Source: Numidum massiliense
Lineage (GTDB): Bacteria > Bacillota > Bacilli > Thermoactinomycetales > Novibacillaceae
Reading direction: 5' to 3'
Assembly (NCBI RefSeq): GCF_001375555.1
Contig: NZ_CTDZ01000009.1
Span: 2,101,758-2,165,757 of the forward strand
DNA: 64,000 nt
Positions within the stretch are counted from its first letter, which is position 1; the number at the start of each line of letters is the position of its first letter. This document shows positions 1 through 64,000 of the stretch, one piece after another. The notes under the pieces are model-generated. The model saw only the letters and a program-made list of their open reading frames with translations, was not told the DNA's origin and searched no databases. The translations under genes and the position numbers were made by a program.

Positions 1-732
1 GAGGCGGACATCGCGCTCGCGGTCGAGCCAAACGCTCCTCCGATCGGTCCGATCGTTAACATACGTTGCCAGTTCCCGGCGGGCGATGTCACTTTGCCGC
101 CCGACGTAAACGGCGTGCACTGACGGCGTGACGACCCCCGCTTTATGCCGTACGACATCTCTTAGCGATGGTCCGAAATACGGGAGGTGCTCGGCGAAAA
201 TCGGAGTAATTACCGCCCGCTCGTGTGCGATCTGGTTCACGTCGTCATACAACGCGCCGCGCCCACATTCCCACACGTTCACGTCCGTCCGCTGCTCCTG
301 AAAATAAAGCGCTGCGATAATAGCCGTCAGTCCGACTGGTCCGAAGTATTCGTCTTTCGCAAGGTGCGGCGCGAACTGTTCCGTCGCGCGCCGTACCGCG
401 CGGCCTAAGCGTAGGAACGCTTCTGGTACGATGTCGCTCTCGTTCACCCGAATGCGCTCTGTAAAGTGGACGAGGTGAGGACTCGTAAATAGACCGACCT
501 TAAGCCCGTGCGCCTGTAAAATGTGCTTAAGCAGCACTGAGGTCGATCCTTTTCCTTTACTTCCCGTAACCGTCACATTCCGCATCGACCGATCGGGGGC
601 TTCAACGCAATCTAAAAGGCGCCGCGTCAACTGCGGGCGCCGTACGTGTTCATCTAGCGTTTCTTTAATATGGGGGCGTGCGTCCATATAACTCGCATAA
701 ATCCACCGCTCAACATCGGCAGGTTGTCTCAT
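1..732 (-). CDS. FolC-like Mur ligase family protein (partial, 3' end outside window)
   Basis: The reverse strand is open from ATG at 732 to the window edge (244 codons). The product starts MRQPADVERWIYASYMDARP and carries a P-loop TVTGSKGKGST followed by GLFTSPHLVHFTERIRVN. That is the layout of folylpolyglutamate/dihydrofolate synthase, with GSKGKGS in place of the usual GTNGKGS. Further on, WECGRGALYDDVNQ and ITPI..H..YFG with HKAGVVTP match the FolC ligase core, where ATP drives addition of glutamate to folates. A GAGGTGG ribosome binding site precedes the ATG. FolC belongs to a ligase superfamily with other substrates, so the exact substrate is inferred; family membership is firm. Confidence 0.75.
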   Translation of the reverse strand, partial: MRQPADVERWIYASYMDARPHIKETLDEHVRRPQLTRRLLDCVEAPDRSMRNVTVTGSKGKGSTSVLLKHILQAHGLKVGLFTSPHLVHFTERIRVNESDIVPEAFLRLGRAVRRATEQFAPHLAKDEYFGPVGLTAIIAALYFQEQRTDVNVWECGRGALYDDVNQIAHERAVITPIFAEHLPYFGPSLRDVVRHKAGVVTPSVHAVYVGRQSDIARRELATYVNDRTDRRSVWLDRERDVRL

Positions 733-845
733 CTGTCCACCTCTATTTCCCGGGAAAGATCAACTGCTGTTTATTACTGTCGTATGCCCTCATCCATCCA
801 ATTACTTATTTGTAGCCCCACTTACTTTCCGTACCTATTACCCTC

Positions 846-1490
846 TTACCCTTGTACGTCTTGACTCGCTTCATTTTTCACTTTTACTTCTTTCTTTTCG
901 TCGCCTGCCGCTTCACTCATCGCGCGGTGTGCCTTCTTTTGGTCGTACTTTCGTTTCACAATCCAGATGACTGTAATGAGCAAACCAATCCCTAGAAAGA
1001 CCCACGTTAAGTAGTTATCGACAAAATGTTTCGCGACACCACCGTAAAGGTAAAAGAGGATACCGACGATATAAAACTTAAAGGCGCGACCTAACGCCGC
1101 ATAAATGAGCAATTTCCAGAAGGAAAAGTTTAGCGCTCCGGAAAAGATCGTAAACACTTTAAACGGGATCGGCGTAAAAGAGCCGACTAAAATCGCCCCT
1201 TCGCCATTTTTATGAAACATAGCAGCAGCGGCGTCAATCCACTTTTCCTTAATGATTTTGTAAAGCACTTTTTTTCCGAGAAACTTACCGATGAGGTATC
1301 CGAGCGGAGTCCCTAATAAACAGCCTATATAGCCGACCGTCGCATACGTTAACGCATCTTGCGGGTTGACCAAGCTGAATGATACTTGGAGAAAAAAGGC
1401 CGGTATCGGGAAAAACACCGCATCGATAAACGCATGCAAAAACATTCCCCAAGCGCCATAATCCATGAAAAAGTCGATAACCGTTTGCAC
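846..1490 (-). CDS. DedA/SNARE-associated-type membrane protein
   Basis: 214 residues, with a GTG start chosen because GGGGAG lies about 8 bases upstream. The protein has hydrophobic segments near residues 10-35, 45-70, 100-125, 130-150 and 160-180, then a charged lysine/glutamate-rich cytoplasmic tail (about 185-214). The central GSFTPIPFKVFTIFSGA resembles the conserved P-x-P loop of the DedA/VTT family (YqaA-like branch). Those proteins are linked to lipid scrambling and envelope homeostasis. It stands alone: the flanking genes are a FolC-like ligase downstream on the same strand and about 600 bp of non-coding DNA upstream. The specific role is unknown. Confidence 0.7.
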   Translation of the reverse strand: MQTVIDFFMDYGAWGMFLHAFIDAVFFPIPAFFLQVSFSLVNPQDALTYATVGYIGCLLGTPLGYLIGKFLGKKVLYKIIKEKWIDAAAAMFHKNGEGAILVGSFTPIPFKVFTIFSGALNFSFWKLLIYAALGRAFKFYIVGILFYLYGGVAKHFVDNYLTWVFLGIGLLITVIWIVKRKYDQKKAHRAMSEAAGDEKKEVKVKNEASQDVQG

Positions 1491-2098
1491 TATCCCACGT
1501 CTCCCCTTGTTTAAAACGTATATACGATCGTTTCTCGACCCTTACCCCTAATTTAATGTACGACTTGTTCCGATTAACCATGCCAGGTAGGCTAACAATA
1601 TTTGGTCACCTTAGTCTGGGACAGACTTTTATCGTACGGCCTCGTCGACAAAAGCCATACGGTACACTTCATGCCGCGCAACTTATAGTTCAACTCAAAA
1701 ATGGTTACATCTTAACAAAGTTCAGCTTAATTTGATGCTAGTCCCCTATAGTTCTAGCAAGATGGCTCTAAATCCCTTTAATGTTATTAATTTACATTAG
1801 GCTGAACAGTTAAGTATTACCTGTTAACAGTATAGACAGAACGACAATTATATAAAAATCATAGCAACAGTTGGTAGCAATTTCAAGAGATATTCGCCCA
1901 TTTTCACCCGTTATAACGCGCGCCTACCTCTACTCTACCTCTCATGCATACGGTGCGGACGCGCGATCGGTAAAGTTGCTACCGCTTCGTATTAGCGGCT
2001 ACCCGCTGCCACTTTTTTCTGACACTACTATTTGTCCGCCGCTTCTAGCTGCTATGCATCGTAGAAACGTGTTAAGATGAAGCTTGGGGTGATCACGC
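1491..2098. other. 600-bp intergenic region, no gene seen
   Basis: AT-rich stretch between divergently read genes. Short open frames occur on the forward strand but lack ribosome binding sites and recognisable content. It should hold the promoters of the DedA-like gene (reverse) and the methionine sulfoxide reductase gene (forward), but I could not assign a convincing promoter pair. Confidence 0.4.
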
Positions 2099-2602
2099 AT
2101 GTTTAACTTTGAGAAACTTACCGGTCATAAGGCGGATCGCTATCGACAACTGTTATCCCAATTAGACGCGTTGCTCAGCGGGGAGAGCCACTGGCTCGCT
2201 AACGCCGCCAACACCGCCGCACTGCTGTACGAGCAGCTTCCCGACGTCAATTGGGCCGGGTTTTATTTTATGGAAGGGGACGAACTCATCTTGGGCCCCT
2301 TCGGCGGTAAACCTGCCTGTGTACATATTCCGATCGGGAAAGGGGTGTGTGGTACGGCTGCAAAAACACGTCGTACACAAGTAGTCGCAGACGTGCACGC
2401 ATTTCCCGGCCACATCGCCTGCGATGCCGCCTCGCGCTCAGAAATCGTCGTCCCAATCGTCTTTAAGGACTGTCTCGTCGGTGTACTCGACATCGATAGT
2501 CCCGTTGCCTGCCGCTTCGACGACACCGACCGCCGCGAACTCGAGCGCGTCGTCGCACTTCTCAGCCGGCACACCAATTGGAACGGGCGCCCTCGCGATT
2601 GA
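2099..2602 (+). CDS. Free methionine-(R)-sulfoxide reductase, GAF domain (YtsP/fRMsr-like)
   Basis: 167 residues, one GAF domain. Family members reduce free Met-R-sulfoxide in the cytosol using GAF-domain cysteines. Three conserved-type cysteines are visible: Cys74 (GGKPACVHIPIGKG), Cys84 (GVCGTAA) and Cys108 (HIACDAASRSEIVVPI). They match the resolving and catalytic positions of fRMsr enzymes. The NWAGFYF motif (51-57) and SEIVVPI (114-120) are family hallmarks. The ATG at 2099 is preceded by a purine-rich GCTTGGGGTGA. The gene is monocistronic, and the convergent Nudix gene follows after about 150 bp. Confidence 0.85.
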   Translation: MFNFEKLTGHKADRYRQLLSQLDALLSGESHWLANAANTAALLYEQLPDVNWAGFYFMEGDELILGPFGGKPACVHIPIGKGVCGTAAKTRRTQVVADVHAFPGHIACDAASRSEIVVPIVFKDCLVGVLDIDSPVACRFDDTDRRELERVVALLSRHTNWNGRPRD

Positions 2603-2758
2603 TACCCGTTCACTTATAGGGCATATCGAATCGAACAGCTTCTTCCCCCGCTCGCCAGCCATACACATCGAGCATCGAGCAGCCATACACATCCATGTAG
2701 TGAGCGATCCGCTCCGATAGCGTATGAAAAGCGGGCGGCCTGTCGCATTTAAAGCGAG

Positions 2759-3193
2759 TCACAACGTATTGCGCACTGGAGGATGTTTGAACACGTGCCA
2801 AGCGCGAGCGATCTCCTCTTTCATCCATTCCGGCAATACGCTTGCGGCCACTTCGTCGATCGCAAACCAATGCGCGCTTTCGTGTTCAGCGCTCAAAGAG
2901 AGCGTTCCGACTGGTCGGTGACAAACGTACTTTATGACGACGAGATGTTTTTCCGCTTGAATTTCGTCGTAAATGTACGCCGGAGCGATCACTTTGACGC
3001 GCAGCCCTGTTTCTTCCTTCACCTCTCTTGCCAACGCATCCATGATCGGCTCGTTCGCTTCCAGCCCGCCTCCGGGAAAATCCCAGCCGTGATGTTCCTT
3101 CGCCGTTCGCTCCTCTTCTGTCCGCCGCAACACTAACACGCGATCATCCTTAAAAATAATTGCCTTCGCCGCAATTTTATAAGGTTTCCTCAT
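2759..3193 (-). CDS. Nudix hydrolase
   Basis: 144 residues. The Nudix box GX5EX7REVXEEXGL is complete at residues 42-64 (GGLEANEPIMDALAREVKEE then TGL). That gives the Mg-binding helix which cleaves X-linked nucleoside diphosphates. The N-terminal part (KIAAKAIIFKDDRVLVLRR) is the usual first strand. The substrate cannot be read from sequence: candidates are 8-oxo-dGTP, ADP-ribose or other house-cleaning targets. It lies 21 bp downstream of the thioesterase gene on the same strand, so the two are probably co-transcribed. Confidence 0.85.
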   Translation of the reverse strand: MRKPYKIAAKAIIFKDDRVLVLRRTEEERTAKEHHGWDFPGGGLEANEPIMDALAREVKEETGLRVKVIAPAYIYDEIQAEKHLVVIKYVCHRPVGTLSLSAEHESAHWFAIDEVAASVLPEWMKEEIARAWHVFKHPPVRNTL

Positions 3194-3214
3194 GACTCAT
3201 CCCCCCGTCTATTT

Positions 3215-3712
3215 TTACTTGTGATCGGGACGGTGTTTCAGTTGGTAGAACGTACCGTTTGCGGTAGCGATCACTTCATTTTGTTCGTCGTATACGCGCG
3301 TCTCCATAACGATAATCGTACCGCCTTTTTTGATTACTTCAGTCTTCGCCGTCAACCAGCCGACAGTCGCCGGTTTTAAAAAGTTGACCGCAAGGTTAAG
3401 TGTGACGGCGCCATTCGCTCCCCCAGTCATCTGAAACGTCGTCGCCCCCATGGCAGTGTCGATAAATGTTGCTGTAATTCCCCCGTGCAACATGCCGTAA
3501 CGATTTTTTAAGACGTCGGTCACTTCCATTTTATGCTCAAACACTTGCTGTTCTGCATCGACATCTTCTTCCCCGTCAAAATTGATCATCGCTTCGACAA
3601 AAGCGAGTGGCGTCACCCGCGAACGTTTTAACGCTTGAATCAGTGCATATATTTTCGCCCGCTCTTCCGGATTGAGTTCTCTAATTTCATTTGCTAATGT
3701 TTCGTACGTCAC
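3215..3712 (-). CDS. PaaI-type hotdog thioesterase
   Basis: 165 residues, GTG start. The motif GMLHGGITATFIDTAMG (about 73-89) is the hotdog-fold active-site helix of PaaI-like acyl-CoA thioesterases. NLAVNFLKPA and the C-terminal strand ETRVYDEQNEVIATANGTF complete the fold. An N-terminal extension of about 45 residues (helical, LNPEERAKIYALIQALK) precedes the domain. Such enzymes hydrolyse short or aromatic acyl-CoA esters in the cytosol. It is the first gene of a probable two-gene unit with the Nudix hydrolase. Only a weak ribosome binding site (GAGAAG) is seen. Confidence 0.8.
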   Translation of the reverse strand: MTYETLANEIRELNPEERAKIYALIQALKRSRVTPLAFVEAMINFDGEEDVDAEQQVFEHKMEVTDVLKNRYGMLHGGITATFIDTAMGATTFQMTGGANGAVTLNLAVNFLKPATVGWLTAKTEVIKKGGTIIVMETRVYDEQNEVIATANGTFYQLKHRPDHK

Positions 3713-3963
3713 TTTCTTCTCACTCTTTCTCGGTGTTAGTTACTTATATGTCCACCTTCCTATTTTAACTGAGATGTGATGGGATAGCTAGTCGACCCCG
3801 CGTGCAAAGCGGTCACTCGCTGTACTTACTGCCTCACGAGGCGAAGATTAATTAGCGACGAAAACGCTATTAGTCACGATTTATTCAATAATCGTTCACA
3901 TCACCGCCTTTTTCCCCTTCCCGATTTGATGTAAGATATACGTGATACAAAATAACAATATAT

Positions 3964-3983
3964 ATACTTTGTTAACAAAGTAT
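3964..3983. promoter_or_regulatory. Perfect 20-bp palindrome in the nosD promoter region
   Basis: The sequence ATACTTTGTTAACAAAGTAT is its own reverse complement. It ends about 32 bases before the nosD ATG, and a possible -10 (TATACT, 3963-3968) lies inside it. This looks like an operator. The core TTGTTAACAA resembles half-sites used by redox-responsive regulators such as Rex, but no regulator gene lies beside it, so the binding protein is unassigned. Confidence 0.5.
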
Positions 3984-4015
3984 CACATGGCATACACAGA
4001 GAGAAGGAGTGATTC

Positions 4016-5359
4016 ATGCGCCATACGCGTACCGTATTTATTAAACGTTCTTTCTTAATAAGTTTTTGTCTCGTGTTAATCGGGCTGCCCTTCGATTCGT
4101 GCCTAGCGGAAACAGCCGCCGAGCCGCGCAATGAACGCACAAATTCGTTGCAACAGTTAATCGACGAAAGTCTTCCGCACGATACGCTTACAATCCCGAA
4201 CGGTACGTACGATGGACCGCTTACAATTGATAAGCCGCTCAAGTTGACGGCTACCGGTCGCGTTGTAATCCGTGCGACGAACGAGTTGCCAGCCGTGACG
4301 ATTCGCGGGCGCGATGTCACACTAGAGCGCGTCCAACTGACGAATCGGGAGAAAACAGCGCCATCGGCATTAAAAGTAAGCGGCACCGGACACGTGGTGC
4401 AACATGTTGTGATTGACACCGAGTCAATCGGCGTACAACTCGCTGATGCGAAGCTCGTGACGGTGAAAGACGTTACCGTTAATGGATTGACCCCGGAGAA
4501 TCAATTACATAAAGGAAACGGCATTGACTTAGACAATGCCCATAACAATACGATTATTGATTCGCAAATTGCGCGCGTCCAAGACGGCGTTTACGTCGAA
4601 CACAGTAACGATAACATTATCATGAGGAATACGATCACCCATTCGCGTTACGGTGTGCACCTCATGTTTACGAGCGGTACGAAACTCGTGCAAAACGATG
4701 CGTCCGAAAACATTACCGGTTTCATGATTATGGAGACGGAGCAAGCAACCGTCGGTAAAAACCGCGCGTACAACAATAAGCGTCACGTGCACGCACAGGG
4801 TATGTTGCTGTTTGAAACGTACGACTCGAATATCGCGAACAACGATCTCGTGGACAACAGCGTCGGACTCTATTTCGAAAGTGGCACGGACAACCGCGTC
4901 GCCTACAACGACATTAGGCAAAACTTTATTGCCTTACGCGTAAAAGACGCGAAAAAGAATGAGATCGTGGCCAACGACTTCGTGGCGAACGTCGTACAGG
5001 GACAAGGGATTGGCGCTGCAGACAACGCCATGCGCGCCAACTATTGGGACGATGCCGCCGTGTTAGATGTGGCGGGAGACGGAAAGAGCGCCTGGAGGCA
5101 CGCCATGGATCCGTACTTTTTAGTGGTCGTACAAAAACATCCCGCTTACCAATTACTGTTTCAAGCACCTGGCATGTTTTTTATCCAAAAACTGCTACGT
5201 AGTCCGGAAGAACGCATTTTTTTCGACGACGCGCCGCGGGTAAAACCGAACCGCGGGCAAGTAGCCGAACCGACTGACTCAGAGCGATCGGTCATTTTAT
5301 CGCTCAGTACATTATTACTCGGATGCGCGACACTATTTTACTTATTTGGGAGGAAATAA
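4016..5359 (+). CDS. nosD: NosD, periplasmic-type copper-site maturation protein
   Basis: 447 residues with a signal peptide (hydrophobic core about 10-30), a right-handed parallel beta-helix made of repeated CASH/PbH1 units (about 60-330; repeated N-x-I/V and G-V-x-x-x patterns such as GVYVEHSNDNIIMRNTITHS) and a C-terminal transmembrane anchor ending LLGCATLFYLFGRK. NosD works with NosF and NosY to assemble the CuZ cluster of nitrous oxide reductase, outside the membrane. A GAGAAGGAGTG ribosome binding site precedes ATG 4016. It is the first gene of the nosDLYF operon. No nosZ is adjacent on either side. Confidence 0.85.
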   Translation: MRHTRTVFIKRSFLISFCLVLIGLPFDSCLAETAAEPRNERTNSLQQLIDESLPHDTLTIPNGTYDGPLTIDKPLKLTATGRVVIRATNELPAVTIRGRDVTLERVQLTNREKTAPSALKVSGTGHVVQHVVIDTESIGVQLADAKLVTVKDVTVNGLTPENQLHKGNGIDLDNAHNNTIIDSQIARVQDGVYVEHSNDNIIMRNTITHSRYGVHLMFTSGTKLVQNDASENITGFMIMETEQATVGKNRAYNNKRHVHAQGMLLFETYDSNIANNDLVDNSVGLYFESGTDNRVAYNDIRQNFIALRVKDAKKNEIVANDFVANVVQGQGIGAADNAMRANYWDDAAVLDVAGDGKSAWRHAMDPYFLVVVQKHPAYQLLFQAPGMFFIQKLLRSPEERIFFDDAPRVKPNRGQVAEPTDSERSVILSLSTLLLGCATLFYLFGRK

Positions 5360-5363
5360 ATTG

Positions 5364-6005
5364 ATGAAACGAATGACAGTTGGCTTTGCAATGTTACTAG
5401 TACTTTCACTGCTCGTCGTCGGTTGCGGGAACGAACCGAAGGTCGAACCAGCCGCGATCGACGAAAGCGCCGACAAATGCGCCCTCTGCCACATGGCAGT
5501 AGCTGACGGTGCCCACGCGACCCAATTGACGACGAAGGACGGAGAGACACTGAAGTTCGATGACATCGGGTGCATGGTGCACGAATGGATTCCGAAAAAC
5601 AAGGATAAAGAACTGGACGCTGTCTTCGTGCGCGACTATGAATCGAAAGACTGGGTCCTGCTCGATGACGCTCACTTCGTGTACGACGCGTCGTTCAAAA
5701 CACCGATGGCTTACGGCATCTACTCCTTTAAAAACAAAGACGACGCCCAAAAGCTGATCGACAAAGAGGGAAAAGGGAAGCTGCTCACGCGCGACGACTT
5801 GGATAACCACTCTTGGAAGCGCAACAAGGAAATGATGAAACAGATGAAGCACGACCACGGTGACAAGAAAGATCACGAAAGTCACGGGGATGACAAAGAC
5901 GATGGACACGGCGAAGACCAAGACCATGACCATAACAGCCACGAGGATGACGCGCACGGTGACCACAGCGACGACAAGGACAAAAAAGAAGACGGGCATA
6001 ACTAA
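5364..6005 (+). CDS. nosL: NosL copper-binding lipoprotein with histidine-rich tail
   Basis: 213 residues from ATG 5364, chosen because GGGAGG lies 10 bases upstream; an in-frame TTG at 5346 precedes that site and is unlikely. A lipoprotein signal ends in LVVGC (Cys21). The NosL motif Cys39-x-x-Cys42-His43-Met44 is present, and the domain FDDIGCMVHEW follows. NosL is a copper chaperone that supplies Cu(I) to nitrous oxide reductase. After about residue 157 the protein changes into a tail almost entirely His, Asp, Glu, Lys and Gly, with 11 histidines. This is an extra metal-binding segment not usual in NosL. It lies 4 bp after nosD. Confidence 0.88.
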   Translation: MKRMTVGFAMLLVLSLLVVGCGNEPKVEPAAIDESADKCALCHMAVADGAHATQLTTKDGETLKFDDIGCMVHEWIPKNKDKELDAVFVRDYESKDWVLLDDAHFVYDASFKTPMAYGIYSFKNKDDAQKLIDKEGKGKLLTRDDLDNHSWKRNKEMMKQMKHDHGDKKDHESHGDDKDDGHGEDQDHDHNSHEDDAHGDHSDDKDKKEDGHN

Positions 6006-6144
6006 GCACGCGTGACGCTCTGTCCCACTCTTGCTCGCACTTCTCTTAGTACGCGACGCCGCTAGCAACGTAGGAAACCGTGCAAATCGGGCAATCGCTG
6101 TCGCCTACGGCGAGTGGTTGCCCGTCTTAAGGAGACGCGAAACG

Positions 6145-6969
6145 ATGAACTTTTTGACAATTTTTGCTCAAGAATTGCGGATTACGTTACGGCAGCGCGC
6201 ATCGTATACGTTTTTAATTTTGTTCACGCTCACCGTTACACTCATCCTGTTACTGCAAAAAAACGTCGCGGCAATGGCAGACTACACGAATTTAACCGCG
6301 AGTACGATGAACGTGCTGTTATATTTGTTGCCGCTCATCGCGATGATTATGGGTTCTTTTTCGATTGCGCAAGAAAAAGAGGATGGACAGCTAACACTGT
6401 TAACGACTTACCCCCTCGCGACGTCAGTCTATGTCTACGGAAAATATTGCGGCCAATATGCGGCACAACTCATCGTAATCACGTTCGGCTTTGGCGCCGC
6501 GGGCGTCGTCTCTTCCCTATTCGGTTCGCCGCCGACGGTTAGGTCGTACGTGCTTCTCTACTGTTTCGCTTTAGCGCTCTGCGGTCTGTTCCTCGCCATC
6601 GCCACCCTAATCGGCGCCCGGTCAAACACGCGTTGGCAGTCGCTCATGCGCGCCATCGCGACTTGGTTTGTCCTAATTATCGTCTGGCCGGCACTAGTCA
6701 TCGGCGTGTTAGGCTTACTTCCTTATGCGTACATACAGCCGGCACTGCAATTAGCGACACTTCTCAACCCGGCGGAAATGTTGCGGATTGCCCTTACCGC
6801 TTTACTCGGAGGCGGCACTGTTTTCGGGCAACCGTACGACACGTTGATGTACAAGCTGTCGGGAGCGACCGGCATGTTGTTTACCGTGGCCTACGCCTTC
6901 GTTTTCGCTGGCACGATTTTAGCACTCGCGGTACGCACGTTAGAGAGGAGGCGTCGCTATGGCTCATGA
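6145..6969 (+). CDS. nosY: NosY, ABC-2 type permease
   Basis: 274 residues from ATG 6145, selected by the AAGGAG ribosome binding site 10 bases upstream; the open frame extends back to 6031 without such support. About six transmembrane segments follow the start MNFLTIFAQELRITLRQRA. The EKEDGQLTLLTTYPLATSVY stretch is the coupling region typical of NosY/ABC2_membrane_2 proteins. Together with NosF it makes the transporter that partners NosD in CuZ maturation of nitrous oxide reductase. Its 3' end overlaps nosF by 11 bp, which indicates translational coupling. Confidence 0.85.
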   Translation: MNFLTIFAQELRITLRQRASYTFLILFTLTVTLILLLQKNVAAMADYTNLTASTMNVLLYLLPLIAMIMGSFSIAQEKEDGQLTLLTTYPLATSVYVYGKYCGQYAAQLIVITFGFGAAGVVSSLFGSPPTVRSYVLLYCFALALCGLFLAIATLIGARSNTRWQSLMRAIATWFVLIIVWPALVIGVLGLLPYAYIQPALQLATLLNPAEMLRIALTALLGGGTVFGQPYDTLMYKLSGATGMLFTVAYAFVFAGTILALAVRTLERRRRYGS

Positions 6970-7699
6970 CACCGTGTTATCCGTGCAGGATGTCGCTAAA
7001 CAATACGGGCAGAAACGCGCGGTGCACCCGCTTTCCATCGACGTCGCCCGCGGGCGAGTCGTTGCACTGTGCGGGGGAAACGGCGCCGGCAAGAGTACAC
7101 TATTAAAAATGATCGCCGGCATCGTCCCGCCGTCGCAAGGGACGATTTGCGTTAACGATCAGACGTACAGGAGTGCCCGCCAAGCGTATACGGCGGCGAT
7201 CGGTTATATGCCCGACGATTTTCTCTTTCAACAACCGCTCACCGTGCACGAATGGTTAACGTTTTATGCCAAATTGCGCTACCGCGACAAAAAAAGCCGT
7301 ACCGCTGCGCTAACGGACGCCTTGCACACGGGAGGCTTACACGATAAACGACAGGAAAAAATAACGAACTTGTCCAAAGGGATGCGACAACGGCTCCTGT
7401 TTGCACAAGCGATCGTCGGAAATCCCGCTTTGTTACTGCTCGACGAACCGACGAACGGACTCGACCCGTACTGGACGTCCGCCTTTATCGACATCGTCAC
7501 CTCTCTCAAACGGGAACAGCGGACGATCCTCTTTTCAACGCACCAGCTCGACGTTGCCGCAGAAACGGCCGATATCATTTTTGTGATGCACGAAGGTAAG
7601 GTCGTCGAGCGCATAGAAACAGGGGCAGTAGCGACTGAACAGCTCACTTTACAACTATTGCAGCTCAACCGCGAACTCGCATCGCCCACGTCAAAGTAA
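6959..7699 (+). CDS. nosF: NosF, ABC transporter ATPase
   Basis: 246 residues. Walker A GGNGAGKST (39-47), signature LSKGM (138-142) and Walker B LLLLDEP (158-164) are all present. The signature has Lys in place of the first Gly, as is common in NosF/CcmA-type ATPases. It powers the NosY permease. The start ATG 6959 has GAGAGGAGG upstream, inside the nosY end. It is the last gene of the operon, and no clear terminator follows it directly. Confidence 0.88.
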   Translation: MAHDTVLSVQDVAKQYGQKRAVHPLSIDVARGRVVALCGGNGAGKSTLLKMIAGIVPPSQGTICVNDQTYRSARQAYTAAIGYMPDDFLFQQPLTVHEWLTFYAKLRYRDKKSRTAALTDALHTGGLHDKRQEKITNLSKGMRQRLLFAQAIVGNPALLLLDEPTNGLDPYWTSAFIDIVTSLKREQRTILFSTHQLDVAAETADIIFVMHEGKVVERIETGAVATEQLTLQLLQLNRELASPTSK

Positions 7700-7822
7700 C
7701 GTATAACGGCGTAACGTCGACGGAGCGAGTGTCACCCATTTTTTCCGACCTTTAGACAGCAACTATGTGTGTTGTCTGAATGAATGCTACGAATCAATGA
7801 TCCTCATCGCATAGTATGCTTG

Positions 7823-7851
7823 TTGAAAATCCACCGTACTGATGTTAAACT
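7823..7851 (+). promoter_or_regulatory. Sigma-A-type promoter for a convergent RNA
   Basis: TTGAAA (7823-7828), a 17-bp spacer and TAAACT (7846-7851) fit a vegetative promoter. No coding frame follows, so the transcript would be the non-coding RNA described next. Confidence 0.5.
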
Positions 7852-7857
7852 AAGTAT

Positions 7858-8014
7858 ATAGTAAGAAAATGCAGCATATAATATGAAGAGCCTCTGCCGC
7901 TGCAACGGCAAAGGCTCCAGGACGCAAGCAGTGGATGCCCACGGCGCGATATGATAGAATTACAAGCGAAAAACCCACTCGAACCTACCCTTTACGCGGT
8001 GGGTTTTCGCTTGT
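7858..8014 (+). ncRNA. Candidate antisense RNA (antitoxin) with terminator hairpin
   Basis: Downstream of the promoter at 7823-7851 come two strong hairpins. The first, 7888-7917, has 12-bp arms GAGCCTCTGCCG/CGGCAAAGGCTC with one mismatch. The second, 7962-8014, has arms of 16-17 bp (CAAGCGAAAAACCCAC against GTGGGTTTTCGCTTG) with one bulge. The second hairpin lies over the 3' end of the small peptide gene read from the other strand (7992-8123), so the transcripts would overlap tail to tail. That is the geometry of Bacillales type I antitoxins such as RatA and SR4. There is no open frame with a ribosome binding site in it. Confidence 0.45.
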
Positions 8015-8123
8015 TACGGCGTCTTCGTTTCCAAAGTCGACATAGCTTCCGTCCGCCAAGATAAATACTTAGCAACGTAGCGACGATCTTCAAAACGAGC
8101 AACAACGTACCAAGCATGACCAT
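7992..8123 (-). CDS. Small basic membrane peptide, candidate type I toxin
   Basis: 43 residues, missed by a 60-residue cut-off. ATG 8123 is preceded at a good distance by AAAGGGGGTGG, one of the strongest ribosome binding sites in the window. The peptide has one hydrophobic segment (MVMLGTLLLVLKIVATLLSI, residues 1-20) followed by a highly basic tail with RKLCRLWKRRRRNKRK (25-40). A short transmembrane helix plus a Lys/Arg tail is typical of type I toxins, but I do not recognise the exact family. A weak promoter (TATGAT at 8192-8197 on this strand) could serve it. Its 3' end lies within the hairpin of the convergent RNA. Confidence 0.5.
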   Translation of the reverse strand: MVMLGTLLLVLKIVATLLSIYLGGRKLCRLWKRRRRNKRKPTA

Positions 8124-8320
8124 CGTGCCACCCCCTTTCACAAAGGAAGTGCGCGCCATGGTCAATTCCACCGACTTTTGTCCGTAAGTATATCATAGCA
8201 TGACTAATAGCACTTATCTACATATTCTTTCGAACAAACATTCGCGTTTTTGATTGAATCCCAAAACGTGATCATTCCTTACGATGACCCCTACCGTTAA
8301 GCAGTTTCAGGCGGTTTCTC

Positions 8321-9847
8321 TTAAGCCGGAAAATGAACCTCGCATTCTGCTACTGCTTGGCAACGCACATACCCGCGGAACTCCTGTTCTAGCCGTTCCC
8401 CTAGCTCGAAAATTGCATCTTCGTTTCCGACGCTACTTACTACTTGTACGGCAATCGGTAAACCGTCGCTGCTCGTTCCGACTGGAACCGTCAGCGCTGG
8501 CAAACCCCAAACATTGGCATAAGCAGCATAAGGCATATAAGATAAATACGTTTTGCGAATCGAGAAAATCTGTTTGTACACTTGTCCGTGCGCCGGTGCC
8601 GGCGTATGGTAAACGGGTAGAATGAGCAAGCGGTTTTGGAAATAATGCGCCAGCTGCTCATCCCCCGCTTGAATCGTCGCTTCGATGTCCGTCAACCGCG
8701 CCGCATTTGGCTTGAAGAGGCGTGCACCGATGATCGCCCACGTGAAGTAGTCATGTAGTTCGGATCGTTTAAATACCTTCTCGCGTAAAAACTCGCGAAT
8801 CGGGCGTACCGGTCGGTCACAAAACGCAGTCGCGGCGACTTGCTCGGCACCGTCAATCGACATGATCAACTGCCACAACAGTGCTGCCTTTTCATACAAC
8901 GGCGGTTGCTCGTCGCGAACGGAAAAATCGGCAGCGAGCCGATTGCTTACTTGTGCGAGCAACGTGCGCGTCACTTCATCGAGCGGATAACGGATGCTGT
9001 TCCGCGGGATAACGACTTCAAACGAGTCCCAGGCTTTCAAGTCAAAGTCTTTTAAGTCGAATGCTTTTAAGTCAAGTGCGTTCGAATTTCGCACCTCCCC
9101 CGTCGGGGGTGCCTCGGCGATGATCTCGTTAATAAGCCGCGCGTCGCGGACTGATTTCGCCATCGCACCGATGCCGAGCATGCGCGCTTGCAGCGCAATA
9201 TCGACGAACGGAAATGAACCTCGCTGCGACACTTGCGCATTGCCGCTTTTGAACCCGACAACACCGTTAAAGTGACTCGGAAAGCGAATCGAACCGCCAA
9301 TGTCGGAGCCGACGCCGACCGCTGCTCCGCCAGCGGCGATAAGCGCCCCTTCCCCGCCGCTCGATCCCCCCGCCGTTTTCGTCACGTCCCATGGGTTGTT
9401 CGTCCGCCCGTACAGTTTGTTATCACTTTCTTGGCAAAAGCAGAGCACAGGTGTGTTCGTCTTGCCGAGAATAATCGCCCCTTCCGCTTTTAACTTCGCT
9501 ACGACGTCTGAATCCACTTCAGCCACATGATCCTTGCGGGCAACGATGCCCCCCGTCGTGTGCATACCGGCGACGTCAAACGATTCTTTCACACTGATCG
9601 GCACGCCAAACAAGCGCCCGTTCCCTTCTCCGTTCCGTCGTTGCTCGTTCTTCTCGCGCTGCAGCTGTTCATCCGCACGTATCGCTTCTTGCCGTGCGGT
9701 TGCGAAACGGTCTTCTACTAAACAGTTAAGATGGGGATTAATCGCTTTCAATTGTGCGATGTATGTATCGGTTGCCGCCACGGAAGAAATCTTCCCGGTA
9801 CGAATCTGCTCTGCTAAAGCAGTTGCATCACTATCGAGAATTGACAT
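8321..9847 (-). CDS. Amidase signature family enzyme
   Basis: 508 residues from the ATG at 9847 (AAAGGAG upstream); a longer frame to 9877 lacks a ribosome binding site. The Ser-Ser-Lys triad of the amidase signature family is visible: Lys87 (GVPISVKESFD), the GGSSGG segment (160-165, cis-Ser) and nucleophile Ser186 (GSDIGGSIRFP). The family hydrolyses amide bonds in diverse small molecules. The single-gene context, without gatC or gatB, argues against GatA. Residues 224-245 hold short repeats of the type LKAFDLKDFDLKAW, which look like a local tandem expansion. The substrate is unknown. Confidence 0.85.
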   Translation of the reverse strand: MSILDSDATALAEQIRTGKISSVAATDTYIAQLKAINPHLNCLVEDRFATARQEAIRADEQLQREKNEQRRNGEGNGRLFGVPISVKESFDVAGMHTTGGIVARKDHVAEVDSDVVAKLKAEGAIILGKTNTPVLCFCQESDNKLYGRTNNPWDVTKTAGGSSGGEGALIAAGGAAVGVGSDIGGSIRFPSHFNGVVGFKSGNAQVSQRGSFPFVDIALQARMLGIGAMAKSVRDARLINEIIAEAPPTGEVRNSNALDLKAFDLKDFDLKAWDSFEVVIPRNSIRYPLDEVTRTLLAQVSNRLAADFSVRDEQPPLYEKAALLWQLIMSIDGAEQVAATAFCDRPVRPIREFLREKVFKRSELHDYFTWAIIGARLFKPNAARLTDIEATIQAGDEQLAHYFQNRLLILPVYHTPAPAHGQVYKQIFSIRKTYLSYMPYAAYANVWGLPALTVPVGTSSDGLPIAVQVVSSVGNEDAIFELGERLEQEFRGYVRCQAVAECEVHFPA

Positions 9848-9976
9848 GTATGTGCTCCTTTCCCCGTACCTTTTCATGGTATGACTCTATTTCATTGATA
9901 GCTGTCAAGGCAGAAATCACGGATGTCCGCATCAGGGTAACTCGTAATTGATGCCTATTTGTTTCTCGAATCACAG

Positions 9977-10219
9977 TTAGTCGTTATCCGGTTTGTAGAC
10001 CTTTTTGACTGAATGGTCACTATTAAATACGTAAATCCTATCACAATTTGTACAATGCCATACGTCGTGTTTCGGGTCGGGAATATCTAACGGATCGATT
10101 AAATCCCCCATATTCAAAATATAATTCCATTCCGAATCGCTATAAACGTAGAGCTCGACATCATTCGGTGCCTTAATTGTTGACAAACTTTTCCCGCATT
10201 TACATAAAAACCTTGCCAT
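9977..10219 (-). CDS. Small hypothetical protein with four cysteines
   Basis: 80 residues, ATG with a very strong AAAGGAGGT site. Cysteines occur as C6-x-C8 near the N-terminus and C56-x-x-C59 (WHCTNCDRIYVF), a plausible zinc-ribbon-like arrangement. It is acidic overall and without membrane segments. I do not recognise the family. It sits next to another small unknown gene on the same strand (10282-10512), in DNA more AT-rich than the neighbours. That and the size suggest accessory genes such as immunity proteins, but nothing proves this. Confidence 0.6.
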   Translation of the reverse strand: MARFLCKCGKSLSTIKAPNDVELYVYSDSEWNYILNMGDLIDPLDIPDPKHDVWHCTNCDRIYVFNSDHSVKKVYKPDND

Positions 10220-10281
10220 ACCTTAACCTCCTTTAATTTTTCCTTCATTTATCCATATTTCCGCTTTATTCTATAATAATG

Positions 10282-10512
10282 CTAATCACCCTTCCTATTT
10301 ACCTGTTTGTTCGTGTAATCTAATTGTTGAAGTGCCTCAAGGGCAGCCCCTCTAACTTCTTTATTAGAGTGGTTCAAATAGGATTTCAATATTCTTTCAT
10401 ACCTTACGTTTTCCGAGTAACCCAAAAAACTTAGTATATAAGATACATTTTCCTCATTTGAATTCTGCAACGCAGAAATCAAGAGTGTATTTATTTGATT
10501 GATAAATCCCAT
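10282..10512 (-). CDS. Small HEAT-repeat-like hypothetical protein
   Basis: 76 residues from ATG 10512; the frame can be extended to 10569 without support. The segment LKSYLNHSNKEVRGAALEAL (about 41-60) reads as one HEAT-type helical repeat, and the rest is helical as well. The ribosome binding site is only GGTGG. It could be a small standalone protein or the surviving C-terminal piece of a larger HEAT-repeat protein. Base composition is AT-rich like the adjacent 80-residue gene, with 62 bp between them. Confidence 0.45.
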   Translation of the reverse strand: MGFINQINTLLISALQNSNEENVSYILSFLGYSENVRYERILKSYLNHSNKEVRGAALEALQQLDYTNKQVNRKGD

Positions 10513-10849
10513 CGTTACAAAACCACCGCGTGTAAGGCGGCAGCATCCAATACTTTTGGCATTGAGCATCCCACACCTTCATCATTTAATCTACTGAAAA
10601 TTGTATGTAAATAAGATTAACATAACGAAAGGGCTATTTCAATAAGTATTGTCTAAATTCCGATAGTTTCTTTCTAAGTGCTTTCTAAAGCACAAAACCT
10701 ACCGCTTTCCCTTCCCTTTACACACGGTCGGGCGTTTACGATAGGTTTATGCTTTGAAATTCCACGATCGAATGCTCGTGATTGGGCTATACCGCTTCAC
10801 ACCATCGGCTCACTTCACACCATCGGCCCACTTCACGCCGTCATACATC
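10513..10849. other. Intergenic region with no gene seen
   Basis: About 340 bp without a supported gene. The right half holds an 18-bp tandem repeat (listed separately) just behind the 3' end of the metal ATPase gene. Confidence 0.4.
10796..10840. repeat. 18-bp tandem repeat, about 2.5 copies
   Basis: Two units of TTCACACCATCGGCTCAC (the second has CCCAC at the end) at 10796-10813 and 10814-10831 are followed by a degraded third. It is intergenic, at the 3' end of the cadA-like gene. Confidence 0.7.
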
Positions 10850-12958
10850 TCACCCTGTCACGCGAACACTGTCGCTTTTACGCTCCCACAAAATCGTCAA
10901 GCTAAACAACGTCACGAGCACCGTAGCACCCATGTCGGAAATGATCGCGATCCACAACGTCAGCAGGCCCGGAATCGTCAGCAGCAAGGCGAGTAACTTC
11001 AAACCGAGAGCGAAGGCGATGTTGAAGCGAATCGTACGATTCACCCGTTTGGCGACGGCAATGGCGCTCGGAAGCTTACCTAAGTGATCCTGCATTAACA
11101 CGACGTCCGCCGTTTCAATGGCGCTGTCCGTACCTTTACCCATCGCGATGCCTAAGTCGGCCGTCGCGAGTGCCGGTGCGTCGTTGATGCCGTCGCCAAC
11201 CATCGCGACTTCGCCCTTGCCCGCCAACGCTTTTATTTTCTCGACCTTGTCTTCCGGCAACAAGTTACCGTAAGACGCATCCACCCCGACCGCTTGCGCC
11301 ACTTTTTCCGCTGTTTTCTCGTGGTCACCTGTCAGCATCACCGTCTGGTGCACGCCCGCACGGTGTAAGGCATCGATCACCTCGCGACTTTCTGCGCGAA
11401 TTTCGTCGGCGATGCCGAAGATCCCGAGCACGTGCGCGCTGTCGGCCACGAGGACGAGGGTGAGCCCTTCTGCCTTCATTTGCTCAATATCGCGCTGTAC
11501 GTTCGCCGGAACGGCAATGTGAGCGATGCTTTTCTCATTGCCGACCGTGTAAATCTCCCCATCGATCGTCGCCTGCACACCTTGGCCGGGAATCGCCTCG
11601 CTATCGTCTGGCTCACTGAGCGGAACGCCGCCTGGCGCCATCTCCCGCGCAACCTCCTGCATAATCGCTTGTGCCAACGGGTGGGCTGACGACTTCTCCA
11701 CCGCCCCCGCCACTGCAAGAAACCGCTCATGGTCGTAAGTGATTTTTTTGGCAACGTGTGGTGTCCCTTTCGTTAACGTCCCTGTCTTGTCAAAAGCGAG
11801 TGTATCGATTTTACCGAGCTGTTCGAGGTACACGGAACCTTTCACTAAGATGCCGTTGCGCGCGTTGCGCGTAATGCCGGCAATGTTGGCGATCGGCGAA
11901 GAAAGAATCAACGCACACGGACAACCGACGATGAGTACGGCCAACCCTTGGTAAAACCAGTCGCCCCACGTCCCACCGAACAACAGCGGCGGCACCGTCA
12001 TCACGACGATCGCAATGACGATGATGAGCGGCGTGTAGTATTGTGCAAACCGATTGATAAACAATTCGGTCGGCGTTTTCGTCTCTTGCGCTTGTTCGAC
12101 GAGGTGCAAAATCTTCGCCAGCGCCGAGTCTTCGTACGGTTTGCCCACTTTCACTTTTAAGACGCCTTCGTTATTTACACTGCCACCGAACACATTGTCG
12201 CCATTCTGTTTGTCGACAGGTAGCGACTCCCCGGTGATCGCCGCTTCGTTGACTGAACTTTTCCCTTCGATGACGAAACCGTCGGACGGCACTTGATCGC
12301 CGGGACGGACGCGCACGATGTCACCGACTTGCAAGGAGGCGATCGGCACGATGCGCTCGCCGTCACCGTCGATTAAGAGCGCTTCTTTCGGCGCAACTGC
12401 TAACAATTTCTCCACGGAGTCGCGCGCCTTTTCCATCCCGAGCCCTTCCAAGTGTTCGTTGAGGCCGAATAAAATAGCAACCATCGTCGCTTCTTTCCAC
12501 TCACCGATGCACACCGCGCCGATTAAAGCGATTGTCATGAGTGTATCAATGTTAAACTTGAAGCGCACTAAATTTTTTAACCCTTTAATAAACGTTTGAC
12601 GCCCGCTGAGAATTATCGCCGCGAGGTACAGCGGAATGGCGACATACGCGTAGCCGCCGAACGAAAGCGCCACAATAAAAATGACAGCAGAGGCAATCAC
12701 CTCGGTCGGTAAATGTTTTGTCCATTGCCACCGCCTACTTGCTGCTGTATCGCCTTGTGCGGCAGACGTCTCCAAGCGAACGCCGTCGGTTGCCAATATT
12801 TTTTGTACTTTGTCTAAATCCGTAGCTTCGTCGACCGTTAACTTCCCTAGCTGATAACTGATCGAGGCAGACTCGCCGCCGGGAAGTTCATTGATTTGTT
12901 CTTGTAAATCGGCTGCGCAGTTCGGACACGATAAACCGACTAATTTGTAATCTCTCAC
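10850..12958 (-). CDS. cadA: CadA/ZntA-type heavy-metal P1B ATPase
   Basis: 702 residues, GTG start with AAGGAG upstream. An N-terminal HMA domain carries GLSCPNCAADL (Cys11, Cys14). Then come the membrane helices, the actuator TGES (242-245), the ion-binding CPC motif (346-348), the phosphorylation site DKTGT (390-394) and the hinge GDGINDAPAL. The CPC motif and the P1B layout indicate efflux of Zn2+, Cd2+ or Co2+ out of the cytosol. It lies 29 bp downstream of a CzrA-like repressor gene, and the two form an operon. The missing-cysteine sensor next door favours zinc/cobalt as the natural signal. Confidence 0.9.
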   Translation of the reverse strand: MRDYKLVGLSCPNCAADLQEQINELPGGESASISYQLGKLTVDEATDLDKVQKILATDGVRLETSAAQGDTAASRRWQWTKHLPTEVIASAVIFIVALSFGGYAYVAIPLYLAAIILSGRQTFIKGLKNLVRFKFNIDTLMTIALIGAVCIGEWKEATMVAILFGLNEHLEGLGMEKARDSVEKLLAVAPKEALLIDGDGERIVPIASLQVGDIVRVRPGDQVPSDGFVIEGKSSVNEAAITGESLPVDKQNGDNVFGGSVNNEGVLKVKVGKPYEDSALAKILHLVEQAQETKTPTELFINRFAQYYTPLIIVIAIVVMTVPPLLFGGTWGDWFYQGLAVLIVGCPCALILSSPIANIAGITRNARNGILVKGSVYLEQLGKIDTLAFDKTGTLTKGTPHVAKKITYDHERFLAVAGAVEKSSAHPLAQAIMQEVAREMAPGGVPLSEPDDSEAIPGQGVQATIDGEIYTVGNEKSIAHIAVPANVQRDIEQMKAEGLTLVLVADSAHVLGIFGIADEIRAESREVIDALHRAGVHQTVMLTGDHEKTAEKVAQAVGVDASYGNLLPEDKVEKIKALAGKGEVAMVGDGINDAPALATADLGIAMGKGTDSAIETADVVLMQDHLGKLPSAIAVAKRVNRTIRFNIAFALGLKLLALLLTIPGLLTLWIAIISDMGATVLVTLFSLTILWERKSDSVRVTG

Positions 12959-12987
12959 GGTAAGCCCACTCCTTCCCCACTTGCACG

Positions 12988-13362
12988 TCAGTCATGCTGT
13001 GCGTGCTTAATCGTCTGCTTAAGTATGTCCATGACGTGCTGGTCGTCCGGCGAATAAAAAATGGTCGTCCCTTCACGTCGAAACTTCACAAGGCGTAAGT
13101 TTTTCAAAAAGCGTAGCTGATGAGACACAGTAGACTGCGCCAACGATAAATGTTCGGCAATATCGTTCACGGAATGCTCTTTTTCTGCGAGCAAATGTAA
13201 GATGCGTACGCGCGTCGGATCCGCCAACGCCTTAAACGTCTGGGAAACGATAAACAACGTTTCTTCATCTAGTGGCTCATTTGATCCAGACTTAGCAACA
13301 ACCGCCTTCTGTTCCTCTTTACTCGTTTGCTCCTTTTTGTTCACGTATATCCCACTTTCCAT
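12988..13362 (-). CDS. czrA: ArsR/SmtB-family metal sensor, CzrA-like
   Basis: 124 residues. The winged helix contains [16 protein letters not shown] and the recognition helix [14 protein letters not shown]. The C-terminal alpha-5 metal site is complete: D-x-H-x10-H-x-x-H in [18 protein letters not shown]. That matches the Asp/His set of S. aureus CzrA. The protein has no cysteine, so a CadC-type thiolate site is absent, and Zn/Co sensing is the better inference. ATG 13362 lacks a clear site; a GTG six codons downstream has AAAGTGGG before it and may be the real start. It represses its own operon with cadA through the palindrome at 13402-13423. Confidence 0.88.
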
Positions 13363-13401
13363 ATGTTTTCCAAAAACCGTATCGCAGTTGCCTACTTTGC
13401 T

Positions 13402-13423
13402 TATATGTGCATATGCTCATATA
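13402..13423. promoter_or_regulatory. CzrA/SmtB-type operator
   Basis: The imperfect palindrome TATATGTGCATATGCTCATATA lies about 40 bp before the repressor gene. It has the ATATG-N-x...CATAT pattern of ArsR/SmtB 12-2-12 operators. The assignment rests on position and pattern. Confidence 0.7.
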
Positions 13424-13702
13424 TCTAATAACAATATATAACAACTTTTCGGTACTGTCAATGCGTATTAACTACAACGTAACAGTAACAGCTTATAACG
13501 GCCCGTCCACTTTTATTGCAGTCATTTCACATGAGCACTGTCACCTTACGACTACACGGGTCATACGCTGGCTAACGATCGCACTAATGTCACCATTTGT
13601 CAATTGACGACACAACGGTGACCATCATATAATTATAGTAAATAGTTTACCATGGGCAATTTATTATCTCTAGTACAAAAGGTAAAGGGGAGAGAAACTA
13701 TA

Positions 13703-13945
13703 ATGACCAAAGCAAATAAATTCCCCCTCAATGACGCGCAAGTCGGCGATCGCGTACGGATCGTGAACGTGGCGATCGAAGGCACGATGCGGCGTCGCCT
13801 GCTCGATTTAGGATTTATTCCCGGCGCGATCGTCGAAGTGTTACAAAAGAGTCCGTTAGGCGACCCGATTGCATACTATGTCAGCCACACGACCATTGCA
13901 CTGCGTCAAGAAGAGAGTTCGCAAATTTTTGTTGAAATATGTTGA
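13703..13945 (+). CDS. feoA: FeoA, ferrous iron transport accessory protein
   Basis: 80 residues from ATG 13703; the frame runs upstream to 13652, but AAAGGGGAGAG supports the ATG. It has the SH3-like FeoA fold: VGDRVRIVNVAIEGTMRRRL, LGFIPGAIVEVLQKSPLGDP, then the final strand TIALRQEESSQIFVEI. FeoA is a small cytosolic partner that modulates FeoB. It stands 24 bp ahead of the FeoB GTPase gene in the same operon. Confidence 0.9.
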   Translation: MTKANKFPLNDAQVGDRVRIVNVAIEGTMRRRLLDLGFIPGAIVEVLQKSPLGDPIAYYVSHTTIALRQEESSQIFVEIC

Positions 13946-13969
13946 AATAATAGAAAGAAGGGAACCGGC

Positions 13970-14701
13970 ATGAGAAGCCGCGAATACCGTATCGCGTTGG
14001 CAGGTAACCCCAATACTGGAAAAAGCACCTTATTTAACTTACTGACGGGGTTGCGTCAACATACAGGCAACTGGCCGGGCAAAACCGTCCTCCTCGCCGA
14101 AGGTACGCTCGAACACGGCGACTACACGTATACATTGATCGACTTGCCCGGTACGTACTCGCTCTACTCCAACTCTGCGGACGAAGAAGTCGCCCGGGAT
14201 TACATTATTTTTGAAAAACCGGACGTCACTGTCGTCGTGTTAGACGCGACAGCGATTGAGCGAAACATGAACTTAGCGCTGCAAGTGTTAGAGATGACTG
14301 ACCGCGTCATCGTCTGTGTCAATTTAATCGACGAAGCGCGCCGCAAAGGCATCACCGTCGACGCGAAAAAACTGTCCGCCCGCTTAGGTGTTCCCGTTCT
14401 TACAATGTCTGCCCGCAACCGGGAAGGCATTGACGAGTTTTTGCACATCCTAGAGCAAATGGCGACAGGGCAACTCACCACCGACCCGATCCAAGTGACA
14501 TACAGTGACGAGATGGAAGCAAAAATAGCACAGCTGGAACCACTCGTCCTCGAAGCCGTCGGCGAGGCGTACCCCACCCGTTGGATTGCACTGCGCTTGT
14601 TGGACGGCGATGAACAACTACTCACTTCACTGCGCCAAAAGTTACAAGAGGATTACGAGGAAGTGACCGCCTATGAGCATCCCGTTCGCGTTGGATCTTA
14701 A
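13970..14701 (+). CDS. feoB: FeoB GTPase half (split FeoB)
   Basis: 243 residues covering only the cytosolic G-protein and helical GDI-like part of FeoB. The G1 loop AGNPNTGKST (11-20), G3 DLPG (58-61), G4 NLID and the G5-like TMSARN are seen. The N-terminal start and switch (RQHTGNWPGKTV) are standard. The frame stops after the helical domain, and the membrane part is encoded by the next, overlapping gene. A full-length FeoB is about 600-700 residues in one chain. The two halves together have normal length, so this is a division, not a loss. Confidence 0.88.
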   Translation: MRSREYRIALAGNPNTGKSTLFNLLTGLRQHTGNWPGKTVLLAEGTLEHGDYTYTLIDLPGTYSLYSNSADEEVARDYIIFEKPDVTVVVLDATAIERNMNLALQVLEMTDRVIVCVNLIDEARRKGITVDAKKLSARLGVPVLTMSARNREGIDEFLHILEQMATGQLTTDPIQVTYSDEMEAKIAQLEPLVLEAVGEAYPTRWIALRLLDGDEQLLTSLRQKLQEDYEEVTAYEHPVRVGS

Positions 14702-16070
14702 GGCGTTTGACAACGCCGCCCTCGAAGCGAAAAAGTTACACAGCGCAGACAGTCGCGATGAAATCGTCACTCACATCTACCAGACGACGCAAACGGTGTG
14801 TGACGGCGCGATCACTTACCCGGAACAACCGAAATTGCGTTCACAAACGTACGACAAAATTTTAACGTCACCGATCTGGGGCTTCCCGATCATGCTGGCG
14901 ATGCTCGGGATCGTCATCTATTTAACAATCGCCGGAGCAAACGTCCCTTCCAATCTATTGGCACAAATGTTCGGCGTCATCGAAGGGTATTTGACCGCTG
15001 CCTTCAACGCCGTCCACGCCCCGGGATGGCTGCACGGCTTATTAGTGCTCGGCCTTTACCGCGGCACGGCGTGGGTGATCAGCGTCATGCTGCCGCCGAT
15101 GGCCATCTTTTTCCCGATGTTTGCCTTACTAGAGAACCTCGGCTACTTGCCGCGCGTCGCCTTTAATATGGACCGCCTATTCAAAAAATCCGGTGGACAC
15201 GGCAAGCAGTCGTTGACGATGGCGATGGGCTTTGGCTGTAACGCGGCGGCAATCGTCTCCACGCGCATCATCGAATCGCCGCGCGAGCGAATGCTGGCTA
15301 TCTTGACGAACAACTTCGTCCCGTGCAACGGCCGCTGGCCCATGCTCATATTACTGTCGTCACTGTTTATGGCTGCCGGGTACACCGGTGGGTTCCAAAC
15401 GTTCGTCACCGCAAGCATCGTCGTCGGTATGGTCTTATTCGGCATCGTCGTCACGCTGACTGTCTCATGGGTGCTGTCGAAAACCGCCTTGCGCGGCGTA
15501 CCGACCCATTACACGTTGGAACTGCCGCCTTACCGTCGCCCGAAGTTTTGGAATACAGTCATCCGTTCCTCCGTCGACAAATCGTGGTCGGTGTTAAAAC
15601 GCGCTGTCGTCATCGCCGCCCCGGCCGGGCTCATCACGTGGATTTTGGCCAACATTACGGTCGGCGATCTAAGCGTGTTAGAACATATGGCCGCCTTCTT
15701 CGACCCGTTTGCCCGCTCCTTAGGCATGGACGGCTTTATTTTAATGGCGTTCATTCTCGGACTACCGGCAAACGAAATCGTTTTGCCGATTTTGTTAATG
15801 GGTTATTTAGCGACAGGCGCAATGGTCGACGCCGACGGTATGGCCGGCATTAAAAACATTTTCGTCGCGCACGGCTGGACGTGGCTAACCGCCCTCAACA
15901 CGATGCTTTTTTCGCTCTTGCACTACCCGTGCGGCACGACGTTATTTACGATTTATAAAGAAACAAAAAGCGCGAAGTGGACCTTCTTGTCCTTCGCGAT
16001 TCCGACAGTGATCGCCATCGCCGTCACGTTTGTCGTCGCACAAGTCGTACGCGGCCTCGGCCTCGTCTAG
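14673..16070 (+). CDS. feoB: FeoB permease half (split FeoB)
   Basis: 465 residues. It begins with about 60 residues of linker and then gives the transmembrane domain of FeoB with its two Gate motifs: PRVAFNMDRLFKKSGGHGKQ, MGFGCNAAA, TNNFVPCNGRWP and the later GLPANEIVLPI and HYPCGTTLFTI. The cysteines GFGCN and FVPCNGR are those of the iron path. ATG 14673 lies inside the GTPase gene (29-bp overlap) with GAGGA 11 bases upstream, so translation is probably coupled. Such proteins are often annotated only as nucleoside-recognition domain proteins. Confidence 0.87.
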   Translation: MSIPFALDLKAFDNAALEAKKLHSADSRDEIVTHIYQTTQTVCDGAITYPEQPKLRSQTYDKILTSPIWGFPIMLAMLGIVIYLTIAGANVPSNLLAQMFGVIEGYLTAAFNAVHAPGWLHGLLVLGLYRGTAWVISVMLPPMAIFFPMFALLENLGYLPRVAFNMDRLFKKSGGHGKQSLTMAMGFGCNAAAIVSTRIIESPRERMLAILTNNFVPCNGRWPMLILLSSLFMAAGYTGGFQTFVTASIVVGMVLFGIVVTLTVSWVLSKTALRGVPTHYTLELPPYRRPKFWNTVIRSSVDKSWSVLKRAVVIAAPAGLITWILANITVGDLSVLEHMAAFFDPFARSLGMDGFILMAFILGLPANEIVLPILLMGYLATGAMVDADGMAGIKNIFVAHGWTWLTALNTMLFSLLHYPCGTTLFTIYKETKSAKWTFLSFAIPTVIAIAVTFVVAQVVRGLGLV

Positions 16071-16108
16071 AAAGCACGCGAGGCTCCAATTGACGTACCC
16101 TTTCTCAT

Positions 16109-16160
16109 ACAGCCGACATTACACGCGACACAAGCGATTTAGCGTCGGCTGTCGCTTTTT
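16109..16160 (+). terminator. Rho-independent terminator of the feo operon
   Basis: Stem ACAGCCGAC (16109-16117) pairs with GTCGGCTGT (16144-16152) and is followed by CGCTTTTT. It ends on the stop codon region of the convergent gerAB-type gene. Confidence 0.75.
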
Positions 16161-17271
16161 ATTCGTTTGAACGCTGCTTGTGCTTCTTCCTAACGATCCC
16201 CCACACGAACACCGCAGTGACGATCACAAATAAAGTAAACGTGTACGATGTCCAATCCTTTATCGAAAAAGCTATGTGACTCGGACGGTTCGGGTGCAAT
16301 TGATTCACCAATCCCCAAATGAGTAGTGCTACCGGTAGGATAAAAGGACCATACTCTCCTTTATGCGCCCCTTTCCTTTTTTGCAAATGAGCCAGTCCAA
16401 GTATAGAGGCGAGAAAACCGATCGTGATCTTGATATATACCGTAAAAATCCACACCGAACTAATAAACGCTTCCATCCGTTCAAAGACGGGGCTAACTGT
16501 AAGTTCGCGCAAAAGCGAAATGCCTGGATACAAATCGCGCCGCACAATATATACCCCCTGTACACCGAGTGTGACGACGACTTCGATGACGAGTGAGAGA
16601 CCGCCGATTAAAATCGCCAGCAAAAACGTGCGCGATACGTGCCGTTTTTGATTAATAAAGGTGAAAAAACTGCCTATCAGGATCAGTTCAAAAAAAGGAA
16701 AGCCAAGCGTTACATAGGTGCCGTGCCAAATCGGGAACAACCCTTTTGCAAAAACGGGCTGCATATTGTTCAAGGTAAACTGATTGAGTACTAAGAGCAG
16801 TGATCCATAAAAAAGGAAGAATAATAGCGGACTGAGCACTTCGTTCAACTTGCCGATGTTGCCAACACCTTTACTTGCCGAGTACATCGCTAGCGCTAGC
16901 ATGACTAATTGAAAAATCCACGGGTTCGTCTCGGGCATGACGACGTCGACCATATAGTCACTTACATTGCGGACGACGAGTGCAGTTAAATGGATTGAGA
17001 AAAAAACGATCGCCACCGTCACTAAACTCCCCAACCATTTACCGAGCACGCGGTCAAATATTTCGTATATGGACGCATAGTCGTAGCGACTGAGCAAATA
17101 AATCCAGCCCATATTGAAGAGGAGTCCTACTCCTGTCGCAAGCAACGTCGAGAGCCAAGCGTCGGTGTACGCAAACTTAGAAGTTAAAGACGGCACAAAC
17201 AAAAACGAGCTACCGATTATGAAATTGATCACCATGAGAAACAGTTGCCACTGGCTCAGTTTACTGTTCAC
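16159..17271 (-). CDS. GerAB-family spore germination permease (second paralogue)
   Basis: 370 residues, ten predicted transmembrane helices, of the amino acid-polyamine-organocation-like GerAB fold. It starts MNSKLSQWQLFLMVINFIIG, nearly the same as its neighbour (KLSQWQLSLTVINFIVG). Both share LHPNRPSH / LHPNRSNF before the final helices. GerAB is thought to bind the germinant in the inner spore membrane. The GTG start overlaps the stop of the upstream gerAB by 4 bases (GTGA). Two B subunits in one receptor operon are less common than one and suggest alternative germinant specificities. Confidence 0.85.
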   Translation of the reverse strand: MNSKLSQWQLFLMVINFIIGSSFLFVPSLTSKFAYTDAWLSTLLATGVGLLFNMGWIYLLSRYDYASIYEIFDRVLGKWLGSLVTVAIVFFSIHLTALVVRNVSDYMVDVVMPETNPWIFQLVMLALAMYSASKGVGNIGKLNEVLSPLLFFLFYGSLLLVLNQFTLNNMQPVFAKGLFPIWHGTYVTLGFPFFELILIGSFFTFINQKRHVSRTFLLAILIGGLSLVIEVVVTLGVQGVYIVRRDLYPGISLLRELTVSPVFERMEAFISSVWIFTVYIKITIGFLASILGLAHLQKRKGAHKGEYGPFILPVALLIWGLVNQLHPNRPSHIAFSIKDWTSYTFTLFVIVTAVFVWGIVRKKHKQRSNE

Positions 17272-18446
17272 GTCGTTCCCCCGCTGCTCTTATTCTTCTT
17301 GGAAACGATCCCCCAAATTAAGACAGCCATCACGAGCAAATAATACGAAAACGTGTACGGAGTCCAATCTTTTATAGTCATCTCCATAAAGTTGGAACGA
17401 TTTGGGTGTAGCTGATTGCTTAAACTCCATATTAGAATGGCAGTAGGCAAAATATAATGCGTGTACGTTCCCGAACGACGTGCGAAAGAAGTGCCCGTTC
17501 CACCTTCCGCACCTGCTTTTGCACCTGTTTGTCCCCGTCCCCCTCCTGCTGTACCCTGTAAATGCGCCAACCCGAGGAGAGCAACTAAAAATGCGACCGT
17601 TATTTTAATAAAAATAGAAAAAATCCATACAGAAGCAATGATTGGTTCCATCCGTTCAAACACGGTGCTTAACGTAATGTTGCGCATAATCGTGATACTC
17701 GGATACATATCTCGCTGCGCGACATACGTCCCGCTCACACTGAGCACGGCGACGACAGCGACACCGAGTGCCAACCCACTGATTAACAGGCTAGACATAT
17801 ATGCCCGGATGACGTGTGTTTTGTCCGTAAGAAACGTAAACAGTGCCCCGAATAGAATGAGGGTAAAAAAAGGAAACCCGAACAACGGAAACGCGCCGTG
17901 CCAAATCGGAGCCATCCCTTGCGCAAAAAAAGGCTGTAAATGCTGCAGTTTCATCTGGTTGGCGACGAGAAGACCTGAGCCGATAAAACAGACGAGCATA
18001 AGCGGAGAGAGCACTTCGTTCACTCTCCCAATATTAGTGGCACCGTGATGAACCGAATAGGCCGCTAGTGCGAGCAAACCCACTTGATACAGCCACGGGC
18101 CTGTCTCTGGCATGACGACGTCAACCATAAAGTCACTCGCATCGCGCACGACGAGTGCACAAAGGTGGACAGCGAAAAAAATGAGCGCGACCGTAACGAT
18201 TTTTCCAAGCCACTTACCAATCACCAAGTCAGAAATTTCGAAGATGGACATGTAATTGTATTTGCTTAACAAAAAGATCCACGCACCGTTGCACGCCACC
18301 CCGACAGCTGTGGCGAGAAATACGGCTAGCCAACCGTCCGTTTTCGCGTGCAACGCGGTAATCCCTGGTGCGAAAAGCAGTGAATTGCCGACGATAAAAT
18401 TAATCACTGTCAAGGAGAGTTGCCACTGGCTCAGTTTATGGGTCAT
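17268..18446 (-). CDS. GerAB-family spore germination permease (first paralogue)
   Basis: 392 residues, ATG with GAAAGGGAAC upstream. It has ten hydrophobic segments and the GerAB family start (MTHKLSQWQLSLTVINFIVG). A cytoplasmic insertion rich in Gly/Ala/Thr (about residues 302-328, GTAGGGRGQTGAKAGAEGGT) makes it longer than the paralogue downstream. It follows the small D-type gene by 30 bp in the germination operon. It is the germinant-binding candidate together with its neighbour. Confidence 0.87.
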   Translation of the reverse strand: MTHKLSQWQLSLTVINFIVGNSLLFAPGITALHAKTDGWLAVFLATAVGVACNGAWIFLLSKYNYMSIFEISDLVIGKWLGKIVTVALIFFAVHLCALVVRDASDFMVDVVMPETGPWLYQVGLLALAAYSVHHGATNIGRVNEVLSPLMLVCFIGSGLLVANQMKLQHLQPFFAQGMAPIWHGAFPLFGFPFFTLILFGALFTFLTDKTHVIRAYMSSLLISGLALGVAVVAVLSVSGTYVAQRDMYPSITIMRNITLSTVFERMEPIIASVWIFSIFIKITVAFLVALLGLAHLQGTAGGGRGQTGAKAGAEGGTGTSFARRSGTYTHYILPTAILIWSLSNQLHPNRSNFMEMTIKDWTPYTFSYYLLVMAVLIWGIVSKKNKSSGGTT

Positions 18447-18476
18447 GTCGTTCCCTTTCGCTCAACGTATATTTTT

Positions 18477-18653
18477 TCATGATGTCCTCCCGAACAGCCA
18501 CTCGTAAACGGGATCGTAAACGCGCTGTAACCAGTCGGCGATCGGGAAGACGTTATAGCCGAGCAAGTAGCCGCCGGTATAGACGATTGTCACTAGCCAT
18601 GTGACAATAAGTACGACATTGTTTGCTAGCTTATTTTTTCCGCTCGTGGACAC
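18477..18653 (-). CDS. Small GerD-subunit-like protein of the germinant receptor
   Basis: 58 residues, GTG start, overlapping the 3' end of gerAC by 23 bp; too short for common gene cut-offs. It contains a transmembrane helix VVLIVTWLVTIVYTGGYLLG (13-32) and ends WLQRVYDPVYEWLFGRTS. Its position between the C and B genes of a GerA-type operon and its two-hydrophobic-segment build match the D subunits described for some Bacillus receptors, which modulate receptor activity. The reading frame opens directly after a stop, so GTG is the only sensible start. The ribosome binding site is weak, so coupling to gerAC is likely. Confidence 0.65.
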   Translation of the reverse strand: MSTSGKNKLANNVVLIVTWLVTIVYTGGYLLGYNVFPIADWLQRVYDPVYEWLFGRTS

Positions 18654-19896
18654 TTTCTGATCTCATTCCCGTCGTCATAATTTGAATATGCGCACTTACC
18701 TTCACCTTGAGTGCTGGAAGGTCTTTGCGCCAATTTTTTTTTCGCTTCTCCCACTCGCGCGGCTTCTTGCGGTATAGCGCATCACCAAACCCAAAATTAT
18801 CTATCCGATGTTTCTTTGCTTTCACCACGGCCTGCAACATTTTTTCTTCTAGAAAGCGTTCGGTCAGTTGCTGTAGCTGTTGGATGGTACGCTCATCCTC
18901 GACCTTCGCGTCAAAGTTGATTTCTTTTAAAATCGCCTCGCCCTTCACCTTCACCCGGTAACTTAGGTGCTCACCCTTAAGTTCTGGCGTTAGCTTAGTT
19001 CGCACATTACGCAATAAAATCCCGAAGGAACTGTGCTGTCTCTCATTTGGAATGCGTAGCAGCATACTCCCCTTGTAGCGATCGCTCATGAGCGTCCACC
19101 CGAGCGATTCGTCTAACGTCATCCAATCGAGGAGACGACTCTCGCGAAACAGAGCTAGCCCGGTCAAGCGAAACGCATCGCGATTGGCGTCGATATGTTC
19201 CAATTCCTTTGTCGTTTTCGCTTCTTCGGGAGTAGTTCCCGGCTCCACCCCGTGCAACACCGGATCGCGATTTTCGCCGTAGCGCCAACGAATGACATCT
19301 TTTACTCCGATGACTTGTTGCCCGTACGAACTGCCTGATATCATCACGCTGTCTCTTAGCGCCATGCCAGGATTTTTTTCTATCGGCGTATAAACTTTAA
19401 GAATACTACCGGCAGTTGTTCCTTTAGCGACGAAAAATAAATATGTTCCACGCAATTCATTACTGCGTTCGAGGAGATCGACGATACTGTCCAATCCTCG
19501 CTTACGCGCGAACTTTTCTCCGAGCACGATAAAAAATAAATGCGGATAAAACAGTTGCCTCGAGACTAAATTATCCGCTTTCGCCAACGCGTCGACAAAT
19601 GTCGTACCTGTCGTTTCAAAAGTGTATACGCTTCCGCCGGACATCCCGCCCATTTGGCCCGATTGCATACCGCCTGTCGGATTGACAACCTGCAAGTAGA
19701 CGACGATCTTCCCGTCCTTTTCATCGATCCCTAACGCGGTTACCAACGCTAAATCGGTTAATTCCCGCTTGGCAGCACAGGCGGATAAGAGCATCCCGGC
19801 TAAGACCGTCCACGTCAGCACTGACGCACATAAGGCGGCAATTCTTTTTTTACCTTTTTTCGGTACACTTATCGGTTCTGTCGTTTGTTCTGGCAT
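18631..19896 (-). CDS. GerAC-family spore germination lipoprotein
   Basis: 421 residues from ATG 19896 (AGGTGATG upstream; an in-frame GTG lies two codons earlier). A lipoprotein signal runs to the lipobox LLSAC (about 38-42). The Ger(x)C domain follows with LTDLALVTALGIDEKDGKIV and, later, RGTYLFFVAKG. GerAC subunits sit on the outer face of the inner spore membrane and are needed for receptor function. The gene starts about 12 bp after gerAA. An insertion around residue 92 (GGMQSGQMGGMSGGSVYTFE) is Gly/Met rich. Confidence 0.88.
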   Translation of the reverse strand: MPEQTTEPISVPKKGKKRIAALCASVLTWTVLAGMLLSACAAKRELTDLALVTALGIDEKDGKIVVYLQVVNPTGGMQSGQMGGMSGGSVYTFETTGTTFVDALAKADNLVSRQLFYPHLFFIVLGEKFARKRGLDSIVDLLERSNELRGTYLFFVAKGTTAGSILKVYTPIEKNPGMALRDSVMISGSSYGQQVIGVKDVIRWRYGENRDPVLHGVEPGTTPEEAKTTKELEHIDANRDAFRLTGLALFRESRLLDWMTLDESLGWTLMSDRYKGSMLLRIPNERQHSSFGILLRNVRTKLTPELKGEHLSYRVKVKGEAILKEINFDAKVEDERTIQQLQQLTERFLEEKMLQAVVKAKKHRIDNFGFGDALYRKKPREWEKRKKNWRKDLPALKVKVSAHIQIMTTGMRSESVHERKK

Positions 19897-19908
19897 GGCC
19901 ACTTCGCA

Positions 19909-21441
19909 TCACCTATTACTTTTTGCGCGATTGGATAATTTTTTGTAGAGGCTCGTCTTACTCCACCTGAGTGGAAAACGAAACAACGTATCTTTTTGCT
20001 GCAGCCAGTCAAACGGAGCAATCGGGGCGAAATACGGCTGGCCCATCGACTGTAATGCACACAAATGGATGAGCAAAGCGACAAAAAAGACGGCCATGCC
20101 GAACAGTCCCGCCGTTGCTGCGAGTACCATCAGGAGAAAGCGTAGCATGCGAATTGTTCCGCCAAAACTGTAATACGGAGCTATAAAACTAGCGATTGCC
20201 GTCAACGATACGACGATGACGATCGCCGACGACACGAGACCCGCCCGTACAGCTGACTCTCCGATGACGATTGCGCCGACGATGGAGACGGCGGGCCCGA
20301 TCGGCCGCGGCATACGGATCCCCGCTTCACGCAAAATTTCAAAAATCGTCTCCATAAGTAAAGCTTCGAGAAAGGCGGGAAAGGGGACTCCTTCCCGCTG
20401 GGCCAGTAAACTAATCAACAGATCTGTCGGGATTAACTCTTGATGGAAGGTCGTAACGGCGATATATAACGCGGGTAAGCCAAGCGCAATCGCAAAGGCG
20501 ATCACGCGTATGATGCGGATAAAGGTAGCGAGGTCGAAGCGCTCGTAGTAATCTTCTGCCGCTTGAAAAAAAGAGATAAACGTCGCTGGTGCAATTAGGG
20601 CGAACGGCGAGCCGTCGACAACGATGACAACCCGCCCATCGGAAACGTCTGCGGCAGCGACATCCGGGCGCTCCGTTGACTGGATCGTCGGAAATGGCGT
20701 ATATTTTCGCTCTCCGATCAATTCTCCTAGCATGCCACTGTCCAATATTTTATTTGCTGTGACGTTTTCCAACCGCCTGAGCACTTCCGAAAGCACATCG
20801 CGATTGACGACGTGTGCCATGTAGACGACAGCAATTTTCGTGCGTGTCACTTTTCCGACAGTCATTTTTTTTACGCGCACGTCTGGATGGCGCACCTTAG
20901 CGCGAATAAGTGCCGTATTGACGGCTAGCACCTCAACAAACCCTTCGCGCGGACCGTGAATGACCAGTTGACTCGCCGGTTCCTCGACATTGCGCTTCTT
21001 TCCACCGGCGACAGCGAGGGTATAGGCGTGGAAACTTCCCTCCAGGAATAAAACGACTTGCCCGGTTAACAGCGCTTCGATCACCTTGTCCATGTGCGTG
21101 TGCCGCTCAATGCTGGACACTTCAACCCGCGCAATGAACTGTTCTGAGGTAACTTTTTCGCGTTTCTGCGGCTGATACGAAGTGAGCGGGGAAATAATAA
21201 AATCGTAAACCGATCCTTCCTCGACGAGGTTATCAATATATAAAAGACTGCAAGGAACAACGGCCTGCGGCAGTTCACGACGAACTAAGTCGTCACTCGC
21301 TAATACGTTTGCGACGTGGGTCGTATTCGCTTGTACGCCTGATGCAACCGTCACCCGACTCAATGTCGACGAGCCGGGAGCAGTTGTCGTCTCGTGCTTG
21401 TAGCGTCGCCACCTTTTGTGTTGTTGCCACCGTTTGAACAC
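19909..21441 (-). CDS. GerAA-family spore germination receptor subunit
   Basis: 510 residues from GTG 21441, chosen because GAGGGGG lies 8 bases upstream; an ATG at 21498 opens the same frame without such a site. It has the two-part cytosolic N-domain (EEGSVYDFIISPLTS, then YMAHVVNRDVLSEVLRRLEN) followed by five or so membrane helices beginning FIRIIRVIAFAIALGLPALY. RMPRPIGPAVSIVGAIVIGE is a GerAA signature. GerAA subunits oligomerise into the germinant-gated channel. First gene of the operon gerAA-gerAC-D-gerAB-gerAB. Confidence 0.9.
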   Translation of the reverse strand: MFKRWQQHKRWRRYKHETTTAPGSSTLSRVTVASGVQANTTHVANVLASDDLVRRELPQAVVPCSLLYIDNLVEEGSVYDFIISPLTSYQPQKREKVTSEQFIARVEVSSIERHTHMDKVIEALLTGQVVLFLEGSFHAYTLAVAGGKKRNVEEPASQLVIHGPREGFVEVLAVNTALIRAKVRHPDVRVKKMTVGKVTRTKIAVVYMAHVVNRDVLSEVLRRLENVTANKILDSGMLGELIGERKYTPFPTIQSTERPDVAAADVSDGRVVIVVDGSPFALIAPATFISFFQAAEDYYERFDLATFIRIIRVIAFAIALGLPALYIAVTTFHQELIPTDLLISLLAQREGVPFPAFLEALLMETIFEILREAGIRMPRPIGPAVSIVGAIVIGESAVRAGLVSSAIVIVVSLTAIASFIAPYYSFGGTIRMLRFLLMVLAATAGLFGMAVFFVALLIHLCALQSMGQPYFAPIAPFDWLQQKDTLFRFPLRWSKTSLYKKLSNRAKSNR

Positions 21442-21467
21442 TGTGGTTACCCCCTCGCTTTCCTCGA

Positions 21468-21497
21468 TAGTGTGTGCCGAACTTGTTTTTTTATGCA
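21468..21497 (-). promoter_or_regulatory. Sigma-G-like promoter of the germination operon
   Basis: On the reverse strand TGCATA (21497-21492), a 17-bp spacer and CACACTA (21474-21468) approximate the forespore sigma-G consensus (about TGAATA and CATACTA). It sits 27 bp before the GTG of gerAA. Germinant receptors are typically sigma-G genes, so pattern and context agree. Confidence 0.5.
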
Positions 21498-21604
21498 AGA
21501 ATGGGCACGTATGAACGACATCGCAGGGGAACTCATGGCGGCGCAGGGATGGGACGCGGTTTCACCCGGCAGGGGCACAACTGTTACCTTGTCAGAACCG
21601 TCGC

Positions 21605-22351
21605 TTATGTTTCGCTCGTCCACTGGCCTAACCGCGCGAGTAATTGCGGGAAGGAAGGGACGTCTAAGTCAGAACTGCCGTGATCCCGCACGGTGTCGTA
21701 CGCTCGCACGACAGTGCCGTAATATTGCAGTTTACCGCTGTTCATAATGAGTAGCTTGTTACTCAACTGTTCTATTTCTTGGGCATCGTGACTGGAGTAG
21801 AGGATTGTCTTGCCACGTGTGCCGAGTTTCTTAATGAATGTCACAATGTCTTGCTTCGATTGAATGTCGATGCCGACAGTCGGCTCGTCCATGATGAGAA
21901 TGTCCGGATCGTGCAGCAAGGCGACGGCGATGTTCAACTTGCGCTGCATGCCTCCCGACAGACGACTCACTTTTGTCGTTACCTGCTGCGTTAACCCGAC
22001 GATGTCCGTTATGTGCGCGATACGCGCGCGGGATACGTCGGCACCGGCCATTTTTGCCCAAAACGATAAATTGTCTCGCACTGACAGATCGGTATACAGC
22101 GCCAAGTCTTGCGGCACGTAGCCAATTCCCCGGCGCACAGCTTTCACCTGTTTTACACTATCCTTCCCGTCGATGGCGATCGTTCCCGCGGAAGGTTTCA
22201 ACACGGTAGCGATCATTTGCATGAGCGTCGATTTTCCAGCCCCGTTTGGACCGACGACACCGACGAGATCGCCACGTCCGATGTGTAACGTAAGCGGTTC
22301 GACGACTGTTTTTTTCGCGTATGACTTTGTGAGTGCGTTAAGCGCGATCAT
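21605..22351 (-). CDS. ABC exporter ATPase
   Basis: 248 residues. Walker A GPNGAGKST (34-42), signature LSGGMQRKLNIA and Walker B ILIMDEPTVGID are complete; the switch His is in LYSSHD. It is the last gene of a three-gene operon and overlaps the upstream permease gene by 14 bp. The arrangement, one CcmA-type ATPase with two ABC-2 permeases, is like the linearmycin exporter LnrLMN of B. subtilis, though with the ATPase last. The substrate is not deducible: drug, peptide and lipid are all possible. Confidence 0.85.
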   Translation of the reverse strand: MIALNALTKSYAKKTVVEPLTLHIGRGDLVGVVGPNGAGKSTLMQMIATVLKPSAGTIAIDGKDSVKQVKAVRRGIGYVPQDLALYTDLSVRDNLSFWAKMAGADVSRARIAHITDIVGLTQQVTTKVSRLSGGMQRKLNIAVALLHDPDILIMDEPTVGIDIQSKQDIVTFIKKLGTRGKTILYSSHDAQEIEQLSNKLLIMNSGKLQYYGTVVRAYDTVRDHGSSDLDVPSFPQLLARLGQWTSET

Positions 22352-23702
22352 GACGTCCCTCCAACAGTAGCAAACTTATACTTAACAACACGACACCCGC
22401 GGCGGCAAACACGCCGAGCGACGGCAAAATCTTTGGGACGGTCGTCCAAAAATCGCCTTCACTAAGCGTCCCGCGCACGGCCGACAGCAGCCACTGTTGC
22501 GGCGTTAGCGCGGCGAGCGATGCAAATCGGCTCGATACTTCGGCCAAGTTAATAAAGCTGCCGCCGATGACGCTCGTTGCGACAACTGTCATTAAGCCGA
22601 ATAAGTGCATCTGCTTGTGCCCCCGTGCAAAACTGGCAAACAACGTAGCGATCGAAAAACAGGCGCCGATATACGCGGAGACGACGACGCATACGAGCAC
22701 TATCCGCCACCAAGAAAGCGAAGCACCGGAAATAAAGTAGCCCGCCGCAAGCAGAAAACTGACAAACACGAGTAACGAGGCACCACAGCCGTTGCCGACG
22801 ATGTAGCGCAACTTGCTGGCACCAACGACTGACACACGTGTCAACACATGCTGTTGCTTCTCCTTGACCAGCCAATCGTTTAAGTAAAAAGTGAGCAACA
22901 TGAGGGCGAGGGAAAGTAGTCCGAATGCCCGCATCCCTTCGTCAGTTAGTTTGTGCGCTTCCGTGGTGGGGGCGTCTGTGCTAGCTGTGTTGCGCACCTC
23001 GGGATTCACGTCCCCCGCTCCGTCTGTATCCTCGTTCGGGCGAGCCGCATCCACTTTGCCGCGGAGGTCATCGCTTTCGGTATCATCGCCATTCAGCGAA
23101 AGGACGTCGCCGCTTTCACGATATACCATCGTCGCCAGCGGTTCCGGCTCCCACTGTGCATCCGTATAGTGCCACGCTTCCTGCCACAGCGGTTTTTTTT
23201 CTTGCGCCGTAATGAGACCCTTCTCCGTATAGTAGGCGACGACGTCGTTCGCAGCCGTTGCATTGCTTACGAAACGCATAGTTTCACTCGCCACGACTTC
23301 TTTTAGTAAGCCGCTAGAGAGCGAGGCCGGCGATTCAATTAAGTCGACAAGCTCACGGTATTGCCCTTGCGCGATGTTCGCCTGAAAGCCCTCCTTAAAG
23401 ACGAACGCAAGATCGGCCGTCTGTGCTTCAATGCGCCGTACAGCTTCTTTGCGCGAACACATTTCGAGAGCGACGTGCGGCGTCTTAGCGACACGGGCGA
23501 TGACGGTCCGCGAATAGTCGCTGTCGTCTTCGTCGACGACGGCGATCGGAATTTTCCCTTCTACGACAGTTTTAGAGATGACCGTTTCGAGAAGGGCGAC
23601 GACGAGGAGCGGCAAACACAACAATAACAGTAGCTGCTTCGGGTTATGTACGATGATTTTCATGCGGTAAAACATAAACGTAATAAACTGCTTGGCGCGC
23701 AT
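22338..23702 (-). CDS. ABC-2 type permease (second)
   Basis: 454 residues with one N-terminal transmembrane helix (about 20-42), a large extracytoplasmic domain (about 45-265) and five more helices (about 265-450). The build is that of ABC2_membrane_3 exporters. The extracytoplasmic part carries an acidic, threonine-rich linker around residues 207-245 (DDTESDDLRGKVDAARPNED) that looks disordered. It lies 50 bp downstream of the first permease gene and pairs with it and the ATPase. The start ATG 23702 is the only in-frame candidate at the N-terminus. Confidence 0.8.
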   Translation of the reverse strand: MRAKQFITFMFYRMKIIVHNPKQLLLLLCLPLLVVALLETVISKTVVEGKIPIAVVDEDDSDYSRTVIARVAKTPHVALEMCSRKEAVRRIEAQTADLAFVFKEGFQANIAQGQYRELVDLIESPASLSSGLLKEVVASETMRFVSNATAANDVVAYYTEKGLITAQEKKPLWQEAWHYTDAQWEPEPLATMVYRESGDVLSLNGDDTESDDLRGKVDAARPNEDTDGAGDVNPEVRNTASTDAPTTEAHKLTDEGMRAFGLLSLALMLLTFYLNDWLVKEKQQHVLTRVSVVGASKLRYIVGNGCGASLLVFVSFLLAAGYFISGASLSWWRIVLVCVVVSAYIGACFSIATLFASFARGHKQMHLFGLMTVVATSVIGGSFINLAEVSSRFASLAALTPQQWLLSAVRGTLSEGDFWTTVPKILPSLGVFAAAGVVLLSISLLLLEGRHDRA

Positions 23703-23752
23703 CGCAACCTCACCTTTTATTGCCTATCAAATATTGCCTATCAAATATGTCT

Positions 23753-24991
23753 TTATCGACTTCTTACGCGATCTTTTAACCTCTCGCACAACGTTGCAGC
23801 CGCTAGAAGTAACAACGCGCTTACCGATAATACAGCGGCACTAGCCCAAACTTCGCTCGCCTCATCGAGGAAAAGCGCGTGTAACGTCGCTGACACGATC
23901 CATCTGACGAGTGTAAATTGGCTAAGCGTCTCAAAAACTTCCGGTAAATAGGCGAGTGGCAACACCGCGCCACCGACCACCGCCATACTGACGATCGCTG
24001 CGAGCGCTAGGAGCGCCTTGGCACCCTCTTTGAGCGGCAAAGAAGCAAAAAACGTAAACAACGCACTGACAGCGAGGACGGCAGTGAAGGTAGCGACGAG
24101 TAATAGCAGCAGTGATCCGCTCGCCGACAGATCGAAAGCCGACCCGTCTAATAACAGAGCAAGTAACAGTAAAACGCCTGCGACCTGTACGAGTAAAACA
24201 ATCGATAGAAATGTAAAGTTAGCGACGACAGCCGTAAGCGGGCGGACCCCAAACAGCGCCAGCCGCTTTTGGAGTGCCTCGTTTTCTGCCGTCCCGAGTT
24301 GTGACAACCCGAGTAAACCGGCGAACGTCAGTAGCACCGTGCCACCCGCAACTGCATAGTAGTCATGTGGTGAGAATCCGCCTAGCGCCGATACCGTCTC
24401 TTCTGCAAACACCTGCTTCCGGCCTAACGTTTGCAAAGAATAGTCAGCGATGAGTTGTTTTAACGTCTGACTGAGCGCCTCGCTGTCCACCCCAGCCTCA
24501 CTTAAGTAGTGGTAGACTGTATTGATACCGCTTTGCGCTGCAGTCACAAGACCGAGACCCGCTTCGAGCATCGACTTAAACAAGCTGGCCTGCAATGGCC
24601 GCTGTGCGTTGCCGATCACTTCGATCGGGACGTTTTTACCACTGCGCATCTCTTGCGCAAAGTTAGCTGGTAGCCGGACAAGTACGGCAACGCCATCTTC
24701 CGTAAGCAGCTGCTCTCCTTTTGCGTAATCGACGCGGACGAACCGGACGATCTTCTTAAAGTCGTCCGCCGCTTCAAACTGGCGGATTAACGTTCGCGTC
24801 TCAAACGAATTGTCTTCGTCGACGAGCGCCACTTGAAACGGTTCAACAAAGCGGTTATCCGCAATGAGAGGTTCCAATCCGTACGAGAGAAACGCAGCCA
24901 AAAAAAGTGGTGCCAACAGCATAACTGCTAGCGGAAATGGCTGTTTTAAGACCGCTTTTAGTTTATATGTAACGAGTGCAACAACTCTCAT
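23753..24991 (-). CDS. ABC-2 type permease (first)
   Basis: 412 residues, ATG with AAGGTGG upstream. Same architecture as its neighbour: an N-terminal helix (about 18-38), an extracytoplasmic domain to about 215 and five or six helices after that. LPLAYLPEVFETLSQFTLVR near residue 350 is a short conserved-looking stretch of ABC2 permeases before the last helix. First gene of the operon and likely the heterodimer partner of the 454-residue permease. A terminator of the upstream unknown gene (25101-25134) separates the two units. Confidence 0.8.
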   Translation of the reverse strand: MRVVALVTYKLKAVLKQPFPLAVMLLAPLFLAAFLSYGLEPLIADNRFVEPFQVALVDEDNSFETRTLIRQFEAADDFKKIVRFVRVDYAKGEQLLTEDGVAVLVRLPANFAQEMRSGKNVPIEVIGNAQRPLQASLFKSMLEAGLGLVTAAQSGINTVYHYLSEAGVDSEALSQTLKQLIADYSLQTLGRKQVFAEETVSALGGFSPHDYYAVAGGTVLLTFAGLLGLSQLGTAENEALQKRLALFGVRPLTAVVANFTFLSIVLLVQVAGVLLLLALLLDGSAFDLSASGSLLLLLVATFTAVLAVSALFTFFASLPLKEGAKALLALAAIVSMAVVGGAVLPLAYLPEVFETLSQFTLVRWIVSATLHALFLDEASEVWASAAVLSVSALLLLAAATLCERLKDRVRSR

Positions 24992-25100
24992 TGCATCGGT
25001 TCCACCTTAATAAGTACTATTAAATACGTATGATCATTATTGCTCTTGTGCGTAACTGGCCGTTTTTCTAGTTCCAGTACGTAAGGCATTGTCGCTAGCT

Positions 25101-25134
25101 ATAAAAAAGAGGGCAAGTGCTGCACACACTTGCC
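25101..25134 (-). terminator. Rho-independent terminator
   Basis: Reading the reverse strand, GGCAAGTG, a 7-base loop and CACTTGCC are followed by CTCTTTTTT. It ends the unit of the 551-residue membrane-anchored protein. Confidence 0.8.
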
Positions 25135-25176
25135 ACCTTCTGCTTTGCTGTTACTGTTGAACGAGGTTCGTTCGTC

Positions 25177-26832
25177 CTATAGCCCGAGCGAACCTTCGAA
25201 CAACTGTTGGTTATTCATGATAAATTCTTGCAGGCGCTTCTGCATTTCCTCTACGATCTTTTGCAGTTCCTCGTCCGATTGCTCAGCGACGTTTACCCCT
25301 TCATTTTTCAAGTTCGGGAAGGTCGGTTTATCCTTAAAGCTCGTCTTCGACTTCACATCAGCGGTGAAACCGATGGTGCGCCCCAATCCGGCGTCGACAC
25401 TAAGCCCGAAGTCAATTGCGGTATTTGAGTGACCTTTCCCGAGGTTTTGATCCGTCTTGCGATTGTAGTGACCGTTAATCGGCAGTTCATCCGCCCCGAT
25501 TTCACTTTCTAACTCAGGACTTATTACCGTCACAGTGAAATCCGTTTTTTCGTCACCTTTCTTTCCTTTCGTCGTCGACTTATATGTTAAGCCGAATAGG
25601 TCTTCCTCGTGTTCCGTCACTTTTAGCGCGAAGTCGAGCGCGCGCTTGTTCTCACTCGTTACTGTTTTCGCACTCGCGTTAATTTTTCCGCCAACGTCTT
25701 CCGGAACCTTCATTTCCAACTTCCAATTGCTTTCATTCTTTTTGTCGTCTTTATCCCAGTCTTCCGATTTATAGGAAAGATCGACGGTTTCGTCGGCATT
25801 GTCTTTTTGAGCAATTTTCAGCTTCACATCGCGGCTAACGATCGTTTCGTTTTTGTCGACCAGGACGACCGCTTTATAGCCACCGGGAAACTTCACATCG
25901 TCTACGCCGTCCTTCGCTCTTTCGATAGCTTCTACAAGCTTTTCTTTAAATTCTTCCTTTAACTCCTCCCCATACGCCATCGGGAATTGGCCAAATACTT
26001 GCCCGTAAAGGAACTCGGAGAGACTTTTATCTTTCTCGATTTTACCTAATAATCCTTTCATTACTTTTTTCACTTCTGCCTCCGACAAAGAAACGGTCAG
26101 TTGGCGCATTTTTTCGCCGTGAAACTCGACATTTTTTTCTAATGTCACGTGCTCATCTTTAATAAACTGGGCCAAGTACTCCGCGTAGTCTTTACCGATT
26201 TCGTTTAATTCTTTGAGTGTTTTGGTCGCATCGGCTTCAATGAAGTACTCAATTTCTTCCGGTCCGTCGTATGTAGGATCCATGCGACGGGCAAATTCAC
26301 CGAGCTCTGCGTTCGGTAAATACAAGTAGTCGTCGTACAATACCGGTACTTGAAATCCTGTTTCTTTTTTCGAGTGAAACAGATTCACGTCGGCAATGGG
26401 CGTATCGTTCAAATGGTAGCCCATCGAAACGGCAGCCTTTTCTTTTTTCGGGTCCAGCTTACTGACTATTTTAATCTTTGAGTCTTCCAACAACTTCTGT
26501 ACCATCGCGAGATCCGGAACTTGACTTTCCATCCCGTCTGCTTGTAACCCGAAACGAACTTCCATCTCGTTAACCGACGGTTCTTTCCCCGATTTTTCCG
26601 CCAGTTCCCATTCGTCCTTGTACGTATCTTTTAACGACTCTATCGCTTTTTCGTACGTGTTTACTTCTGCCGCTAAATATAGTTCGAGCGGACTCTTGCT
26701 AAAAATAAACGCGTATGATAACCCGCCTGCAACGAGCACTAAAACGGCCACTAGGGCGATGATCATGAACCCTTTACCTTTGCCTTTCGGCGCGGGTTGG
26801 TTCGGATTCACTTCCGTTGACATGTCGCTCAT
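25177..26832 (-). CDS. Membrane-anchored protein of unknown function
   Basis: 551 residues, ATG with GGTGGAGGG upstream. A short Pro/Gly/Lys cytoplasmic lead (1-20) precedes one transmembrane helix (FMIIALVAVLVLVAGGLSYA, 22-41). The rest is a large extracytoplasmic domain rich in Lys, Glu and Asp, with beta-strand-like stretches, and a C-terminal helix (SDEELQKIVEEMQKRLQEFI). There are no cysteines or catalytic motifs. It resembles a Bacillales family annotated only by a DUF number (possibly DUF6583; I could not check). It is monocistronic, with its own terminator. Surface or sporulation roles are possible but unproven. Confidence 0.7.
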   Translation of the reverse strand: MSDMSTEVNPNQPAPKGKGKGFMIIALVAVLVLVAGGLSYAFIFSKSPLELYLAAEVNTYEKAIESLKDTYKDEWELAEKSGKEPSVNEMEVRFGLQADGMESQVPDLAMVQKLLEDSKIKIVSKLDPKKEKAAVSMGYHLNDTPIADVNLFHSKKETGFQVPVLYDDYLYLPNAELGEFARRMDPTYDGPEEIEYFIEADATKTLKELNEIGKDYAEYLAQFIKDEHVTLEKNVEFHGEKMRQLTVSLSEAEVKKVMKGLLGKIEKDKSLSEFLYGQVFGQFPMAYGEELKEEFKEKLVEAIERAKDGVDDVKFPGGYKAVVLVDKNETIVSRDVKLKIAQKDNADETVDLSYKSEDWDKDDKKNESNWKLEMKVPEDVGGKINASAKTVTSENKRALDFALKVTEHEEDLFGLTYKSTTKGKKGDEKTDFTVTVISPELESEIGADELPINGHYNRKTDQNLGKGHSNTAIDFGLSVDAGLGRTIGFTADVKSKTSFKDKPTFPNLKNEGVNVAEQSDEELQKIVEEMQKRLQEFIMNNQQLFEGSLGL

Positions 26833-26839
26833 TTAAGTC

Positions 26840-27183
26840 CCTCCACCTTTTTTGTTTTTTTTCAGAGCAAATAACTATTTGTCTTATATGTATATATACG
26901 CAGGACGTCACGCTAGGTTCCGCATATATTTTAAGAAAAAACTTATTCATGTTCCGTTATAAACTAGCGAATAGTTATAGATGTCAATTTTTTATATTTT
27001 TCTTAGCTGCTAAATGGTGAAATTTACGCTTGCAACGTATTCACTGTCATTCGAGGAGACGGAAACACGAGCTATTTACCCTGATTCTACTACTCTAGCA
27101 AAAATGAGTACGCTGATCAATCGGCAAATTTCACTTCTCTTAAAGGAAAATAATTCCAACAGCTATTGTTTCAATAGCGATCC
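26840..27183. other. Intergenic region left of the insertion nest
   Basis: About 340 bp, AT-rich. One short forward frame (27014 to the element edge at 27183) could be a fragment cut by the IS1182-like insertion, but it has no ribosome binding site and no homologous continuation on the other side of the element (after 30389). I therefore see no supported gene here. Confidence 0.35.
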
Positions 27184-27200
27184 CTTTAAAAGCCCGGTGA
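27184..27200 (+). repeat. Left terminal inverted repeat of the IS1182-like element
   Basis: CTTTAAAAGCCCGGTGA, identical over 17 bp to the reverse complement of 30373-30389. Confidence 0.8.
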
Positions 27201-27255
27201 AAAAGTCGTCATCGAAGTTATAATCGTATAAAATAGAGTGAGTGACAAGATCTTG

Positions 27256-27264
27256 TGAAATGAG
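27256..27264. repeat. Target-site duplication, left copy
   Basis: TGAAATGAG is repeated exactly at 28881-28889, directly flanking the ISLre2-type element. A 12-bp palindrome (ACAAGATCTTGT, 27245-27256) touches it on the left. Confidence 0.8.
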
Positions 27265-28880
27265 GTATGTGTCAAGCTTTACTCGACGACCTTACAGGAT
27301 CAAGGATTTAAAGACCTAAATATGTCATTCCCTAACGTTCACTTGTTGTCCGCCCTTGAGGAGTTAACTCTTCAAGGACGGCGATTAACCACCTTATCCA
27401 AATACCCAATAGCACTTGAAGCTGATGCGGCACCTACTTGGATCCTGCCAACTTGAACCCCAATGTGATCCGACTTACCTATTCGCCTCGCATGGCGTTT
27501 TAGTTTTTGTGTCACTTGGCGGTTGGGCCAGACAGTTAATAATGCCTGTCTCAACGTCCCATTGGTAACGCCTTGTTGTACTTTGGCGATGGCTTGAGCC
27601 CCTTCTTCACTCCAGTACATGCCACGACGTTTCATGCGGTATGCCAGACGTCTCTGGTTCGATTCCATGCATCCCATCCTACGAGCATTTTTTGGCACGT
27701 CTGGACTAACCTCACGCCAGTCGCAGAGGATCTCCCAGTGCCCTTCAAGATACTTCTGCATGTTCTCGATACGCTTTTCCTCTCGCTCCGTCTCTGCATT
27801 TCCCTGTGCCGTATCAATCACCGCTTTAAACCTATCCTTATTTTTTTCGGATATTGCCTTTTCAATTTGAGGAATGAGCCTTGGCTGGCGGCTCAACCCG
27901 CGACGAATACTCCTCTTTACGTGAAAAGGATCCAATTGGCGGACAACCGATGTCGCTTCAGAAAAGGTATTTTGAACGCGTTCCTCAGAGATCCATGAAG
28001 CCGCATCCGCATTAGTCGCCACATGTGTATGTGAGAGATCCCAACGATGTCGAATCGCTGCATAACCTATTTCCCAAAAGTCATCCACCGATTCAACGGT
28101 AGAAAAGACGTGACGATCTGTTAACGAGACACGCTGTCCGTTTTGCTCCCACCCGGTATAGGCAAGCATATTTTTGATCTCTATTCCTTTGCCTCTCCCT
28201 TTGACGTATAAGCCATCTGCTTCGCAATATAAGTGCTTAACGGACGGAGAGTTAGGAATTACCGTATCCTCAAAAATTCGATCCCTTTTTTCAGCATCCA
28301 TGACAGCTTGAGCTTCACCTGCTTCTTTTACTAAGCGCTGAAACGTCGTATGGCTGATCGTTATACCGGCAAGTTTTTGCGTGACCTCTGAGGCGAGGCG
28401 GTAGGTCATTCCCGGCGCTGCAGCTAACTCTGCTCCGAGCATCATAAGGTCTGGGCTGTATCTTTTACGGCGTTTTAAACCGATTGCCTCATCGACAGGG
28501 TAATGTGCGTTTCCGTTTCGGTCGTACATCAAGTGGCGTTTATAGGACACTGTCCCAAAAAAACTGGTGAACTCCCGGCTGTCCAATCGCTCACTTTTCC
28601 AACCGTATTTTTCCTTGTAATGCGTCGTCATCATCTGATCGAGCTGCTCCAAAAATTCTCCGAACAGATCAGCCATCACTTCCATCAGGCGAATACGTAA
28701 GCTTTCCCAAAACGACAACATATCTGTAGACTGTTCCAAGATAGTAGCGATTTCTGGTATAATGGTTTTCAAGGAAGACCTCTCCTTTCGTGGTGGTTAG
28801 GAGTACTATTTAGGTCTTCCTTTTCTATATTCTCCCTCCAAATTCCTGCTAAAACCCTTCGAGAGAAATGTTACACATAC
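27265..28880 (-). mobile_element. ISLre2-family insertion sequence (1616 bp)
   Basis: The outer ends match as imperfect inverted repeats: both start GTATGTGT and agree at 17 of the first 24 positions. A 12-bp internal inverted repeat (AAGACCTAAATA, 27311-27322 and complement at 28807-28818) lies further in. Direct 9-bp copies of TGAAATGAG flank the element. It encodes one transposase (27372-28772, reverse strand). It is inserted across the start codon region of the IS1182-like transposase gene. Confidence 0.85.
27372..28772 (-). CDS. ISLre2-family transposase
   Basis: 466 residues, TTG start with AAGGAGAGG upstream. The sequence has the UPF0236/ISLre2 layout: an N-terminal helical region with FGTVSYKRHLMYDRNG, GMTYRLASEVTQKLAGITIS (helix-turn-helix-like), an acidic-residue core beginning YCEADGLYVKGRG, and a C-terminal part with GCMESNQRRLAYRMKRRGMYW that holds the last acidic residue. 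The frame is complete, so the element may be active. It lies between the ends described at 27265 and 28880. Confidence 0.88.
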   Translation of the reverse strand: MKTIIPEIATILEQSTDMLSFWESLRIRLMEVMADLFGEFLEQLDQMMTTHYKEKYGWKSERLDSREFTSFFGTVSYKRHLMYDRNGNAHYPVDEAIGLKRRKRYSPDLMMLGAELAAAPGMTYRLASEVTQKLAGITISHTTFQRLVKEAGEAQAVMDAEKRDRIFEDTVIPNSPSVKHLYCEADGLYVKGRGKGIEIKNMLAYTGWEQNGQRVSLTDRHVFSTVESVDDFWEIGYAAIRHRWDLSHTHVATNADAASWISEERVQNTFSEATSVVRQLDPFHVKRSIRRGLSRQPRLIPQIEKAISEKNKDRFKAVIDTAQGNAETEREEKRIENMQKYLEGHWEILCDWREVSPDVPKNARRMGCMESNQRRLAYRMKRRGMYWSEEGAQAIAKVQQGVTNGTLRQALLTVWPNRQVTQKLKRHARRIGKSDHIGVQVGRIQVGAASASSAIGYLDKVVNRRP

Positions 28881-28889
28881 TGAAATGAG
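28881..28889. repeat. Target-site duplication, right copy
   Basis: Second copy of TGAAATGAG. It contains the ATG (28885) of the interrupted element's transposase gene, which shows exactly where the ISLre2-type element landed. Confidence 0.8.
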
Positions 28890-30366
28890 CGTGAGAGCCT
28901 TGAAAGCACAAAAATCATCCGCAACCCAACCGCAACTGTTTCAATTCATCGATATGGAAGCACTCATACCCAAAAGTCATATTTTACGACAATTAAATGA
29001 AGCGATCGATTTCTCCTGCGTTTACGACTGGGTGGCTCCGTTATATACGGAACGAAGTGGACGACCGGCTGCCGACCCGGAACGCATCGTGCGATTGATC
29101 CTACTTTCCTATTTATTTAACCACTCCGAACGCGGCCTGTATGAGATACTTCCTATGCATGCGGGATACTTGTGGTTCTGTGGGCTCGATTTTGAATCAA
29201 TTCAACATCCTGATCCCTCCCGCCCATCGCTACCGGATCGGACGACGCTTGTCAAGACTCGGAAACTTTGGCGGCAACACGGTATATTTGAAAAGCTTAT
29301 GGTTCATGTAATCAATCAATGTATTGCAGCAGGATTGGTCAAGCCCGATGTTCACGTTGGCGTCGACGGGACTCAGGTGCGGGCTAACGCTTCGATTCAC
29401 AGCTTAAAAGAAATGACTTGTACACCCGTAGAGTCCATTGAGGACTATTTGGCGAGAATCGCTCAACAAGACGGTCAAGCTGAACCGTCTTCATCGCCTC
29501 ATGACACCGACGATGACCCGCCATCGTCTCCCGGTTCAGCCGACAAAGCATCGAGAAAAAAACAGGGACTGCAGGAAGAAGCCACACATGAGAACTTTCA
29601 CGGAAAGACTTTTTCTAACGCGACACACCGCAGTAAAACAGACCCTGATGCACGGTTGTATAAAAAGGCAAAGGGGCAAGAGGCTCACCTACGGTATTTA
29701 ATACACAATGTAACAGATGTCACATCGGGCGTCATTTTGTCGACACAAGCCAGCATAGCATCTGGAGTGGCTGAACGTGAAACGAGCATGCAACAACTTG
29801 CGGCGATTCGTTTTTGTCATCCGACCATTCGTGTGTGCACCCTTTCAGCCGATAAAGCATACGGTACGCCAGACTACTTGAATGCCCTGTTCGAACAGGG
29901 GATGATCCCCTTGGTTTCTTTGCGAAATCTAACATTAGAGGACGTCCCTACATGGAAACGCCAAACGCGAAACCCTAAATTACAACGCAAACGGCTGGCC
30001 AAAGTCAAGGCCGTTCAGGTTAAGAATAAAGCGAGACTTATTCAGCTATCTAGTAAGTATCGCCACCTCCAAAAGCTACGCACGCGATGCGAGCATATAT
30101 TTGCCGAGAGTAAATGTGATCACGGACTCGACCGCGCACGCAGCCGGGGACTAGACTGCATGCAAGAACAAGCGCTATTGACAGCAATGGTTCAGAACCT
30201 CAAAAGACTTTGCCGGTTCCGGTTTAAGAAAAAACCAACTCAAACCGGGATTTTGGCATGCCAAAATCCAACTCGCAGGACAATAGGGACAAAGGTTTCC
30301 ATGTTTTTTTCGTCACTATTATCGTTAATCGCTTCGCTTCACTTACAGGTAAGGCGGTTTAGTTGA
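28885..30366 (+). CDS. IS1182-like (DDE) transposase
   Basis: 493 residues. The N-terminal DUF772-type region (LYTERSGRPAADPERIVRLI, LLSYLFNHSERGLYEILPMH) is followed by a DDE core. The first Asp is in VHVGVDGTQVRA, the second in LSADKAYGTPDYL, and the Glu in CEHIFAESKCDHGLDRAR. A low-complexity Ser/Pro/Asp linker lies at about 195-220. The frame is intact, but its start codon sits in the target duplication of the nested ISLre2-type element, so its native leader and promoter have been separated from it. Expression is therefore doubtful. Confidence 0.85.
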   Translation: MSVRALKAQKSSATQPQLFQFIDMEALIPKSHILRQLNEAIDFSCVYDWVAPLYTERSGRPAADPERIVRLILLSYLFNHSERGLYEILPMHAGYLWFCGLDFESIQHPDPSRPSLPDRTTLVKTRKLWRQHGIFEKLMVHVINQCIAAGLVKPDVHVGVDGTQVRANASIHSLKEMTCTPVESIEDYLARIAQQDGQAEPSSSPHDTDDDPPSSPGSADKASRKKQGLQEEATHENFHGKTFSNATHRSKTDPDARLYKKAKGQEAHLRYLIHNVTDVTSGVILSTQASIASGVAERETSMQQLAAIRFCHPTIRVCTLSADKAYGTPDYLNALFEQGMIPLVSLRNLTLEDVPTWKRQTRNPKLQRKRLAKVKAVQVKNKARLIQLSSKYRHLQKLRTRCEHIFAESKCDHGLDRARSRGLDCMQEQALLTAMVQNLKRLCRFRFKKKPTQTGILACQNPTRRTIGTKVSMFFSSLLSLIASLHLQVRRFS

Positions 30367-30372
30367 TTTAAA

Positions 30373-30389
30373 TCACCGGGCTTTTAAAG
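30373..30389 (-). repeat. Right terminal inverted repeat of the IS1182-like element
   Basis: On the reverse strand it reads CTTTAAAAGCCCGGTGA, matching the left end 17 of 17. Confidence 0.8.
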
Positions 30390-30479
30390 AAAAGGGTTAG
30401 ACAGGTTTGTCAGCGCTCCCCGCGCTCGCTATAATGAAGAGGTACATCATACTTACAGTTTGGAGTTGAATACTCAATT

Positions 30480-30851
30480 ATGAGACTGTTCCTTATTTTA
30501 GGTGCGTTCAATATGTTCCTTAGCGTCGCCCTCGGCGCGTTCGGCGCCCACGGCCTAGAAGGAAAAGTATCTGAGCGCATGTTAGCCAATTGGCAAACCG
30601 GTACGCAATACCACATGGCGCATGCTCTCGGCTTGCTCTTGATCGCCTTACTCGCTGGCAAGCTTAGTGACTCGGCACTCGTTACTGCTGGTGGCTGGTT
30701 CATTGTCGCTGGCATCGTCCTCTTCTCTGGCAGCTTGTACGTGATGGCTTTAACGAACATCACCAAGCTAGGTATGATTACGCCGATTGGCGGCGTGTCG
30801 TTTCTCATCGGGTGGCTGCTAGTGATGTATGCAGGCATTCGGCATTTGTAA
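30480..30851 (+). CDS. DUF423 family small membrane protein (YwdK-like)
   Basis: 123 residues, four transmembrane helices. The N-terminal motif LGAFNMFLSVALGAFGAHGL and the following QTGTQYHMAHALGLLLIALL are diagnostic of DUF423. The end, TPIGGVSFLIGWLLVMYAGI, also matches. The biochemical role of the family is unknown. Monocistronic; GGAG lies about 13 bases before the ATG. Confidence 0.85.
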   Translation: MRLFLILGAFNMFLSVALGAFGAHGLEGKVSERMLANWQTGTQYHMAHALGLLLIALLAGKLSDSALVTAGGWFIVAGIVLFSGSLYVMALTNITKLGMITPIGGVSFLIGWLLVMYAGIRHL

Positions 30852-30938
30852 TGGAGCGAAGCGAGGCCATCGTCAATTTAAACTGTGGCCTCGTCGTCTC
30901 CCCCTTCTCTGGCTCTTGGGAACATCGACGCCAGTTAC

Positions 30939-30985
30939 AAACACGTTGCGTTCACTGGCAAACACGTTGCGTCACTGGCAAACAC
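30939..30985. repeat. 20-21-bp tandem repeat, two copies plus a remnant
   Basis: Units begin AAACACGTTGCG and end CACTGGC: 30939-30959 (21 bp), 30960-30979 (20 bp, one base shorter) and a 6-base remnant. Confidence 0.65.
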
Positions 30986-31283
30986 CTAGGTGCTACTCGG
31001 GGCGCTGTGGCACCCAGGCGGAAACCGTCGGAACGAATCCAACGACGTCTATAGGCTGCATCCGCGGTCGTTGCCGCCTGAATGATCATAAACAGTCCCC
31101 TCTCTCCTCGCATTATTTTTAATATTTTACACGTTTTACTCAACTTGCACAGCATACATTCGCTGCTTCACGACTGTGAGGGCGCACGAGCATCTCGGGT
31201 ATCCTGGTAATCTCGGGATCTATATGTAAAGCGTGACATCGTATAAACCGAACATTTAGGTCTTGCATTTGCGAGCAACTGCT

Positions 31284-31312
31284 ATGTTATATATATGTAA
31301 CATATATAACAT
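31284..31312. promoter_or_regulatory. Operator-like near-palindrome before the CPBP gene
   Basis: A 29-bp AT-rich near-palindrome (ATGTTATATAT ... ATATATAACAT). It covers a possible -10 (TTATAT, 31287-31292), with TTGCAT (31263-31268) 18 bp upstream as -35. The ATGT...ACAT ends recall PadR- or YtrA-type sites. No regulator gene adjoins it. Confidence 0.45.
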
Positions 31313-31384
31313 GTGTCTAACAGATATAACTCATGGCGGCAGTTTCTCAACAGTCAAGGTGAATAAAAAAGGAGGTAGCTACAT

Positions 31385-32152
31385 ATGTCCAAACCGTCGC
31401 TCGTCAATTGGAAACTGTTTTCGTTGTTGCTTATTGGGGGGGTAATCGGCTCTCTGGCGGTGCTCCCCTATCAACTGACACTCACACCGACCGACGTTCC
31501 CCTCCCCGCAATCATTCTCAACGCTTTGATCAATGGCGTTCTCATTCTCGCTCTCGCAACATTTCTCGGATTATTACTGGCACAAAAGGTGGGCTTAGGT
31601 GCACCCATTTTAGAGAAGGTTGTCTCCGGTGAGAAAGTTTCTATTAACTGGTCGCGCTACGTCGGAATGTCTGTTTTATTCGGTGTCGCCGCAGCCATAT
31701 GTATTATCGTGTTCGATGGAAGTTTCGCCGCGTTTATAGCCGTCGAGACGCCCGCTGCGGAAACAGTAAGCAGGCCGAGTTGGTGGCAAGGGTTACTTGC
31801 CTCGCTTTACGGTGGGATCACTGAAGAAATACAGCTTCGCCTCTTTTTTATGACGCTCCTCGTTTGGTTGTTTGGTAAAGTGACAAAAAATGCGCATCCG
31901 AAAACGAGTTCCGGCATCGTGTGGACAGCTATTATCGTTGCCGCAGTACTGTTTGGTGTCGGACACTTACCGCTCGCTGCTGCCATCGAACCGCTTACCA
32001 CGTGGATCATCCTCCGGGTCATCGTCTTAAACGCAGTTGGCGGGATCATCTTCGGATGGCTTTACTGGAAAAAAGGACTGGAGGCCGCGATGATTGCCCA
32101 TTTTTCTGCTGACATCGTGCTACACGTTTTGCTTCCGCTCATCGCCGCATAA
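31385..32152 (+). CDS. CPBP-family intramembrane glutamic endopeptidase
   Basis: 255 residues, about seven helices. The Abi/CPBP motifs are present: Glu147-Glu148-x3-Arg152 (GGITEEIQLRLFF), His194 in FGVGHLP and His239 in AHFSADIVLH. These residues form the metal-independent Rce1-type active site in the membrane. In bacteria the family includes bacteriocin self-immunity and maturation proteases; the substrate here is unknown. An AAGGAGGTAG site precedes ATG 31385. It is a single gene with an operator-like palindrome in its promoter. Confidence 0.85.
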   Translation: MSKPSLVNWKLFSLLLIGGVIGSLAVLPYQLTLTPTDVPLPAIILNALINGVLILALATFLGLLLAQKVGLGAPILEKVVSGEKVSINWSRYVGMSVLFGVAAAICIIVFDGSFAAFIAVETPAAETVSRPSWWQGLLASLYGGITEEIQLRLFFMTLLVWLFGKVTKNAHPKTSSGIVWTAIIVAAVLFGVGHLPLAAAIEPLTTWIILRVIVLNAVGGIIFGWLYWKKGLEAAMIAHFSADIVLHVLLPLIAA

Positions 32153-32201
32153 GGAGACTTAGCCACGGGGCGAGTGAAAACCGACTCAGTTGAGCGAAAA
32201 T

Positions 32202-32237
32202 AATACGGTGCGTACTCACCGTCTTACGCACCGTATT
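32202..32237. terminator. Bidirectional terminator
   Basis: Perfect 13-bp stem AATACGGTGCGTA/TACGCACCGTATT with A- and T-rich flanks between the convergent CPBP and DUF3153 genes. It overlaps the stop of the latter. Confidence 0.75.
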
Positions 32238-33012
32238 TTCTGTTCTTGCCGCGGCGTTGTCGTACGATCAAAATAACGGCGATGAGGAGTAGGAGGACAC
32301 CACAAACTATAATGACGATATTCCTAATGTGCGGAATAGCAAACTGCACATTGATCGTGTTGTCTTCGACCGGATTAATTTCCCAGACGATTGTTTTACC
32401 GTCATTCTCCACCGTAGTCCCATTGTGGGTCACACTTAAATCGTACGGGAGCGTCAGTTTCGCCTGTAAGTTCATTTGCTTTAAAAAATGACCGATCATC
32501 TGATCTTCAAAGTCTCCGAGTTTACCCAAAAGTAGTGGCGATTGACTGTACAACACCTTTTGCACGTTGACGACGGCTTTTACGTCGTACTTCTTTTGCA
32601 ACAGCGTTTCTTCGACGCGAGAGTCGACTCGCCAGCCGCGGTCGTTCGCTTGTTTCGTTGCCGGTTGCTCCCCTGTCGTATCGGTGCGCTTTTTTTGCTT
32701 CTGTATGTCGCCCGCCATTTTTTTTAGCTCGCGCAACGAATAATGCCTCGTCCCGACATAGCCGGTGTATCGGTCATCGCCGTACGCTTCCGGTTGCAAG
32801 TTCATTTTGTTGAGGTTCTTTTCAACTTCTTTTAGCAACTCGCCGGAGTAATTGGCGATCTGTTTATCGAGGCCGACGGTCGTATGTAGATCGACACTGA
32901 AATCTTTGTTGACTTCCACTTCCACGATCCCTTGTGCACAGCCCGTCAGAGCGACTGTAACGACAAACAGTAGAACAAGTGGCACCGCGTTTCTGTTACG
33001 CCTACGCCCCAT
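32224..33012 (-). CDS. DUF3153-type lipoprotein with C-terminal anchor
   Basis: 262 residues from ATG 33012 (GGGGGTG upstream), not from the longer frame to 33057. The signal ends in lipobox LTGC (about 22-25). The extracytoplasmic domain begins EVEVNKDFSVDLHTTVGL and ends with VWEINPVEDNTINVQFAIPH. A C-terminal membrane helix (IVIIVCGVLLLLIAVILIV) and a basic tail follow. That layout, lipoprotein plus C-terminal helix, is that of the DUF3153 family found in Bacillales; its function is unknown. Confidence 0.7.
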   Translation of the reverse strand: MGRRRNRNAVPLVLLFVVTVALTGCAQGIVEVEVNKDFSVDLHTTVGLDKQIANYSGELLKEVEKNLNKMNLQPEAYGDDRYTGYVGTRHYSLRELKKMAGDIQKQKKRTDTTGEQPATKQANDRGWRVDSRVEETLLQKKYDVKAVVNVQKVLYSQSPLLLGKLGDFEDQMIGHFLKQMNLQAKLTLPYDLSVTHNGTTVENDGKTIVWEINPVEDNTINVQFAIPHIRNIVIIVCGVLLLLIAVILIVRQRRGKNRKYGA

Positions 33013-33127
33013 ACATCGACACCCCCGCAGCATCCAGTTAAACCGTTCGATCCACACTAGAAAAATTCACCATTAGACTAGTTTACGTCCACTGCCAAAA
33101 CATTTATGCGCAAATAGAGGAAACGAC

Positions 33128-33275
33128 AAACAGTTGTCACGAACGCACACTTGTCGTAACGGACAGTTGTTGCCAACGCGCAATCGTTGCGAACGGACTT
33201 GTGTGTTGCGACCAGACAGTTGTCGCGAAAGCGCGATTAGCGCAATTGTTGCGAACGAAAAAGCAGTCGCTACCA
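33128..33275. repeat. Degenerate repeats of a GTTGCGAACG-like unit
   Basis: About seven to eight loose copies of a roughly 17-bp unit around the core (A/T)GTTG(T/C)CGCGAACG occur head to tail between two genes. Examples are CAGTTGTCACGAACG, CAATCGTTGCGAACG, CAGTTGTCGCGAAAG and CAATTGTTGCGAACG. The copies are too diverged for an exact count. Confidence 0.5.
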
Positions 33276-33283
33276 GTTGCATC

Positions 33284-34873
33284 TCAATCGCAAACGACTG
33301 CCCAGTTTCCGTCGACTGTCGCTTCGATCGTTCCCCGTTCGCGAATGTAATCGGCGATAAGCTCGGAAACGTCTATCGGAATGTCTTTAATGACCGGCTT
33401 TCCTTGGAACATAAAATAGTCGCCGCCGCCTCCGGCGCGGTAGTTGTTCATGACGACGTCGTACGTGCCGTCCATGTCGAGCGGTTCGCCGCGATAAGTC
33501 AGTTTGACGACGCGTTCGCCGACTGGCCGTGAAATATTAATGACGTAGTCGATCCCTTCCCACATGTCATAGTTGTAATGTTGCGGCTTCGGCTGTTTGA
33601 AAGAAGCGCTCACTTCAATTGCCCCACCGGTGTACGGTGCAAAGTAGGAGGCGCTGCGCTCAAGAGCTGCTTTAATATCTTTGCCTTGTAGGCGGAGGAC
33701 GCGCAAGCTGTTCGGATAAATGTAATTGGCGACGACGTCGCGCATCGTCACGTCACTCGGCAACCCTGGCGCGTAATTGTCGAATAGCGCCGTGTTCGAA
33801 ATATCGACTCCGGCGTAAGCCATTTGCACTTTGTTAAAAAACTCGATTAAGGCGTTATCTTTAAGCCTAATCTGCATCGGATCGTGTACGCGCATATCGC
33901 CTTTAATGTGGCCGATTGGCTGGTCGAGCCACTGCTGGGTTTTTACTTCGTACGGCTCGGTCATGCGCACGACTGTTTCATCTGGCGTCACGCCTGCAGC
34001 GGATAGCAACTGCACCCCTTTTTCCACAATCGCCCAACCGCCTGCCTTCTTCTCGACTGTCAATGTCACCTTTCCGAGTGCCGTCCCTTGGCTACCCGGT
34101 TGCACGATCGCGACGCCGTTCACGTCGTCCTGTGCAAGTAAGCGGTGCTGATGACCCGTTAACAGGACGTCGATCCCCGGCACTTCGTAGCACAAGCGAT
34201 ACCCTTGGTTTTCTCCCGTCTGCGCCTCTGTCTCTCCCCCGCCTTCAAGGTCGCGTTCAAATCCGCCGTGGTAAGAAACGACAAGCACATCGACGCCTTC
34301 TCGGTCGCGTAAAACCGGCACCCACTCTTTCGCGGTTTCCAACGCGTCGCGAAAGTCGAGCGCGGCAATGTGGGCCGGCTTTTCCCAGTTAGGTATGTAA
34401 TGTGTCGTCAAACCGAGTACCCCTACCTTTAAACCGCCCGGCAACGTCTTGACGATGTACGGCTTTCCGTAGTACGGTTCATCGGTCCCTTTTTTGACGA
34501 TGTTTGCCGACAGCCACGGAAACTTAGCTTCACGCATCGCCTTCTGCAGAACATCTTGTCCGTAATTAAACTCGTGGTTGCCGAATACGGCTGCGTCGTA
34601 CTTGAGCTCGTTCAACGCGCTAACTAGCGGGTCGACCGGTTCGTTGTCGATACAGGCGTGGTAATACGACAGCGGCGTCCCTTGAATTAAATCGCCGTTG
34701 TCGATTAAAAGCGTATGCGGGTTTTGCTTCCGCTCGCGGCGAATGAGCGCAGCCAGTTTGGCAAGCCCAAGTTCCATCGGGCGGTTGATCCCGTAATTGA
34801 GTGGAAGAATGTTGCCGTGGACGTCACTCGTTTCCAAAATCGTCACTGTCTGTCTCGTGCCTTGCTTTTCCAT
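33284..34873 (-). CDS. 5'-nucleotidase / cyclic nucleotide phosphodiesterase-type metallophosphatase
   Basis: 529 residues. The metallophosphatase domain shows ETSDVHGN (metal ligands Asp/His), DNGDLIQGTP, FGNHEFNYG, VSYHGG and LTGHQHR in order. The 5'-nucleotidase C-terminal domain with NYRAGGGGDYFMF follows. The family hydrolyses nucleotides and 2',3'-cyclic nucleotides. No signal peptide or cell-wall anchor is seen, so it is likely cytosolic, like YunD of B. subtilis. It is transcribed away from the phnCEE genes, which could also serve phosphorus supply. Confidence 0.87.
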   Translation of the reverse strand: MEKQGTRQTVTILETSDVHGNILPLNYGINRPMELGLAKLAALIRRERKQNPHTLLIDNGDLIQGTPLSYYHACIDNEPVDPLVSALNELKYDAAVFGNHEFNYGQDVLQKAMREAKFPWLSANIVKKGTDEPYYGKPYIVKTLPGGLKVGVLGLTTHYIPNWEKPAHIAALDFRDALETAKEWVPVLRDREGVDVLVVSYHGGFERDLEGGGETEAQTGENQGYRLCYEVPGIDVLLTGHQHRLLAQDDVNGVAIVQPGSQGTALGKVTLTVEKKAGGWAIVEKGVQLLSAAGVTPDETVVRMTEPYEVKTQQWLDQPIGHIKGDMRVHDPMQIRLKDNALIEFFNKVQMAYAGVDISNTALFDNYAPGLPSDVTMRDVVANYIYPNSLRVLRLQGKDIKAALERSASYFAPYTGGAIEVSASFKQPKPQHYNYDMWEGIDYVINISRPVGERVVKLTYRGEPLDMDGTYDVVMNNYRAGGGGDYFMFQGKPVIKDIPIDVSELIADYIRERGTIEATVDGNWAVVCD

Positions 34874-35167
34874 GAAAACACCTTTTCCGTTCCGAGATTA
34901 ATTTTCGATACAGTGCTACAACGTATTGTACGCCTTTTCCCGCTCCGCTTCCAGTTTCCGACCTGTTTCATATGGAGTTCTGTCTATTTTCGTACTATAA
35001 TATAGAGTGGCTCTGATTATTTACTAACGAAGGCTAGGAACGACCACAGCTGTTGGAGGGTTGCGTAGGAAAATTGGATCTACCTGAAGCTGAATCTACT
35101 TTTTATGATCTAGGAAACGACTCACACAAACATACGCACGTTTACTTGAGAGAAAGTTGGTTAGCGA

Positions 35168-35944
35168 ATGATTACATTTAATAGCGTCTCCAAAGTGTAC
35201 CCAAATGGAACGGTCGGTCTAAAAAATATAAACTTGCACATCGACCCCGGCGAATTCGTCGTCATCGTCGGCTTGTCGGGCGCAGGTAAATCGACGCTCC
35301 TACGCTCGATTAACCGCCTGAATGAAATAAGCGAAGGCGAAATTCTCATCGATGGCCGCTCCATTACGAAAGCGTCGGGAAAAGAGTTGCGCCAGTTTCG
35401 CCGCGACATCGGTATGATTTTTCAAAACTTTAATCTAGTAAAACGTTCGTCCGTGATGCGTAACGTGTTGTCCGGGCGAGTCGGCTACCATTCGACATTG
35501 CGCACGTTGTTCGGCTTGTTCCCGAAGCGCGATGTCGAATTAGCGTTCGACGCACTAGAAAGGGTTAACATTGCCGAAAAAGCGTATGCGCGAGCGGACG
35601 AGCTTTCTGGGGGACAACAACAACGTGTGTCCATTGCGCGCGCCCTCGCCCAAGAGGCAAAAATCATTCTCGCCGATGAGCCCGTCGCCTCGCTCGACCC
35701 GCTCACGACGCGGCAAGTGATGGACGACCTAAAGCGCATCAATACGGAATTAGGGATTACGACGGTCGTCAACTTGCACTTTATCGACTTAGCACGCGAG
35801 TACGCCACGCGCATTGTCGGGCTGCGCGCTGGGGAGTTGGTATTTGACGGACCAGTGGAGACAGCGACAGACGACGCGTTTTCCGAAATTTATGGCCGAC
35901 CGATCCGCGAGGACGAACTATTGGGAGAGGGAAGCGATGAGTAG
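35168..35944 (+). CDS. phnC: PhnC, phosphonate-type ABC ATPase
   Basis: 258 residues. Walker [10 protein letters not shown] (35-43), signature [16 protein letters not shown], Walker [14 protein letters not shown] and the Q-loop [14 protein letters not shown] are those of PhnC. It energises import of phosphonate or related phosphorus compounds. Its end overlaps phnE by 8 bp. An upstream region of about 290 bp (34874-35167) separates it from the divergent phosphatase gene; no operator or riboswitch was recognised there. Confidence 0.9.
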
Positions 35945-36716
35945 AGACTTAGCCAAGCGTCCGCCGCGCACGAAAACGTATATGACCGTGCTGCTGATTG
36001 CCGTGTTACTCGTCGGTAGCGCCATGAAAACTGGGGTCGACTTTGCGGAACTCGTAACGGGATTACCAGAAATGAAACGTATCCTTAAAGAAATGTTCCC
36101 GCCAAATTGGGGTTACTTCGGCAAAATTGTCGACCCGATGTTAGACACAATCCGCATGGCGTTACTCGGGACGACCTTTGGAGCGATTCTCGCAATCCCA
36201 CTCATCTTCTTAGCAGCGGCTAACGTGTCGAAGTCGCCTTTTATATACCAACCGGCGCGGTTTGTGATGAACTTAATCCGCACCGTACCCGACTTGCTCC
36301 TCGCGGGCATTTTTGTCGCCATCTTCGGCATCGGACCGATTCCGGGTATACTCGCACTCGTCTTTTTCTCGCTCGGCTTTTTCGCCAAACTGGCGTACGA
36401 GTCGATTGAAGCGATCGATCCTGGCCCGTTAGAAGCGATGACGGCGGTCGGCGCCAACAAGTGGCAGTGGATTCAATACGGAGTGGTGCCACAAGTACTG
36501 CCGGCCTTTATTGCCCACGTGTTGTACACGTTCGAGGTGAACATCCGCGGCGCAGCCATCCTCGGCTTCGTCGGTGCCGGCGGGATCGGCCTTATCCTCG
36601 AACAAAACTTAGGGCGGCTGAAATACGACAACGTGATGACAATCATTCTCTTTACGTTGTTGATCGTCTGGATGATCGACTTCGTCAGTACGAGATTACG
36701 GGAGAAACTACTATGA
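35937..36716 (+). CDS. phnE: PhnE, phosphonate-type ABC permease (first)
   Basis: 259 residues from ATG 35937 (GGGAGAGGGAAG upstream, in the phnC end). About six helices; the EAA-like loop [20 protein letters not shown] contacts Phn[21 protein letters not shown] and [19 protein letters not shown] are PhnE family features. The ATGA overlap with the next gene indicates coupling. It forms the membrane channel with the second permease. Confidence 0.88.
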
Positions 36717-37510
36717 GCTATAAGAAACCGCAAAAACCACTACAACAGCGAATTGTCACATGGATGATCGTCCTGTTCCTCGCGATGCTGTACATATGGG
36801 CGTTTTCCGGCATCGCCTTCGACAAAATTAACGAAACGGCCGGCGAGGTGACGCGTTCGATTTTAGACGGGTTGTTTCACCCGAACTGGGGGTACGTCTA
36901 CGATCCCGCCGGAGAAGATTTAATAGACGCCCTGCTCGAAACGTTAGCGATTGCCATCTTGGGGACGTTCATTGCCGCGATACTTTGTATTCCGTTCGCC
37001 TTCTGGGCGGCGAACAACATGTCGCGGTCAAAAATCGTCAGCCAGACAGGAAAAATGTCCTTAAGCATTATTCGCACCTTCCCAGAAATCGTGCTAGCGC
37101 TGTTGTTTATCGTCGTCGTCGGCCCCGGGTCATACGCCGGTGTGCTCGCGCTCGGGTTACACTCGATCGGCATGCTCGGCAAGCTCGTGTCGGAGGCCAT
37201 TGAAAATATGGATTTAAGTCCGACCGAGGCACTTACAGCGTGCGGCGCCAACCGACTGCAGACGCTATGGTTTGCCGTCGTGCCGCAAATTATGCCCGAG
37301 TTTCTGTCGTTTGTCTTGTACCGCTTTGAAATTAACGTGCGTGCGGCCTCGATCTTAGGGGTCATCGGCGCTGGCGGGATCGGGACGCCGCTCATTTTCG
37401 CCTTATCGACGCGAGACTGGCCGAAAGTCGGTATTATTTTGCTCGGCATTATCGTCATGGTCACGATTATCGACTACATTTCTAGCTTCATCCGCAAACG
37501 CCTCGTCTAA
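36713..37510 (+). CDS. phnE: PhnE, phosphonate-type ABC permease (second)
   Basis: 265 residues from ATG 36713, overlapping the previous stop (ATGA). The same fold and the coupling loop EALTACGANRLQTLWFAVVP are present, as are SIIRTFPEIVLALLFIVVV and GVIGAGGIGTPLIFAL. Two different PhnE proteins in one operon are common in Bacillales and imply a heterodimeric channel. The binding-protein gene phnD lies downstream on the other strand, an unusual placement. Confidence 0.88.
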   Translation: MSYKKPQKPLQQRIVTWMIVLFLAMLYIWAFSGIAFDKINETAGEVTRSILDGLFHPNWGYVYDPAGEDLIDALLETLAIAILGTFIAAILCIPFAFWAANNMSRSKIVSQTGKMSLSIIRTFPEIVLALLFIVVVGPGSYAGVLALGLHSIGMLGKLVSEAIENMDLSPTEALTACGANRLQTLWFAVVPQIMPEFLSFVLYRFEINVRAASILGVIGAGGIGTPLIFALSTRDWPKVGIILLGIIVMVTIIDYISSFIRKRLV

Positions 37511-37523
37511 CGGTTGCAGTGAA

Positions 37524-37613
37524 GATGTGTACTGTAGCGGATTCATGAAACGTGATGTGTACTGTGGCGGATGCGTGATACGTGATGTGTACTGTAGCGG
37601 ATGAATGATACGT
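37524..37613. repeat. 30-bp tandem repeat, three copies
   Basis: Three adjacent 30-bp units (37524-37553, 37554-37583, 37584-37613), each starting GATGTGTACTGT and ending ACGT, with a few substitutions. They sit just after the phnE stop and before the terminator. The length is a multiple of three, but no supported gene covers it. Confidence 0.8.
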
Positions 37614-37650
37614 GTAGAAGATATAGAATGTGTAGGTCGTGCTTCAGGCG

Positions 37651-37690
37651 AAAAAAACCGTTCAAGCATCTTTGTGCTTGAACGGTTTTT
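37651..37690. terminator. Bidirectional terminator between phnE and phnD
   Basis: Perfect 11-bp stem CCGTTCAAGCA (37658-37668) / TGCTTGAACGG (37675-37685), with A7 before and T5 after. It can terminate both convergent units. Confidence 0.85.
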
Positions 37691-37772
37691 GCTTATCGTA
37701 CAAGATCGTGTGAGATCGCGCAAGACAGACTACACTTATCCGTACTAATCCGCATCAATAATGTGTCGCAAG

Positions 37773-38711
37773 TTACTCTCCGAGTTCTTCCTCGTACTCG
37801 CGGACAGTGTCAAAGTTGCTGTCCTTAGACGGGGAGTATCCTTCGTGGGAGTAAACGTCGCGAATGATTTCTTTCCCTTTTTCGTCCTTACCGATTTCGA
37901 TAAAGGCGTCACTTATTTTTTTCTTCCACTCATCCGTCAGATCCGGACGCACGGAAATCGTATCGTTCGGGATCTTTGCCGTCTTCTTCAAAACGACCGT
38001 ATCTTTGAAGGCGTTCGGGTAGTCTTTTTTAATGTTGTTGCGTGCGTCTTCAAATACGGCAGCAGCGTCAACCTGTCCGTTCAACAGTGCGAGCACAGCT
38101 TGGTCGTGCCCTTTCATCGTGACGCCTTCGACGTCATTTTGTGGATCGAGGCCGACTTTTTGCAGTTCCATCGCCGGCCAGACATATCCAGCGGACGAAG
38201 TGACGTTTTGCCATGCCACCTTTTTCCCTTTCAAATCTTTCACATCTTTAATTCCGGAGTCTTTTTTCACGAGAATGATGGAGTGGTAGAAGTCGACCAG
38301 TTCATCCGTATTTTCCCCGGTGTTGTCGTCTTTAATGCCGTAACGTTGCGCTTGTAAAATAACGTCGGCCGCCTCTTTTTTGTGTGCAATGACGTATGCG
38401 GTCGGAGGGAGAAATCCGACGTCAATCTTTTTACTTGCCATCGCTTCAATAACCGTATTGTAGTCCGTCGAAACACTGACTTTAACCGGGATACCCAGTT
38501 TGTCCTTTAACAACTCCTCGAGCGGCTTAGCCTTCGCTTCTAGCGTGTCTGCACTTTGCGAAGGGACGAATTGCACCGTGAGCTCTTTTGGCTCATACCC
38601 TTTAGCACCGTCTTTCCCTTCACTCCCCTCCTCTTTACTGCCACCACACCCTGCGAATAAGGCGACACTAAGGACACAGCAGAGCGCAACAACCGTTAGC
38701 TTCTTAAACAT
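37773..38711 (-). CDS. phnD: PhnD-type phosphonate-binding lipoprotein
   Basis: 312 residues from ATG 38711 with AGGAGG upstream; a frame to 38837 is not needed. A lipoprotein signal ends at FAGC (Cys22). The PhnD domain begins KELTVQFVPSQSADTLEAKA and has FLPPTAYVIAHKKEAADVIL, then GKKVAWQNVTSSAGYVWPAM in the ligand pocket. It should deliver phosphonate, phosphite or a related ligand to PhnC-PhnE. It is convergent to phnCEE, with its own promoter, so receptor and transporter can be controlled separately. Confidence 0.87.
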   Translation of the reverse strand: MFKKLTVVALCCVLSVALFAGCGGSKEEGSEGKDGAKGYEPKELTVQFVPSQSADTLEAKAKPLEELLKDKLGIPVKVSVSTDYNTVIEAMASKKIDVGFLPPTAYVIAHKKEAADVILQAQRYGIKDDNTGENTDELVDFYHSIILVKKDSGIKDVKDLKGKKVAWQNVTSSAGYVWPAMELQKVGLDPQNDVEGVTMKGHDQAVLALLNGQVDAAAVFEDARNNIKKDYPNAFKDTVVLKKTAKIPNDTISVRPDLTDEWKKKISDAFIEIGKDEKGKEIIRDVYSHEGYSPSKDSNFDTVREYEEELGE

Positions 38712-38990
38712 CGCGTTCCTCCTAATAACAACAATTTGAGTACCAACTTTAATATAGCATATGTTCCACCTTTTCGTGTCTTTTTTTTGTAAAGATTGTA
38801 CGCCACAAACTGCCCTTGAATTGCCCATAACACCCAACTTTGTAAAAGGCTAGTTTAAACGGCGTTACTTTTTTGTTAAAATAATGGTCATGTGAATATT
38901 TACGGGCTTAACGGGCTTAATCTGTCCATTTTTTTATGACCATTTGTACTAACGATTCGCTTGATCGATCATGCCAATGGGGGCCATCAC

Positions 38991-39944
38991 ATGAAAAAGA
39001 CGAAGAAATTTTCCCCGTATATGAGTTTTACTAGCGATAAATGGCGACAGTTGCGAAATTCGACGCCACTTCTATTGTCAGAAGCTGAATTAAATAAGTT
39101 ACTCGGACTCATCGAACAAGTGTCACTGGACGAAGTAGCGAACGTTTATTTGCCGTTATCGCGGCTGCTCAACCTTTATGTCGCCAACAGTCAACACATG
39201 TACCAAACGACGAAAAGGTTTCTCTGCGTTCCCGAGGAGAAAGTCCCCTACATTATCGGGATCGCTGGCAGTGTCGCCGTCGGCAAAAGTACGACCGCCC
39301 GCATTTTACAAACGTTGCTCTCGCGCTGGCCGAATCACCCGAAGGTCGATCTCGTGACGACAGACGGTTTTTTGTACCCGAACGCCGAACTCGAAAAGCG
39401 CGGTTTGATGAAGCGAAAGGGATTCCCCGAAAGCTATGACATTCGCGCCTTAATGAAGTTTTTGGCGGAAGTAAAATCGGGAAATCCCGAAGTTGTGACG
39501 CCTGTTTATTCCCACCTCGTTTACGATATCGTCCCGAACGAATACCAAGTCATTCGCCAGCCGGACATCGTCATCGTAGAAGGGCTAAACGTGTTACAAA
39601 CAACGCGGACGAGAAACGGAAATGGCCCCGTACCGCAATTGTTTGTATCAGACTTTTTCGATATATCACTCTACGTAGACGCAAACGTGAAAGACATTTC
39701 GCGATGGTATGTGGAGCGTTTTAAGCTGCTGCGGCATACGGCGTTTAAAGACCCAACGTCGTACTTCCGTCGTTACGCCGATTTATCTGACGATGAGGCG
39801 ACGGAGAAGGCGCTGTCCATTTGGCGCGAAATTAACGAACGCAATTTATTGATGAACATTTTGCCGACCCGGGCGCGCGCTGACATTATTTTACGTAAAG
39901 GGCCGAACCACGACATACAGGAAGTGAAGCTGCGGAAGTTGTAG
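38991..39944 (+). CDS. coaA: Pantothenate kinase, type I (CoaA)
   Basis: 317 residues from ATG 38991 (GGGGG seven bases upstream); a longer frame from 38961 has no site. The P-loop [17 protein letters not shown] is diagnostic, and [20 protein letters not shown] is the CoaA N-terminus. [20 protein letters not shown] and EGLNVLQ complete the signature. It phosphorylates pantothenate, the first committed step of coenzyme A synthesis. Monocistronic, with a terminator at 40066-40105. Confidence 0.92.
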
Positions 39945-40065
39945 TAAGTGTTGACCGGATTGACCCGGATAACACGGTAAGTTGCCCTTGGTGAAACGAC
40001 GAATGAGTGCATAACTAACATTCCTTTGTGTCCAGCTATGTGGCGGTTAGGCGCTTATGCGCATG

Positions 40066-40105
40066 GCTTACCTGTCCCCTGTGAGATGGGGCCAGGTAAG
40101 CTTTT
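40066..40105 (+). terminator. Terminator downstream of coaA
   Basis: Stem GCTTACCTG (40066-40074) / CAGGTAAGC (40093-40101), with an inner CCC/GGG pairing, followed by TTTT. Confidence 0.65.
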
Positions 40106-40276
40106 GATCAAATAGCGTTACTTCTCCTCTTTCGCTACATACGCTTGCAGAAGGTATAAGCGCCCAATCCTAAAAATTAGGGTGAGAATTAAGCTGTTTT
40201 TAAGGCAGCGTTTAACAACAGTTAAACTGCAGTTAGTAGAGTGATTGCAAACGCTTACTATTGGGAGGTTCGTAGT

Positions 40277-41521
40277 ATGCATTCACTCCATGTTAAAAAC
40301 CGGATCAAAGTGATCGATGTCATTCGCGGCTTAGCGATTTTCGGCATTTTGCTCGTCAATATTTTTTTCTTCAGTTCATCGCAGACGGCAATCGCGTCCG
40401 GTGTGCCACTTTGGACGGGGACAGCAGACCGCGTGACAGAGAAGGTTATCGAACTGTTCGTTAATGGTAAGTTCCTTTGTATCTTCTCTTTTTTGTTTGG
40501 TTTCGGCACCATCTTATTCAAAGAAAGCGTACTGGCAAAAGGGAAGCGCTTCGGCCGCCTCTATGTACGCCGTTTATTCGCACTCGCGATTTTCGGGGGC
40601 ATCCACGGCCTACTCATTTGGTACGGTGATATTTTATTCCATTATGCGTTGCTAGGCTTCGCCCTCCTCTTATTTCATAACTGTCGTGCAAAAACGTTAC
40701 TCACCTGGATTGTCGTGTTGGCGTTACTCGTTCCGCTCTTGTTCACGTTGTCGAATTTAGTCGTTCCAACCGATCAACTCATTGCCTCAGACCAAGCGCA
40801 AGTTGAGGTAAAAAAAACAGGGAAGGCGCAGCAAGCTCACGATCAAGCGATTTACGGCAATGGGACGTACACGAAAATCGCCGCGCAGCGCATCGCTGAT
40901 TGGAACGCTAGTGTTATAAACCAGCTCATCTTTTATCCACAACTGCTGAGCATGTTTTTACTCGGCGCGTATTTTTCCAAGCGACGGTTGTTACACGACG
41001 TCACCACCCATCGCACGACGTTGAAAAAAATCGGTGCCGTATGCGGTAGCCTCGGTTTATTCTTCGCATTTTTACCGATGCTCATCCAGTTAGTGCCATA
41101 TAACTTCGCTTTATCGCCGCGCCTGCTCGCCATCGTAGACACGGTGCCGATTTTGCTTAGCTGGCAGCTGCTTGCACTGTTTTACATAACGGCACTCGTC
41201 CTCTTATTTACACGCCCTCGCTGGCGGAAAGTGTTAGATCCGTTCGCGGCTGTCGGCCGTACCGCGTTCAGTAACTACATCTTCCAGTCACTACTCTGTA
41301 CGACGATTTTTTACAGTTTTGGCTTCGGGCTGTTCGGCAAAGTTGGGCCGTTCGCCGCCGTATGGCTCGTCTGTGCGATTTTTGTGTTGCAAATGGGCTT
41401 GAGTGCACTCTGGTTGCGCTACTTCCGCATTGGTCCACTCGAATGGGTGTGGCGGGTGTTCACTTACATGTCCGTTCCGCCGCTACGGCGTCCAGCGACG
41501 GAACGGTCGACACTCATTTGA
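40277..41521 (+). CDS. DUF418 family membrane protein
   Basis: 414 residues from ATG 40277 (GGGAGG upstream). About ten helices; the N-terminal motif KVIDVIRGLAIFGILLVN is the hallmark of the DUF418/DUF1624 acyltransferase-like membrane families (YeiB-like). VGRTAFSNYIFQSLLCTTIF and the final helices are typical. FLFGFGTILFKE follows in the second loop. These proteins are putative envelope transporters or transferases with no established substrate. Monocistronic. Confidence 0.85.
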   Translation: MHSLHVKNRIKVIDVIRGLAIFGILLVNIFFFSSSQTAIASGVPLWTGTADRVTEKVIELFVNGKFLCIFSFLFGFGTILFKESVLAKGKRFGRLYVRRLFALAIFGGIHGLLIWYGDILFHYALLGFALLLFHNCRAKTLLTWIVVLALLVPLLFTLSNLVVPTDQLIASDQAQVEVKKTGKAQQAHDQAIYGNGTYTKIAAQRIADWNASVINQLIFYPQLLSMFLLGAYFSKRRLLHDVTTHRTTLKKIGAVCGSLGLFFAFLPMLIQLVPYNFALSPRLLAIVDTVPILLSWQLLALFYITALVLLFTRPRWRKVLDPFAAVGRTAFSNYIFQSLLCTTIFYSFGFGLFGKVGPFAAVWLVCAIFVLQMGLSALWLRYFRIGPLEWVWRVFTYMSVPPLRRPATERSTLI

Positions 41522-41621
41522 ACCAACACTTGCCCAGAGCTACGTTTATCCGGTCCGTCCATACGTTTAGCCGGACCACGTTTATTCAGTCTTACGTCTG
41601 TTCCAGCCAACACTTACGGAC

Positions 41622-43541
41622 CTACATTTGTTCGGGAGTGGCAATGCCGAGAAGGCGCAACCCTTCGCGCAACACGATGGCGACTGCGGCGACGAGCGCT
41701 AACTTTGCATGCCGCTCTCCTTCCCCTCCTGCCAAAACGCGCACACTGCTGTAATATTTGTTAAACGCTTGGGCTAAATCGAGCACGAACTTACTTATTT
41801 GCGACGGATCGTTGTCGTCTAGCGCTCGGCGTACGACGTGCGGAAAGTTCATGAGCGCCGTTGCGACAGCCCACGCTTTCGCGTCGCCATACACGTCCTT
41901 TCGCTGTGGCATATCACTGCTTTCGCCAGGCAGCCCCTCGCTACTCCTTAACCGCCCTTCACCGCGCCCCGACTGCCCATCGGCTGCCACTAACGCATCT
42001 TTGTTCAGGGTTAACTGCAGACTGTCATTCACGAGAGCGTCACCAGCGACACATCGTTGTTCCAATCGCACGCCACCCTTCCGCAACAGCGAACGCGCAC
42101 GCGTGTAGGTGTACTGCACGTACGGCCCCGTCTCCCCTTCAAAGGTGAGCATGTCGTCGAGCGAAAACTCAATGTCGTTTAAGCGATTATGCTTCAGGTC
42201 GTTAAAAATGACGGCACCGACTCCGACTTGTCGCGCCACCGTTTCAGGATCCACAAGCGATGGATTTGCCCGTTTGATATGCTCACGCACCTTCGCAATC
42301 GCCCGCTCGAGCACGTGTTCTAATAGCACAACCTTCCCTTTGCGCGTCGACATTTTTTTCCCGTCTTGTAGCAGCAACCCGAAGGGGACGTGCGCCATCT
42401 GTTCGGCCCACTCAAAGCCCATTTTCTTTAACACGGCAAACAGTTGCTGAAAGTGCAGCCGCTGTTCGTGTCCGACGACGTACAGGGCGTGTGCAAAACG
42501 GTATGTCCTGTAGCGGTACAGCGCGGCCGCTAAATCGCGCGTCGCGTACAAGGTAGCTCCGTCCGATTTTTTGATTAAACACGGCGGCAAGTCATATGCG
42601 GCGAGGGACACGACGTCTGCGCCTTCCGACCGTTCTAACAACTGTTTCTGCTCGAGCAAGGCGACGACCTCATCCATTTTATCGTTATAAAACGCCTCGC
42701 CGTCGCTCGAATCGAAGCTGATCCCGAGCAAGTCGTATATTTTTTGGAATTCTTGCAGCGACTCGTGGCGAAACCACTTCCACAGTGCGACTGCTTCGGC
42801 CTCACCGTCTTCCAATTTTTTAAACCACGCGCGCCCTTCTGCTTCTAAGGACGGGGAAGTTGCCGCTTCGTCGTGAAAGCGGACGTATAGTGCGAGCAAG
42901 GTGGGAATCGGTGCTTTCTCCACCTCAGCCGCATCTCCCCACCGTTTGTAGGCAGCCATCAGTTTTCCGAACTGCGTGCCCCAATCGCCCAAGTGGTTGA
43001 TACGCACCGGACGATAGCCGCACTTTGCATACATGTTGGCGAGCGCGTTGCCGATCACCGTCGAACGCAAGTGCCCCATAGAAAATGGCTTGGCGATGTT
43101 CGGTGACGAAAAATCGATCGGCACCGCCTCTCCTCGGCCAATGTCACACGAGCCGTACCCGGGCCCCTCCGCGAGTACGTTCGCGACGACCGCCTGCCCG
43201 ACGCGAGTCCGGTTGAGAAATATGTTGACGTAAGCCCCGACTTGCTCCGCCTTTTGTATTGGAGCTTGCATCGCCTTTTCTGAAACCGATTTTTCCCGAG
43301 GATGTTGCGCCACCTCTTGCACACATTCGCCATGTACATACGCTGTCAGCTGTGCGGCAATTGCTTGCGGTGGGCGACGAAAACGTTTGGCCAACGCAAA
43401 ACACGGCAAGGCGAAATCACCGAGCGTCGGGTTAGGCGGAGTTTCCAATAAACGGTATATATCCGCCACTGCCACTTCGGCACCGTTTAACGATTGCACA
43501 GCAGAGGTAAGTATTTGTGCCACTTGTTTTTTTACATCCAT
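41622..43541 (-). CDS. argS: Arginyl-tRNA synthetase
   Basis: 639 residues. The class I motif FSMGHLRST (153-161, HIGH-type) and the KMSKS-type KKMSTRKG are present, as are DFSSPNIAKP and HLGDWGTQFGKL. The C-terminal anticodon-binding domain ends with GLRLLGIATPEQM, the usual ArgS tail. Typical ArgS is about 555-570 residues; here a charged insert near 72-96 and a Gly/Ser/Arg-rich insert of about 45 residues (roughly 500-545) before the anticodon-binding domain account for the extra length. Expression is controlled by the T-box leader upstream. Confidence 0.92.
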   Translation of the reverse strand: MDVKKQVAQILTSAVQSLNGAEVAVADIYRLLETPPNPTLGDFALPCFALAKRFRRPPQAIAAQLTAYVHGECVQEVAQHPREKSVSEKAMQAPIQKAEQVGAYVNIFLNRTRVGQAVVANVLAEGPGYGSCDIGRGEAVPIDFSSPNIAKPFSMGHLRSTVIGNALANMYAKCGYRPVRINHLGDWGTQFGKLMAAYKRWGDAAEVEKAPIPTLLALYVRFHDEAATSPSLEAEGRAWFKKLEDGEAEAVALWKWFRHESLQEFQKIYDLLGISFDSSDGEAFYNDKMDEVVALLEQKQLLERSEGADVVSLAAYDLPPCLIKKSDGATLYATRDLAAALYRYRTYRFAHALYVVGHEQRLHFQQLFAVLKKMGFEWAEQMAHVPFGLLLQDGKKMSTRKGKVVLLEHVLERAIAKVREHIKRANPSLVDPETVARQVGVGAVIFNDLKHNRLNDIEFSLDDMLTFEGETGPYVQYTYTRARSLLRKGGVRLEQRCVAGDALVNDSLQLTLNKDALVAADGQSGRGEGRLRSSEGLPGESSDMPQRKDVYGDAKAWAVATALMNFPHVVRRALDDNDPSQISKFVLDLAQAFNKYYSSVRVLAGGEGERHAKLALVAAVAIVLREGLRLLGIATPEQM

Positions 43542-43579
43542 CTTGCTCCCATCCTTTCGTAAACGGACATTTTCTATAA

Positions 43580-43868
43580 AAGAAAAAAGAAAAACCTCTC
43601 ATCCCTATTCAACACATAGAGACGAGAGGTTATTGCCTTCTCCCGCGGTACCACTCTTATTGCTTCCGTAGAAGCCTACTTTTCGTCACACGGACTTGAA
43701 GCGTTAACGGGCTTTTCCCGGCACACCCTACTAAGCGCACGTCGTTCAGGTGTACATCTACAAGGTCCGCTTCATCTACCGCCGGTGCATCGGGCTCTCA
43801 CCGTTCCCCGACTCGCTGCACACCGCCCGCGATAAACTACTGTCCTCATCATCGATCGCATCTGTCGT
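43580..43868 (-). promoter_or_regulatory. T-box riboswitch of argS
   Basis: The reverse strand carries the T-box sequence AGAGTGGTACCGCGG (43657-43643). The terminator stem AACCTCTC/GAGAGGTT with a T-rich tail lies at 43631-43581. Upstream is a stem I region with GCGAGTCGGGG ... CGGTGAGAGCCCG. A CGA triplet (Arg) directly follows a GAA at 43747-43742 and is the best specifier candidate. Uncharged tRNA-Arg should stabilise the antiterminator and let argS be read. Confidence 0.88.
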
Positions 43869-43875
43869 TTTGCTC

Positions 43876-43904
43876 ATTATACCGATTCAGGCCGCTAGTC
43901 GCAA
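43876..43904 (-). promoter_or_regulatory. Promoter of the argS T-box transcript
   Basis: On the reverse strand TTGCGA (43904-43899), a 17-bp spacer and a consensus TATAAT (43881-43876). The expected start is near 43868, at the beginning of the T-box leader. Confidence 0.75.
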
Positions 43905-44076
43905 CTACGCCACACATTTGAAAACAGTGTTATGTGGTCGGATTGGCGAGATACTGTTCCTCCAAAGCCTCTTCTACAAAACGGACAGCTTATCGTATAA
44001 TAACTATAACACGCCAATACGCCCTGAGCGTATGCGTTTCTCTTACGGAAATGATTACTACAAAAGGGGACAAGTA

Positions 44077-44688
44077 ATGGATACGAGTGTTTTTATTCAT
44101 TGGATTACAGAATATGGCTACATCGCCCTGTTTATTAGTTTATGGCTTGGGATTGTCGGTATGCCGATCCCTGACGAAGTGATCGTCATGAGTGCAGGCG
44201 CGGTGTCGGCGATGCGACTCCTCCAGCCCGTCCCCTCTTTCCTCGTCACCTACCTCGGCGTTATTTCTGGATTGACGATCGGTTACCTCATCGGTAGAGT
44301 GGCTGGTACGCTGCTGCTCGACAAGCTGCTTCGAAAAAAGAAGTGGCAGAAATACGTCGACAAGTCACGGCATTTATTGGACAAATACGGGCCGTTCGCT
44401 CTCTGTATTAGTTATTTTTTTCCTTTTGTCCGGCATCTCGTACCTTATCTCGTCGGCATGAACAAAATGTCATTCGGCCGTTACACGTTATTCTCGTTTA
44501 CGACCGGATGTGCATGGACCGCCCTTTATTTTGTCCTCGGCTTCCTTTTCGGATCACACATCGAAAAAATTGGGCGCCTCGTCAACCAATTTGGCTGGTA
44601 CGCCCTTTACGCCTTGCTACTAATCGCAACAATAGCACTCGCGGTCAAAGTATACACTGCCGTTAAGTCCGCACCGAAAGGCGAATAA
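44077..44688 (+). CDS. DedA family membrane protein
   Basis: 203 residues from ATG 44077 (AAAAGGGGACAAG upstream); the frame opens back to 43750 through the T-box region and is not coding there. It has the DedA signature: GIVGMPIPDEVIVMSAGAVS near the N-terminus, LIGRVAGTLLLDKLLRKKKW, and RHLVPYLVGMNKMSFGRYTL. DedA proteins support lipid flipping (undecaprenyl phosphate or phosphatidylethanolamine) and membrane potential. Single gene, convergent with the DapA-family gene. Confidence 0.87.
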   Translation: MDTSVFIHWITEYGYIALFISLWLGIVGMPIPDEVIVMSAGAVSAMRLLQPVPSFLVTYLGVISGLTIGYLIGRVAGTLLLDKLLRKKKWQKYVDKSRHLLDKYGPFALCISYFFPFVRHLVPYLVGMNKMSFGRYTLFSFTTGCAWTALYFVLGFLFGSHIEKIGRLVNQFGWYALYALLLIATIALAVKVYTAVKSAPKGE

Positions 44689-44710
44689 GAAATGAAAACG
44701 TAAATCCCCC

Positions 44711-45619
44711 TCACTTCGGACACGCAACTAAATCGTAACGGTCAAGCACTTTGCGCAATTTTTGCTGTACCTCATCCATAGGCAAAGCCAGTGGTTTACG
44801 GATGACGGGGCGAATTTTACCCATGAGCGCGAGACTCGCTTTCAGCGGGCCCGGGTTTGTCTCCCAGAAGAGCGCTTCGTTTAAATCTAGCAAGTAGTAG
44901 TGTAAATCGAGCGCCTCCTTCCACTGTCCTCGCGCCGCCAAGTTGTACAGCTCGGCTACTTCGCGCGGCATCACATTTGCGGTGGCACTAATGTGACCAG
45001 CCCCGCCTAACGTCAGCATCGGGTAGCACAGCTCTTCGATCCCGGAGTAGACGTGGAAATCGCGGCCACACTTGTGCAACACGTGACTGACCTGCTCAAA
45101 GTTTTTGTTCGACTCTTTCACGCCGATAATGTTGCGGCAATCGCGGCGCAAGCGCGCCATCGTCTGTGGCGCCATGTTCACCCCGGTGCGCCCGGGAATG
45201 TTGTAAATGACGAGCGGGATGTCGATTGCGTCCGCTACCTCGCGAAAGTGACGGTAGAGCGCTTCTTGCGACGGTTTGTTGTAGTAAGGGACGATCACCA
45301 TGACGGCATCGGCACCGATTTTCTCCGCAAATGTCGTCAAATGCATCGTTTCCTCAAAATTCGTCGAGCCGGTGCCGAGTAGCGTCGGCCGCCGCCCTTT
45401 CACCGCATCGACCGTCACCTCGTACAAATACTTCCGTTCGTCGAGAGTGAGAGAACTCGGTTCTCCCGTCGTCCCGGAACAAGAAATGCCGTGACTGCCG
45501 CTGTCGATTTGCCACTCGATCAGTTCGCGATACGTTTTTTCATCGAACTGCCCGTCGTCCGTAAACGGCGTCACCATCGGGCAAATGGACCCTTTAAATT
45601 TTTCCACTTCTAGCGCCAT
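44711..45619 (-). CDS. DapA-family class I aldolase in the hpa operon
   Basis: 302 residues from ATG 45619 (GGAGGGG upstream); an upstream in-frame run to 45892 is not coding. The (beta/alpha)8 aldolase shows SGTTGEPSSL (48-57), Tyr139-Asn-Ile-Pro-Gly-Arg-Thr and Schiff-base Lys168 (GVKESNKN). These residues also fit 4-hydroxy-tetrahydrodipicolinate synthase. As the last gene of a homoprotocatechuate operon that shows no hpaI, it may instead catalyse the final retro-aldol step releasing pyruvate. That is inference from context. Placement speaks against lysine or dipicolinate synthesis. Confidence 0.75.
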   Translation of the reverse strand: MALEVEKFKGSICPMVTPFTDDGQFDEKTYRELIEWQIDSGSHGISCSGTTGEPSSLTLDERKYLYEVTVDAVKGRRPTLLGTGSTNFEETMHLTTFAEKIGADAVMVIVPYYNKPSQEALYRHFREVADAIDIPLVIYNIPGRTGVNMAPQTMARLRRDCRNIIGVKESNKNFEQVSHVLHKCGRDFHVYSGIEELCYPMLTLGGAGHISATANVMPREVAELYNLAARGQWKEALDLHYYLLDLNEALFWETNPGPLKASLALMGKIRPVIRKPLALPMDEVQQKLRKVLDRYDLVACPK

Positions 45620-45737
45620 TTTTATCCCCTCCGTTAAGCATAGCGCGTGATGCGCGTGATAGCGTGTCGCCGTAACGCGCGATTGCACGATTGCCATTGT
45701 TTGTATGAAATGCTTTTTACGTCCAGCGTGCGTTGCC

Positions 45738-46721
45738 CTATTTGATGTGCCGCTCAATGCCGTCGACTGCTGCCGCAGTTTGCGGCGTGACGAGCGCATC
45801 GTCGTCGAGGCGCGCAACCGGCGACGCTTCGCGCCACCAACTGTCCGGCGTTCGATGTCCCCACAACGTCTGTCGCCGCGGGTCGGTCGCACTCCAGCGA
45901 ATCGGTTGGAAGTCGGGGTCGAGGGTCAAATAGTCACTCGTGTACAGTTCGATGCGGTGACCGTCCGGGTCACGCAAATAGAGGAAAAAAGCGTTGGAGA
46001 TGCCGTGCCGCCCCGGCCCCCGCTCGATCGCCTCGTGCATTTCTGCCGCCCCCAAAATGTCACACGCGCGAATGATGCTGTTCACGTCGTCCATCCAAAA
46101 ACCGATGTGGTGGACGCGCGGACCGTCACCTTGCATCAGAGCGAGATCGTGCACCGACGGCTTGCGAAACAACCAAACGGCCACTTTTTCCCGCGGTTCG
46201 TCATCCGTTTCCACATATTCGCTCAGTCGAAAGCCCAGTTCATCGTGCCAAAAGCGATACGCTGCTGCCAATTGAGGCACAAAACAGTTAAAGTGATCAA
46301 TGCGCCGCACCGCCGCACCGCGGTGTAAATGATACTGTTGCATGTACGACGGCGCTGCGTCCATATCGGCAAAAAAAGTGAGTGGAAACCCGAACGGATC
46401 CTGCACATCGACACTTAACCCTTGCCCGCGCATCCTACCCGTTTCGACATAGCGTGGCTTACACCCGCACTTCGCGTAAAAGTCGTACAGATGTTCCAGA
46501 TCGTTCGCTCTTGCAACGCGAAACCCGAGCCGCCCGACTGCCGCTCGCGGCGCCTCCGTCAACACGAGACTGTGGTGGACGCGCTCCTCCACACCGCGCA
46601 AATAAAGCTGTGTCTTCGTCTCTCCACTAACGATCAACCCGAGCATGTCGACGTAAAAGTGACGCGACCGCGCGAGATCCGTCACGTGCAACTCAGCAAA
46701 TGCACTGCGGAGAATGCGCAT
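45738..46721 (-). CDS. hpaD: 3,4-dihydroxyphenylacetate 2,3-dioxygenase (HpaD, extradiol)
   Basis: 327 residues from ATG 46721 (GGGGGATGAC upstream). Two vicinal-oxygen-chelate domains are present. The 2-His-1-Glu iron or manganese site is visible as IDHFNCF, VHHIGFW and HRIELYTSDY. It opens the ring of homoprotocatechuate between C2 and C3 to give 5-carboxymethyl-2-hydroxymuconate semialdehyde, the substrate of hpaE. It lies 130 bp after hpaB. SDYLTLDPDF near the end matches the HpaD type found in Gram-positive and thermophilic bacteria. Confidence 0.9.
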   Translation of the reverse strand: MRILRSAFAELHVTDLARSRHFYVDMLGLIVSGETKTQLYLRGVEERVHHSLVLTEAPRAAVGRLGFRVARANDLEHLYDFYAKCGCKPRYVETGRMRGQGLSVDVQDPFGFPLTFFADMDAAPSYMQQYHLHRGAAVRRIDHFNCFVPQLAAAYRFWHDELGFRLSEYVETDDEPREKVAVWLFRKPSVHDLALMQGDGPRVHHIGFWMDDVNSIIRACDILGAAEMHEAIERGPGRHGISNAFFLYLRDPDGHRIELYTSDYLTLDPDFQPIRWSATDPRRQTLWGHRTPDSWWREASPVARLDDDALVTPQTAAAVDGIERHIK

Positions 46722-46851
46722 GTCATCCCCCGGAACACCCTTCCCTTCCCTTGGCATACGACCCACCTTGCTCCCCCTTCCCTCTCGTTTGACCCGAAAA
46801 CCAACTTATTTTAAAATGTAACGGCATGTGGTGGAATGTGACAGCAGTGCA

Positions 46852-48309
46852 CTACGCCTTCACCGTTTCCCGCGCCAGCAACTCGTTCACTCGAGCGACC
46901 GCAGGCGCCTTGTCATACGATTGGTACAGCGCGCCGAACATGCGCACCGGATCGCCGAAAAAATACCGTTCATACAGCACCTGGCGCGAGCCAAAGGCAC
47001 TTAGCGCCGCATCCCAGGCGAGGCGGAACAGTTTCAGCCGCTCTCGCGCCCCGGAATTGCGAGCGACGAGGTATTTATCGATGTCGTCTCCGGCACCGCT
47101 TTCGAGATCCGCATCCCCGGGAATGGCCATTAACCCACTAGCCCCGAGCAACTGAATAATTTCGACGAGGCGAGGATACGTTTTCGGAAACACGTTGCGC
47201 GCCGCGTTTAACGGCCACCACGCCGGGGTCATCACCCCGTACGGGTCGAGCGCCGCATCGGCCTCCGATGCCCGTACAAACGCTTTCATCGTTTCCACCG
47301 CCAAAATGACTTCGGCCACTTTTTCTTGTACGTGTTGAAACTGGCCGATGCCGATCGTCTGCACAATGCTTTCGGCAATGCCGAGAATAAACTCCGCTTT
47401 GGCGATATTTTTTTGTAACACTTGGTACGTCATGTGTACGACGGCGTTCGTCTCCGCATGCATCTTGTTGCAGAGCGAGGCATTTTCGAGTAAAAAGATA
47501 CGATCCCAAGGGACGAGGACATCGTTAAACACGACGACGGCATCCATTTCTTCAAAACGCGAACCGAGGGGGTGGTCGTGGTGACTGAAGCCGTAGTCGA
47601 ACGACTCGCGGCATATGTAGCGTAAGCCCGGGGTGCTGCTCGGAATGGCAAAGGCGAAGGAGTACGGATCGTCTTCGGCAGCCCCTTTGAGCACAGTGGA
47701 AGGAAACACGAGAATTTCGTCGCTGATCGGTCCTTGTGTCGCCAGCATGCGCGCCCCGCGCACGATGACACCTCGCGGTGTTTTATCGACGATGCGGGCG
47801 GCGAGGTACGGGTCGGACTGTTTACTCGCACCGACGCTGCGGTTTGCCTGCGGGTTGATAAGCGTGTGGGTCAACGTCAAATCGTTCGCGCGCGCATAGT
47901 CGTAGTAGGCGCGGACGTTGTCACTAAAGCGCGCATCGTTTTGGGCAAAGTAACTCGCCGCTTGCCCCATCGCCATGACGGCACTGTTCAAGTAGTCCGA
48001 CGAGCGCCCCATCATTCCGCCGCTGTCGTCAGCCCATTGCTTCATCATTCGCCGCCGTTTGATTAAGTCGTCCACCGTTCGCGGCACCATAAACGACATG
48101 CCGTACCTCTCCCCGCCTTCCTCGTACGTCATTCGTTCCACGAGGTCGGGATCGTGTTGCATGTCGTACAAGCGGGCCATACTTTTAATGACGTTTTTAA
48201 ATGCCGGGTGCTCTGATATTTTTCCCTCGACGCGTGCCCCGTTAATCCAGACGTCGCGCGGTTCGCGGTCGAGGCGTTCGATATATTGCACCCCCGTTTT
48301 TGCTCCCAT
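46852..48309 (-). CDS. hpaB: 4-hydroxyphenylacetate 3-monooxygenase, oxygenase subunit (HpaB)
   Basis: 485 residues from ATG 48309 (AAAAGGAGTGAG upstream). The HpaB/acyl-CoA-dehydrogenase-like fold is shown by GVQYIERLDREPRDVWINGA, LTHTLINPQANRS, VVRGARMLATQGPISDEILV-type residues, FSHHDHPLGSRFEEMDAVVV and VPWDRIFL. The reduced-FAD-dependent enzyme hydroxylates 4-hydroxyphenylacetate to homoprotocatechuate. The reductase partner HpaC, needed to supply FADH2, is not in this window. It is followed 130 bp on by hpaD. Confidence 0.92.
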   Translation of the reverse strand: MGAKTGVQYIERLDREPRDVWINGARVEGKISEHPAFKNVIKSMARLYDMQHDPDLVERMTYEEGGERYGMSFMVPRTVDDLIKRRRMMKQWADDSGGMMGRSSDYLNSAVMAMGQAASYFAQNDARFSDNVRAYYDYARANDLTLTHTLINPQANRSVGASKQSDPYLAARIVDKTPRGVIVRGARMLATQGPISDEILVFPSTVLKGAAEDDPYSFAFAIPSSTPGLRYICRESFDYGFSHHDHPLGSRFEEMDAVVVFNDVLVPWDRIFLLENASLCNKMHAETNAVVHMTYQVLQKNIAKAEFILGIAESIVQTIGIGQFQHVQEKVAEVILAVETMKAFVRASEADAALDPYGVMTPAWWPLNAARNVFPKTYPRLVEIIQLLGASGLMAIPGDADLESGAGDDIDKYLVARNSGARERLKLFRLAWDAALSAFGSRQVLYERYFFGDPVRMFGALYQSYDKAPAVARVNELLARETVKA

Positions 48310-48526
48310 CGTTCTCACTCCTTTTTAAGCGTACGTATTCGCTTACTGTTCCCATCGACATAGCCAGCGGTCAACGAACTTGACAGTAGACAAAACAAAT
48401 CTCGCGTGCTTGCAACCTCCCATTCTTACCTGTTGACCATGTTTTCTATGATGTGTTCTACACGGATAAAACCACCCGCACGACGCGATCTTAAGACAAT
48501 CCCACACGCATCGTTACACGGTATCG
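48310..48526. other. 217-bp gap inside the hpa operon
   Basis: The longest gap in the operon, between hpaE and hpaB. No open frame with a ribosome binding site or any strong hairpin with T-run was seen. An internal promoter or a lost gene is possible. Confidence 0.35.
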
Positions 48527-50050
48527 TCACTTTTGTTTTGGAGACAGGGCGCTCCCTTCTTCCGCCTCTTGCTGATCCCCGAAGCGTGGAATCGGGTGCT
48601 GGCCTAGAGCGACGTGCACTGTCTTCCATTCCGTGAAAAACTCAAAACTGTGTAAGCCGCCTTCCCGTCCGATGCCGCTCATTTTCGTCCCGCCGAACGG
48701 CGTGCGCAAATCGCGCACGTTGTGTGAATTGACCCACACCATGCCCGCATCGATCGCTTGGGCGACGCGGTGGGCGCGCCGTAAGTCGTCCGTCCACACG
48801 TAAGCAGCTAAGCCGTATGACACGTCATTCGCTAACCGGACTGCTTCTTCCTCACTGTCAAACGGTACGACGACGAGGACCGGGCCAAAAATTTCTTCCT
48901 GCGCGATACGCAGGTCGTGCGTCGTTGCGACGAACACGGTGGGGGGGACAAAATTACCGCGAGATAGGTGCGCGGGATTTGTTCCTTTCGCCGCAACGCG
49001 GGCACCTTCCGCTTCCCCGCTCTGAATGTATGCTTTGACCCGGGCACAATGATCGGCGTGAATAAGTGGGCCGACTTCAGTCTGTTCGTCGAACGGATCG
49101 CCGACGCGAATGTGTCGCACCCGCTCCTGCAACCGCTCCGCAAAAGTCTCTAATAAGGAACGGGCGACGAGAAGGCGCGATCCCGCCGTACAGCGCTCGC
49201 CGTTTAAAGAAAAAATGCCAAAGACGACCGCATCGACTGCCCGCTCCACGTCTGCATCGTCAAAGACGACGACAGGTGACTTTCCGCCTAATTCCATGGA
49301 AAAACGCTTTAAGTAGCTCGCCCCGTTGCGCATAATTTCTTTCCCCGTCACCGATTCTCCCGTGAACGAGATAAGCGGAACGTGTGGATGCGCGACGAGT
49401 GCCGCCCCTGCAGTCTCGCCAAATCCGTGCACGACGTTGAATACGCCCGGAGGCACACCTGCATCGCGCACGATTTCCGCCAGCTTCGTCGCCGTGAGCG
49501 GTGACCACTCAGCCGGTTTTAACACTGCGGTGTTCCCGGTAGCTAAACAGGGAGCGATTTTCCACGTCGACAGCATAAGCGGCGTGTTCCACGGCGTGAT
49601 AAGGCCAGCCACGCCGACGGGACGGCGCATCGTATAATTGAGAAAGGTGTGGTCGACTGGATATGACTCACCCGTCAGATGAGTCGCCATTTCTGCGTAA
49701 TAACGAAAATTCCTCGCGGCGCGTGCCGCCTGCCCGCGCGCCTGCGCAATCGGCAACCCCGTGTCTAACGTCTCCAAGGTCGCCAATTCTTCTCCGTGTC
49801 TTTCAATGCCGTCTGCGATCGCATGCAGCAGTTGCACCCGCTCCTGCACGGTCATCGTCGCCCACGGTCCGTCGCGAAACGCACGCCTTGCAGCTGCAAC
49901 CGCTCGCTCGATGTCAGCAGCAGTCCCTTCTGCCACCTCCGTAATTACTTCGTTCGTCGTCGGGTTTAGCGTCGGAAATGTCAGTTGCTGTTCTCCATCG
50001 CAAAACTCCCCGTCAATGAAATGTTGGGCTGGCTTTACTTCGACAGTCAT
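48527..50050 (-). CDS. hpaE: 5-carboxymethyl-2-hydroxymuconate semialdehyde dehydrogenase (HpaE)
   Basis: 507 residues, ATG with AGGAGGGGG upstream. Aldehyde dehydrogenase motifs are complete: ITPWNTPLMLSTWKIAPCLA, the general base in SMELGGKSPVVV and the catalytic cysteine in NGERCTAGSR. GLAAYVWTDDLRRAH and VRDLRTPFGGTKMSGIGREG are typical of the HpaE branch. It oxidises the ring-cleavage semialdehyde to the dicarboxylate with NAD+. Its place between hpaG and hpaB-hpaD supports the assignment over other aldehyde dehydrogenases. Confidence 0.9.
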   Translation of the reverse strand: MTVEVKPAQHFIDGEFCDGEQQLTFPTLNPTTNEVITEVAEGTAADIERAVAAARRAFRDGPWATMTVQERVQLLHAIADGIERHGEELATLETLDTGLPIAQARGQAARAARNFRYYAEMATHLTGESYPVDHTFLNYTMRRPVGVAGLITPWNTPLMLSTWKIAPCLATGNTAVLKPAEWSPLTATKLAEIVRDAGVPPGVFNVVHGFGETAGAALVAHPHVPLISFTGESVTGKEIMRNGASYLKRFSMELGGKSPVVVFDDADVERAVDAVVFGIFSLNGERCTAGSRLLVARSLLETFAERLQERVRHIRVGDPFDEQTEVGPLIHADHCARVKAYIQSGEAEGARVAAKGTNPAHLSRGNFVPPTVFVATTHDLRIAQEEIFGPVLVVVPFDSEEEAVRLANDVSYGLAAYVWTDDLRRAHRVAQAIDAGMVWVNSHNVRDLRTPFGGTKMSGIGREGGLHSFEFFTEWKTVHVALGQHPIPRFGDQQEAEEGSALSPKQK

Positions 50051-50097
50051 TGCGTCCCCCTCCTAACCCCTTTAACCTGTATTCGCTAAAACATGAA

Positions 50098-50844
50098 TCA
50101 TTCCTCAGCGACGACCGTGTTTTCCAACCGCCCGATGTGATCGATTTCTAACGCCATCGTATCGCCGGCGTAAACGTGGGACACGCCTTTCGGAGTACCA
50201 GTCCATATCATGTCGTCCGGTTCCAGCGTCATAAAGGAGCTAATGAACGCTATGAGCTCGTCAATTTTAAAAATGAGGTCACGCGTGTTGCCTTCCTGGC
50301 GCCGTTCCCCGTTCACATACGTGCGCAAGCCGATGGCGTGCGGATTGGCGATGTCGTCGCGGTCGACCATCCACGGCCCGATCGGCCCGAACGTGTCAAA
50401 TCCTTTCGCCCGAATCGGCGGCCGATACATATTGCCGACAAAGTCGCGTACCGTCACGTCATTCGCAATCGTGTAACCCTTTACATATTCGAGCGCATTT
50501 TCCCGCTTAATGTTGCGCCCAGCCGTCCCGATGACGACGGCGAGCTCCACTTCGTAATGCATGTATCGGGCGCCCTGCGGATAAACGACCGGTTGCTCAT
50601 GCCCGATAAACGTGTTAGCTCCCTTGAAAAAAAGCACCGGTTCCTTCGGCACATCCAACTTTAACTCCACCGCGTGATCAGCGTAATTTAGCGCTAAACC
50701 GATCACTTTGCCCGGCTGCACTGGCGGCAGCCAAACGACCTCCTTCGAATCCACTGTGCTGCCGCGTGCATCGAGCAAGATCCCGTCTTCGACAACTGTG
50801 CCACTATGTATGCGGCCATTTGCTATATAACGCGCCCGCTTCAC
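50098..50844 (-). CDS. hpaG: HpaG-type fumarylacetoacetate hydrolase family enzyme
   Basis: 248 residues from GTG 50844, supported by GAGGAGGG five bases upstream; an ATG at 50877 lies in front of this site. Single FAH domain: VQPGKVIGLALNYADHAVEL, metal ligands in HYEVELAVVIG and NDVTVRDF, and TPKGVSHVYAGD near the end. In the homoprotocatechuate pathway HpaG decarboxylates 5-oxopent-3-ene-1,2,5-tricarboxylate and isomerises the product. This single-domain version corresponds to one half of the E. coli HpaG fusion. It starts 12 bp after gntR. Confidence 0.82.
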   Translation of the reverse strand: MKRARYIANGRIHSGTVVEDGILLDARGSTVDSKEVVWLPPVQPGKVIGLALNYADHAVELKLDVPKEPVLFFKGANTFIGHEQPVVYPQGARYMHYEVELAVVIGTAGRNIKRENALEYVKGYTIANDVTVRDFVGNMYRPPIRAKGFDTFGPIGPWMVDRDDIANPHAIGLRTYVNGERRQEGNTRDLIFKIDELIAFISSFMTLEPDDMIWTGTPKGVSHVYAGDTMALEIDHIGRLENTVVAEE

Positions 50845-50855
50845 GCAATCCCTCC

Positions 50856-51524
50856 TCATTTCTTTTCCTTTTGCCACTGTTTAAACGCTTCCATCGTCGC
50901 CAGCTTATGTGCCCGTGCAAACCGTTCGATTTCATTTGCATCAGTGCGCTGTTCCATTAAGCGGATCAACTGCTCGTGCTCCGCGACTGAATCGGTCGTG
51001 CGATGTGGGATGAGCATAAATACTGTCGTGCGTACGGCGTCGAGCCGCTCTTGCGCGCTCTCGATTTCATGCCGCAAATACGACTGTCCACAAGCGTCTA
51101 ATACAACTTGGTGAAACTGCTGATTGAACGCACTGTAAGCGGTCAAGTCAAACGACTCCCGCGCCCCGCGCATCTGCTCATTAATCGCCCGCAACTGTGC
51201 GAAGTCTTGCGCGGTCAAGTGCTGGCAAGCTAACGCAGTCGCGTACCCTTCGAGCACGGCAAGTACTTGCAGCGTCTCGATATACACGCCTTCGTCAATT
51301 TTGATCACGCGCACGCCGCTAAACCGCTCGTATTCGACAAACCCTTCTGCTTCTAACCGCCGAATCGCTTCGCGAATCGGGATGGCACTAAACCCGAGCT
51401 CCTTCGCCAACCGATCGATGACGAGCCGATAACCGGCTCCATACGTCCCATCCAAAATTCGTGCCTTAATTAACTCGTACGACTTCTCTTGCTTGTTTTG
51501 TGTATTGCCATTAGTTCGTTTCAT
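50856..51524 (-). CDS. GntR-family regulator of the hpa operon (FCD type)
   Basis: 222 residues from ATG 51524. The N-terminal winged helix (LAKELGFSAIPIREAIRRLE, then AEGFVEYERFSGVRV) is of the FadR/GntR type, and the C-terminal FCD domain carries the helical ligand/metal fold (SAFNQQFHQVVLDACG, VAEHEQLIRLMEQ). It is first in the operon and probably represses it until an aromatic intermediate binds. No ribosome binding site precedes the ATG. The promoter at 51532-51560 predicts that the message begins at this very codon (leaderless). Longer starts up to 51593 would run through that promoter. Confidence 0.82.
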   Translation of the reverse strand: MKRTNGNTQNKQEKSYELIKARILDGTYGAGYRLVIDRLAKELGFSAIPIREAIRRLEAEGFVEYERFSGVRVIKIDEGVYIETLQVLAVLEGYATALACQHLTAQDFAQLRAINEQMRGARESFDLTAYSAFNQQFHQVVLDACGQSYLRHEIESAQERLDAVRTTVFMLIPHRTTDSVAEHEQLIRLMEQRTDANEIERFARAHKLATMEAFKQWQKEKK

Positions 51525-51530
51525 ATTCGT

Positions 51531-51544
51531 AATCATATATGATT
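51531..51544. promoter_or_regulatory. 14-bp palindrome overlapping the hpa promoter -10
   Basis: AATCATATATGATT is a perfect palindrome lying six bases before the gntR start and over the -10. It is the natural operator candidate for autorepression by GntR. Confidence 0.55.
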
Positions 51545-51560
51545 TGCTACATGGAGTCAA
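51532..51560 (-). promoter_or_regulatory. Promoter of the gntR-hpaGEBD operon
   Basis: On the reverse strand TTGACT (51560-51555), a 17-bp spacer and TATGAT (51537-51532). The start point should be near 51525, at the A of the gntR ATG (51524). Confidence 0.7.
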
Positions 51561-51614
51561 CCGAGAAAGGTTAATAAAAAATCTAAACCCCAAACGCGGA
51601 GAAACATTCGACGA

Positions 51615-52172
51615 GTGGCTGCGACCGTCGGTATCACGTTTATAGCAAGTATAGCTAGCTTAGGTTTATACACGTATCTCGCAACTGTCCTACAAAACTT
51701 GGCAAATAATGAGCAAACGACGCCCTACCTTTGGGCATGGGGAATCGGTGGGGTCATCGGAAGTGTTTCGATCGGTGCGCTCATCGATCGCACGGGGTGA
51801 CCGCGGGTGCTGATGAGCAGTATTTTATTTCTGTTAGCTGTTTCTATGTTCTCGATACCTTTCGGGTTGACATTTCCAGTACTCGCATTCTTACCCTTCA
51901 TGGTGTGGGGCGCTGTCGGATGGGCTTCACAAGCGCCGCAGCAACACGTGTTGCTTCAGTTACAACCTAATCACGGCGCTGCTGCGGTCGCCTTAAACAG
52001 TTCTGCCAATTACTTAGGGGGTGCTGTCGGCTCCACCCTTGGAGGAGTGGCGATGCTGGCCGGATTAACCCCCGCCCTCCTCCCGTATGTTGCAGGGTGC
52101 TTCGTACTCGTCGCCTTACTCGGACAGTTGACTATAAATAAGCGCGTGCCATTGAATCGTGAGCATGAATGA
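51615..52172 (+). pseudogene. MFS transporter remnant (C-terminal half with in-frame stop)
   Basis: One reading frame from 51615 to 52172 encodes the C-terminal six-helix half of a major facilitator transporter: LGLYTYLATVLQNLANNE, GGVIGSVSIGALIDRTG, then GWASQAPQQHVLLQLQPNHG and NSSANYLGGAVGSTLGG. The frame is broken by TGA at 51798-51800, right after GALIDRTG. The N-terminal half is absent, because upstream lies the promoter of the divergent gntR gene. Closest in style to DHA1/AraJ-type efflux proteins. It is decaying and not expected to function. Confidence 0.8.
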
Positions 52173-52192
52173 TAGACAGCGATCCTCATACC

Positions 52193-52975
52193 TTATCGCG
52201 CCGTATAACCGCCGTCGATGACGACCGCTTGGCCCGTAATGCCCCGCGCGGCGTCACTCGCTAAAAATAAGACGTACGCAGCCACTTCTTCGGGCGTAAG
52301 TAGCCGCTTTTGTGGAACGAGCGGGTAAATGACGTCCGCGAGCACGTTTTCTAACGGCACGCCGCGGCTTATTGCCAAATCGCGCAGCTGGTTGCGCACG
52401 AGCGGCGTATCGACGTATCCCGGACAAATTGCGTTAACCGTAATCCCGTCGTCCGCTGTCTCCAGCGCCGCCACTTTCGTCAGCCCGATGACACCGTGCT
52501 TCGCACTGTTGTACGCCGCTTTTCCCGCGAAACCGATGAGTCCGTTAATGGACGCCATGTTGATCACGCGCCCGTACTGCTGCCGCTTCATGATCGGCAA
52601 CGCGTGTTTTAACGCGATAAATGGAGCGACGAGCATAACGTCAACCATTTGTGAGAAAGTCTCCGTCGGAAAGTGTTCAATAGCCGCGACGTGCTGAGAA
52701 CCAGCGTTGTTCACGAGCACGTCCAATCGCCCGAACCGTTCTAACGTGTCGTCTAGCATACCCTTAATGTCTGCTTCCTTCTGTACGTCACAGGCGAACC
52801 CGAGTACGTCGTGTCCAATATGTCGCAGTGCGGCAGCTGCCTCCTGTGCCTTTTCTTCGTCAATGTCGGCAATGACGACTTTTGCCCCATTTGCCGCGAA
52901 CGTTTTCGCGATAGCCAATCCGATCCCACTCGCCGCCCCAGTAATAACCGCTACTTTGTCTTTAGCTACATCCAC
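52193..52975 (-). CDS. 3-hydroxybutyrate dehydrogenase (SDR)
   Basis: 260 residues from GTG 52975, with GGGAGGGGAAGG upstream. SDR motifs: cofactor loop TGAASGIGLAIA, NNAGSQHVA, Ser in NMASINGLIG and the catalytic YNSAKHG. The SQHVAAIEHFPTETFSQMVD stretch and the C-terminal VIDGGYTAR are typical of D-3-hydroxybutyrate dehydrogenase, which interconverts 3-hydroxybutyrate and acetoacetate with NAD. Acetoacetate is not an hpa product, so the neighbourhood with hpa genes may be accidental. It lies 217 bp upstream of nothing else on this strand. Confidence 0.82.
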   Translation of the reverse strand: MDVAKDKVAVITGAASGIGLAIAKTFAANGAKVVIADIDEEKAQEAAAALRHIGHDVLGFACDVQKEADIKGMLDDTLERFGRLDVLVNNAGSQHVAAIEHFPTETFSQMVDVMLVAPFIALKHALPIMKRQQYGRVINMASINGLIGFAGKAAYNSAKHGVIGLTKVAALETADDGITVNAICPGYVDTPLVRNQLRDLAISRGVPLENVLADVIYPLVPQKRLLTPEEVAAYVLFLASDAARGITGQAVVIDGGYTAR

Positions 52976-53011
52976 GACCTTCCCCTCCCGACACATATAA
53001 AAGAAACGCGG

Positions 53012-53623
53012 TTACGATCGCAAGCGTGTTAAATGAGCGACATCGTTAACCGCGCCAATCTCCCAACCCGTTTCCGCGCTGTACGTCACTTTCGTCACAC
53101 CCGTGTTGACGATCTTCGTTACGCCCGTCCCTAAGCGTTTGTCCGTCATTACGTGCAGGAAAGCATTAATCGTGCCTCCGTGGCTCACGGCGACAACCGT
53201 TTGCCCGGGATGGTTCCGCAGCAACGCCTCTAACTCCCCGATAATCCGCCGCTGTAACGCGGCAAACAATTCGACTCCGTACTTCCCACCGACCTGCCTG
53301 ACCTCCTCGCGATCCGGATAGCGGGCTGCGATTTGCTCCCACGTCAACCCTTCCCATTCCCCGTAACCGCGCTCGCGCAGACGAGCCCGCTTATGCACTT
53401 CCAGTCCGTGATGGTGCGCAATTTTTTCCGCTGTTTGCACCGCTCGTCCAAGGTCACTCGTATAAACGGCGTGAATCGGTGTACGTTGTAAGTAAGTACC
53501 TAACTTTTCTGCCTGCTTCATTCCTGTATCGTTTAACGGGATGTCCGTAAAACCTTGACAGCGCCGCTCACAGTTCCAATCCGTTTCCCCGTGGCGGACG
53601 AACAAACATTGTGTAGCAGTCAA
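53012..53623 (-). CDS. Histidine phosphatase family protein
   Basis: 203 residues, TTG start with GGGGAG about 9 bases upstream. The catalytic motif LFVRHGETDWN (7-17) with phospho-acceptor His and the second motif VAVSHGGTINAF mark the phosphoglycerate mutase/CobC/PhoE superfamily. RERGYGEWEGLTW holds the acidic catalytic residue. The substrate is not deducible; broad phosphatases and alpha-ribazole phosphatases are similar. It sits 16 bp after the lipoprotein gene, so they may be co-transcribed. A frameshifted relative lies 1.3 kb away. Confidence 0.85.
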   Translation of the reverse strand: MTATQCLFVRHGETDWNCERRCQGFTDIPLNDTGMKQAEKLGTYLQRTPIHAVYTSDLGRAVQTAEKIAHHHGLEVHKRARLRERGYGEWEGLTWEQIAARYPDREEVRQVGGKYGVELFAALQRRIIGELEALLRNHPGQTVVAVSHGGTINAFLHVMTDKRLGTGVTKIVNTGVTKVTYSAETGWEIGAVNDVAHLTRLRS

Positions 53624-53639
53624 ATATGTCAGCTCCCCA

Positions 53640-54815
53640 TTATTTTATGAGTTGGAACGTGCGCTTTTCCCCATCCCAGCGCCACTGTAACGTTTGCGTT
53701 AACTGCTCTTTCCCATCAAACACGTCGACGACTAGCAGTTCCGCTTCCCCCGGGACACTGCTCGGAACGAGCACGACTTCGTACTGACCGTCCGTCAGTT
53801 TGCCGCTGAGCGTATCCTTTTTTTTATTGAATATACCGCCCCGATCCGCCCGAACGACCAACTCGCCTTTCTGGTCAAGTAACACAAACTGATTCACGCG
53901 ACCGCTGTACAAAGGCGAGCCGTCACTAACCGGTTTCGCTTCGCCGTCGACCGCTAGTAGGCTGAGCGAGTTGGCCGACGACGGGTAGCGATAGACGATT
54001 ACCGGATGATCCAACCATTCCTTTAACGTTTTTTCTACCCTCTGCTCCGACGTATTCGCCTTTAAAAGCGCCGTATTGACCGTATACACGTACGGCGTCA
54101 CCGGTTCACCTTTTTTAGTCGTATATACCATAATGTTTACGCGATCCGCTATTTGTGGGTGAATGGCTAACATATACTGGTCGGCGATGCGACGCCCTTT
54201 TTCTAGCGGCGCCGGATCGTTGACGACAACCCACCGCTGTTCCTCTTCATCACTCACGACGATGCGAAAGGTATCGTCTTTTTTTGCCTCGATCTGGAAT
54301 TGGTACACACTTCCTCCTTCACCTTGTTGCTCGAAGATCGGCTGTTGTTGCATTGTATGTACCGGAGGTACTTTAATGCGGTACCCCATGTCGAGCGACT
54401 CTTGCGCCGTACTCAACAAGTCGATACTCACTTGGTCACCGCTCGTCAGTTGTTCCTTATTGGGCACAAACCCTTCGTAGACGACTTGATTGCGCACCGT
54501 ATGCGTAATGCCGACGAGAAACCCTCCCTTCTGCTTGTCGTAAACGACTGTCGCCACGTAATCTCCTTCATAACTATAGCCGAGCAAGTACGGCTGTTTG
54601 GTCACATACTTCGTAAACCCATCCGAAAAAATGAGTTTCTTCAGCGAGGGTACTTCGTTGTATTCGTAAGGGCGAAACGGCTCCTTTTTCGCGTTCTCTG
54701 CAGCATCGGTTTTCTCATTATCACTCGTGTCGGCCGCCTGTTCACAGCTGGTGACGGCGACAATGGTCACAATGGCCACAATAGCTGTAAAGAATGTCAC
54801 TAATAATCGTCGCAC
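53640..54815 (-). CDS. Lipoprotein of unknown function
   Basis: 391 residues. The signal sequence has a hydrophobic core (LLVTFFTAIVAIVTIVAVTS) and lipobox VTSC (Cys24). An acidic Asn/Lys-rich linker (about 25-46) leads to a beta-rich domain with KKLIFSDGFTKYVTKQPYLL, YSYEGDYVATVVYDKQKGGF and a C-terminal QTLQWRWDGEKRTFQLIK. I do not recognise the family. Predicted to be anchored at the outer face of the membrane. It precedes the histidine phosphatase gene by 16 bp on the same strand. Upstream lies a region of about 130 bp without genes. Confidence 0.65.
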   Translation of the reverse strand: MRRLLVTFFTAIVAIVTIVAVTSCEQAADTSDNEKTDAAENAKKEPFRPYEYNEVPSLKKLIFSDGFTKYVTKQPYLLGYSYEGDYVATVVYDKQKGGFLVGITHTVRNQVVYEGFVPNKEQLTSGDQVSIDLLSTAQESLDMGYRIKVPPVHTMQQQPIFEQQGEGGSVYQFQIEAKKDDTFRIVVSDEEEQRWVVVNDPAPLEKGRRIADQYMLAIHPQIADRVNIMVYTTKKGEPVTPYVYTVNTALLKANTSEQRVEKTLKEWLDHPVIVYRYPSSANSLSLLAVDGEAKPVSDGSPLYSGRVNQFVLLDQKGELVVRADRGGIFNKKKDTLSGKLTDGQYEVVLVPSSVPGEAELLVVDVFDGKEQLTQTLQWRWDGEKRTFQLIK

Positions 54816-54944
54816 GTGGACGCTCCTTTCCCGAGTGCGTGTAGCGTCTACTTTTATATATAGTACATAATATCACATGCTGATTCGCTTAAGTGGCATA
54901 AGATTGGCGGGAAACAAAAAGCAAAACTGTCTGGATCAGTCCTT

Positions 54945-55645
54945 TTATTGGCCCGCTTCTACGTAACTTAAATCACCGACCGTTTGTACATCGAACCTAC
55001 CGTCTCGGAAAACAATTTTAGTAACACTCGCATTGGCTAACTGATCGTTTTTGGCAGGGTCATCTGTCATAACCGAGATCATGGCCAAAATGGACACGCC
55101 GTGGCTAACTACGAGAACATTTCCGCCACCTTGCTTAGCTTGTTGTTTCGCAATGTGAGTAAGTTCCTCTTGCACGCGCCTACGAACGGTCTGCAAATCC
55201 TCGGCAAGACCCAACGTATCAAGTTTTTTAACGGTCGCCATCGCTTTTTCCAATCCGAAATTCGAGAAGTTTTTTATCGTCTCTACGAATGTCCTGTAAC
55301 CTAGTTCTCTACCAATGTCTCCCCACATTTTTTCCTCTAAATCACCTTCATAAATACCGAAGTACGCCTCCCAATTTTTTTATTTTCAGTTATAGTTAAC
55401 TCTCTTTGTCCTATTGAATCTAGGACAATCCGAGCTGTTTCACGCGCACGGCCTGAATCACTTGAGTATGCGGCATCGAAATGAACGTTTTCCTTTTTTA
55501 GACCTTTACCTAATTGTTCAGCTACCCTGACACCTTCGTCGGTAAGCGGCGTATCCGACCAACCTTGTACGCGGCGTACTGTGTTAAAATGCGTTTTACC
55601 GTGTCTTGTGACATATAAGACGACTTCGTTACCTTTCTTTTTCAT
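54945..55645 (-). pseudogene. Histidine phosphatase gene broken by a single-base frameshift
   Basis: The N-terminal part starts at ATG 55645 (GGGAGGATAT upstream) with VLYVTRHGKTHFNT, the catalytic His motif. It reads SSDSGRARETARIVLDSIG, then runs out of frame. The C-terminal part continues in another frame with EAYFGIYEGDLEEKMWGDIG and ends LVVSHGVSILAM...TVGDLSYVEAGQ at 54945. The two frames meet at a run of seven A (reverse strand; 55375-55381); one more A would restore a single product of about 233 residues (ENKNWEAYFG). It is either a recent pseudogene, a phase-variable run or a sequencing error. Confidence 0.8.
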
Positions 55646-55750
55646 CGCCCATATCCTCCCACTATTTCTCGTCATTTCGACATTCTCTCTTTAGGATATA
55701 CGCAATTTATTGCAAGAGGAAGATGTTGAACACCTCCCCTTGAATAGACG

Positions 55751-57628
55751 TTATTTCACGACAGTGAGTAAGCGATCGCCGACGTTGACAGTCGCGGGGT
55801 CAACGCTTACGATGTCGAGATAGTCATTCGTATTAGTTATGACAATCGGCGTTGTAAGGTCGTACCCTTCCTTCGCAATTGCTTCAAGGTCACACGTCGC
55901 TATGAGCTGTCCTTTTTCCACGGTATCTCCTTGTTTCACTTTTGGGGAAAAATATTGGCCTTCGAGCTGTACAGTATCGATCCCGATGTGAATCAATATT
56001 TCTACACCACTGTCTGATCTGATTCCGAACGCATGTCCTGTAGGGAACACTGTGGTCACTTTCCCCTTCACAGGTGCGTGCACATGCCCCTCGCTAGGAA
56101 CGACCGCCAATCCTTTTCCCATCCCTTGTGAGGAAAAGACGGCGTCTTTCACTTCTTCTAACGGTACGACTTTCCCCGAGAAGGGGCTGGAAATAATGGT
56201 ACTTTCCATAATTCCCGTATGATTTTCGCCTTTCCCTTGTCCGTTTTTGCCCTGTCCTTTTGACTGTTCACTTTGCGCATCTTCTTCCACGTCTTTATAG
56301 CCGAACAAATAAGTGAGGACTGCCGCCAAGAAGAAGGAGACGACAATCGCCACGACAAACATGCCGAATCCTTCCCCGTAAAAGACGGGCAGGCTCGCTA
56401 ACCCCGGTACAGCAAACGACTTCGAAGCAGCACCTGACATCCCTGAGATCGCGCCGCCAACCGCCCCAGCGATTGCACCCATGATAAACGGCTCTTTGTG
56501 AGGAAGGGTTACACCGTAAACAGCCGGTTCCGTAATGCCGAATATGCCGGCAATCGTCGCCGGTGCGGCGATTGCCCTTACTTTTTGCTGTTTCGACTTC
56601 AACAGGACGCCTAAGGCCGCCCCCGCTTGTGCAAATACAGTAGGTGCCACGAGGGCAGTAAATGTATCTGAGCCGAATTGCGTTAAATTGTTTATCCCAA
56701 TCGGGATTAGGCCCCAGTGCAAGCCGAAAATAACGAAGATTTGATTGAAAAAGCCTAAGAACATCCCCGCTAAAATTGCACTGTTATCGTAAATCCACGA
56801 ATACCCCGTCGCCAACCAGGCGCTCACGTACGTACCGAAGGGCCCGAAGACGATTAAGGTTAACGGTACCATCACGACAAGCAACATTAAAGGAGTAAAG
56901 AACGTCCGTACCGTCGAATGAAAAAAGTTGTTGAGCACCTTTTCTAACTTCGACATTACATAGACGGCGAGAACGATCGGAATGACCGATGTGGCGTAAT
57001 TCATATACACGACCGGAATACCGAAAAAGGAAAGTTTCCCTGCCTCGCCAAAAGCTTCAATCAATTGCGGGTGCAGCAACGCACCGGCAATGACGACGGC
57101 AACGTACGGATTAGCCCCGAACTTTCTCCCCGAGGTAAAGGCGAGCAACATGGGCAAGAAGTAGAACAAACTGTCGGCGGTGGCGTTTAATATTTGGTAC
57201 GTGCCACTTTCTACGTTTAGCCAACCGGCAGCGGCCACTACAATTAAAAGCCCTTTTAAAATACCTACTCCAGCCATCGCGCCGAGTAACGGCGTGAAAA
57301 TGGCGGAAATAATGTCGATCGCCTGGTGAAGAATATTCCCTTTTTCTCCAGCTTCCTCTTCACCTTTTCCCCCGTCGTCATCGAGCTGAGTGATCTTCAT
57401 TATTTCGCGATAGACGTCACTCACCTCATTGCCGACGACGATTTGAAATTGGCCGCCGCTGATCATCACTTGAATGACGCCCGGCATCTGCTCGATGCGC
57501 GTTTTATCCGCTTTGTCCCTGCTCTTTAGCCGAAATCGCAACCGCGTGGCACAGTGGACGAGTGAGCGTACATTTTCCTCGCCGCCGACTCCCTTCATAA
57601 TGTCGCGGGCTAATTTGGCATGATCCAT
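55751..57628 (-). CDS. bglP: Beta-glucoside-type PTS permease, EIIBCA fusion (BglP-like)
   Basis: 625 residues. Domain order IIB-IIC-IIA: the IIB phospho-Cys26 (VHCATRLRF) at the N-terminus, about ten helices (110-450; GITEPAVYGVTLP loop) and the IIA with phospho-His in ILIHIGIDTV near 558. A Gln/Gly/Lys-rich linker (about 455-475) separates IIC and IIA. It takes up and phosphorylates a beta-glucoside or related disaccharide. It is the last gene behind the DUF871 gene (36 bp) and is controlled through the RAT/terminator at 58908-58993. Confidence 0.9.
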   Translation of the reverse strand: MDHAKLARDIMKGVGGEENVRSLVHCATRLRFRLKSRDKADKTRIEQMPGVIQVMISGGQFQIVVGNEVSDVYREIMKITQLDDDGGKGEEEAGEKGNILHQAIDIISAIFTPLLGAMAGVGILKGLLIVVAAAGWLNVESGTYQILNATADSLFYFLPMLLAFTSGRKFGANPYVAVVIAGALLHPQLIEAFGEAGKLSFFGIPVVYMNYATSVIPIVLAVYVMSKLEKVLNNFFHSTVRTFFTPLMLLVVMVPLTLIVFGPFGTYVSAWLATGYSWIYDNSAILAGMFLGFFNQIFVIFGLHWGLIPIGINNLTQFGSDTFTALVAPTVFAQAGAALGVLLKSKQQKVRAIAAPATIAGIFGITEPAVYGVTLPHKEPFIMGAIAGAVGGAISGMSGAASKSFAVPGLASLPVFYGEGFGMFVVAIVVSFFLAAVLTYLFGYKDVEEDAQSEQSKGQGKNGQGKGENHTGIMESTIISSPFSGKVVPLEEVKDAVFSSQGMGKGLAVVPSEGHVHAPVKGKVTTVFPTGHAFGIRSDSGVEILIHIGIDTVQLEGQYFSPKVKQGDTVEKGQLIATCDLEAIAKEGYDLTTPIVITNTNDYLDIVSVDPATVNVGDRLLTVVK

Positions 57629-57664
57629 CTCATTCTCCTCCTCTATTCAGTAAGCGGCATAAAT

Positions 57665-58759
57665 TTATCGCTTATACTCAGTAAACGAAAATTTGCCCCA
57701 CGGCTTAATATAATCGATCAAGAACACTTCCTCTTCGCGGATCCGCCCAACGACGTTCGTCTTACCCGAGTTGTCCATATTACGGCGCGCAATTTGCAGC
57801 TCGCCGGCGTATTGCCCGTACAAGTCGTTTTCGATTAAAATGTCTCCGCGCTGAATCGGCTGCGTATGATGCGGCGGGAACGATTGTCCGCGGAACTTCA
57901 TCCGACTTTGCGACGAGCGGATCATGTAATCCGACACATCGCCGCGATAAAAGTGAAATTCGTCAAAAACGATCTTCCGTTCTAAATCGGTAACCCCTTC
58001 GTGTAACGTCACCGCAAGCGAGATGCTTTCTCGATTGACCTCACTTAAGCGCTGTAACTCCGCCTCAGAAGCGTAAGCGTTGCCGACGATGACGTCCTCG
58101 ATTAATCCCGTCGCGTACAAATGCTTCGCTTGCACGTCGATCGGTAGGGTCCGGTGCATTTCGAGAGTTGGCAACCCTTCGACGATCGGCCACGGACCAA
58201 AATCGGCTGCTTGCGAGGAGACGAAGGCGGCTGTGCGCAAACCGTGTGCCTTGAACTTTTTACTGCAATCAATAAAAAAGTCGTAAGATAGTCCAGCGTA
58301 TTTATGCGGGTAAAAGTTGTGACACCCGATTAATCGGGTACGGTTCGGTTCGTGGCACATGATGTTATCTACGTACCGCGTCCCCATACTCATATTGATT
58401 TCGATGTTCAACCCGTAAGGATTGTACGTCATGTTCGCCTCTTCCAACCCAGAAAATCCCATGTCGAGGCGAATGCCGGCTACCCCTAACTCGTGAAAAA
58501 AAGACAAGTCGTCAAACGAAAGCTGTAACTCTTTTAACACGCGCGGGCTAATGTCGACGATCACTTCCATCCCTAATCGGTTCGCACAGGCGAGTGACTC
58601 TTTAAAGTCTGCCAAAACCTTATCTTTGTTCCCGTCGACGGACAACAAACACGTAAATACGCGCTCAAAACCGTAGCGATGAGCCGTTTCCAAGTAATTG
58701 ACATCTCGCGTTGCATCCGATTGATGCGGGTAAATCGACACACCTAAATGCTTTTTCAA
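57665..58759 (-). CDS. DUF871 / MupG-like 6-phospho-glycosidase
   Basis: 364 residues, TTG start with AGGAGGAG upstream. LGVSIYPHQSDATRDVNYLE, RLDMGFSGLEEANMTYNPYG, ELPTLEMHR-type EGLPTLEMHRTL and DVIVGNAYASEAEL belong to the DUF871 family. The S. aureus member MupG cleaves N-acetylmuramic acid 6-phosphate-GlcNAc taken up by a PTS. Here it is paired with a BglP-type PTS and no murQ is seen, so the substrate may be a different 6-phospho-disaccharide. The C-terminal part (about 245-364) is a cyclophilin-like domain of the family. Confidence 0.82.
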   Translation of the reverse strand: MKKHLGVSIYPHQSDATRDVNYLETAHRYGFERVFTCLLSVDGNKDKVLADFKESLACANRLGMEVIVDISPRVLKELQLSFDDLSFFHELGVAGIRLDMGFSGLEEANMTYNPYGLNIEINMSMGTRYVDNIMCHEPNRTRLIGCHNFYPHKYAGLSYDFFIDCSKKFKAHGLRTAAFVSSQAADFGPWPIVEGLPTLEMHRTLPIDVQAKHLYATGLIEDVIVGNAYASEAELQRLSEVNRESISLAVTLHEGVTDLERKIVFDEFHFYRGDVSDYMIRSSQSRMKFRGQSFPPHHTQPIQRGDILIENDLYGQYAGELQIARRNMDNSGKTNVVGRIREEEVFLIDYIKPWGKFSFTEYKR

Positions 58760-58907
58760 GATTTATTCTCCTCCTGTAAGTGCCTAATTTTTCTCAATTG
58801 CGTAGTGCGTATGTTGATGACCAACAGATCGATGCGAGCTAATTAAGCGATGCGAATGTCGTGATGATCCCTCTCACTCTCCTCCTTTAATCGACAAGTG
58901 GCGAAAA

Positions 58908-58993
58908 TAAAAAAACCTAAATTTGAGAGCAGAAATATCGCTACGGATATTCCTCACAAACTTAGGTTTTGCCTGCCGAACAGTAACAATCCT
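58908..58993 (-). promoter_or_regulatory. LicT-type RAT antiterminator and terminator before the sugar genes
   Basis: The reverse strand reads GGATTGTTACTG...GGCAGGCAAAACC (58993-58964), the ribonucleic antiterminator of the BglG/LicT family. It overlaps a terminator whose arms AAACCTAAGTTTG and CAAATTTAGGTTT end in a T-run (58968-58908). LicT binding should permit transcription of the DUF871 and PTS genes. Confidence 0.88.
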
Positions 58994-59022
58994 TATGCAA
59001 TTGTCTGGTCGATCCAACTACT

Positions 59023-59051
59023 ATAATATATTGTCTAGGGGTAACAATCAA
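59023..59051 (-). promoter_or_regulatory. Promoter of the DUF871-PTS operon
   Basis: On the reverse strand TTGATT (59051-59046), 17 bp, TATTAT (59028-59023), about 30 bp before the RAT. This permits transcription of the sugar genes independently of read-through from licT. Confidence 0.6.
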
Positions 59052-59193
59052 TTTTATTAACATTATGTCACTAGTATGTCATATTGTCTGTCATTACATT
59101 GTCACGCCTTACACAGTCGGCCTACAGACGGTTGTTCGTAACACGGTGACCTGATCCCGCTGAGATTGACGTTGATTCGCACGCCGCACACCG

Positions 59194-60060
59194 TTACTCA
59201 TCCGTCGCTTCCTTCACTTCCTGCCGACTTGTCACGCGATGAATATGCAGCGTTAAATATATTTTTTCGTCAGCGGAAATCACCCAGTCATACGTCCGTT
59301 CCAAAAACAAGGCGATCCTTTCACTCGCCTGAAACGCCTTCTCATACTTATTTCTCACCTGTTCATACAAAAAATTATCCAGTTGCCCGCACAACTTCAC
59401 TTCTTTTCGCACATACCGCAGAGCAAAAAAACGGAGATGAGTGAGGAAGCGCTCGTAACTGACAGAGCCCTCGTTTAATTCCATATGGTAGTGGTATTTG
59501 ACGATACTTAAAATACTATCGACTATTTTCGTCACTTGCACCATATAGTCGATCCCTTCGCCGCAATTTTGACCGTTAACGAGATGCATGGCAATGAATC
59601 CCGCTTCGTCCTCGGGCAAACTGACTCCCGTTTCCTCTTCTATAAGATTGAGAGCGGTGAGAGCAATTTGAAATTCTTTTTTGTAGTACTTCCTAATCTC
59701 CCACAACAGCACATTGCGGATTAGTACCCCTTGTTCATGCCGATTGATGGCAAAGCTTAAGTGATCGGTCAGTGCGACATATAAATAGTCGTCTAACGGC
59801 GTTTCCAACTGCGACTTCGCATAAGAAATAATTCGGTCTGACAGGGCCAAGTACTGTTCCGGGATTTCCTGTAGCAAATCAGCTAGCTTGTCCGATACGC
59901 CTGGTTGATGAAAAATGAAGGTCTTTTCGATTTTGGCTGGGTCGATCACCTCCCCGGCACGCTTCTGAAAGGTTAGTCCTCGCCCCATCACAACCATTTC
60001 CTGTCCTTGTTCATTTTGCGTCAAAGCGACATTGTTGTTGAACACCTTTTTTATTTTCAT
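59194..60060 (-). CDS. licT: LicT/BglG-family transcription antiterminator
   Basis: 288 residues. The RNA-binding CAT domain is at 1-55 (KVFNNNVALTQNEQGQEMVV, MGRGLTFQKRAG). Two PTS-regulation domains follow, with phosphorylatable histidines at His100, His159 (PRD1) and His208, His272/274 (PRD2), matching LicT positions. In the presence of substrate the BglP permease stops phosphorylating PRD1, and the dimer binds RAT RNA. It has its own RAT in the leader (60196-60225), so it is autoregulated, and a second one precedes the DUF871-PTS genes. Confidence 0.92.
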   Translation of the reverse strand: MKIKKVFNNNVALTQNEQGQEMVVMGRGLTFQKRAGEVIDPAKIEKTFIFHQPGVSDKLADLLQEIPEQYLALSDRIISYAKSQLETPLDDYLYVALTDHLSFAINRHEQGVLIRNVLLWEIRKYYKKEFQIALTALNLIEEETGVSLPEDEAGFIAMHLVNGQNCGEGIDYMVQVTKIVDSILSIVKYHYHMELNEGSVSYERFLTHLRFFALRYVRKEVKLCGQLDNFLYEQVRNKYEKAFQASERIALFLERTYDWVISADEKIYLTLHIHRVTSRQEVKEATDE

Positions 60061-60141
60061 TTAAATCGTCCTTATATTACTATTATTAACACAACCCAAC
60101 TCGGCACGTATAGGATCAACCGATGTCAACAAATAGAAACT

Positions 60142-60225
60142 AAAAAAACCCAAATTTGCACAAAAAGACCACGACCGATCTTCTCCCACAAACTCAGGTT
60201 TTGCCTGCTGAACAGTAACAATCCC
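60142..60225 (-). promoter_or_regulatory. LicT-type RAT antiterminator and terminator in the licT leader
   Basis: Reverse strand GGATTGTTACTG...AGCAGGCAAAACC (60225-60196), overlapping the terminator AACCTGAGTTTG...CAAATTTGGGTT plus T-run (60200-60142). It is nearly identical to the second RAT at 58964-58993. Confidence 0.88.
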
Positions 60226-60233
60226 TTTTTAAT

Positions 60234-60248
60234 TGTAACGCTTACTTT
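60234..60248 (-). promoter_or_regulatory. Possible cre (CcpA) site downstream of the licT promoter
   Basis: The near-palindrome AAGTAAGCGTTACAA has the central AANCGNT pattern of cre but two mismatches to the outer consensus. Lying just after the expected start point, it would act as a roadblock for carbon repression. Confidence 0.4.
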
Positions 60249-60260
60249 TCCTACACCTTC

Positions 60261-60289
60261 ACCATACCTTAAACAATACGTGAAGTCAA
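60261..60289 (-). promoter_or_regulatory. Promoter of licT
   Basis: On the reverse strand TTGACT (60289-60284), a 17-bp spacer and TATGGT (60266-60261). Confidence 0.65.
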
Positions 60290-60376
60290 GTTTTTGCCGC
60301 CGAACCGTTGGACAATATCCCCCAACTTAAGGTAGCATAAGAGAAAACGGATTAAGAAACGGAAAGAGGGCAATCG

Positions 60377-61123
60377 ATGGACAACCGTTTATTAGACGTG
60401 AGCCAACTGACAGGTGGTTACGGTAGCAACCGGCAAGTCATTCACGATATTTCTTTTCACGTGCGCGAACGCGAACTGGTCGGGCTAATCGGTATGAACG
60501 GCGCCGGAAAAAGCACGACGATCAAGCACATTCTCGGCCTGATGCAACCCGTTTCTGGCACGATTACGTTAAAGGGGCGGACACTGCAAGAAGATACGAC
60601 CGCCTTTCGTTCGCAAATCGCCTACATACCGGAAACGCCTAGGCTTTACGAAGAGCTGACGCTGTACGAGCACCTCGAACTGACGGCGATGGCTTACCAT
60701 CTCGACGAAGCGACGTTTAAGACGCGTGCAGACGAACTGCTAAACGAATTTAAAATGAGTAAAATGGTGAAATGGTTCCCAAGTACGTTTTCTAAAGGTA
60801 TGCAACAAAAAGTGATGGTCATGTGTGCCTTTCTCGTCCGACCGGCGCTATTGATCGTCGACGAACCGTTTGTCGGACTCGACCCGCTCGCCACCCACTC
60901 GCTGTTGAACCTTTTTTCCGAATTAAAAGAAGCTGGCACAGGCATTCTCATGTCGACACACATTTTGCCGACGGCGGAAAAGTACGGCGATCATTTCGTG
61001 TTGTTGCACGGCGGACGAGCGGTGCTCAAAGGGACGCTCGCGGACATGCAGGCGCAAGCGAAACGGCCACAAGCGAGTTTAGAAGATTTGTTCATGCTCG
61101 TCGCAAAGGATCGGTTGCCATGA
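60377..61123 (+). CDS. ecsA: EcsA-like ABC ATPase
   Basis: 248 residues, ATG with AAAGAGGG upstream. Walker A GMNGAGKST (39-47), signature TFSKGMQQKVMVM and Walker B LLIVDEPFVGLDP are complete, and AYIPETPRLYEELTLYEHL is characteristic of EcsA. With EcsB it forms a transporter that in B. subtilis affects protein secretion, intramembrane proteolysis and competence. The stop overlaps the ecsB start (ATGA). The usual upstream hit gene is replaced here by the licT region. Confidence 0.87.
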   Translation: MDNRLLDVSQLTGGYGSNRQVIHDISFHVRERELVGLIGMNGAGKSTTIKHILGLMQPVSGTITLKGRTLQEDTTAFRSQIAYIPETPRLYEELTLYEHLELTAMAYHLDEATFKTRADELLNEFKMSKMVKWFPSTFSKGMQQKVMVMCAFLVRPALLIVDEPFVGLDPLATHSLLNLFSELKEAGTGILMSTHILPTAEKYGDHFVLLHGGRAVLKGTLADMQAQAKRPQASLEDLFMLVAKDRLP

Positions 61124-62346
61124 ACAGTAGCGAACGTATTTTTAAACGGCGGTTTGGCGAAGCAGCGGCCAAAGGTATCCGTTACTTTATGCTCGTCGCC
61201 GGCGGCGGCGGGATGCCGATCTTGTTCATCCTCGCCGCGGTCGGTGTCGTATACGGTTACGTCTCCTTTCTAAAGTGGCTACCGACTGACTTTCCAGCCT
61301 ACGCACTGATGGCTGTCGTCGTGTCGCTCGCCCTTACGCAAACGTCGGTACGCACATTTATCCAACCGGCCGACGTCGTGTTTTTGCTCCCGCTGGAAAG
61401 CGAAATGCAGCATTATTTTCGCCGCTGCTTGACGTACAGCGTATTTATGCAAGTCGTGAAGGTTGGCGCCGTAATGGCACTGTTGCTTCCGCTGTACCGC
61501 GCCCGCATTGGCGATGAAACGGGTTTTCTCATCGCCCTCGCCTTTGTCGCACTGTTCAAAGCGTGGAACGTGTACGCCCACTTTCGCGAGCTACACTTAC
61601 AAAACGGTCGCGGTGTACACATCGCGTTCCGCTTGGCTGCCAACGTGCTGCTCACCGTCCCTTTGTTTTACGGTGGATCCGTCTTGCTGTACACACTGAT
61701 CGCCGCGCTGATTCTCGCCATGCTCACACTGTACTATCGTAAAGTGGGCGCAGGCAATCGTTACCCGTGGTATACGTTCGTCGCCTTGGAGCAAAGGCGC
61801 GTCAATGCCTTGTACACGTTCGCCAGCTTTTTTGTCGACGTGCCACACATTTTACAGCGGACAAAAGCACGGGCGTGGCTCGCCGTGCTCCTGCAGCGAA
61901 TTCCTTACGGGGCGCGCAACACGCACCTTTATTTGTACGCGCGGACGTTTTTGCGCAGTGGCGAGTACTTCAGCCTCTTTTTGCGTTTAACGACCATTAC
62001 GGCGATCGTCATCGTGTTCATTCCGACCGAGTGGGCCGTCTTTGCTGCCTTCCTCGTCGGCTTGACGCTTACCGGTATCCAACTGCCCGCCGTGCGGGCA
62101 AAGCATCTGCACGCGTTCTGGCTAAAGCTGTACCCGGTCGAGCAGGCGGAGGACAAACGGGCGCTCGCCCAATTAGTATGTATCGCTCTCGCCGTGCAAA
62201 GTGTGATCGTGAGCGCCGTTTACTTAATCGTCCACCAAGGCCCGTTACTTGCGCTCGCGCTCGCCTCTTGTGGCCTGCTGTTCAGTTATGCATTTAGTTT
62301 TGTTTATTTGCCGGGGCGCTTGAAAGATGAAAGTTACGAGGTCTAG
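61120..62346 (+). CDS. ecsB: EcsB-like ABC permease
   Basis: 408 residues from ATG 61120 in the ecsA stop; the long upstream frame is a shadow of ecsA. It has the EcsB start SERIFKRRFGEAAAKGIRYF, then FIQPADVVFLLPLESEMQHY, several helices and the central RRVNALYTFASFFVDVPHIL. It is the membrane partner of EcsA. The downstream 160 bp hold the terminator of the convergent glycosidase gene. Confidence 0.86.
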   Translation: MNSSERIFKRRFGEAAAKGIRYFMLVAGGGGMPILFILAAVGVVYGYVSFLKWLPTDFPAYALMAVVVSLALTQTSVRTFIQPADVVFLLPLESEMQHYFRRCLTYSVFMQVVKVGAVMALLLPLYRARIGDETGFLIALAFVALFKAWNVYAHFRELHLQNGRGVHIAFRLAANVLLTVPLFYGGSVLLYTLIAALILAMLTLYYRKVGAGNRYPWYTFVALEQRRVNALYTFASFFVDVPHILQRTKARAWLAVLLQRIPYGARNTHLYLYARTFLRSGEYFSLFLRLTTITAIVIVFIPTEWAVFAAFLVGLTLTGIQLPAVRAKHLHAFWLKLYPVEQAEDKRALAQLVCIALAVQSVIVSAVYLIVHQGPLLALALASCGLLFSYAFSFVYLPGRLKDESYEV

Positions 62347-62383
62347 GGAAATTATAGAGTTAGAGAGACACTTTAGGATGCGG

Positions 62384-62433
62384 AAGAAAAAAGGGGCGGA
62401 GGAAAGGTATTTATACCTGATGATCCCCCGCCC
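62384..62433 (-). terminator. Terminator of the GH85-type gene
   Basis: Reading the reverse strand, GGGCGG (62433 side) pairs with CCGCCC, with an inner AGGTATAAATACCT hairpin, and TTTTTTC follows. It lies about 70 bp past the stop at 62505. Confidence 0.65.
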
Positions 62434-62504
62434 TATTCGCGAGCCAACTCTCGGAGCCACTAAACGGAAGTGACAGATCCGTTACTTATTTGACCACGAG
62501 CTAA

Positions 62505-64000
62505 TCATTTCACAAGCCCGTGTACTTCAAACTCGTAAATGCGCGCCGCGGTATCCCCTCCCTGGGTCGGCTTGGAAATGTAGAGCCGCGCATAGCGCGC
62601 TTCCGTTAACGGAATGGCGTGTTTACTTACCCCCTGTGCATTTCCATTCACGCAGGCGACATCTGTCCAAGATTCACCGTCGCTACTTAATTGGATGCGA
62701 TAGTCACTCGTGTTAAACGCCGCAGGCTCTCCACCTTCCTCTGCATGCTTAATGACAAATTCACTTATTTTATGCATTTCTCCTAAGTCGACCGCTACCC
62801 AGTGGGGGGCGTCTCCGACCGCGCACCATTTACTGTTATCGGTCACCTTCCCGTCAAAAGCGAGATCTGGCTTCTCGCTGCCAACGAAACTGCTGGCAGT
62901 CGCTTTTTTGCCGAGCGCTAAGTTCTTCACGCCGCCCTTCGCTTCCTTCGTGACGGTAATGAACGCTTCTTTTGTGATGACATCTTCGCCTACCGCATTT
63001 TTAGCCGTTAACGTTACAGGGTAAACTCCCTCTTCTTTGTAACGGACGACTGGCTTTTTCTCCGTACTCGTCGTCGGTTCACCTCCCGGGAAGTGCCACA
63101 CAACTTCCTGTGTCACTTCCGACGACTGATCGAAAAATTGCACCTCTTCACCAGGAGCGACGACGGTTTGATTTGCAGTAAATGCAGCAGCAGGCCGTGG
63201 GTAAGCTGGCCACTCGAACGTTGCACGCGCGCGTTTCCCCCGGCGGTCGTATTTGTCTAACGCGACAATTTCTAACGTCGTCTTTTGTTCAGCGCTCGAC
63301 TGGCGCTTCATTTGTGGCACGTAATAGACGTCGTTCGGCGTCGCCCCGAGAAACTCTTTTTTCCCGTTCGACTGAATACGGTATACCTCATACCGTGCGG
63401 CGTTTTTCACCGGTTGCCACGCGACGCGCGCATCGGCGTAAATACCTTCTTTAAACGCGTTGTCGATCGTCACGTTAGACACGCGAGGTAATTTTTTCAA
63501 TGAAGCTTTATTTTTTATCGACAGTTGCCCGACGTTGAGCGAAAAATCATCGATCGGCTTTTTGCTGTCAAACTTGAGCGAGACCGCCGTAATCGTCTTG
63601 CCGCGATACTTATTTAACGACACTTTTTTCGTATCCCACTTATTTCCCTTTAACGGACCCGTTTTGAGGAACACAAACTCACCGGGTTTGTCCGCGAATT
63701 CGAGGCCGACTTTCATCTCTGCACGTTTAAAGGGCGTCTTATAAGTGACGGACAACTTCGTATGTTTCTCCACTTTCAAGTCTGTGCGGTACAATTTGAG
63801 GTGCGTCGCGTTTTCCCGGCTTAAATCGCCCGTTACTTTCAACGAGCTGCCCCCGTAGTACGCGCGATCGAAGTCGAGGCTCGGTTTCAACGCTTTGCCT
63901 TCACTGTCCGCGATCCACCGCCACGTCGGCAAGACGTCCTGCAAACTGCGGTTGTGCCACTCTTTCTCACGCAATACTTTCCCGTCGACAGCGAAAAACT
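62505..64000 (-). CDS. Endo-beta-N-acetylglucosaminidase (GH85-type), C-terminal part
   Basis: The frame runs off the right edge of the window; 498 codons are visible. It begins within FFAVDGKVLREKEWHNRSLQ, then DVLPTWRW, the stretch that follows the catalytic barrel in GH85 enzymes. After it come a galactose-binding-like beta domain (FDRAYYGGSSLKVTGDLSRE, ...), a fibronectin-III-like domain (ARYEVYRIQSNGKKEF), a PKD domain (FDQSSEVTQEVVWHFPGGEP) and a C-terminal F5/8C (CBM32) domain (ATASSFVGSEKPDLAFDGKV). Such secreted enzymes cleave the chitobiose core of N-glycans. The catalytic residues lie outside the window. Confidence 0.8.
   Translation of the reverse strand, partial: FFAVDGKVLREKEWHNRSLQDVLPTWRWIADSEGKALKPSLDFDRAYYGGSSLKVTGDLSRENATHLKLYRTDLKVEKHTKLSVTYKTPFKRAEMKVGLEFADKPGEFVFLKTGPLKGNKWDTKKVSLNKYRGKTITAVSLKFDSKKPIDDFSLNVGQLSIKNKASLKKLPRVSNVTIDNAFKEGIYADARVAWQPVKNAARYEVYRIQSNGKKEFLGATPNDVYYVPQMKRQSSAEQKTTLEIVALDKYDRRGKRARATFEWPAYPRPAAAFTANQTVVAPGEEVQFFDQSSEVTQEVVWHFPGGEPTTSTEKKPVVRYKEEGVYPVTLTAKNAVGEDVITKEAFITVTKEAKGGVKNLALGKKATASSFVGSEKPDLAFDGKVTDNSKWCAVGDAPHWVAVDLGEMHKISEFVIKHAEEGGEPAAFNTSDYRIQLSSDGESWTDVACVNGNAQGVSKHAIPLTEARYARLYISKPTQGGDTAARIYEFEVHGLVK

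Follow-up and report, generated by a model that had tools for sequence, protein, structure and literature searches.

An apparently undescribed family of probable type I toxin-antitoxin cassettes in Numidum massiliense and other Bacilli

A small open reading frame that faces a promoter on the other strand is flanked by the end of an ABC-transporter ATP-binding gene (6959-7699) on one side and by an amidase-like gene (8321-9877) on the other. An earlier note on the window (the whole stretch of 64,000 nucleotides of Numidum massiliense DNA analysed here) had read this arrangement as a candidate type I toxin-antitoxin pair. The question raised by the locus is whether that reading holds, or whether the frame encodes another kind of small protein or none at all. 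The cassette spans positions 7820-8220 of the window and contains the following elements:

7992-8123 (-): open reading frame of the 43-residue peptide MVMLGTLLLVLKIVATLLSIYLGGRKLCRLWKRRRRNKRKPTA, the putative toxin, from the list of reading frames and the comparison with homologues
8192-8220 (-): promoter of the peptide mRNA, TAGATA (8220-8215), a 17-nt spacer and TG-n-TATGAT (8197-8192), from the promoter scan and the paralogue
7823-7851 (+): promoter of the antisense RNA, TTGAAA-17-(TG-n)TAAACT, from the promoter scan; the paralogue has TTGAAA-17-TGCTAAAAT
7963-8013 (both strands): two-way intrinsic terminator (A tract, CCCAC stem, T tract), whose hairpin holds the stop codon of the peptide frame, with the 3' ends of both RNAs
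7858-8014 (+): predicted antisense RNA of about 155 nt, the putative antitoxin, deduced from promoter and terminator

The peptide consists of a hydrophobic helix followed by a very basic tail, as the earlier note had described, and has a net charge of +12. A very strong Shine-Dalgarno site, AAAGGGGGTGG (8138-8128), is located 5' of the ATG; its exceptional strength had been recognised before, and its base-pairing in the predicted mRNA had been overlooked. No family in Pfam, NCBIfam, PHROGs, PADLOC or Rfam covered the peptide or the RNAs, and Rfam gave no match at the locus, in agreement with the earlier statement that the peptide belongs to no recognised family. Elsewhere in the window a T-box leader (RF00230) was present at 43615-43861 (-) with 100 bits.

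Only two sigma-70-like sites were found between 7600 and 8400, namely the peptide promoter and the opposing promoter, which had already been proposed for the other strand. The peptide transcript is predicted to start at about 8185 (-) and the antisense transcript at about 7858 (+). Judged from the predicted ends, the two RNAs would overlap at their 3' ends by about 50 bp, which correspond in essence to the terminator plus the last part of the ORF, as expected from the earlier claim that the opposing transcript reaches the 3' end of the peptide gene. The predicted fold of the plus-strand RNA, for which stable hairpins had been claimed, was better than those of all 200 shuffles (z -3.1). The fold of the peptide mRNA likewise beat all shuffles (z -4.7). 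In the plus direction the terminator has a short T run, which counts against the explanation preferred below.

A paralogue (L002, G000:C9:184350) was present in the same genome at a distance of 1.9 Mb, with a peptide identity of 53%. It keeps both promoters, the leader stem, the stop codon in the terminator hairpin and the antisense hairpin. In a blastn comparison of the two copies the matching block extended from promoter to promoter (74% DNA identity, E 6e-59), and because this block has been kept the locus is more than a product of chance. The covariance model R1, built from these two copies only, found the full RNA at both copies of the source genome and gave 0 matches in other genomes among 42 of the order. 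About 1 kb before the paralogue, an orphan hairpin, AAGCAAAAACCCACCACGTAG..CTACTGGTGGGTTTGCG (L002:573-628), resembles the family terminator and C-terminal codons (K-P-T-T-stop) and is perhaps a remnant. Weak extra matches in the source genome and its relative (L003, L024) were rejected as homologues.

A distant blastn search with the whole cassette led to one plasmid of Paenibacillus sp. Cedars, on which a third complete cassette occupies the gap 0.6 kb ahead of parA and repA. From this plasmid the search was extended to further Paenibacillus plasmids with the cassette; the peptide is sometimes annotated only as 'hypothetical protein', and most plasmid copies were seen without gene annotation. 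Of 398 genomes sampled from the class Bacilli, 36 were matched at a cut-off of E<=1e-8 by a profile built from ten peptides; they fall into 9 genera and 7 families. Named hosts include Brevibacillus gelatini, B. fortis, B. porteri and B. formosus, as well as Paenibacillus amylolyticus, P. xylanexedens, P. pabuli, P. illinoisensis and others. One viral contig carried a copy, and some genomes carried several. The copies inspected share the same surroundings. Many copies on Paenibacillus and Brevibacillus chromosomes recur at comparable distances from the start of the sequence; two Brevibacillus loci were read, and in both the cassette has the same neighbouring genes. A search for the linked peptide and hairpin RNA in relatives, the check that the earlier note had suggested, yielded cassettes in Bacilli with a conserved peptide frame. 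The peptide was absent from the one other genome sampled of the source family, and a phylum-wide sample of non-Bacilli genomes gave no convincing homologue. The peptide of the window gave nothing useful when searched by tblastn against phages and plasmids, and neither did the initial scans of contigs from viruses and genomes or those of the 60 nearest relatives.

Several plasmids deserve separate mention. Two plasmids of one Paenibacillus strain (L048, NZ_CP020865.1; L144, NZ_CP020864.1) carry different versions of the cassette. On a P. polymyxa plasmid (L049:1960-2110) the antisense half is kept with 80.6% identity and an intact leader or peptide was not found at this locus, a possible antitoxin-only remnant. 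On a P. larvae plasmid an EGFOA RNA (RF02955, L052:869-1000) is located 1 kb from the cassette.

The homologous peptides are 38-45 residues long and consist of a helix and a basic tail. Within groups of homologues the dN/dS of the peptide was 0.15-0.23, which indicates purifying selection. The order of elements is conserved. The extended -10 is soon followed by a GGACAAG-like mRNA start; then come CGGTGG, GACCACGGCGCAGC..TTCC..GAAAGGGGGTGACGCC(G)ATG, the peptide, AAACCCACCGC-stop-GGTTG..GCC..CGGTGGGTTT, GCGCGCCGTGG..CCACAGC..TTGTCC, the antisense 5' hairpin and the antisense promoter. Of the 49 family members, 48 have an extended -10 (TG-n and at least 4/6 of TATAAT) ahead of the peptide, where shuffles give 6.0, and an antisense extended -10 is present downstream in 41 of the 49 copies, compared with 10.9 in shuffles. 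The set is dominated by two groups of related orthologues, many of them close, so that all counts over 49 copies overstate independence. At the conserved start position, some copies (L055:2001, L068:1492, L090 and L094) have ATC or CTG and not ATG or GTG, which suggests non-canonical starts.

The pairing of the ribosome site and other conserved pairings involve three further elements:

8117-8164 (-): leader hairpin pairing the Shine-Dalgarno site and the start codon, from folds and the permutation test
8168-8173 (-): CGGTGG in the leader, predicted to pair over a long distance (5'-3') with CCACCG at the ORF end, from the duplex test
7888-7917 (+): first hairpin of the antisense RNA, from folds; its arms covary over the 49 copies

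In the predicted mRNA, the leader segment CACTTCC is base-paired to the Shine-Dalgarno site, and the start codon, too, lies in a pairing (TGACCAT with ATGGTCA). RNAalifold found little on mixed alignments because the hairpin arms drift, and a test in which the arms were swapped between copies was used in its place. Swapping destroyed the pairing. The start-sequestering stem between the leader arm and the start region reached -15.5 with its own partner, -12.3 across copies and -10.1 with shuffles (0/5000 permutations). The duplex of leader and ORF tail reached -15.1 kcal/mol with its own partner and -9.2 with shuffles, and own partners were preferred (1/5000 permutations). For the antisense 5' hairpin the values were -11.0 with its own arm and -5.6 across the 49 copies (0/5000 permutations). 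Translation of the toxin mRNA is thus predicted to be blocked by its own fold.

The antisense RNA contains one more element:

7920-7948 (+): copy of the toxin-mRNA leader in the antisense RNA, GGACGCAAGCAGTGGATGCCCACGGCGCG versus the leader GGACAAAAGTCGGTGGAATTGACCATGGCGCG, from the similarity test

The copy has the same sense as the toxin leader. Its similarity score was 11.2 compared with 6.5 for shuffles, and the leader of the same cassette was preferred over those of other copies (0/5000 permutations). Pairing of the copy with the toxin start reached -11.3 versus -9.8 for shuffles, with no preference for the own partner, and a test over a wider region gave no difference from shuffles. Between the copy and the leader itself, pairing did not exceed chance. 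In at least two sequences (L052, L053) the copy was misplaced, which weakens these pairing tests. Because copy-start pairing was barely above chance and showed no own-partner preference, a direct-repeat contact of the par type is not established. It is a tentative idea, which we hold to be rather doubtful, that the antitoxin RNA uses this coevolving copy of the silencing leader in trans, the copy serving either as a spare arm of the leader or as a decoy that attracts the same RNA-binding protein or RNase.

The earlier suggestion of SOS control through a LexA-like box at 8231-8244 had to be abandoned. LexA-type sites occur in the window at chance level (6 compared with 5.4 expected), and the box lies outside the conserved block and is not kept in the paralogue. 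A different site was seen in Paenibacillus: (C/G)GAACATACGTGC overlaps the extended -10, just 5' of the toxin -10, in L063, L074, L077, L085 and other chromosomal copies. As this sequence is only one mismatch from the LexA-type site GAAC-N4-GTTC, SOS control is conceivable in those copies, unlike in the window, and may be worth a look there.

The original reading is strongly supported at the level of sequence comparison: the cassette is conserved, its pairings covary, copies occur on plasmids and on a phage contig, and the peptide is under purifying selection. Type I toxin-antitoxin systems are themselves a known kind, and across the 49 copies a small hydrophobic peptide stands opposite a predicted overlapping antisense RNA, as in such systems generally. 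We consider it highly likely that the cassette is a type I toxin-antitoxin module, for which we infer transcription, toxicity, antitoxin action and a role of RNase III. The peptide and both RNAs appear to represent an undescribed family; this is provisional, as it refers to the open-access literature, and T1TAdb was outside the search.

A similar chromosomal position that recurs in Paenibacillus and in Brevibacillus, in the two Brevibacillus loci read with the same neighbours, is also what one would see for a resident small protein under regulation. The peptide could then be a membrane protein that is not toxic and is controlled by the antisense RNA, acting for instance as the regulator of a membrane partner, and not part of an addiction or abortive module; its strong conservation within each group would agree with this. 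The occurrence on several different Paenibacillus plasmids and the viral contig, the scattered distribution even within the source family as sampled, the multiple copies in some genomes and the double silencing of the mRNA argue against such a protein, and we regard it as unlikely.

The cassette could also belong, in diverged form, to one of the known type I toxin families Fst/par, TxpA/BsrG or Hol_Tox. Its layout is that of par(pAD1) (fst RNA I / RNA II, Enterococcus faecalis), with convergent promoters, a shared two-way terminator, a leader stem hiding the Shine-Dalgarno site and start, and a terminator-loop GGUUG/GGUCG motif (YUNR-like) in 41 of the 49 copies (PMC7472228); one plasmid copy also adjoins parA/repA. 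The peptide, however, is unrelated to Fst: Fst peptides are described as carrying the motif PXXXG and a tail that is charged (PMC7472228), whereas the tail here is all basic and PXXXG is lacking. The antisense RNA is about 155 nt long compared with about 40 in par, it carries the leader copy, and the pairing tests gave no clear sign of a DRa/DRb-like trans contact at the toxin start.

The arrangement of TxpA/RatA and BsrG/SR4, which the earlier note had named as the model, fits the 3' overlap. In TxpA/RatA, BsrG/SR4 and BsrE/SR5 of B. subtilis, too, the toxin mRNA and its convergent antisense RNA overlap at their 3' ends, and some of these systems also have a structured toxin mRNA with a hidden ribosome site (PMC6562991), but the overall design here, with convergent promoters, a shared terminator and a self-sequestered start, is nearer to par(pAD1). 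Complementarity in the B. subtilis pairs extends over 100-140 bp (PMC6562991) as opposed to about 50 bp by predicted ends here, and the peptide was not homologous by the tests made. The CD2517.1-RCd8-type systems of Clostridioides difficile likewise have convergent overlapping genes and small toxins with a hydrophobic N-terminus and a basic C-terminus (PMC6563280); those toxins, however, have 50-53 residues, and the non-Bacilli genomes sampled held no clear homologue of the cassette.

The copies tested against the Fst/par, TxpA/BsrG and Hol_Tox families of Pfam and NCBIfam gave no match even at E up to 5-10. PF13955 (Fst) found none of the cassette copies, and PF16935 (Hol_Tox) found only other loci of the source genome, so that descent from one of these families seems very improbable. 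The PF16935 matches in question (L139, L140 and L141; G000:C9:2432959, 3030175 and 2923117), two of them over the cut-off, are probably small toxins of known type, separate from the cassette family. Small ORFs are common, but a chance ORF beside an ordinary terminator is practically refuted by the conserved cassette, with frame and both strands maintained, by covariation and by dN/dS.

For the type I toxin-antitoxin module the following course of events is proposed. The convergent promoters would give rise to an mRNA of about 220 nt for the single-helix, very basic membrane peptide and to the antisense RNA, which would match the 3' end of this mRNA (end of the ORF and terminator) with perfect complementarity. 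The mRNA would be born silent, with the leader pairing the Shine-Dalgarno site and start codon and GGTGG pairing CCACC at the ORF end. The antitoxin RNA would probably first contact the shared terminator loop and then pair along the 3' part, and the resulting duplex would be kept untranslated or be cut by RNase III. Once the antisense RNA is gone, through loss of the element or a block of transcription, the mRNA, as the more stable of the two, would open and be translated, and membrane damage by the peptide would follow. By analogy to par(pAD1) (PMC7472228) and to the systems of B. subtilis (PMC6562991), the two RNAs are suggested to kiss at the terminator loop, to form a duplex and to differ in stability, and the peptide is suggested to be toxic at the membrane.

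With this finding, Paenibacillus, Brevibacillus and relatives would gain a toxin-antitoxin family that has so far gone unannotated; on type I systems of these bacteria the open-access literature searched contains almost nothing. Since most plasmid copies were seen unannotated, genome annotation misses the cassette. The family would join a par-like RNA control to an unrelated peptide; the RNA design would therefore either have been reused or have arisen twice. The repeated leader in the antitoxin offers a concrete mechanism open to testing, and a leader copy acting in trans, if true, would be a mode of control for which we know of no parallel in other type I systems.

Follow-up and report, generated by a model that had tools for sequence, protein, structure and literature searches.

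The switch logic of LicT and BglP is established biology, and BglH of Bacillus subtilis is a GH1 enzyme. The LicT-bglPH operon of B. subtilis and the licT-bglP system of Streptococcus mutans are described as combining LicT, a ribonucleic antiterminator (RAT) that overlaps a terminator, and a beta-glucoside PTS, with BglH serving B. subtilis as phospho-beta-glucosidase (PMC1489936). In bglGTH of Clostridium acetobutylicum, one RAT stands in front of the antiterminator gene and another in front of the PTS gene, and deletions have been used to test them; as far as its description goes, the operon includes bglH and no GH170 gene (PMC12628678).

The GH170 family is reported to have one biochemically characterised member, MupG (PMC12791066), which cleaves MurNAc6P-GlcNAc and in Staphylococcus aureus belongs to the MurP/MupG/MurQ/MurR system, where a 6-phospho-glycosidase of this family accompanies a PTS transporter (PMC6262408). 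A second role is known by genetics: ChbE, the GH170 protein of the chb cluster of Lacticaseibacillus paracasei, is needed for growth on PTS-imported diacetylchitobiose. That cluster has a cellobiose-type PTS and the repressor ChbR, with no LicT-type RAT in its description, and a BglG-family regulator is listed among the genes of chb-related clusters in the legend of Fig. 8 of that report (PMC12791066). In CELO2 of Bacillus coagulans, a DUF871 gene is found in a cellobiose-linked PTS operon described as having no 6-phospho-beta-glucosidase gene; EIIA, EIIB and EIIC are encoded separately, and the authors classed its PRD regulator as DeoR-like (PMC6271610). A literature search, mostly at the level of titles and abstracts and with sparse coverage of subscription papers, found no LicT-controlled GH170 operon.

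In the 64,000-nucleotide stretch of Numidum massiliense DNA analyzed here (the window), the minus strand reads promoter, RAT1, terminator, licT, promoter, RAT2, terminator, DUF871, bglP (Table 1). The position of DUF871 between RAT2 and bglP in place of a GH1 gene is unusual, whereas the double-RAT licT layout was already known. RATs stand before the antiterminator gene and the PTS unit as in C. acetobutylicum, but the gene content differs, with a GH170 gene and no bglH. As in S. aureus, a GH170-family protein is paired with a PTS transporter, but MurQ, MurP and MurR are missing and the enzyme falls into another group of the family tree. The locus also differs from chb in its LicT/RAT control and from CELO2 in both transporter and regulator. 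We consider it quite probable that this is a LicT antitermination operon that captured a GH170 enzyme, with the DUF871 protein predicted to cleave a 6-phospho-disaccharide imported by BglP.

Table 1. Positions of the genes and control elements of the licT-DUF871-bglP locus in the window.
Feature	Position	Strand	Basis
Putative licT promoter, TTGACT-17-TATGGT	60261..60289	(-)	Consensus scan, 9/12; 35 nt ahead of RAT1
RAT1, LicT-type ribonucleic antiterminator ahead of licT	60226-60197	(-)	Model R1, 51.1 bits; alignment A2
Terminator 1, U-tract, 3' arm CAAAACC common with RAT1	60143..60203	(-)	Leader fold
licT, CAT RNA-binding domain and two PRDs	59194..60060	(-)	NF046042, 364 against cut-off 300; CAT_RBD and PRD
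Putative DUF871-bglP promoter, TTGTTA-16-TATAGT	59020..59047	(-)	Consensus scan, 9/12; 26 nt ahead of RAT2
RAT2, LicT-type antiterminator ahead of DUF871-bglP	58994-58965	(-)	Model R1, 51.9 bits
Terminator 2, U-tract, 3' arm common with RAT2	58904..58971	(-)	Leader fold
Decayed 3' end of rpiR, its last part with a Shine-Dalgarno-like stretch now ahead of DUF871	58765..58869	(-)	blastn and tblastn to L004 rpiR
DUF871 (MupG_N and MupG_C, GH170), putative 6-phospho-glycosidase, TTG start	57665..58759	(-)	Pfam, over cut-off
bglP-like beta-glucoside PTS EIIBCA	55751..57628	(-)	TIGR01995, 756 against 614.7 bits

The first-pass annotation had proposed two near-identical RATs, each overlapping its own terminator, one serving licT and the other DUF871 and bglP, and both model matches and leader folds bore this out. 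The covariance model R1 was built from alignment A2, in which RAT1 and RAT2 stand alongside eight such elements from five further genomes. Since the window RATs sit in this ten-sequence model, their own scores are partly built in, and the argument is carried by the gap to all other matches and by the leader folds. Within the window, RAT1 and RAT2 matched with E values of about 1e-14 and the next match reached 13 bits. They are also the only full-length matches in the 3.76-Mb genome, where the third match (22.1 bits) spans model positions 8-25 only.

The RAT1 leader contains a strong hairpin followed by a U-tract (-32.7 kcal/mol, z -4.8, with 0 of 200 shuffles as good), and so does the RAT2 leader (-27.4 kcal/mol, z -3.1, 2 of 200). 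When folding was started at CAAAACC, the values were -28.6 for terminator 1 and -23.2 for terminator 2. The CAAAACC arm of each RAT is also part of the terminator that it overlaps, so that only one of the two structures can form at a time. At both leaders, then, a consensus RAT has an arm in common with an intrinsic terminator, which is what defines a RAT/terminator switch. The RAT hairpins alone were no more stable than shuffled sequences (z -0.96 and 0.09); hairpins of this type are thought to require bound protein. Across the ten aligned sequences, the pairs hardly vary and none has a compensatory change. A simple terminator scan missed both terminators and returned 3 sites elsewhere, against 5.6 expected, and the Rfam matches fell below gathering scores (25.7 against 80 for bglG-cis-reg at RAT2, and 28.6 against 60 for SpF19_sRNA at RAT1).

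A promoter for each of the two units had been proposed as well. The candidate sites are well placed and agree with the consensus at 9 of 12 positions, but the number of such sites is near chance (10 in 5 kb, with 6.3 +/- 2.2 expected). It is the position ahead of the RATs, not the site count, that suggests a separate promoter per unit. CcpA cre sites were considered and dropped: 32 matches with at most one mismatch occur in the window, against 33.9 expected, and all of them lie clear of the RATs and of the putative promoters.

By its domains, the equivalog cut-off and its histidines, the window LicT is a BglG/SacY-type antiterminator, for which RNA binding and control by the PTS are predicted. 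Residues H100, H159, H208 and H272, which we take to be the regulatory sites of LicT, are invariant in all seven aligned antiterminators, the window protein included. Elsewhere in the genome (G000:C9:2801644-2801808; L010, L225), a lone CAT_RBD match with an internal stop and a 62-aa frame is possibly a decayed antiterminator.

The PTS protein lies far under the cut-off of the MurP model PRK09586 (152.9 against 516). When sets of five GH1-paired BglPs were used to define fixed columns (127-141), the window protein departed at 8-13 of them, and the same test on GH1-paired BglPs themselves gave 9-23 departures; its power is low, for a BglP with no GH1 neighbor (L228) scores alike (10-17). By this weak column test, BglP resembles an ordinary carrier of beta-glucosides. 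Behind bglP, at 54945-55675 on the minus strand of the window, a gene that by eye resembles histidine phosphatases is split into two frames, either as a broken gene or through a sequencing error.

Seven BglP relatives were fetched with their flanks, and a GH1 gene stood beside bglP in six, so GH1 is the usual partner of bglP. Three loci (L218, L220 and L222) read RAT-licT-RAT-bglP-GH1, and L219 reads licT-RAT-bglP-GH1. Two RATs around one antiterminator are the standard layout, and the double RAT was ruled out as a novelty by these relatives and by the published bglGTH of C. acetobutylicum. At L228, bglP and licT occur with no GH1 gene seen within 11 kb; the absence of GH1 beside bglP is thus not unique to the window. 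Six GH1 queries found no match, intact or fossil, at E 0.01 in positions 53001-62500 of the window, and the GH1 gene that goes with bglP in the canonical LicT-bglPH operon is therefore missing from this locus. The only GH1 gene of the genome sits in another cluster, and at least two GH4 genes are also found elsewhere.

The DUF871 gene is placed directly behind RAT2 and 36 bp ahead of bglP. By its MupG_N and MupG_C domains, its product is a member of the GH170/MupG family, with putative 6-phospho-glycosidase activity, and the solved structure nearest to it by sequence, 1x7f, covers the fold. Neighborhoods of DUF871 elsewhere were compared in a named set (the best 80 of 581 confirmed candidates, which represents only nearer kin of the window gene), at another 120 places, drawn from a class census of 398 genomes that is rich in a few genera, and in 17 relatives' loci. 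The three sets overlap in genomes and their counts are not independent; three weak DUF871 places, one each in G296, G233 and G021, were left out of the census. Neighboring ORFs with a minimum length of 80 aa (70 for the 17 relatives' loci) were named by BLASTP at E 1e-8 (1e-5 for relatives, 1e-6 for BglP loci) against a small reference set drawn from these loci, genes unlike the references staying unnamed, and the counts for L040-L056 were made without AnmK or kinase references.

No bglP-type EIIBCA was found beside DUF871 in the 80 named loci (best 80 of 581), the 120 census loci or the 17 relatives' loci. The nearest thing to it was a 159-aa EIIA-like ORF at L255. At one locus of these sets, L128, a short BglG-type antiterminator of 291 aa, 36% identical to the one at L005 (see below), lies about 1.6 kb from DUF871 beside other PTS genes.

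Among the best 80 of 581 loci, the neighbors were a Lac-family PTS (75 loci), a BadF-type kinase (55), AnmK (44), GH4 (42), RpiR (33) and MurQ (31), with MurQ or AnmK present in 46. Of the census loci, 30 belong to the window's group, and there these neighbors were rarer (Lac-family PTS in 25, kinase in 12, MurQ/AnmK in 9, GH4 in 8). The remaining census consists of 89 MupG-type loci, of which 86 have MurP, 87 MurQ and 60 RpiR, and one DUF871 fragment (L290) that is in neither group.

Clusters with varying subsets of Lac-family PTS, DUF871, GH4, AnmK, BadF-type kinase and MurQ genes are widespread (L057-L136; e.g., L041:434-6746). Their content suggests that MurNAc-GlcNAc and GlcNAc-anhydroMurNAc are both recycled by way of the PTS, the two phospho-glycosidases being DUF871 and GH4. 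A side group of DUF871 loci (L053, L054, L055, L153 and L161) carries amidohydrolase-like, DgaE/DgaF-like and sugar kinase genes, named by reading the sequences, hinting at yet another substrate. A DUF871 gene of L. plantarum that is listed near a DgaE gene (PMC9019972) fits this side group.

The genome of N. massiliense carries three DUF871 genes. The copy at L004 is 89% identical to the window copy in protein and 85% in DNA, and the two pair with an SH-aLRT of 100 in a 108-row tree made by a quick method. The gene order at L004, GH4-celC-celB-rpiR / lacA-DUF871-murQ, is like that of many loci of its group, and the murQ directly after DUF871 passes TIGR00274 (365.9 against 302). Between the two DUF871 genes dN is 0.06 and dS is 0.57-0.73; at a dN/dS of about 0.1, the window gene is, by this measure, under purifying selection. 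Its end branch is about 3.6-fold longer (0.10 versus 0.028), by which the window DUF871 evolves faster than its L004 twin. Of 61 columns in which at least 97% of 119 relatives agree, three are changed in the window copy (D221E, T283S and Y289F), all conservatively, and none in the L004 copy.

The stretch just ahead of the window DUF871 retains the end of an rpiR gene. At the ribosome-binding end, 27 of 28 nt are identical to rpiR of L004, and tblastn aligned the remnant with residues 237-292 (E 8e-5). Its local score was 59, and the best of 1000 dinucleotide shuffles reached 32 (0 of 1000 as good); without the last 38 nt, the score was 43 against a shuffle maximum of 35 (again 0 of 1000). The RpiR-like gene of another cluster (L223) scored 20 against the remnant. 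As the rpiR tail of L004 stands ahead of celB and not of DUF871, copying alone would not give the window order, and a rearrangement is required too. The simplest history would be that DUF871 and an rpiR tail were duplicated from the rpiR/Lac-PTS/GH4/DUF871/murQ type of cluster of the same genome, joined, and fixed behind the LicT switch. The direction of transfer is read from the remnant and from the L004 copy being in surroundings typical of its group, not from an intermediate. The LicT-DUF871-bglP arrangement has been seen in one genome only, the one other genome of the family among the relatives searched (G001) having no DUF871. The exchange of regulators is unusually legible, with the tail of the repressor left in place and an antiterminator switch in front of it. 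Moreover, 89%-identical GH170 paralogues with different transporters and regulators in one genome offer a clean test of whether specificity follows the transporter.

Sequence shows the two switches, the order of the genes, the lack of a GH1 gene, the pair of DUF871 paralogues, the remnant of rpiR and purifying selection. For the working of the operon, the phosphorylation logic can be modeled on LicT/BglP biology, in particular on S. mutans as far as it is described (PMC1489936) and on C. acetobutylicum. When no substrate is present, phosphorylated BglP and the PTS would hold LicT inactive, and both leaders would terminate. Uptake and 6-phosphorylation of a disaccharide by BglP would release LicT, which would then dimerize, bind RAT1 and RAT2, and block the overlapping terminators, allowing expression of licT and of DUF871-bglP. 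By analogy with family precedents (MupG, ChbE and the cellobiose-linked operon), the DUF871 protein would cut the imported 6-phospho-disaccharide in the cytoplasm, which is the job of the GH1 enzyme BglH in the canonical operon.

A separate operon of the same genome bears on the question of substrate. At L005:4804-9751 (G000:C8), genes for a MurP-like EIIBC, DUF871, MurQ and a GlcT/LicT-like antiterminator stand in a row, the antiterminator scoring under the curated cut-offs of both the GlcT and the LicT models. RAT-like sequences, each with a strong terminator, stand ahead of the murP-like gene (5036-5112, terminator z -5.8) and of the divergently oriented EIIA gene (4878-4804, terminator z -5.9). 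Ahead of murP, the upper RAT hairpin agrees with the LicT RAT consensus without a mismatch across 18 nt. Taken by themselves, the RAT-like hairpins are weakly folded (z -0.03 and -1.7). This MurP-like/DUF871/MurQ operon may be under its own BglG-type antiterminator, such a gene being absent from all 89 MupG-type census loci. The L005 and window DUF871 proteins are 31-32% identical and belong to the two large groups of the family in our set.

The wiring had been set apart from that of the MurR-controlled MurP/MupG system, and this holds: no intact MurP, MurQ or RpiR gene is found at the window locus. With a separate MurP-like/DUF871/MurQ operon at L005 and the window DUF871 in the other large group, the locus is, by gene content, not simply the MupG system of the genome under new regulation. 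The further proposal of another 6-phospho-disaccharide substrate is plausible but goes no further, since the beta-glucoside type of BglP and the faster-evolving enzyme copy speak for it and the nearest twin adjoins murQ. That twin, together with the MurQ or AnmK genes found in 46 of the best 80 of 581 loci of its group, means that an amino-sugar disaccharide containing MurNAc or GlcNAc is possible. A changed substrate is made plausible by the seemingly ordinary BglP (a weak test), the longer branch, the three residue changes and the redundancy of a third MurNAc-GlcNAc enzyme. That a GH170 enzyme from a cell-wall-sugar recycling cluster replaced GH1 in a LicT/BglP operon, and that its substrate changed after duplication and regulator swap, is a reading we offer tentatively, at less than an even chance. 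As to the sugar itself, we infer that a beta-glucoside-type disaccharide is the leading candidate, if short of a majority, ahead of a GlcNAc-containing one such as chitobiose; MurNAc-GlcNAc would be less likely than either, and some other disaccharide the least likely.

The operon could instead serve re-regulated peptidoglycan recycling, BglP importing MurNAc-GlcNAc, DUF871 yielding MurNAc-6P and GlcNAc, and MurQ being supplied from two other loci. The murQ beside the nearest enzyme copy, the frequency of MurQ or AnmK in the group and the conservative nature of the residue changes all agree with this. However, the window locus has no murQ, murP or murR, its transporter belongs to the beta-glucoside subfamily and is far from MurP, its DUF871 is the faster-evolving copy, and the genome already has both a MurP-like/DUF871/MurQ operon and an rpiR/Lac-PTS/DUF871/MurQ cluster, which together make such recycling unlikely. 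Somewhat more doubtful still is an ordinary beta-glucoside operon that lost bglH, with DUF871 as a passenger and the GH1 or GH4 genes at other loci supplying a phospho-beta-glucosidase in trans. Such genes do exist (one GH1 and at least two GH4), BglP gives no sign of change in the weak column test, and the bglP locus at L228 likewise has no GH1 neighbor; a passenger, however, sits poorly with the placement of DUF871 between RAT2 and bglP and with its low dN/dS. An assembly or annotation artifact behind the gene pairing is very improbable, as the window lies inside one 3.6-Mb contig, the licT, DUF871 and bglP frames are open, and the remnant and the duplication are mutually consistent. The capture of a GH170 enzyme by a LicT operon remains the preferred reading.

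Beyond EcsB-like ABC transporter genes, the window contains at 62505-63998, on the minus strand, a gene with GH85_C, F5/8 type C and PKD domains (also L006), which is possibly a secreted endo-hexosaminidase. This GH85-type gene was considered as a clue to the substrate and discarded because divergent ecsAB-like genes lie in between. A T-box leader is present at 43615-43861 on the minus strand of the window (Rfam score 100.1, gathering score 93).
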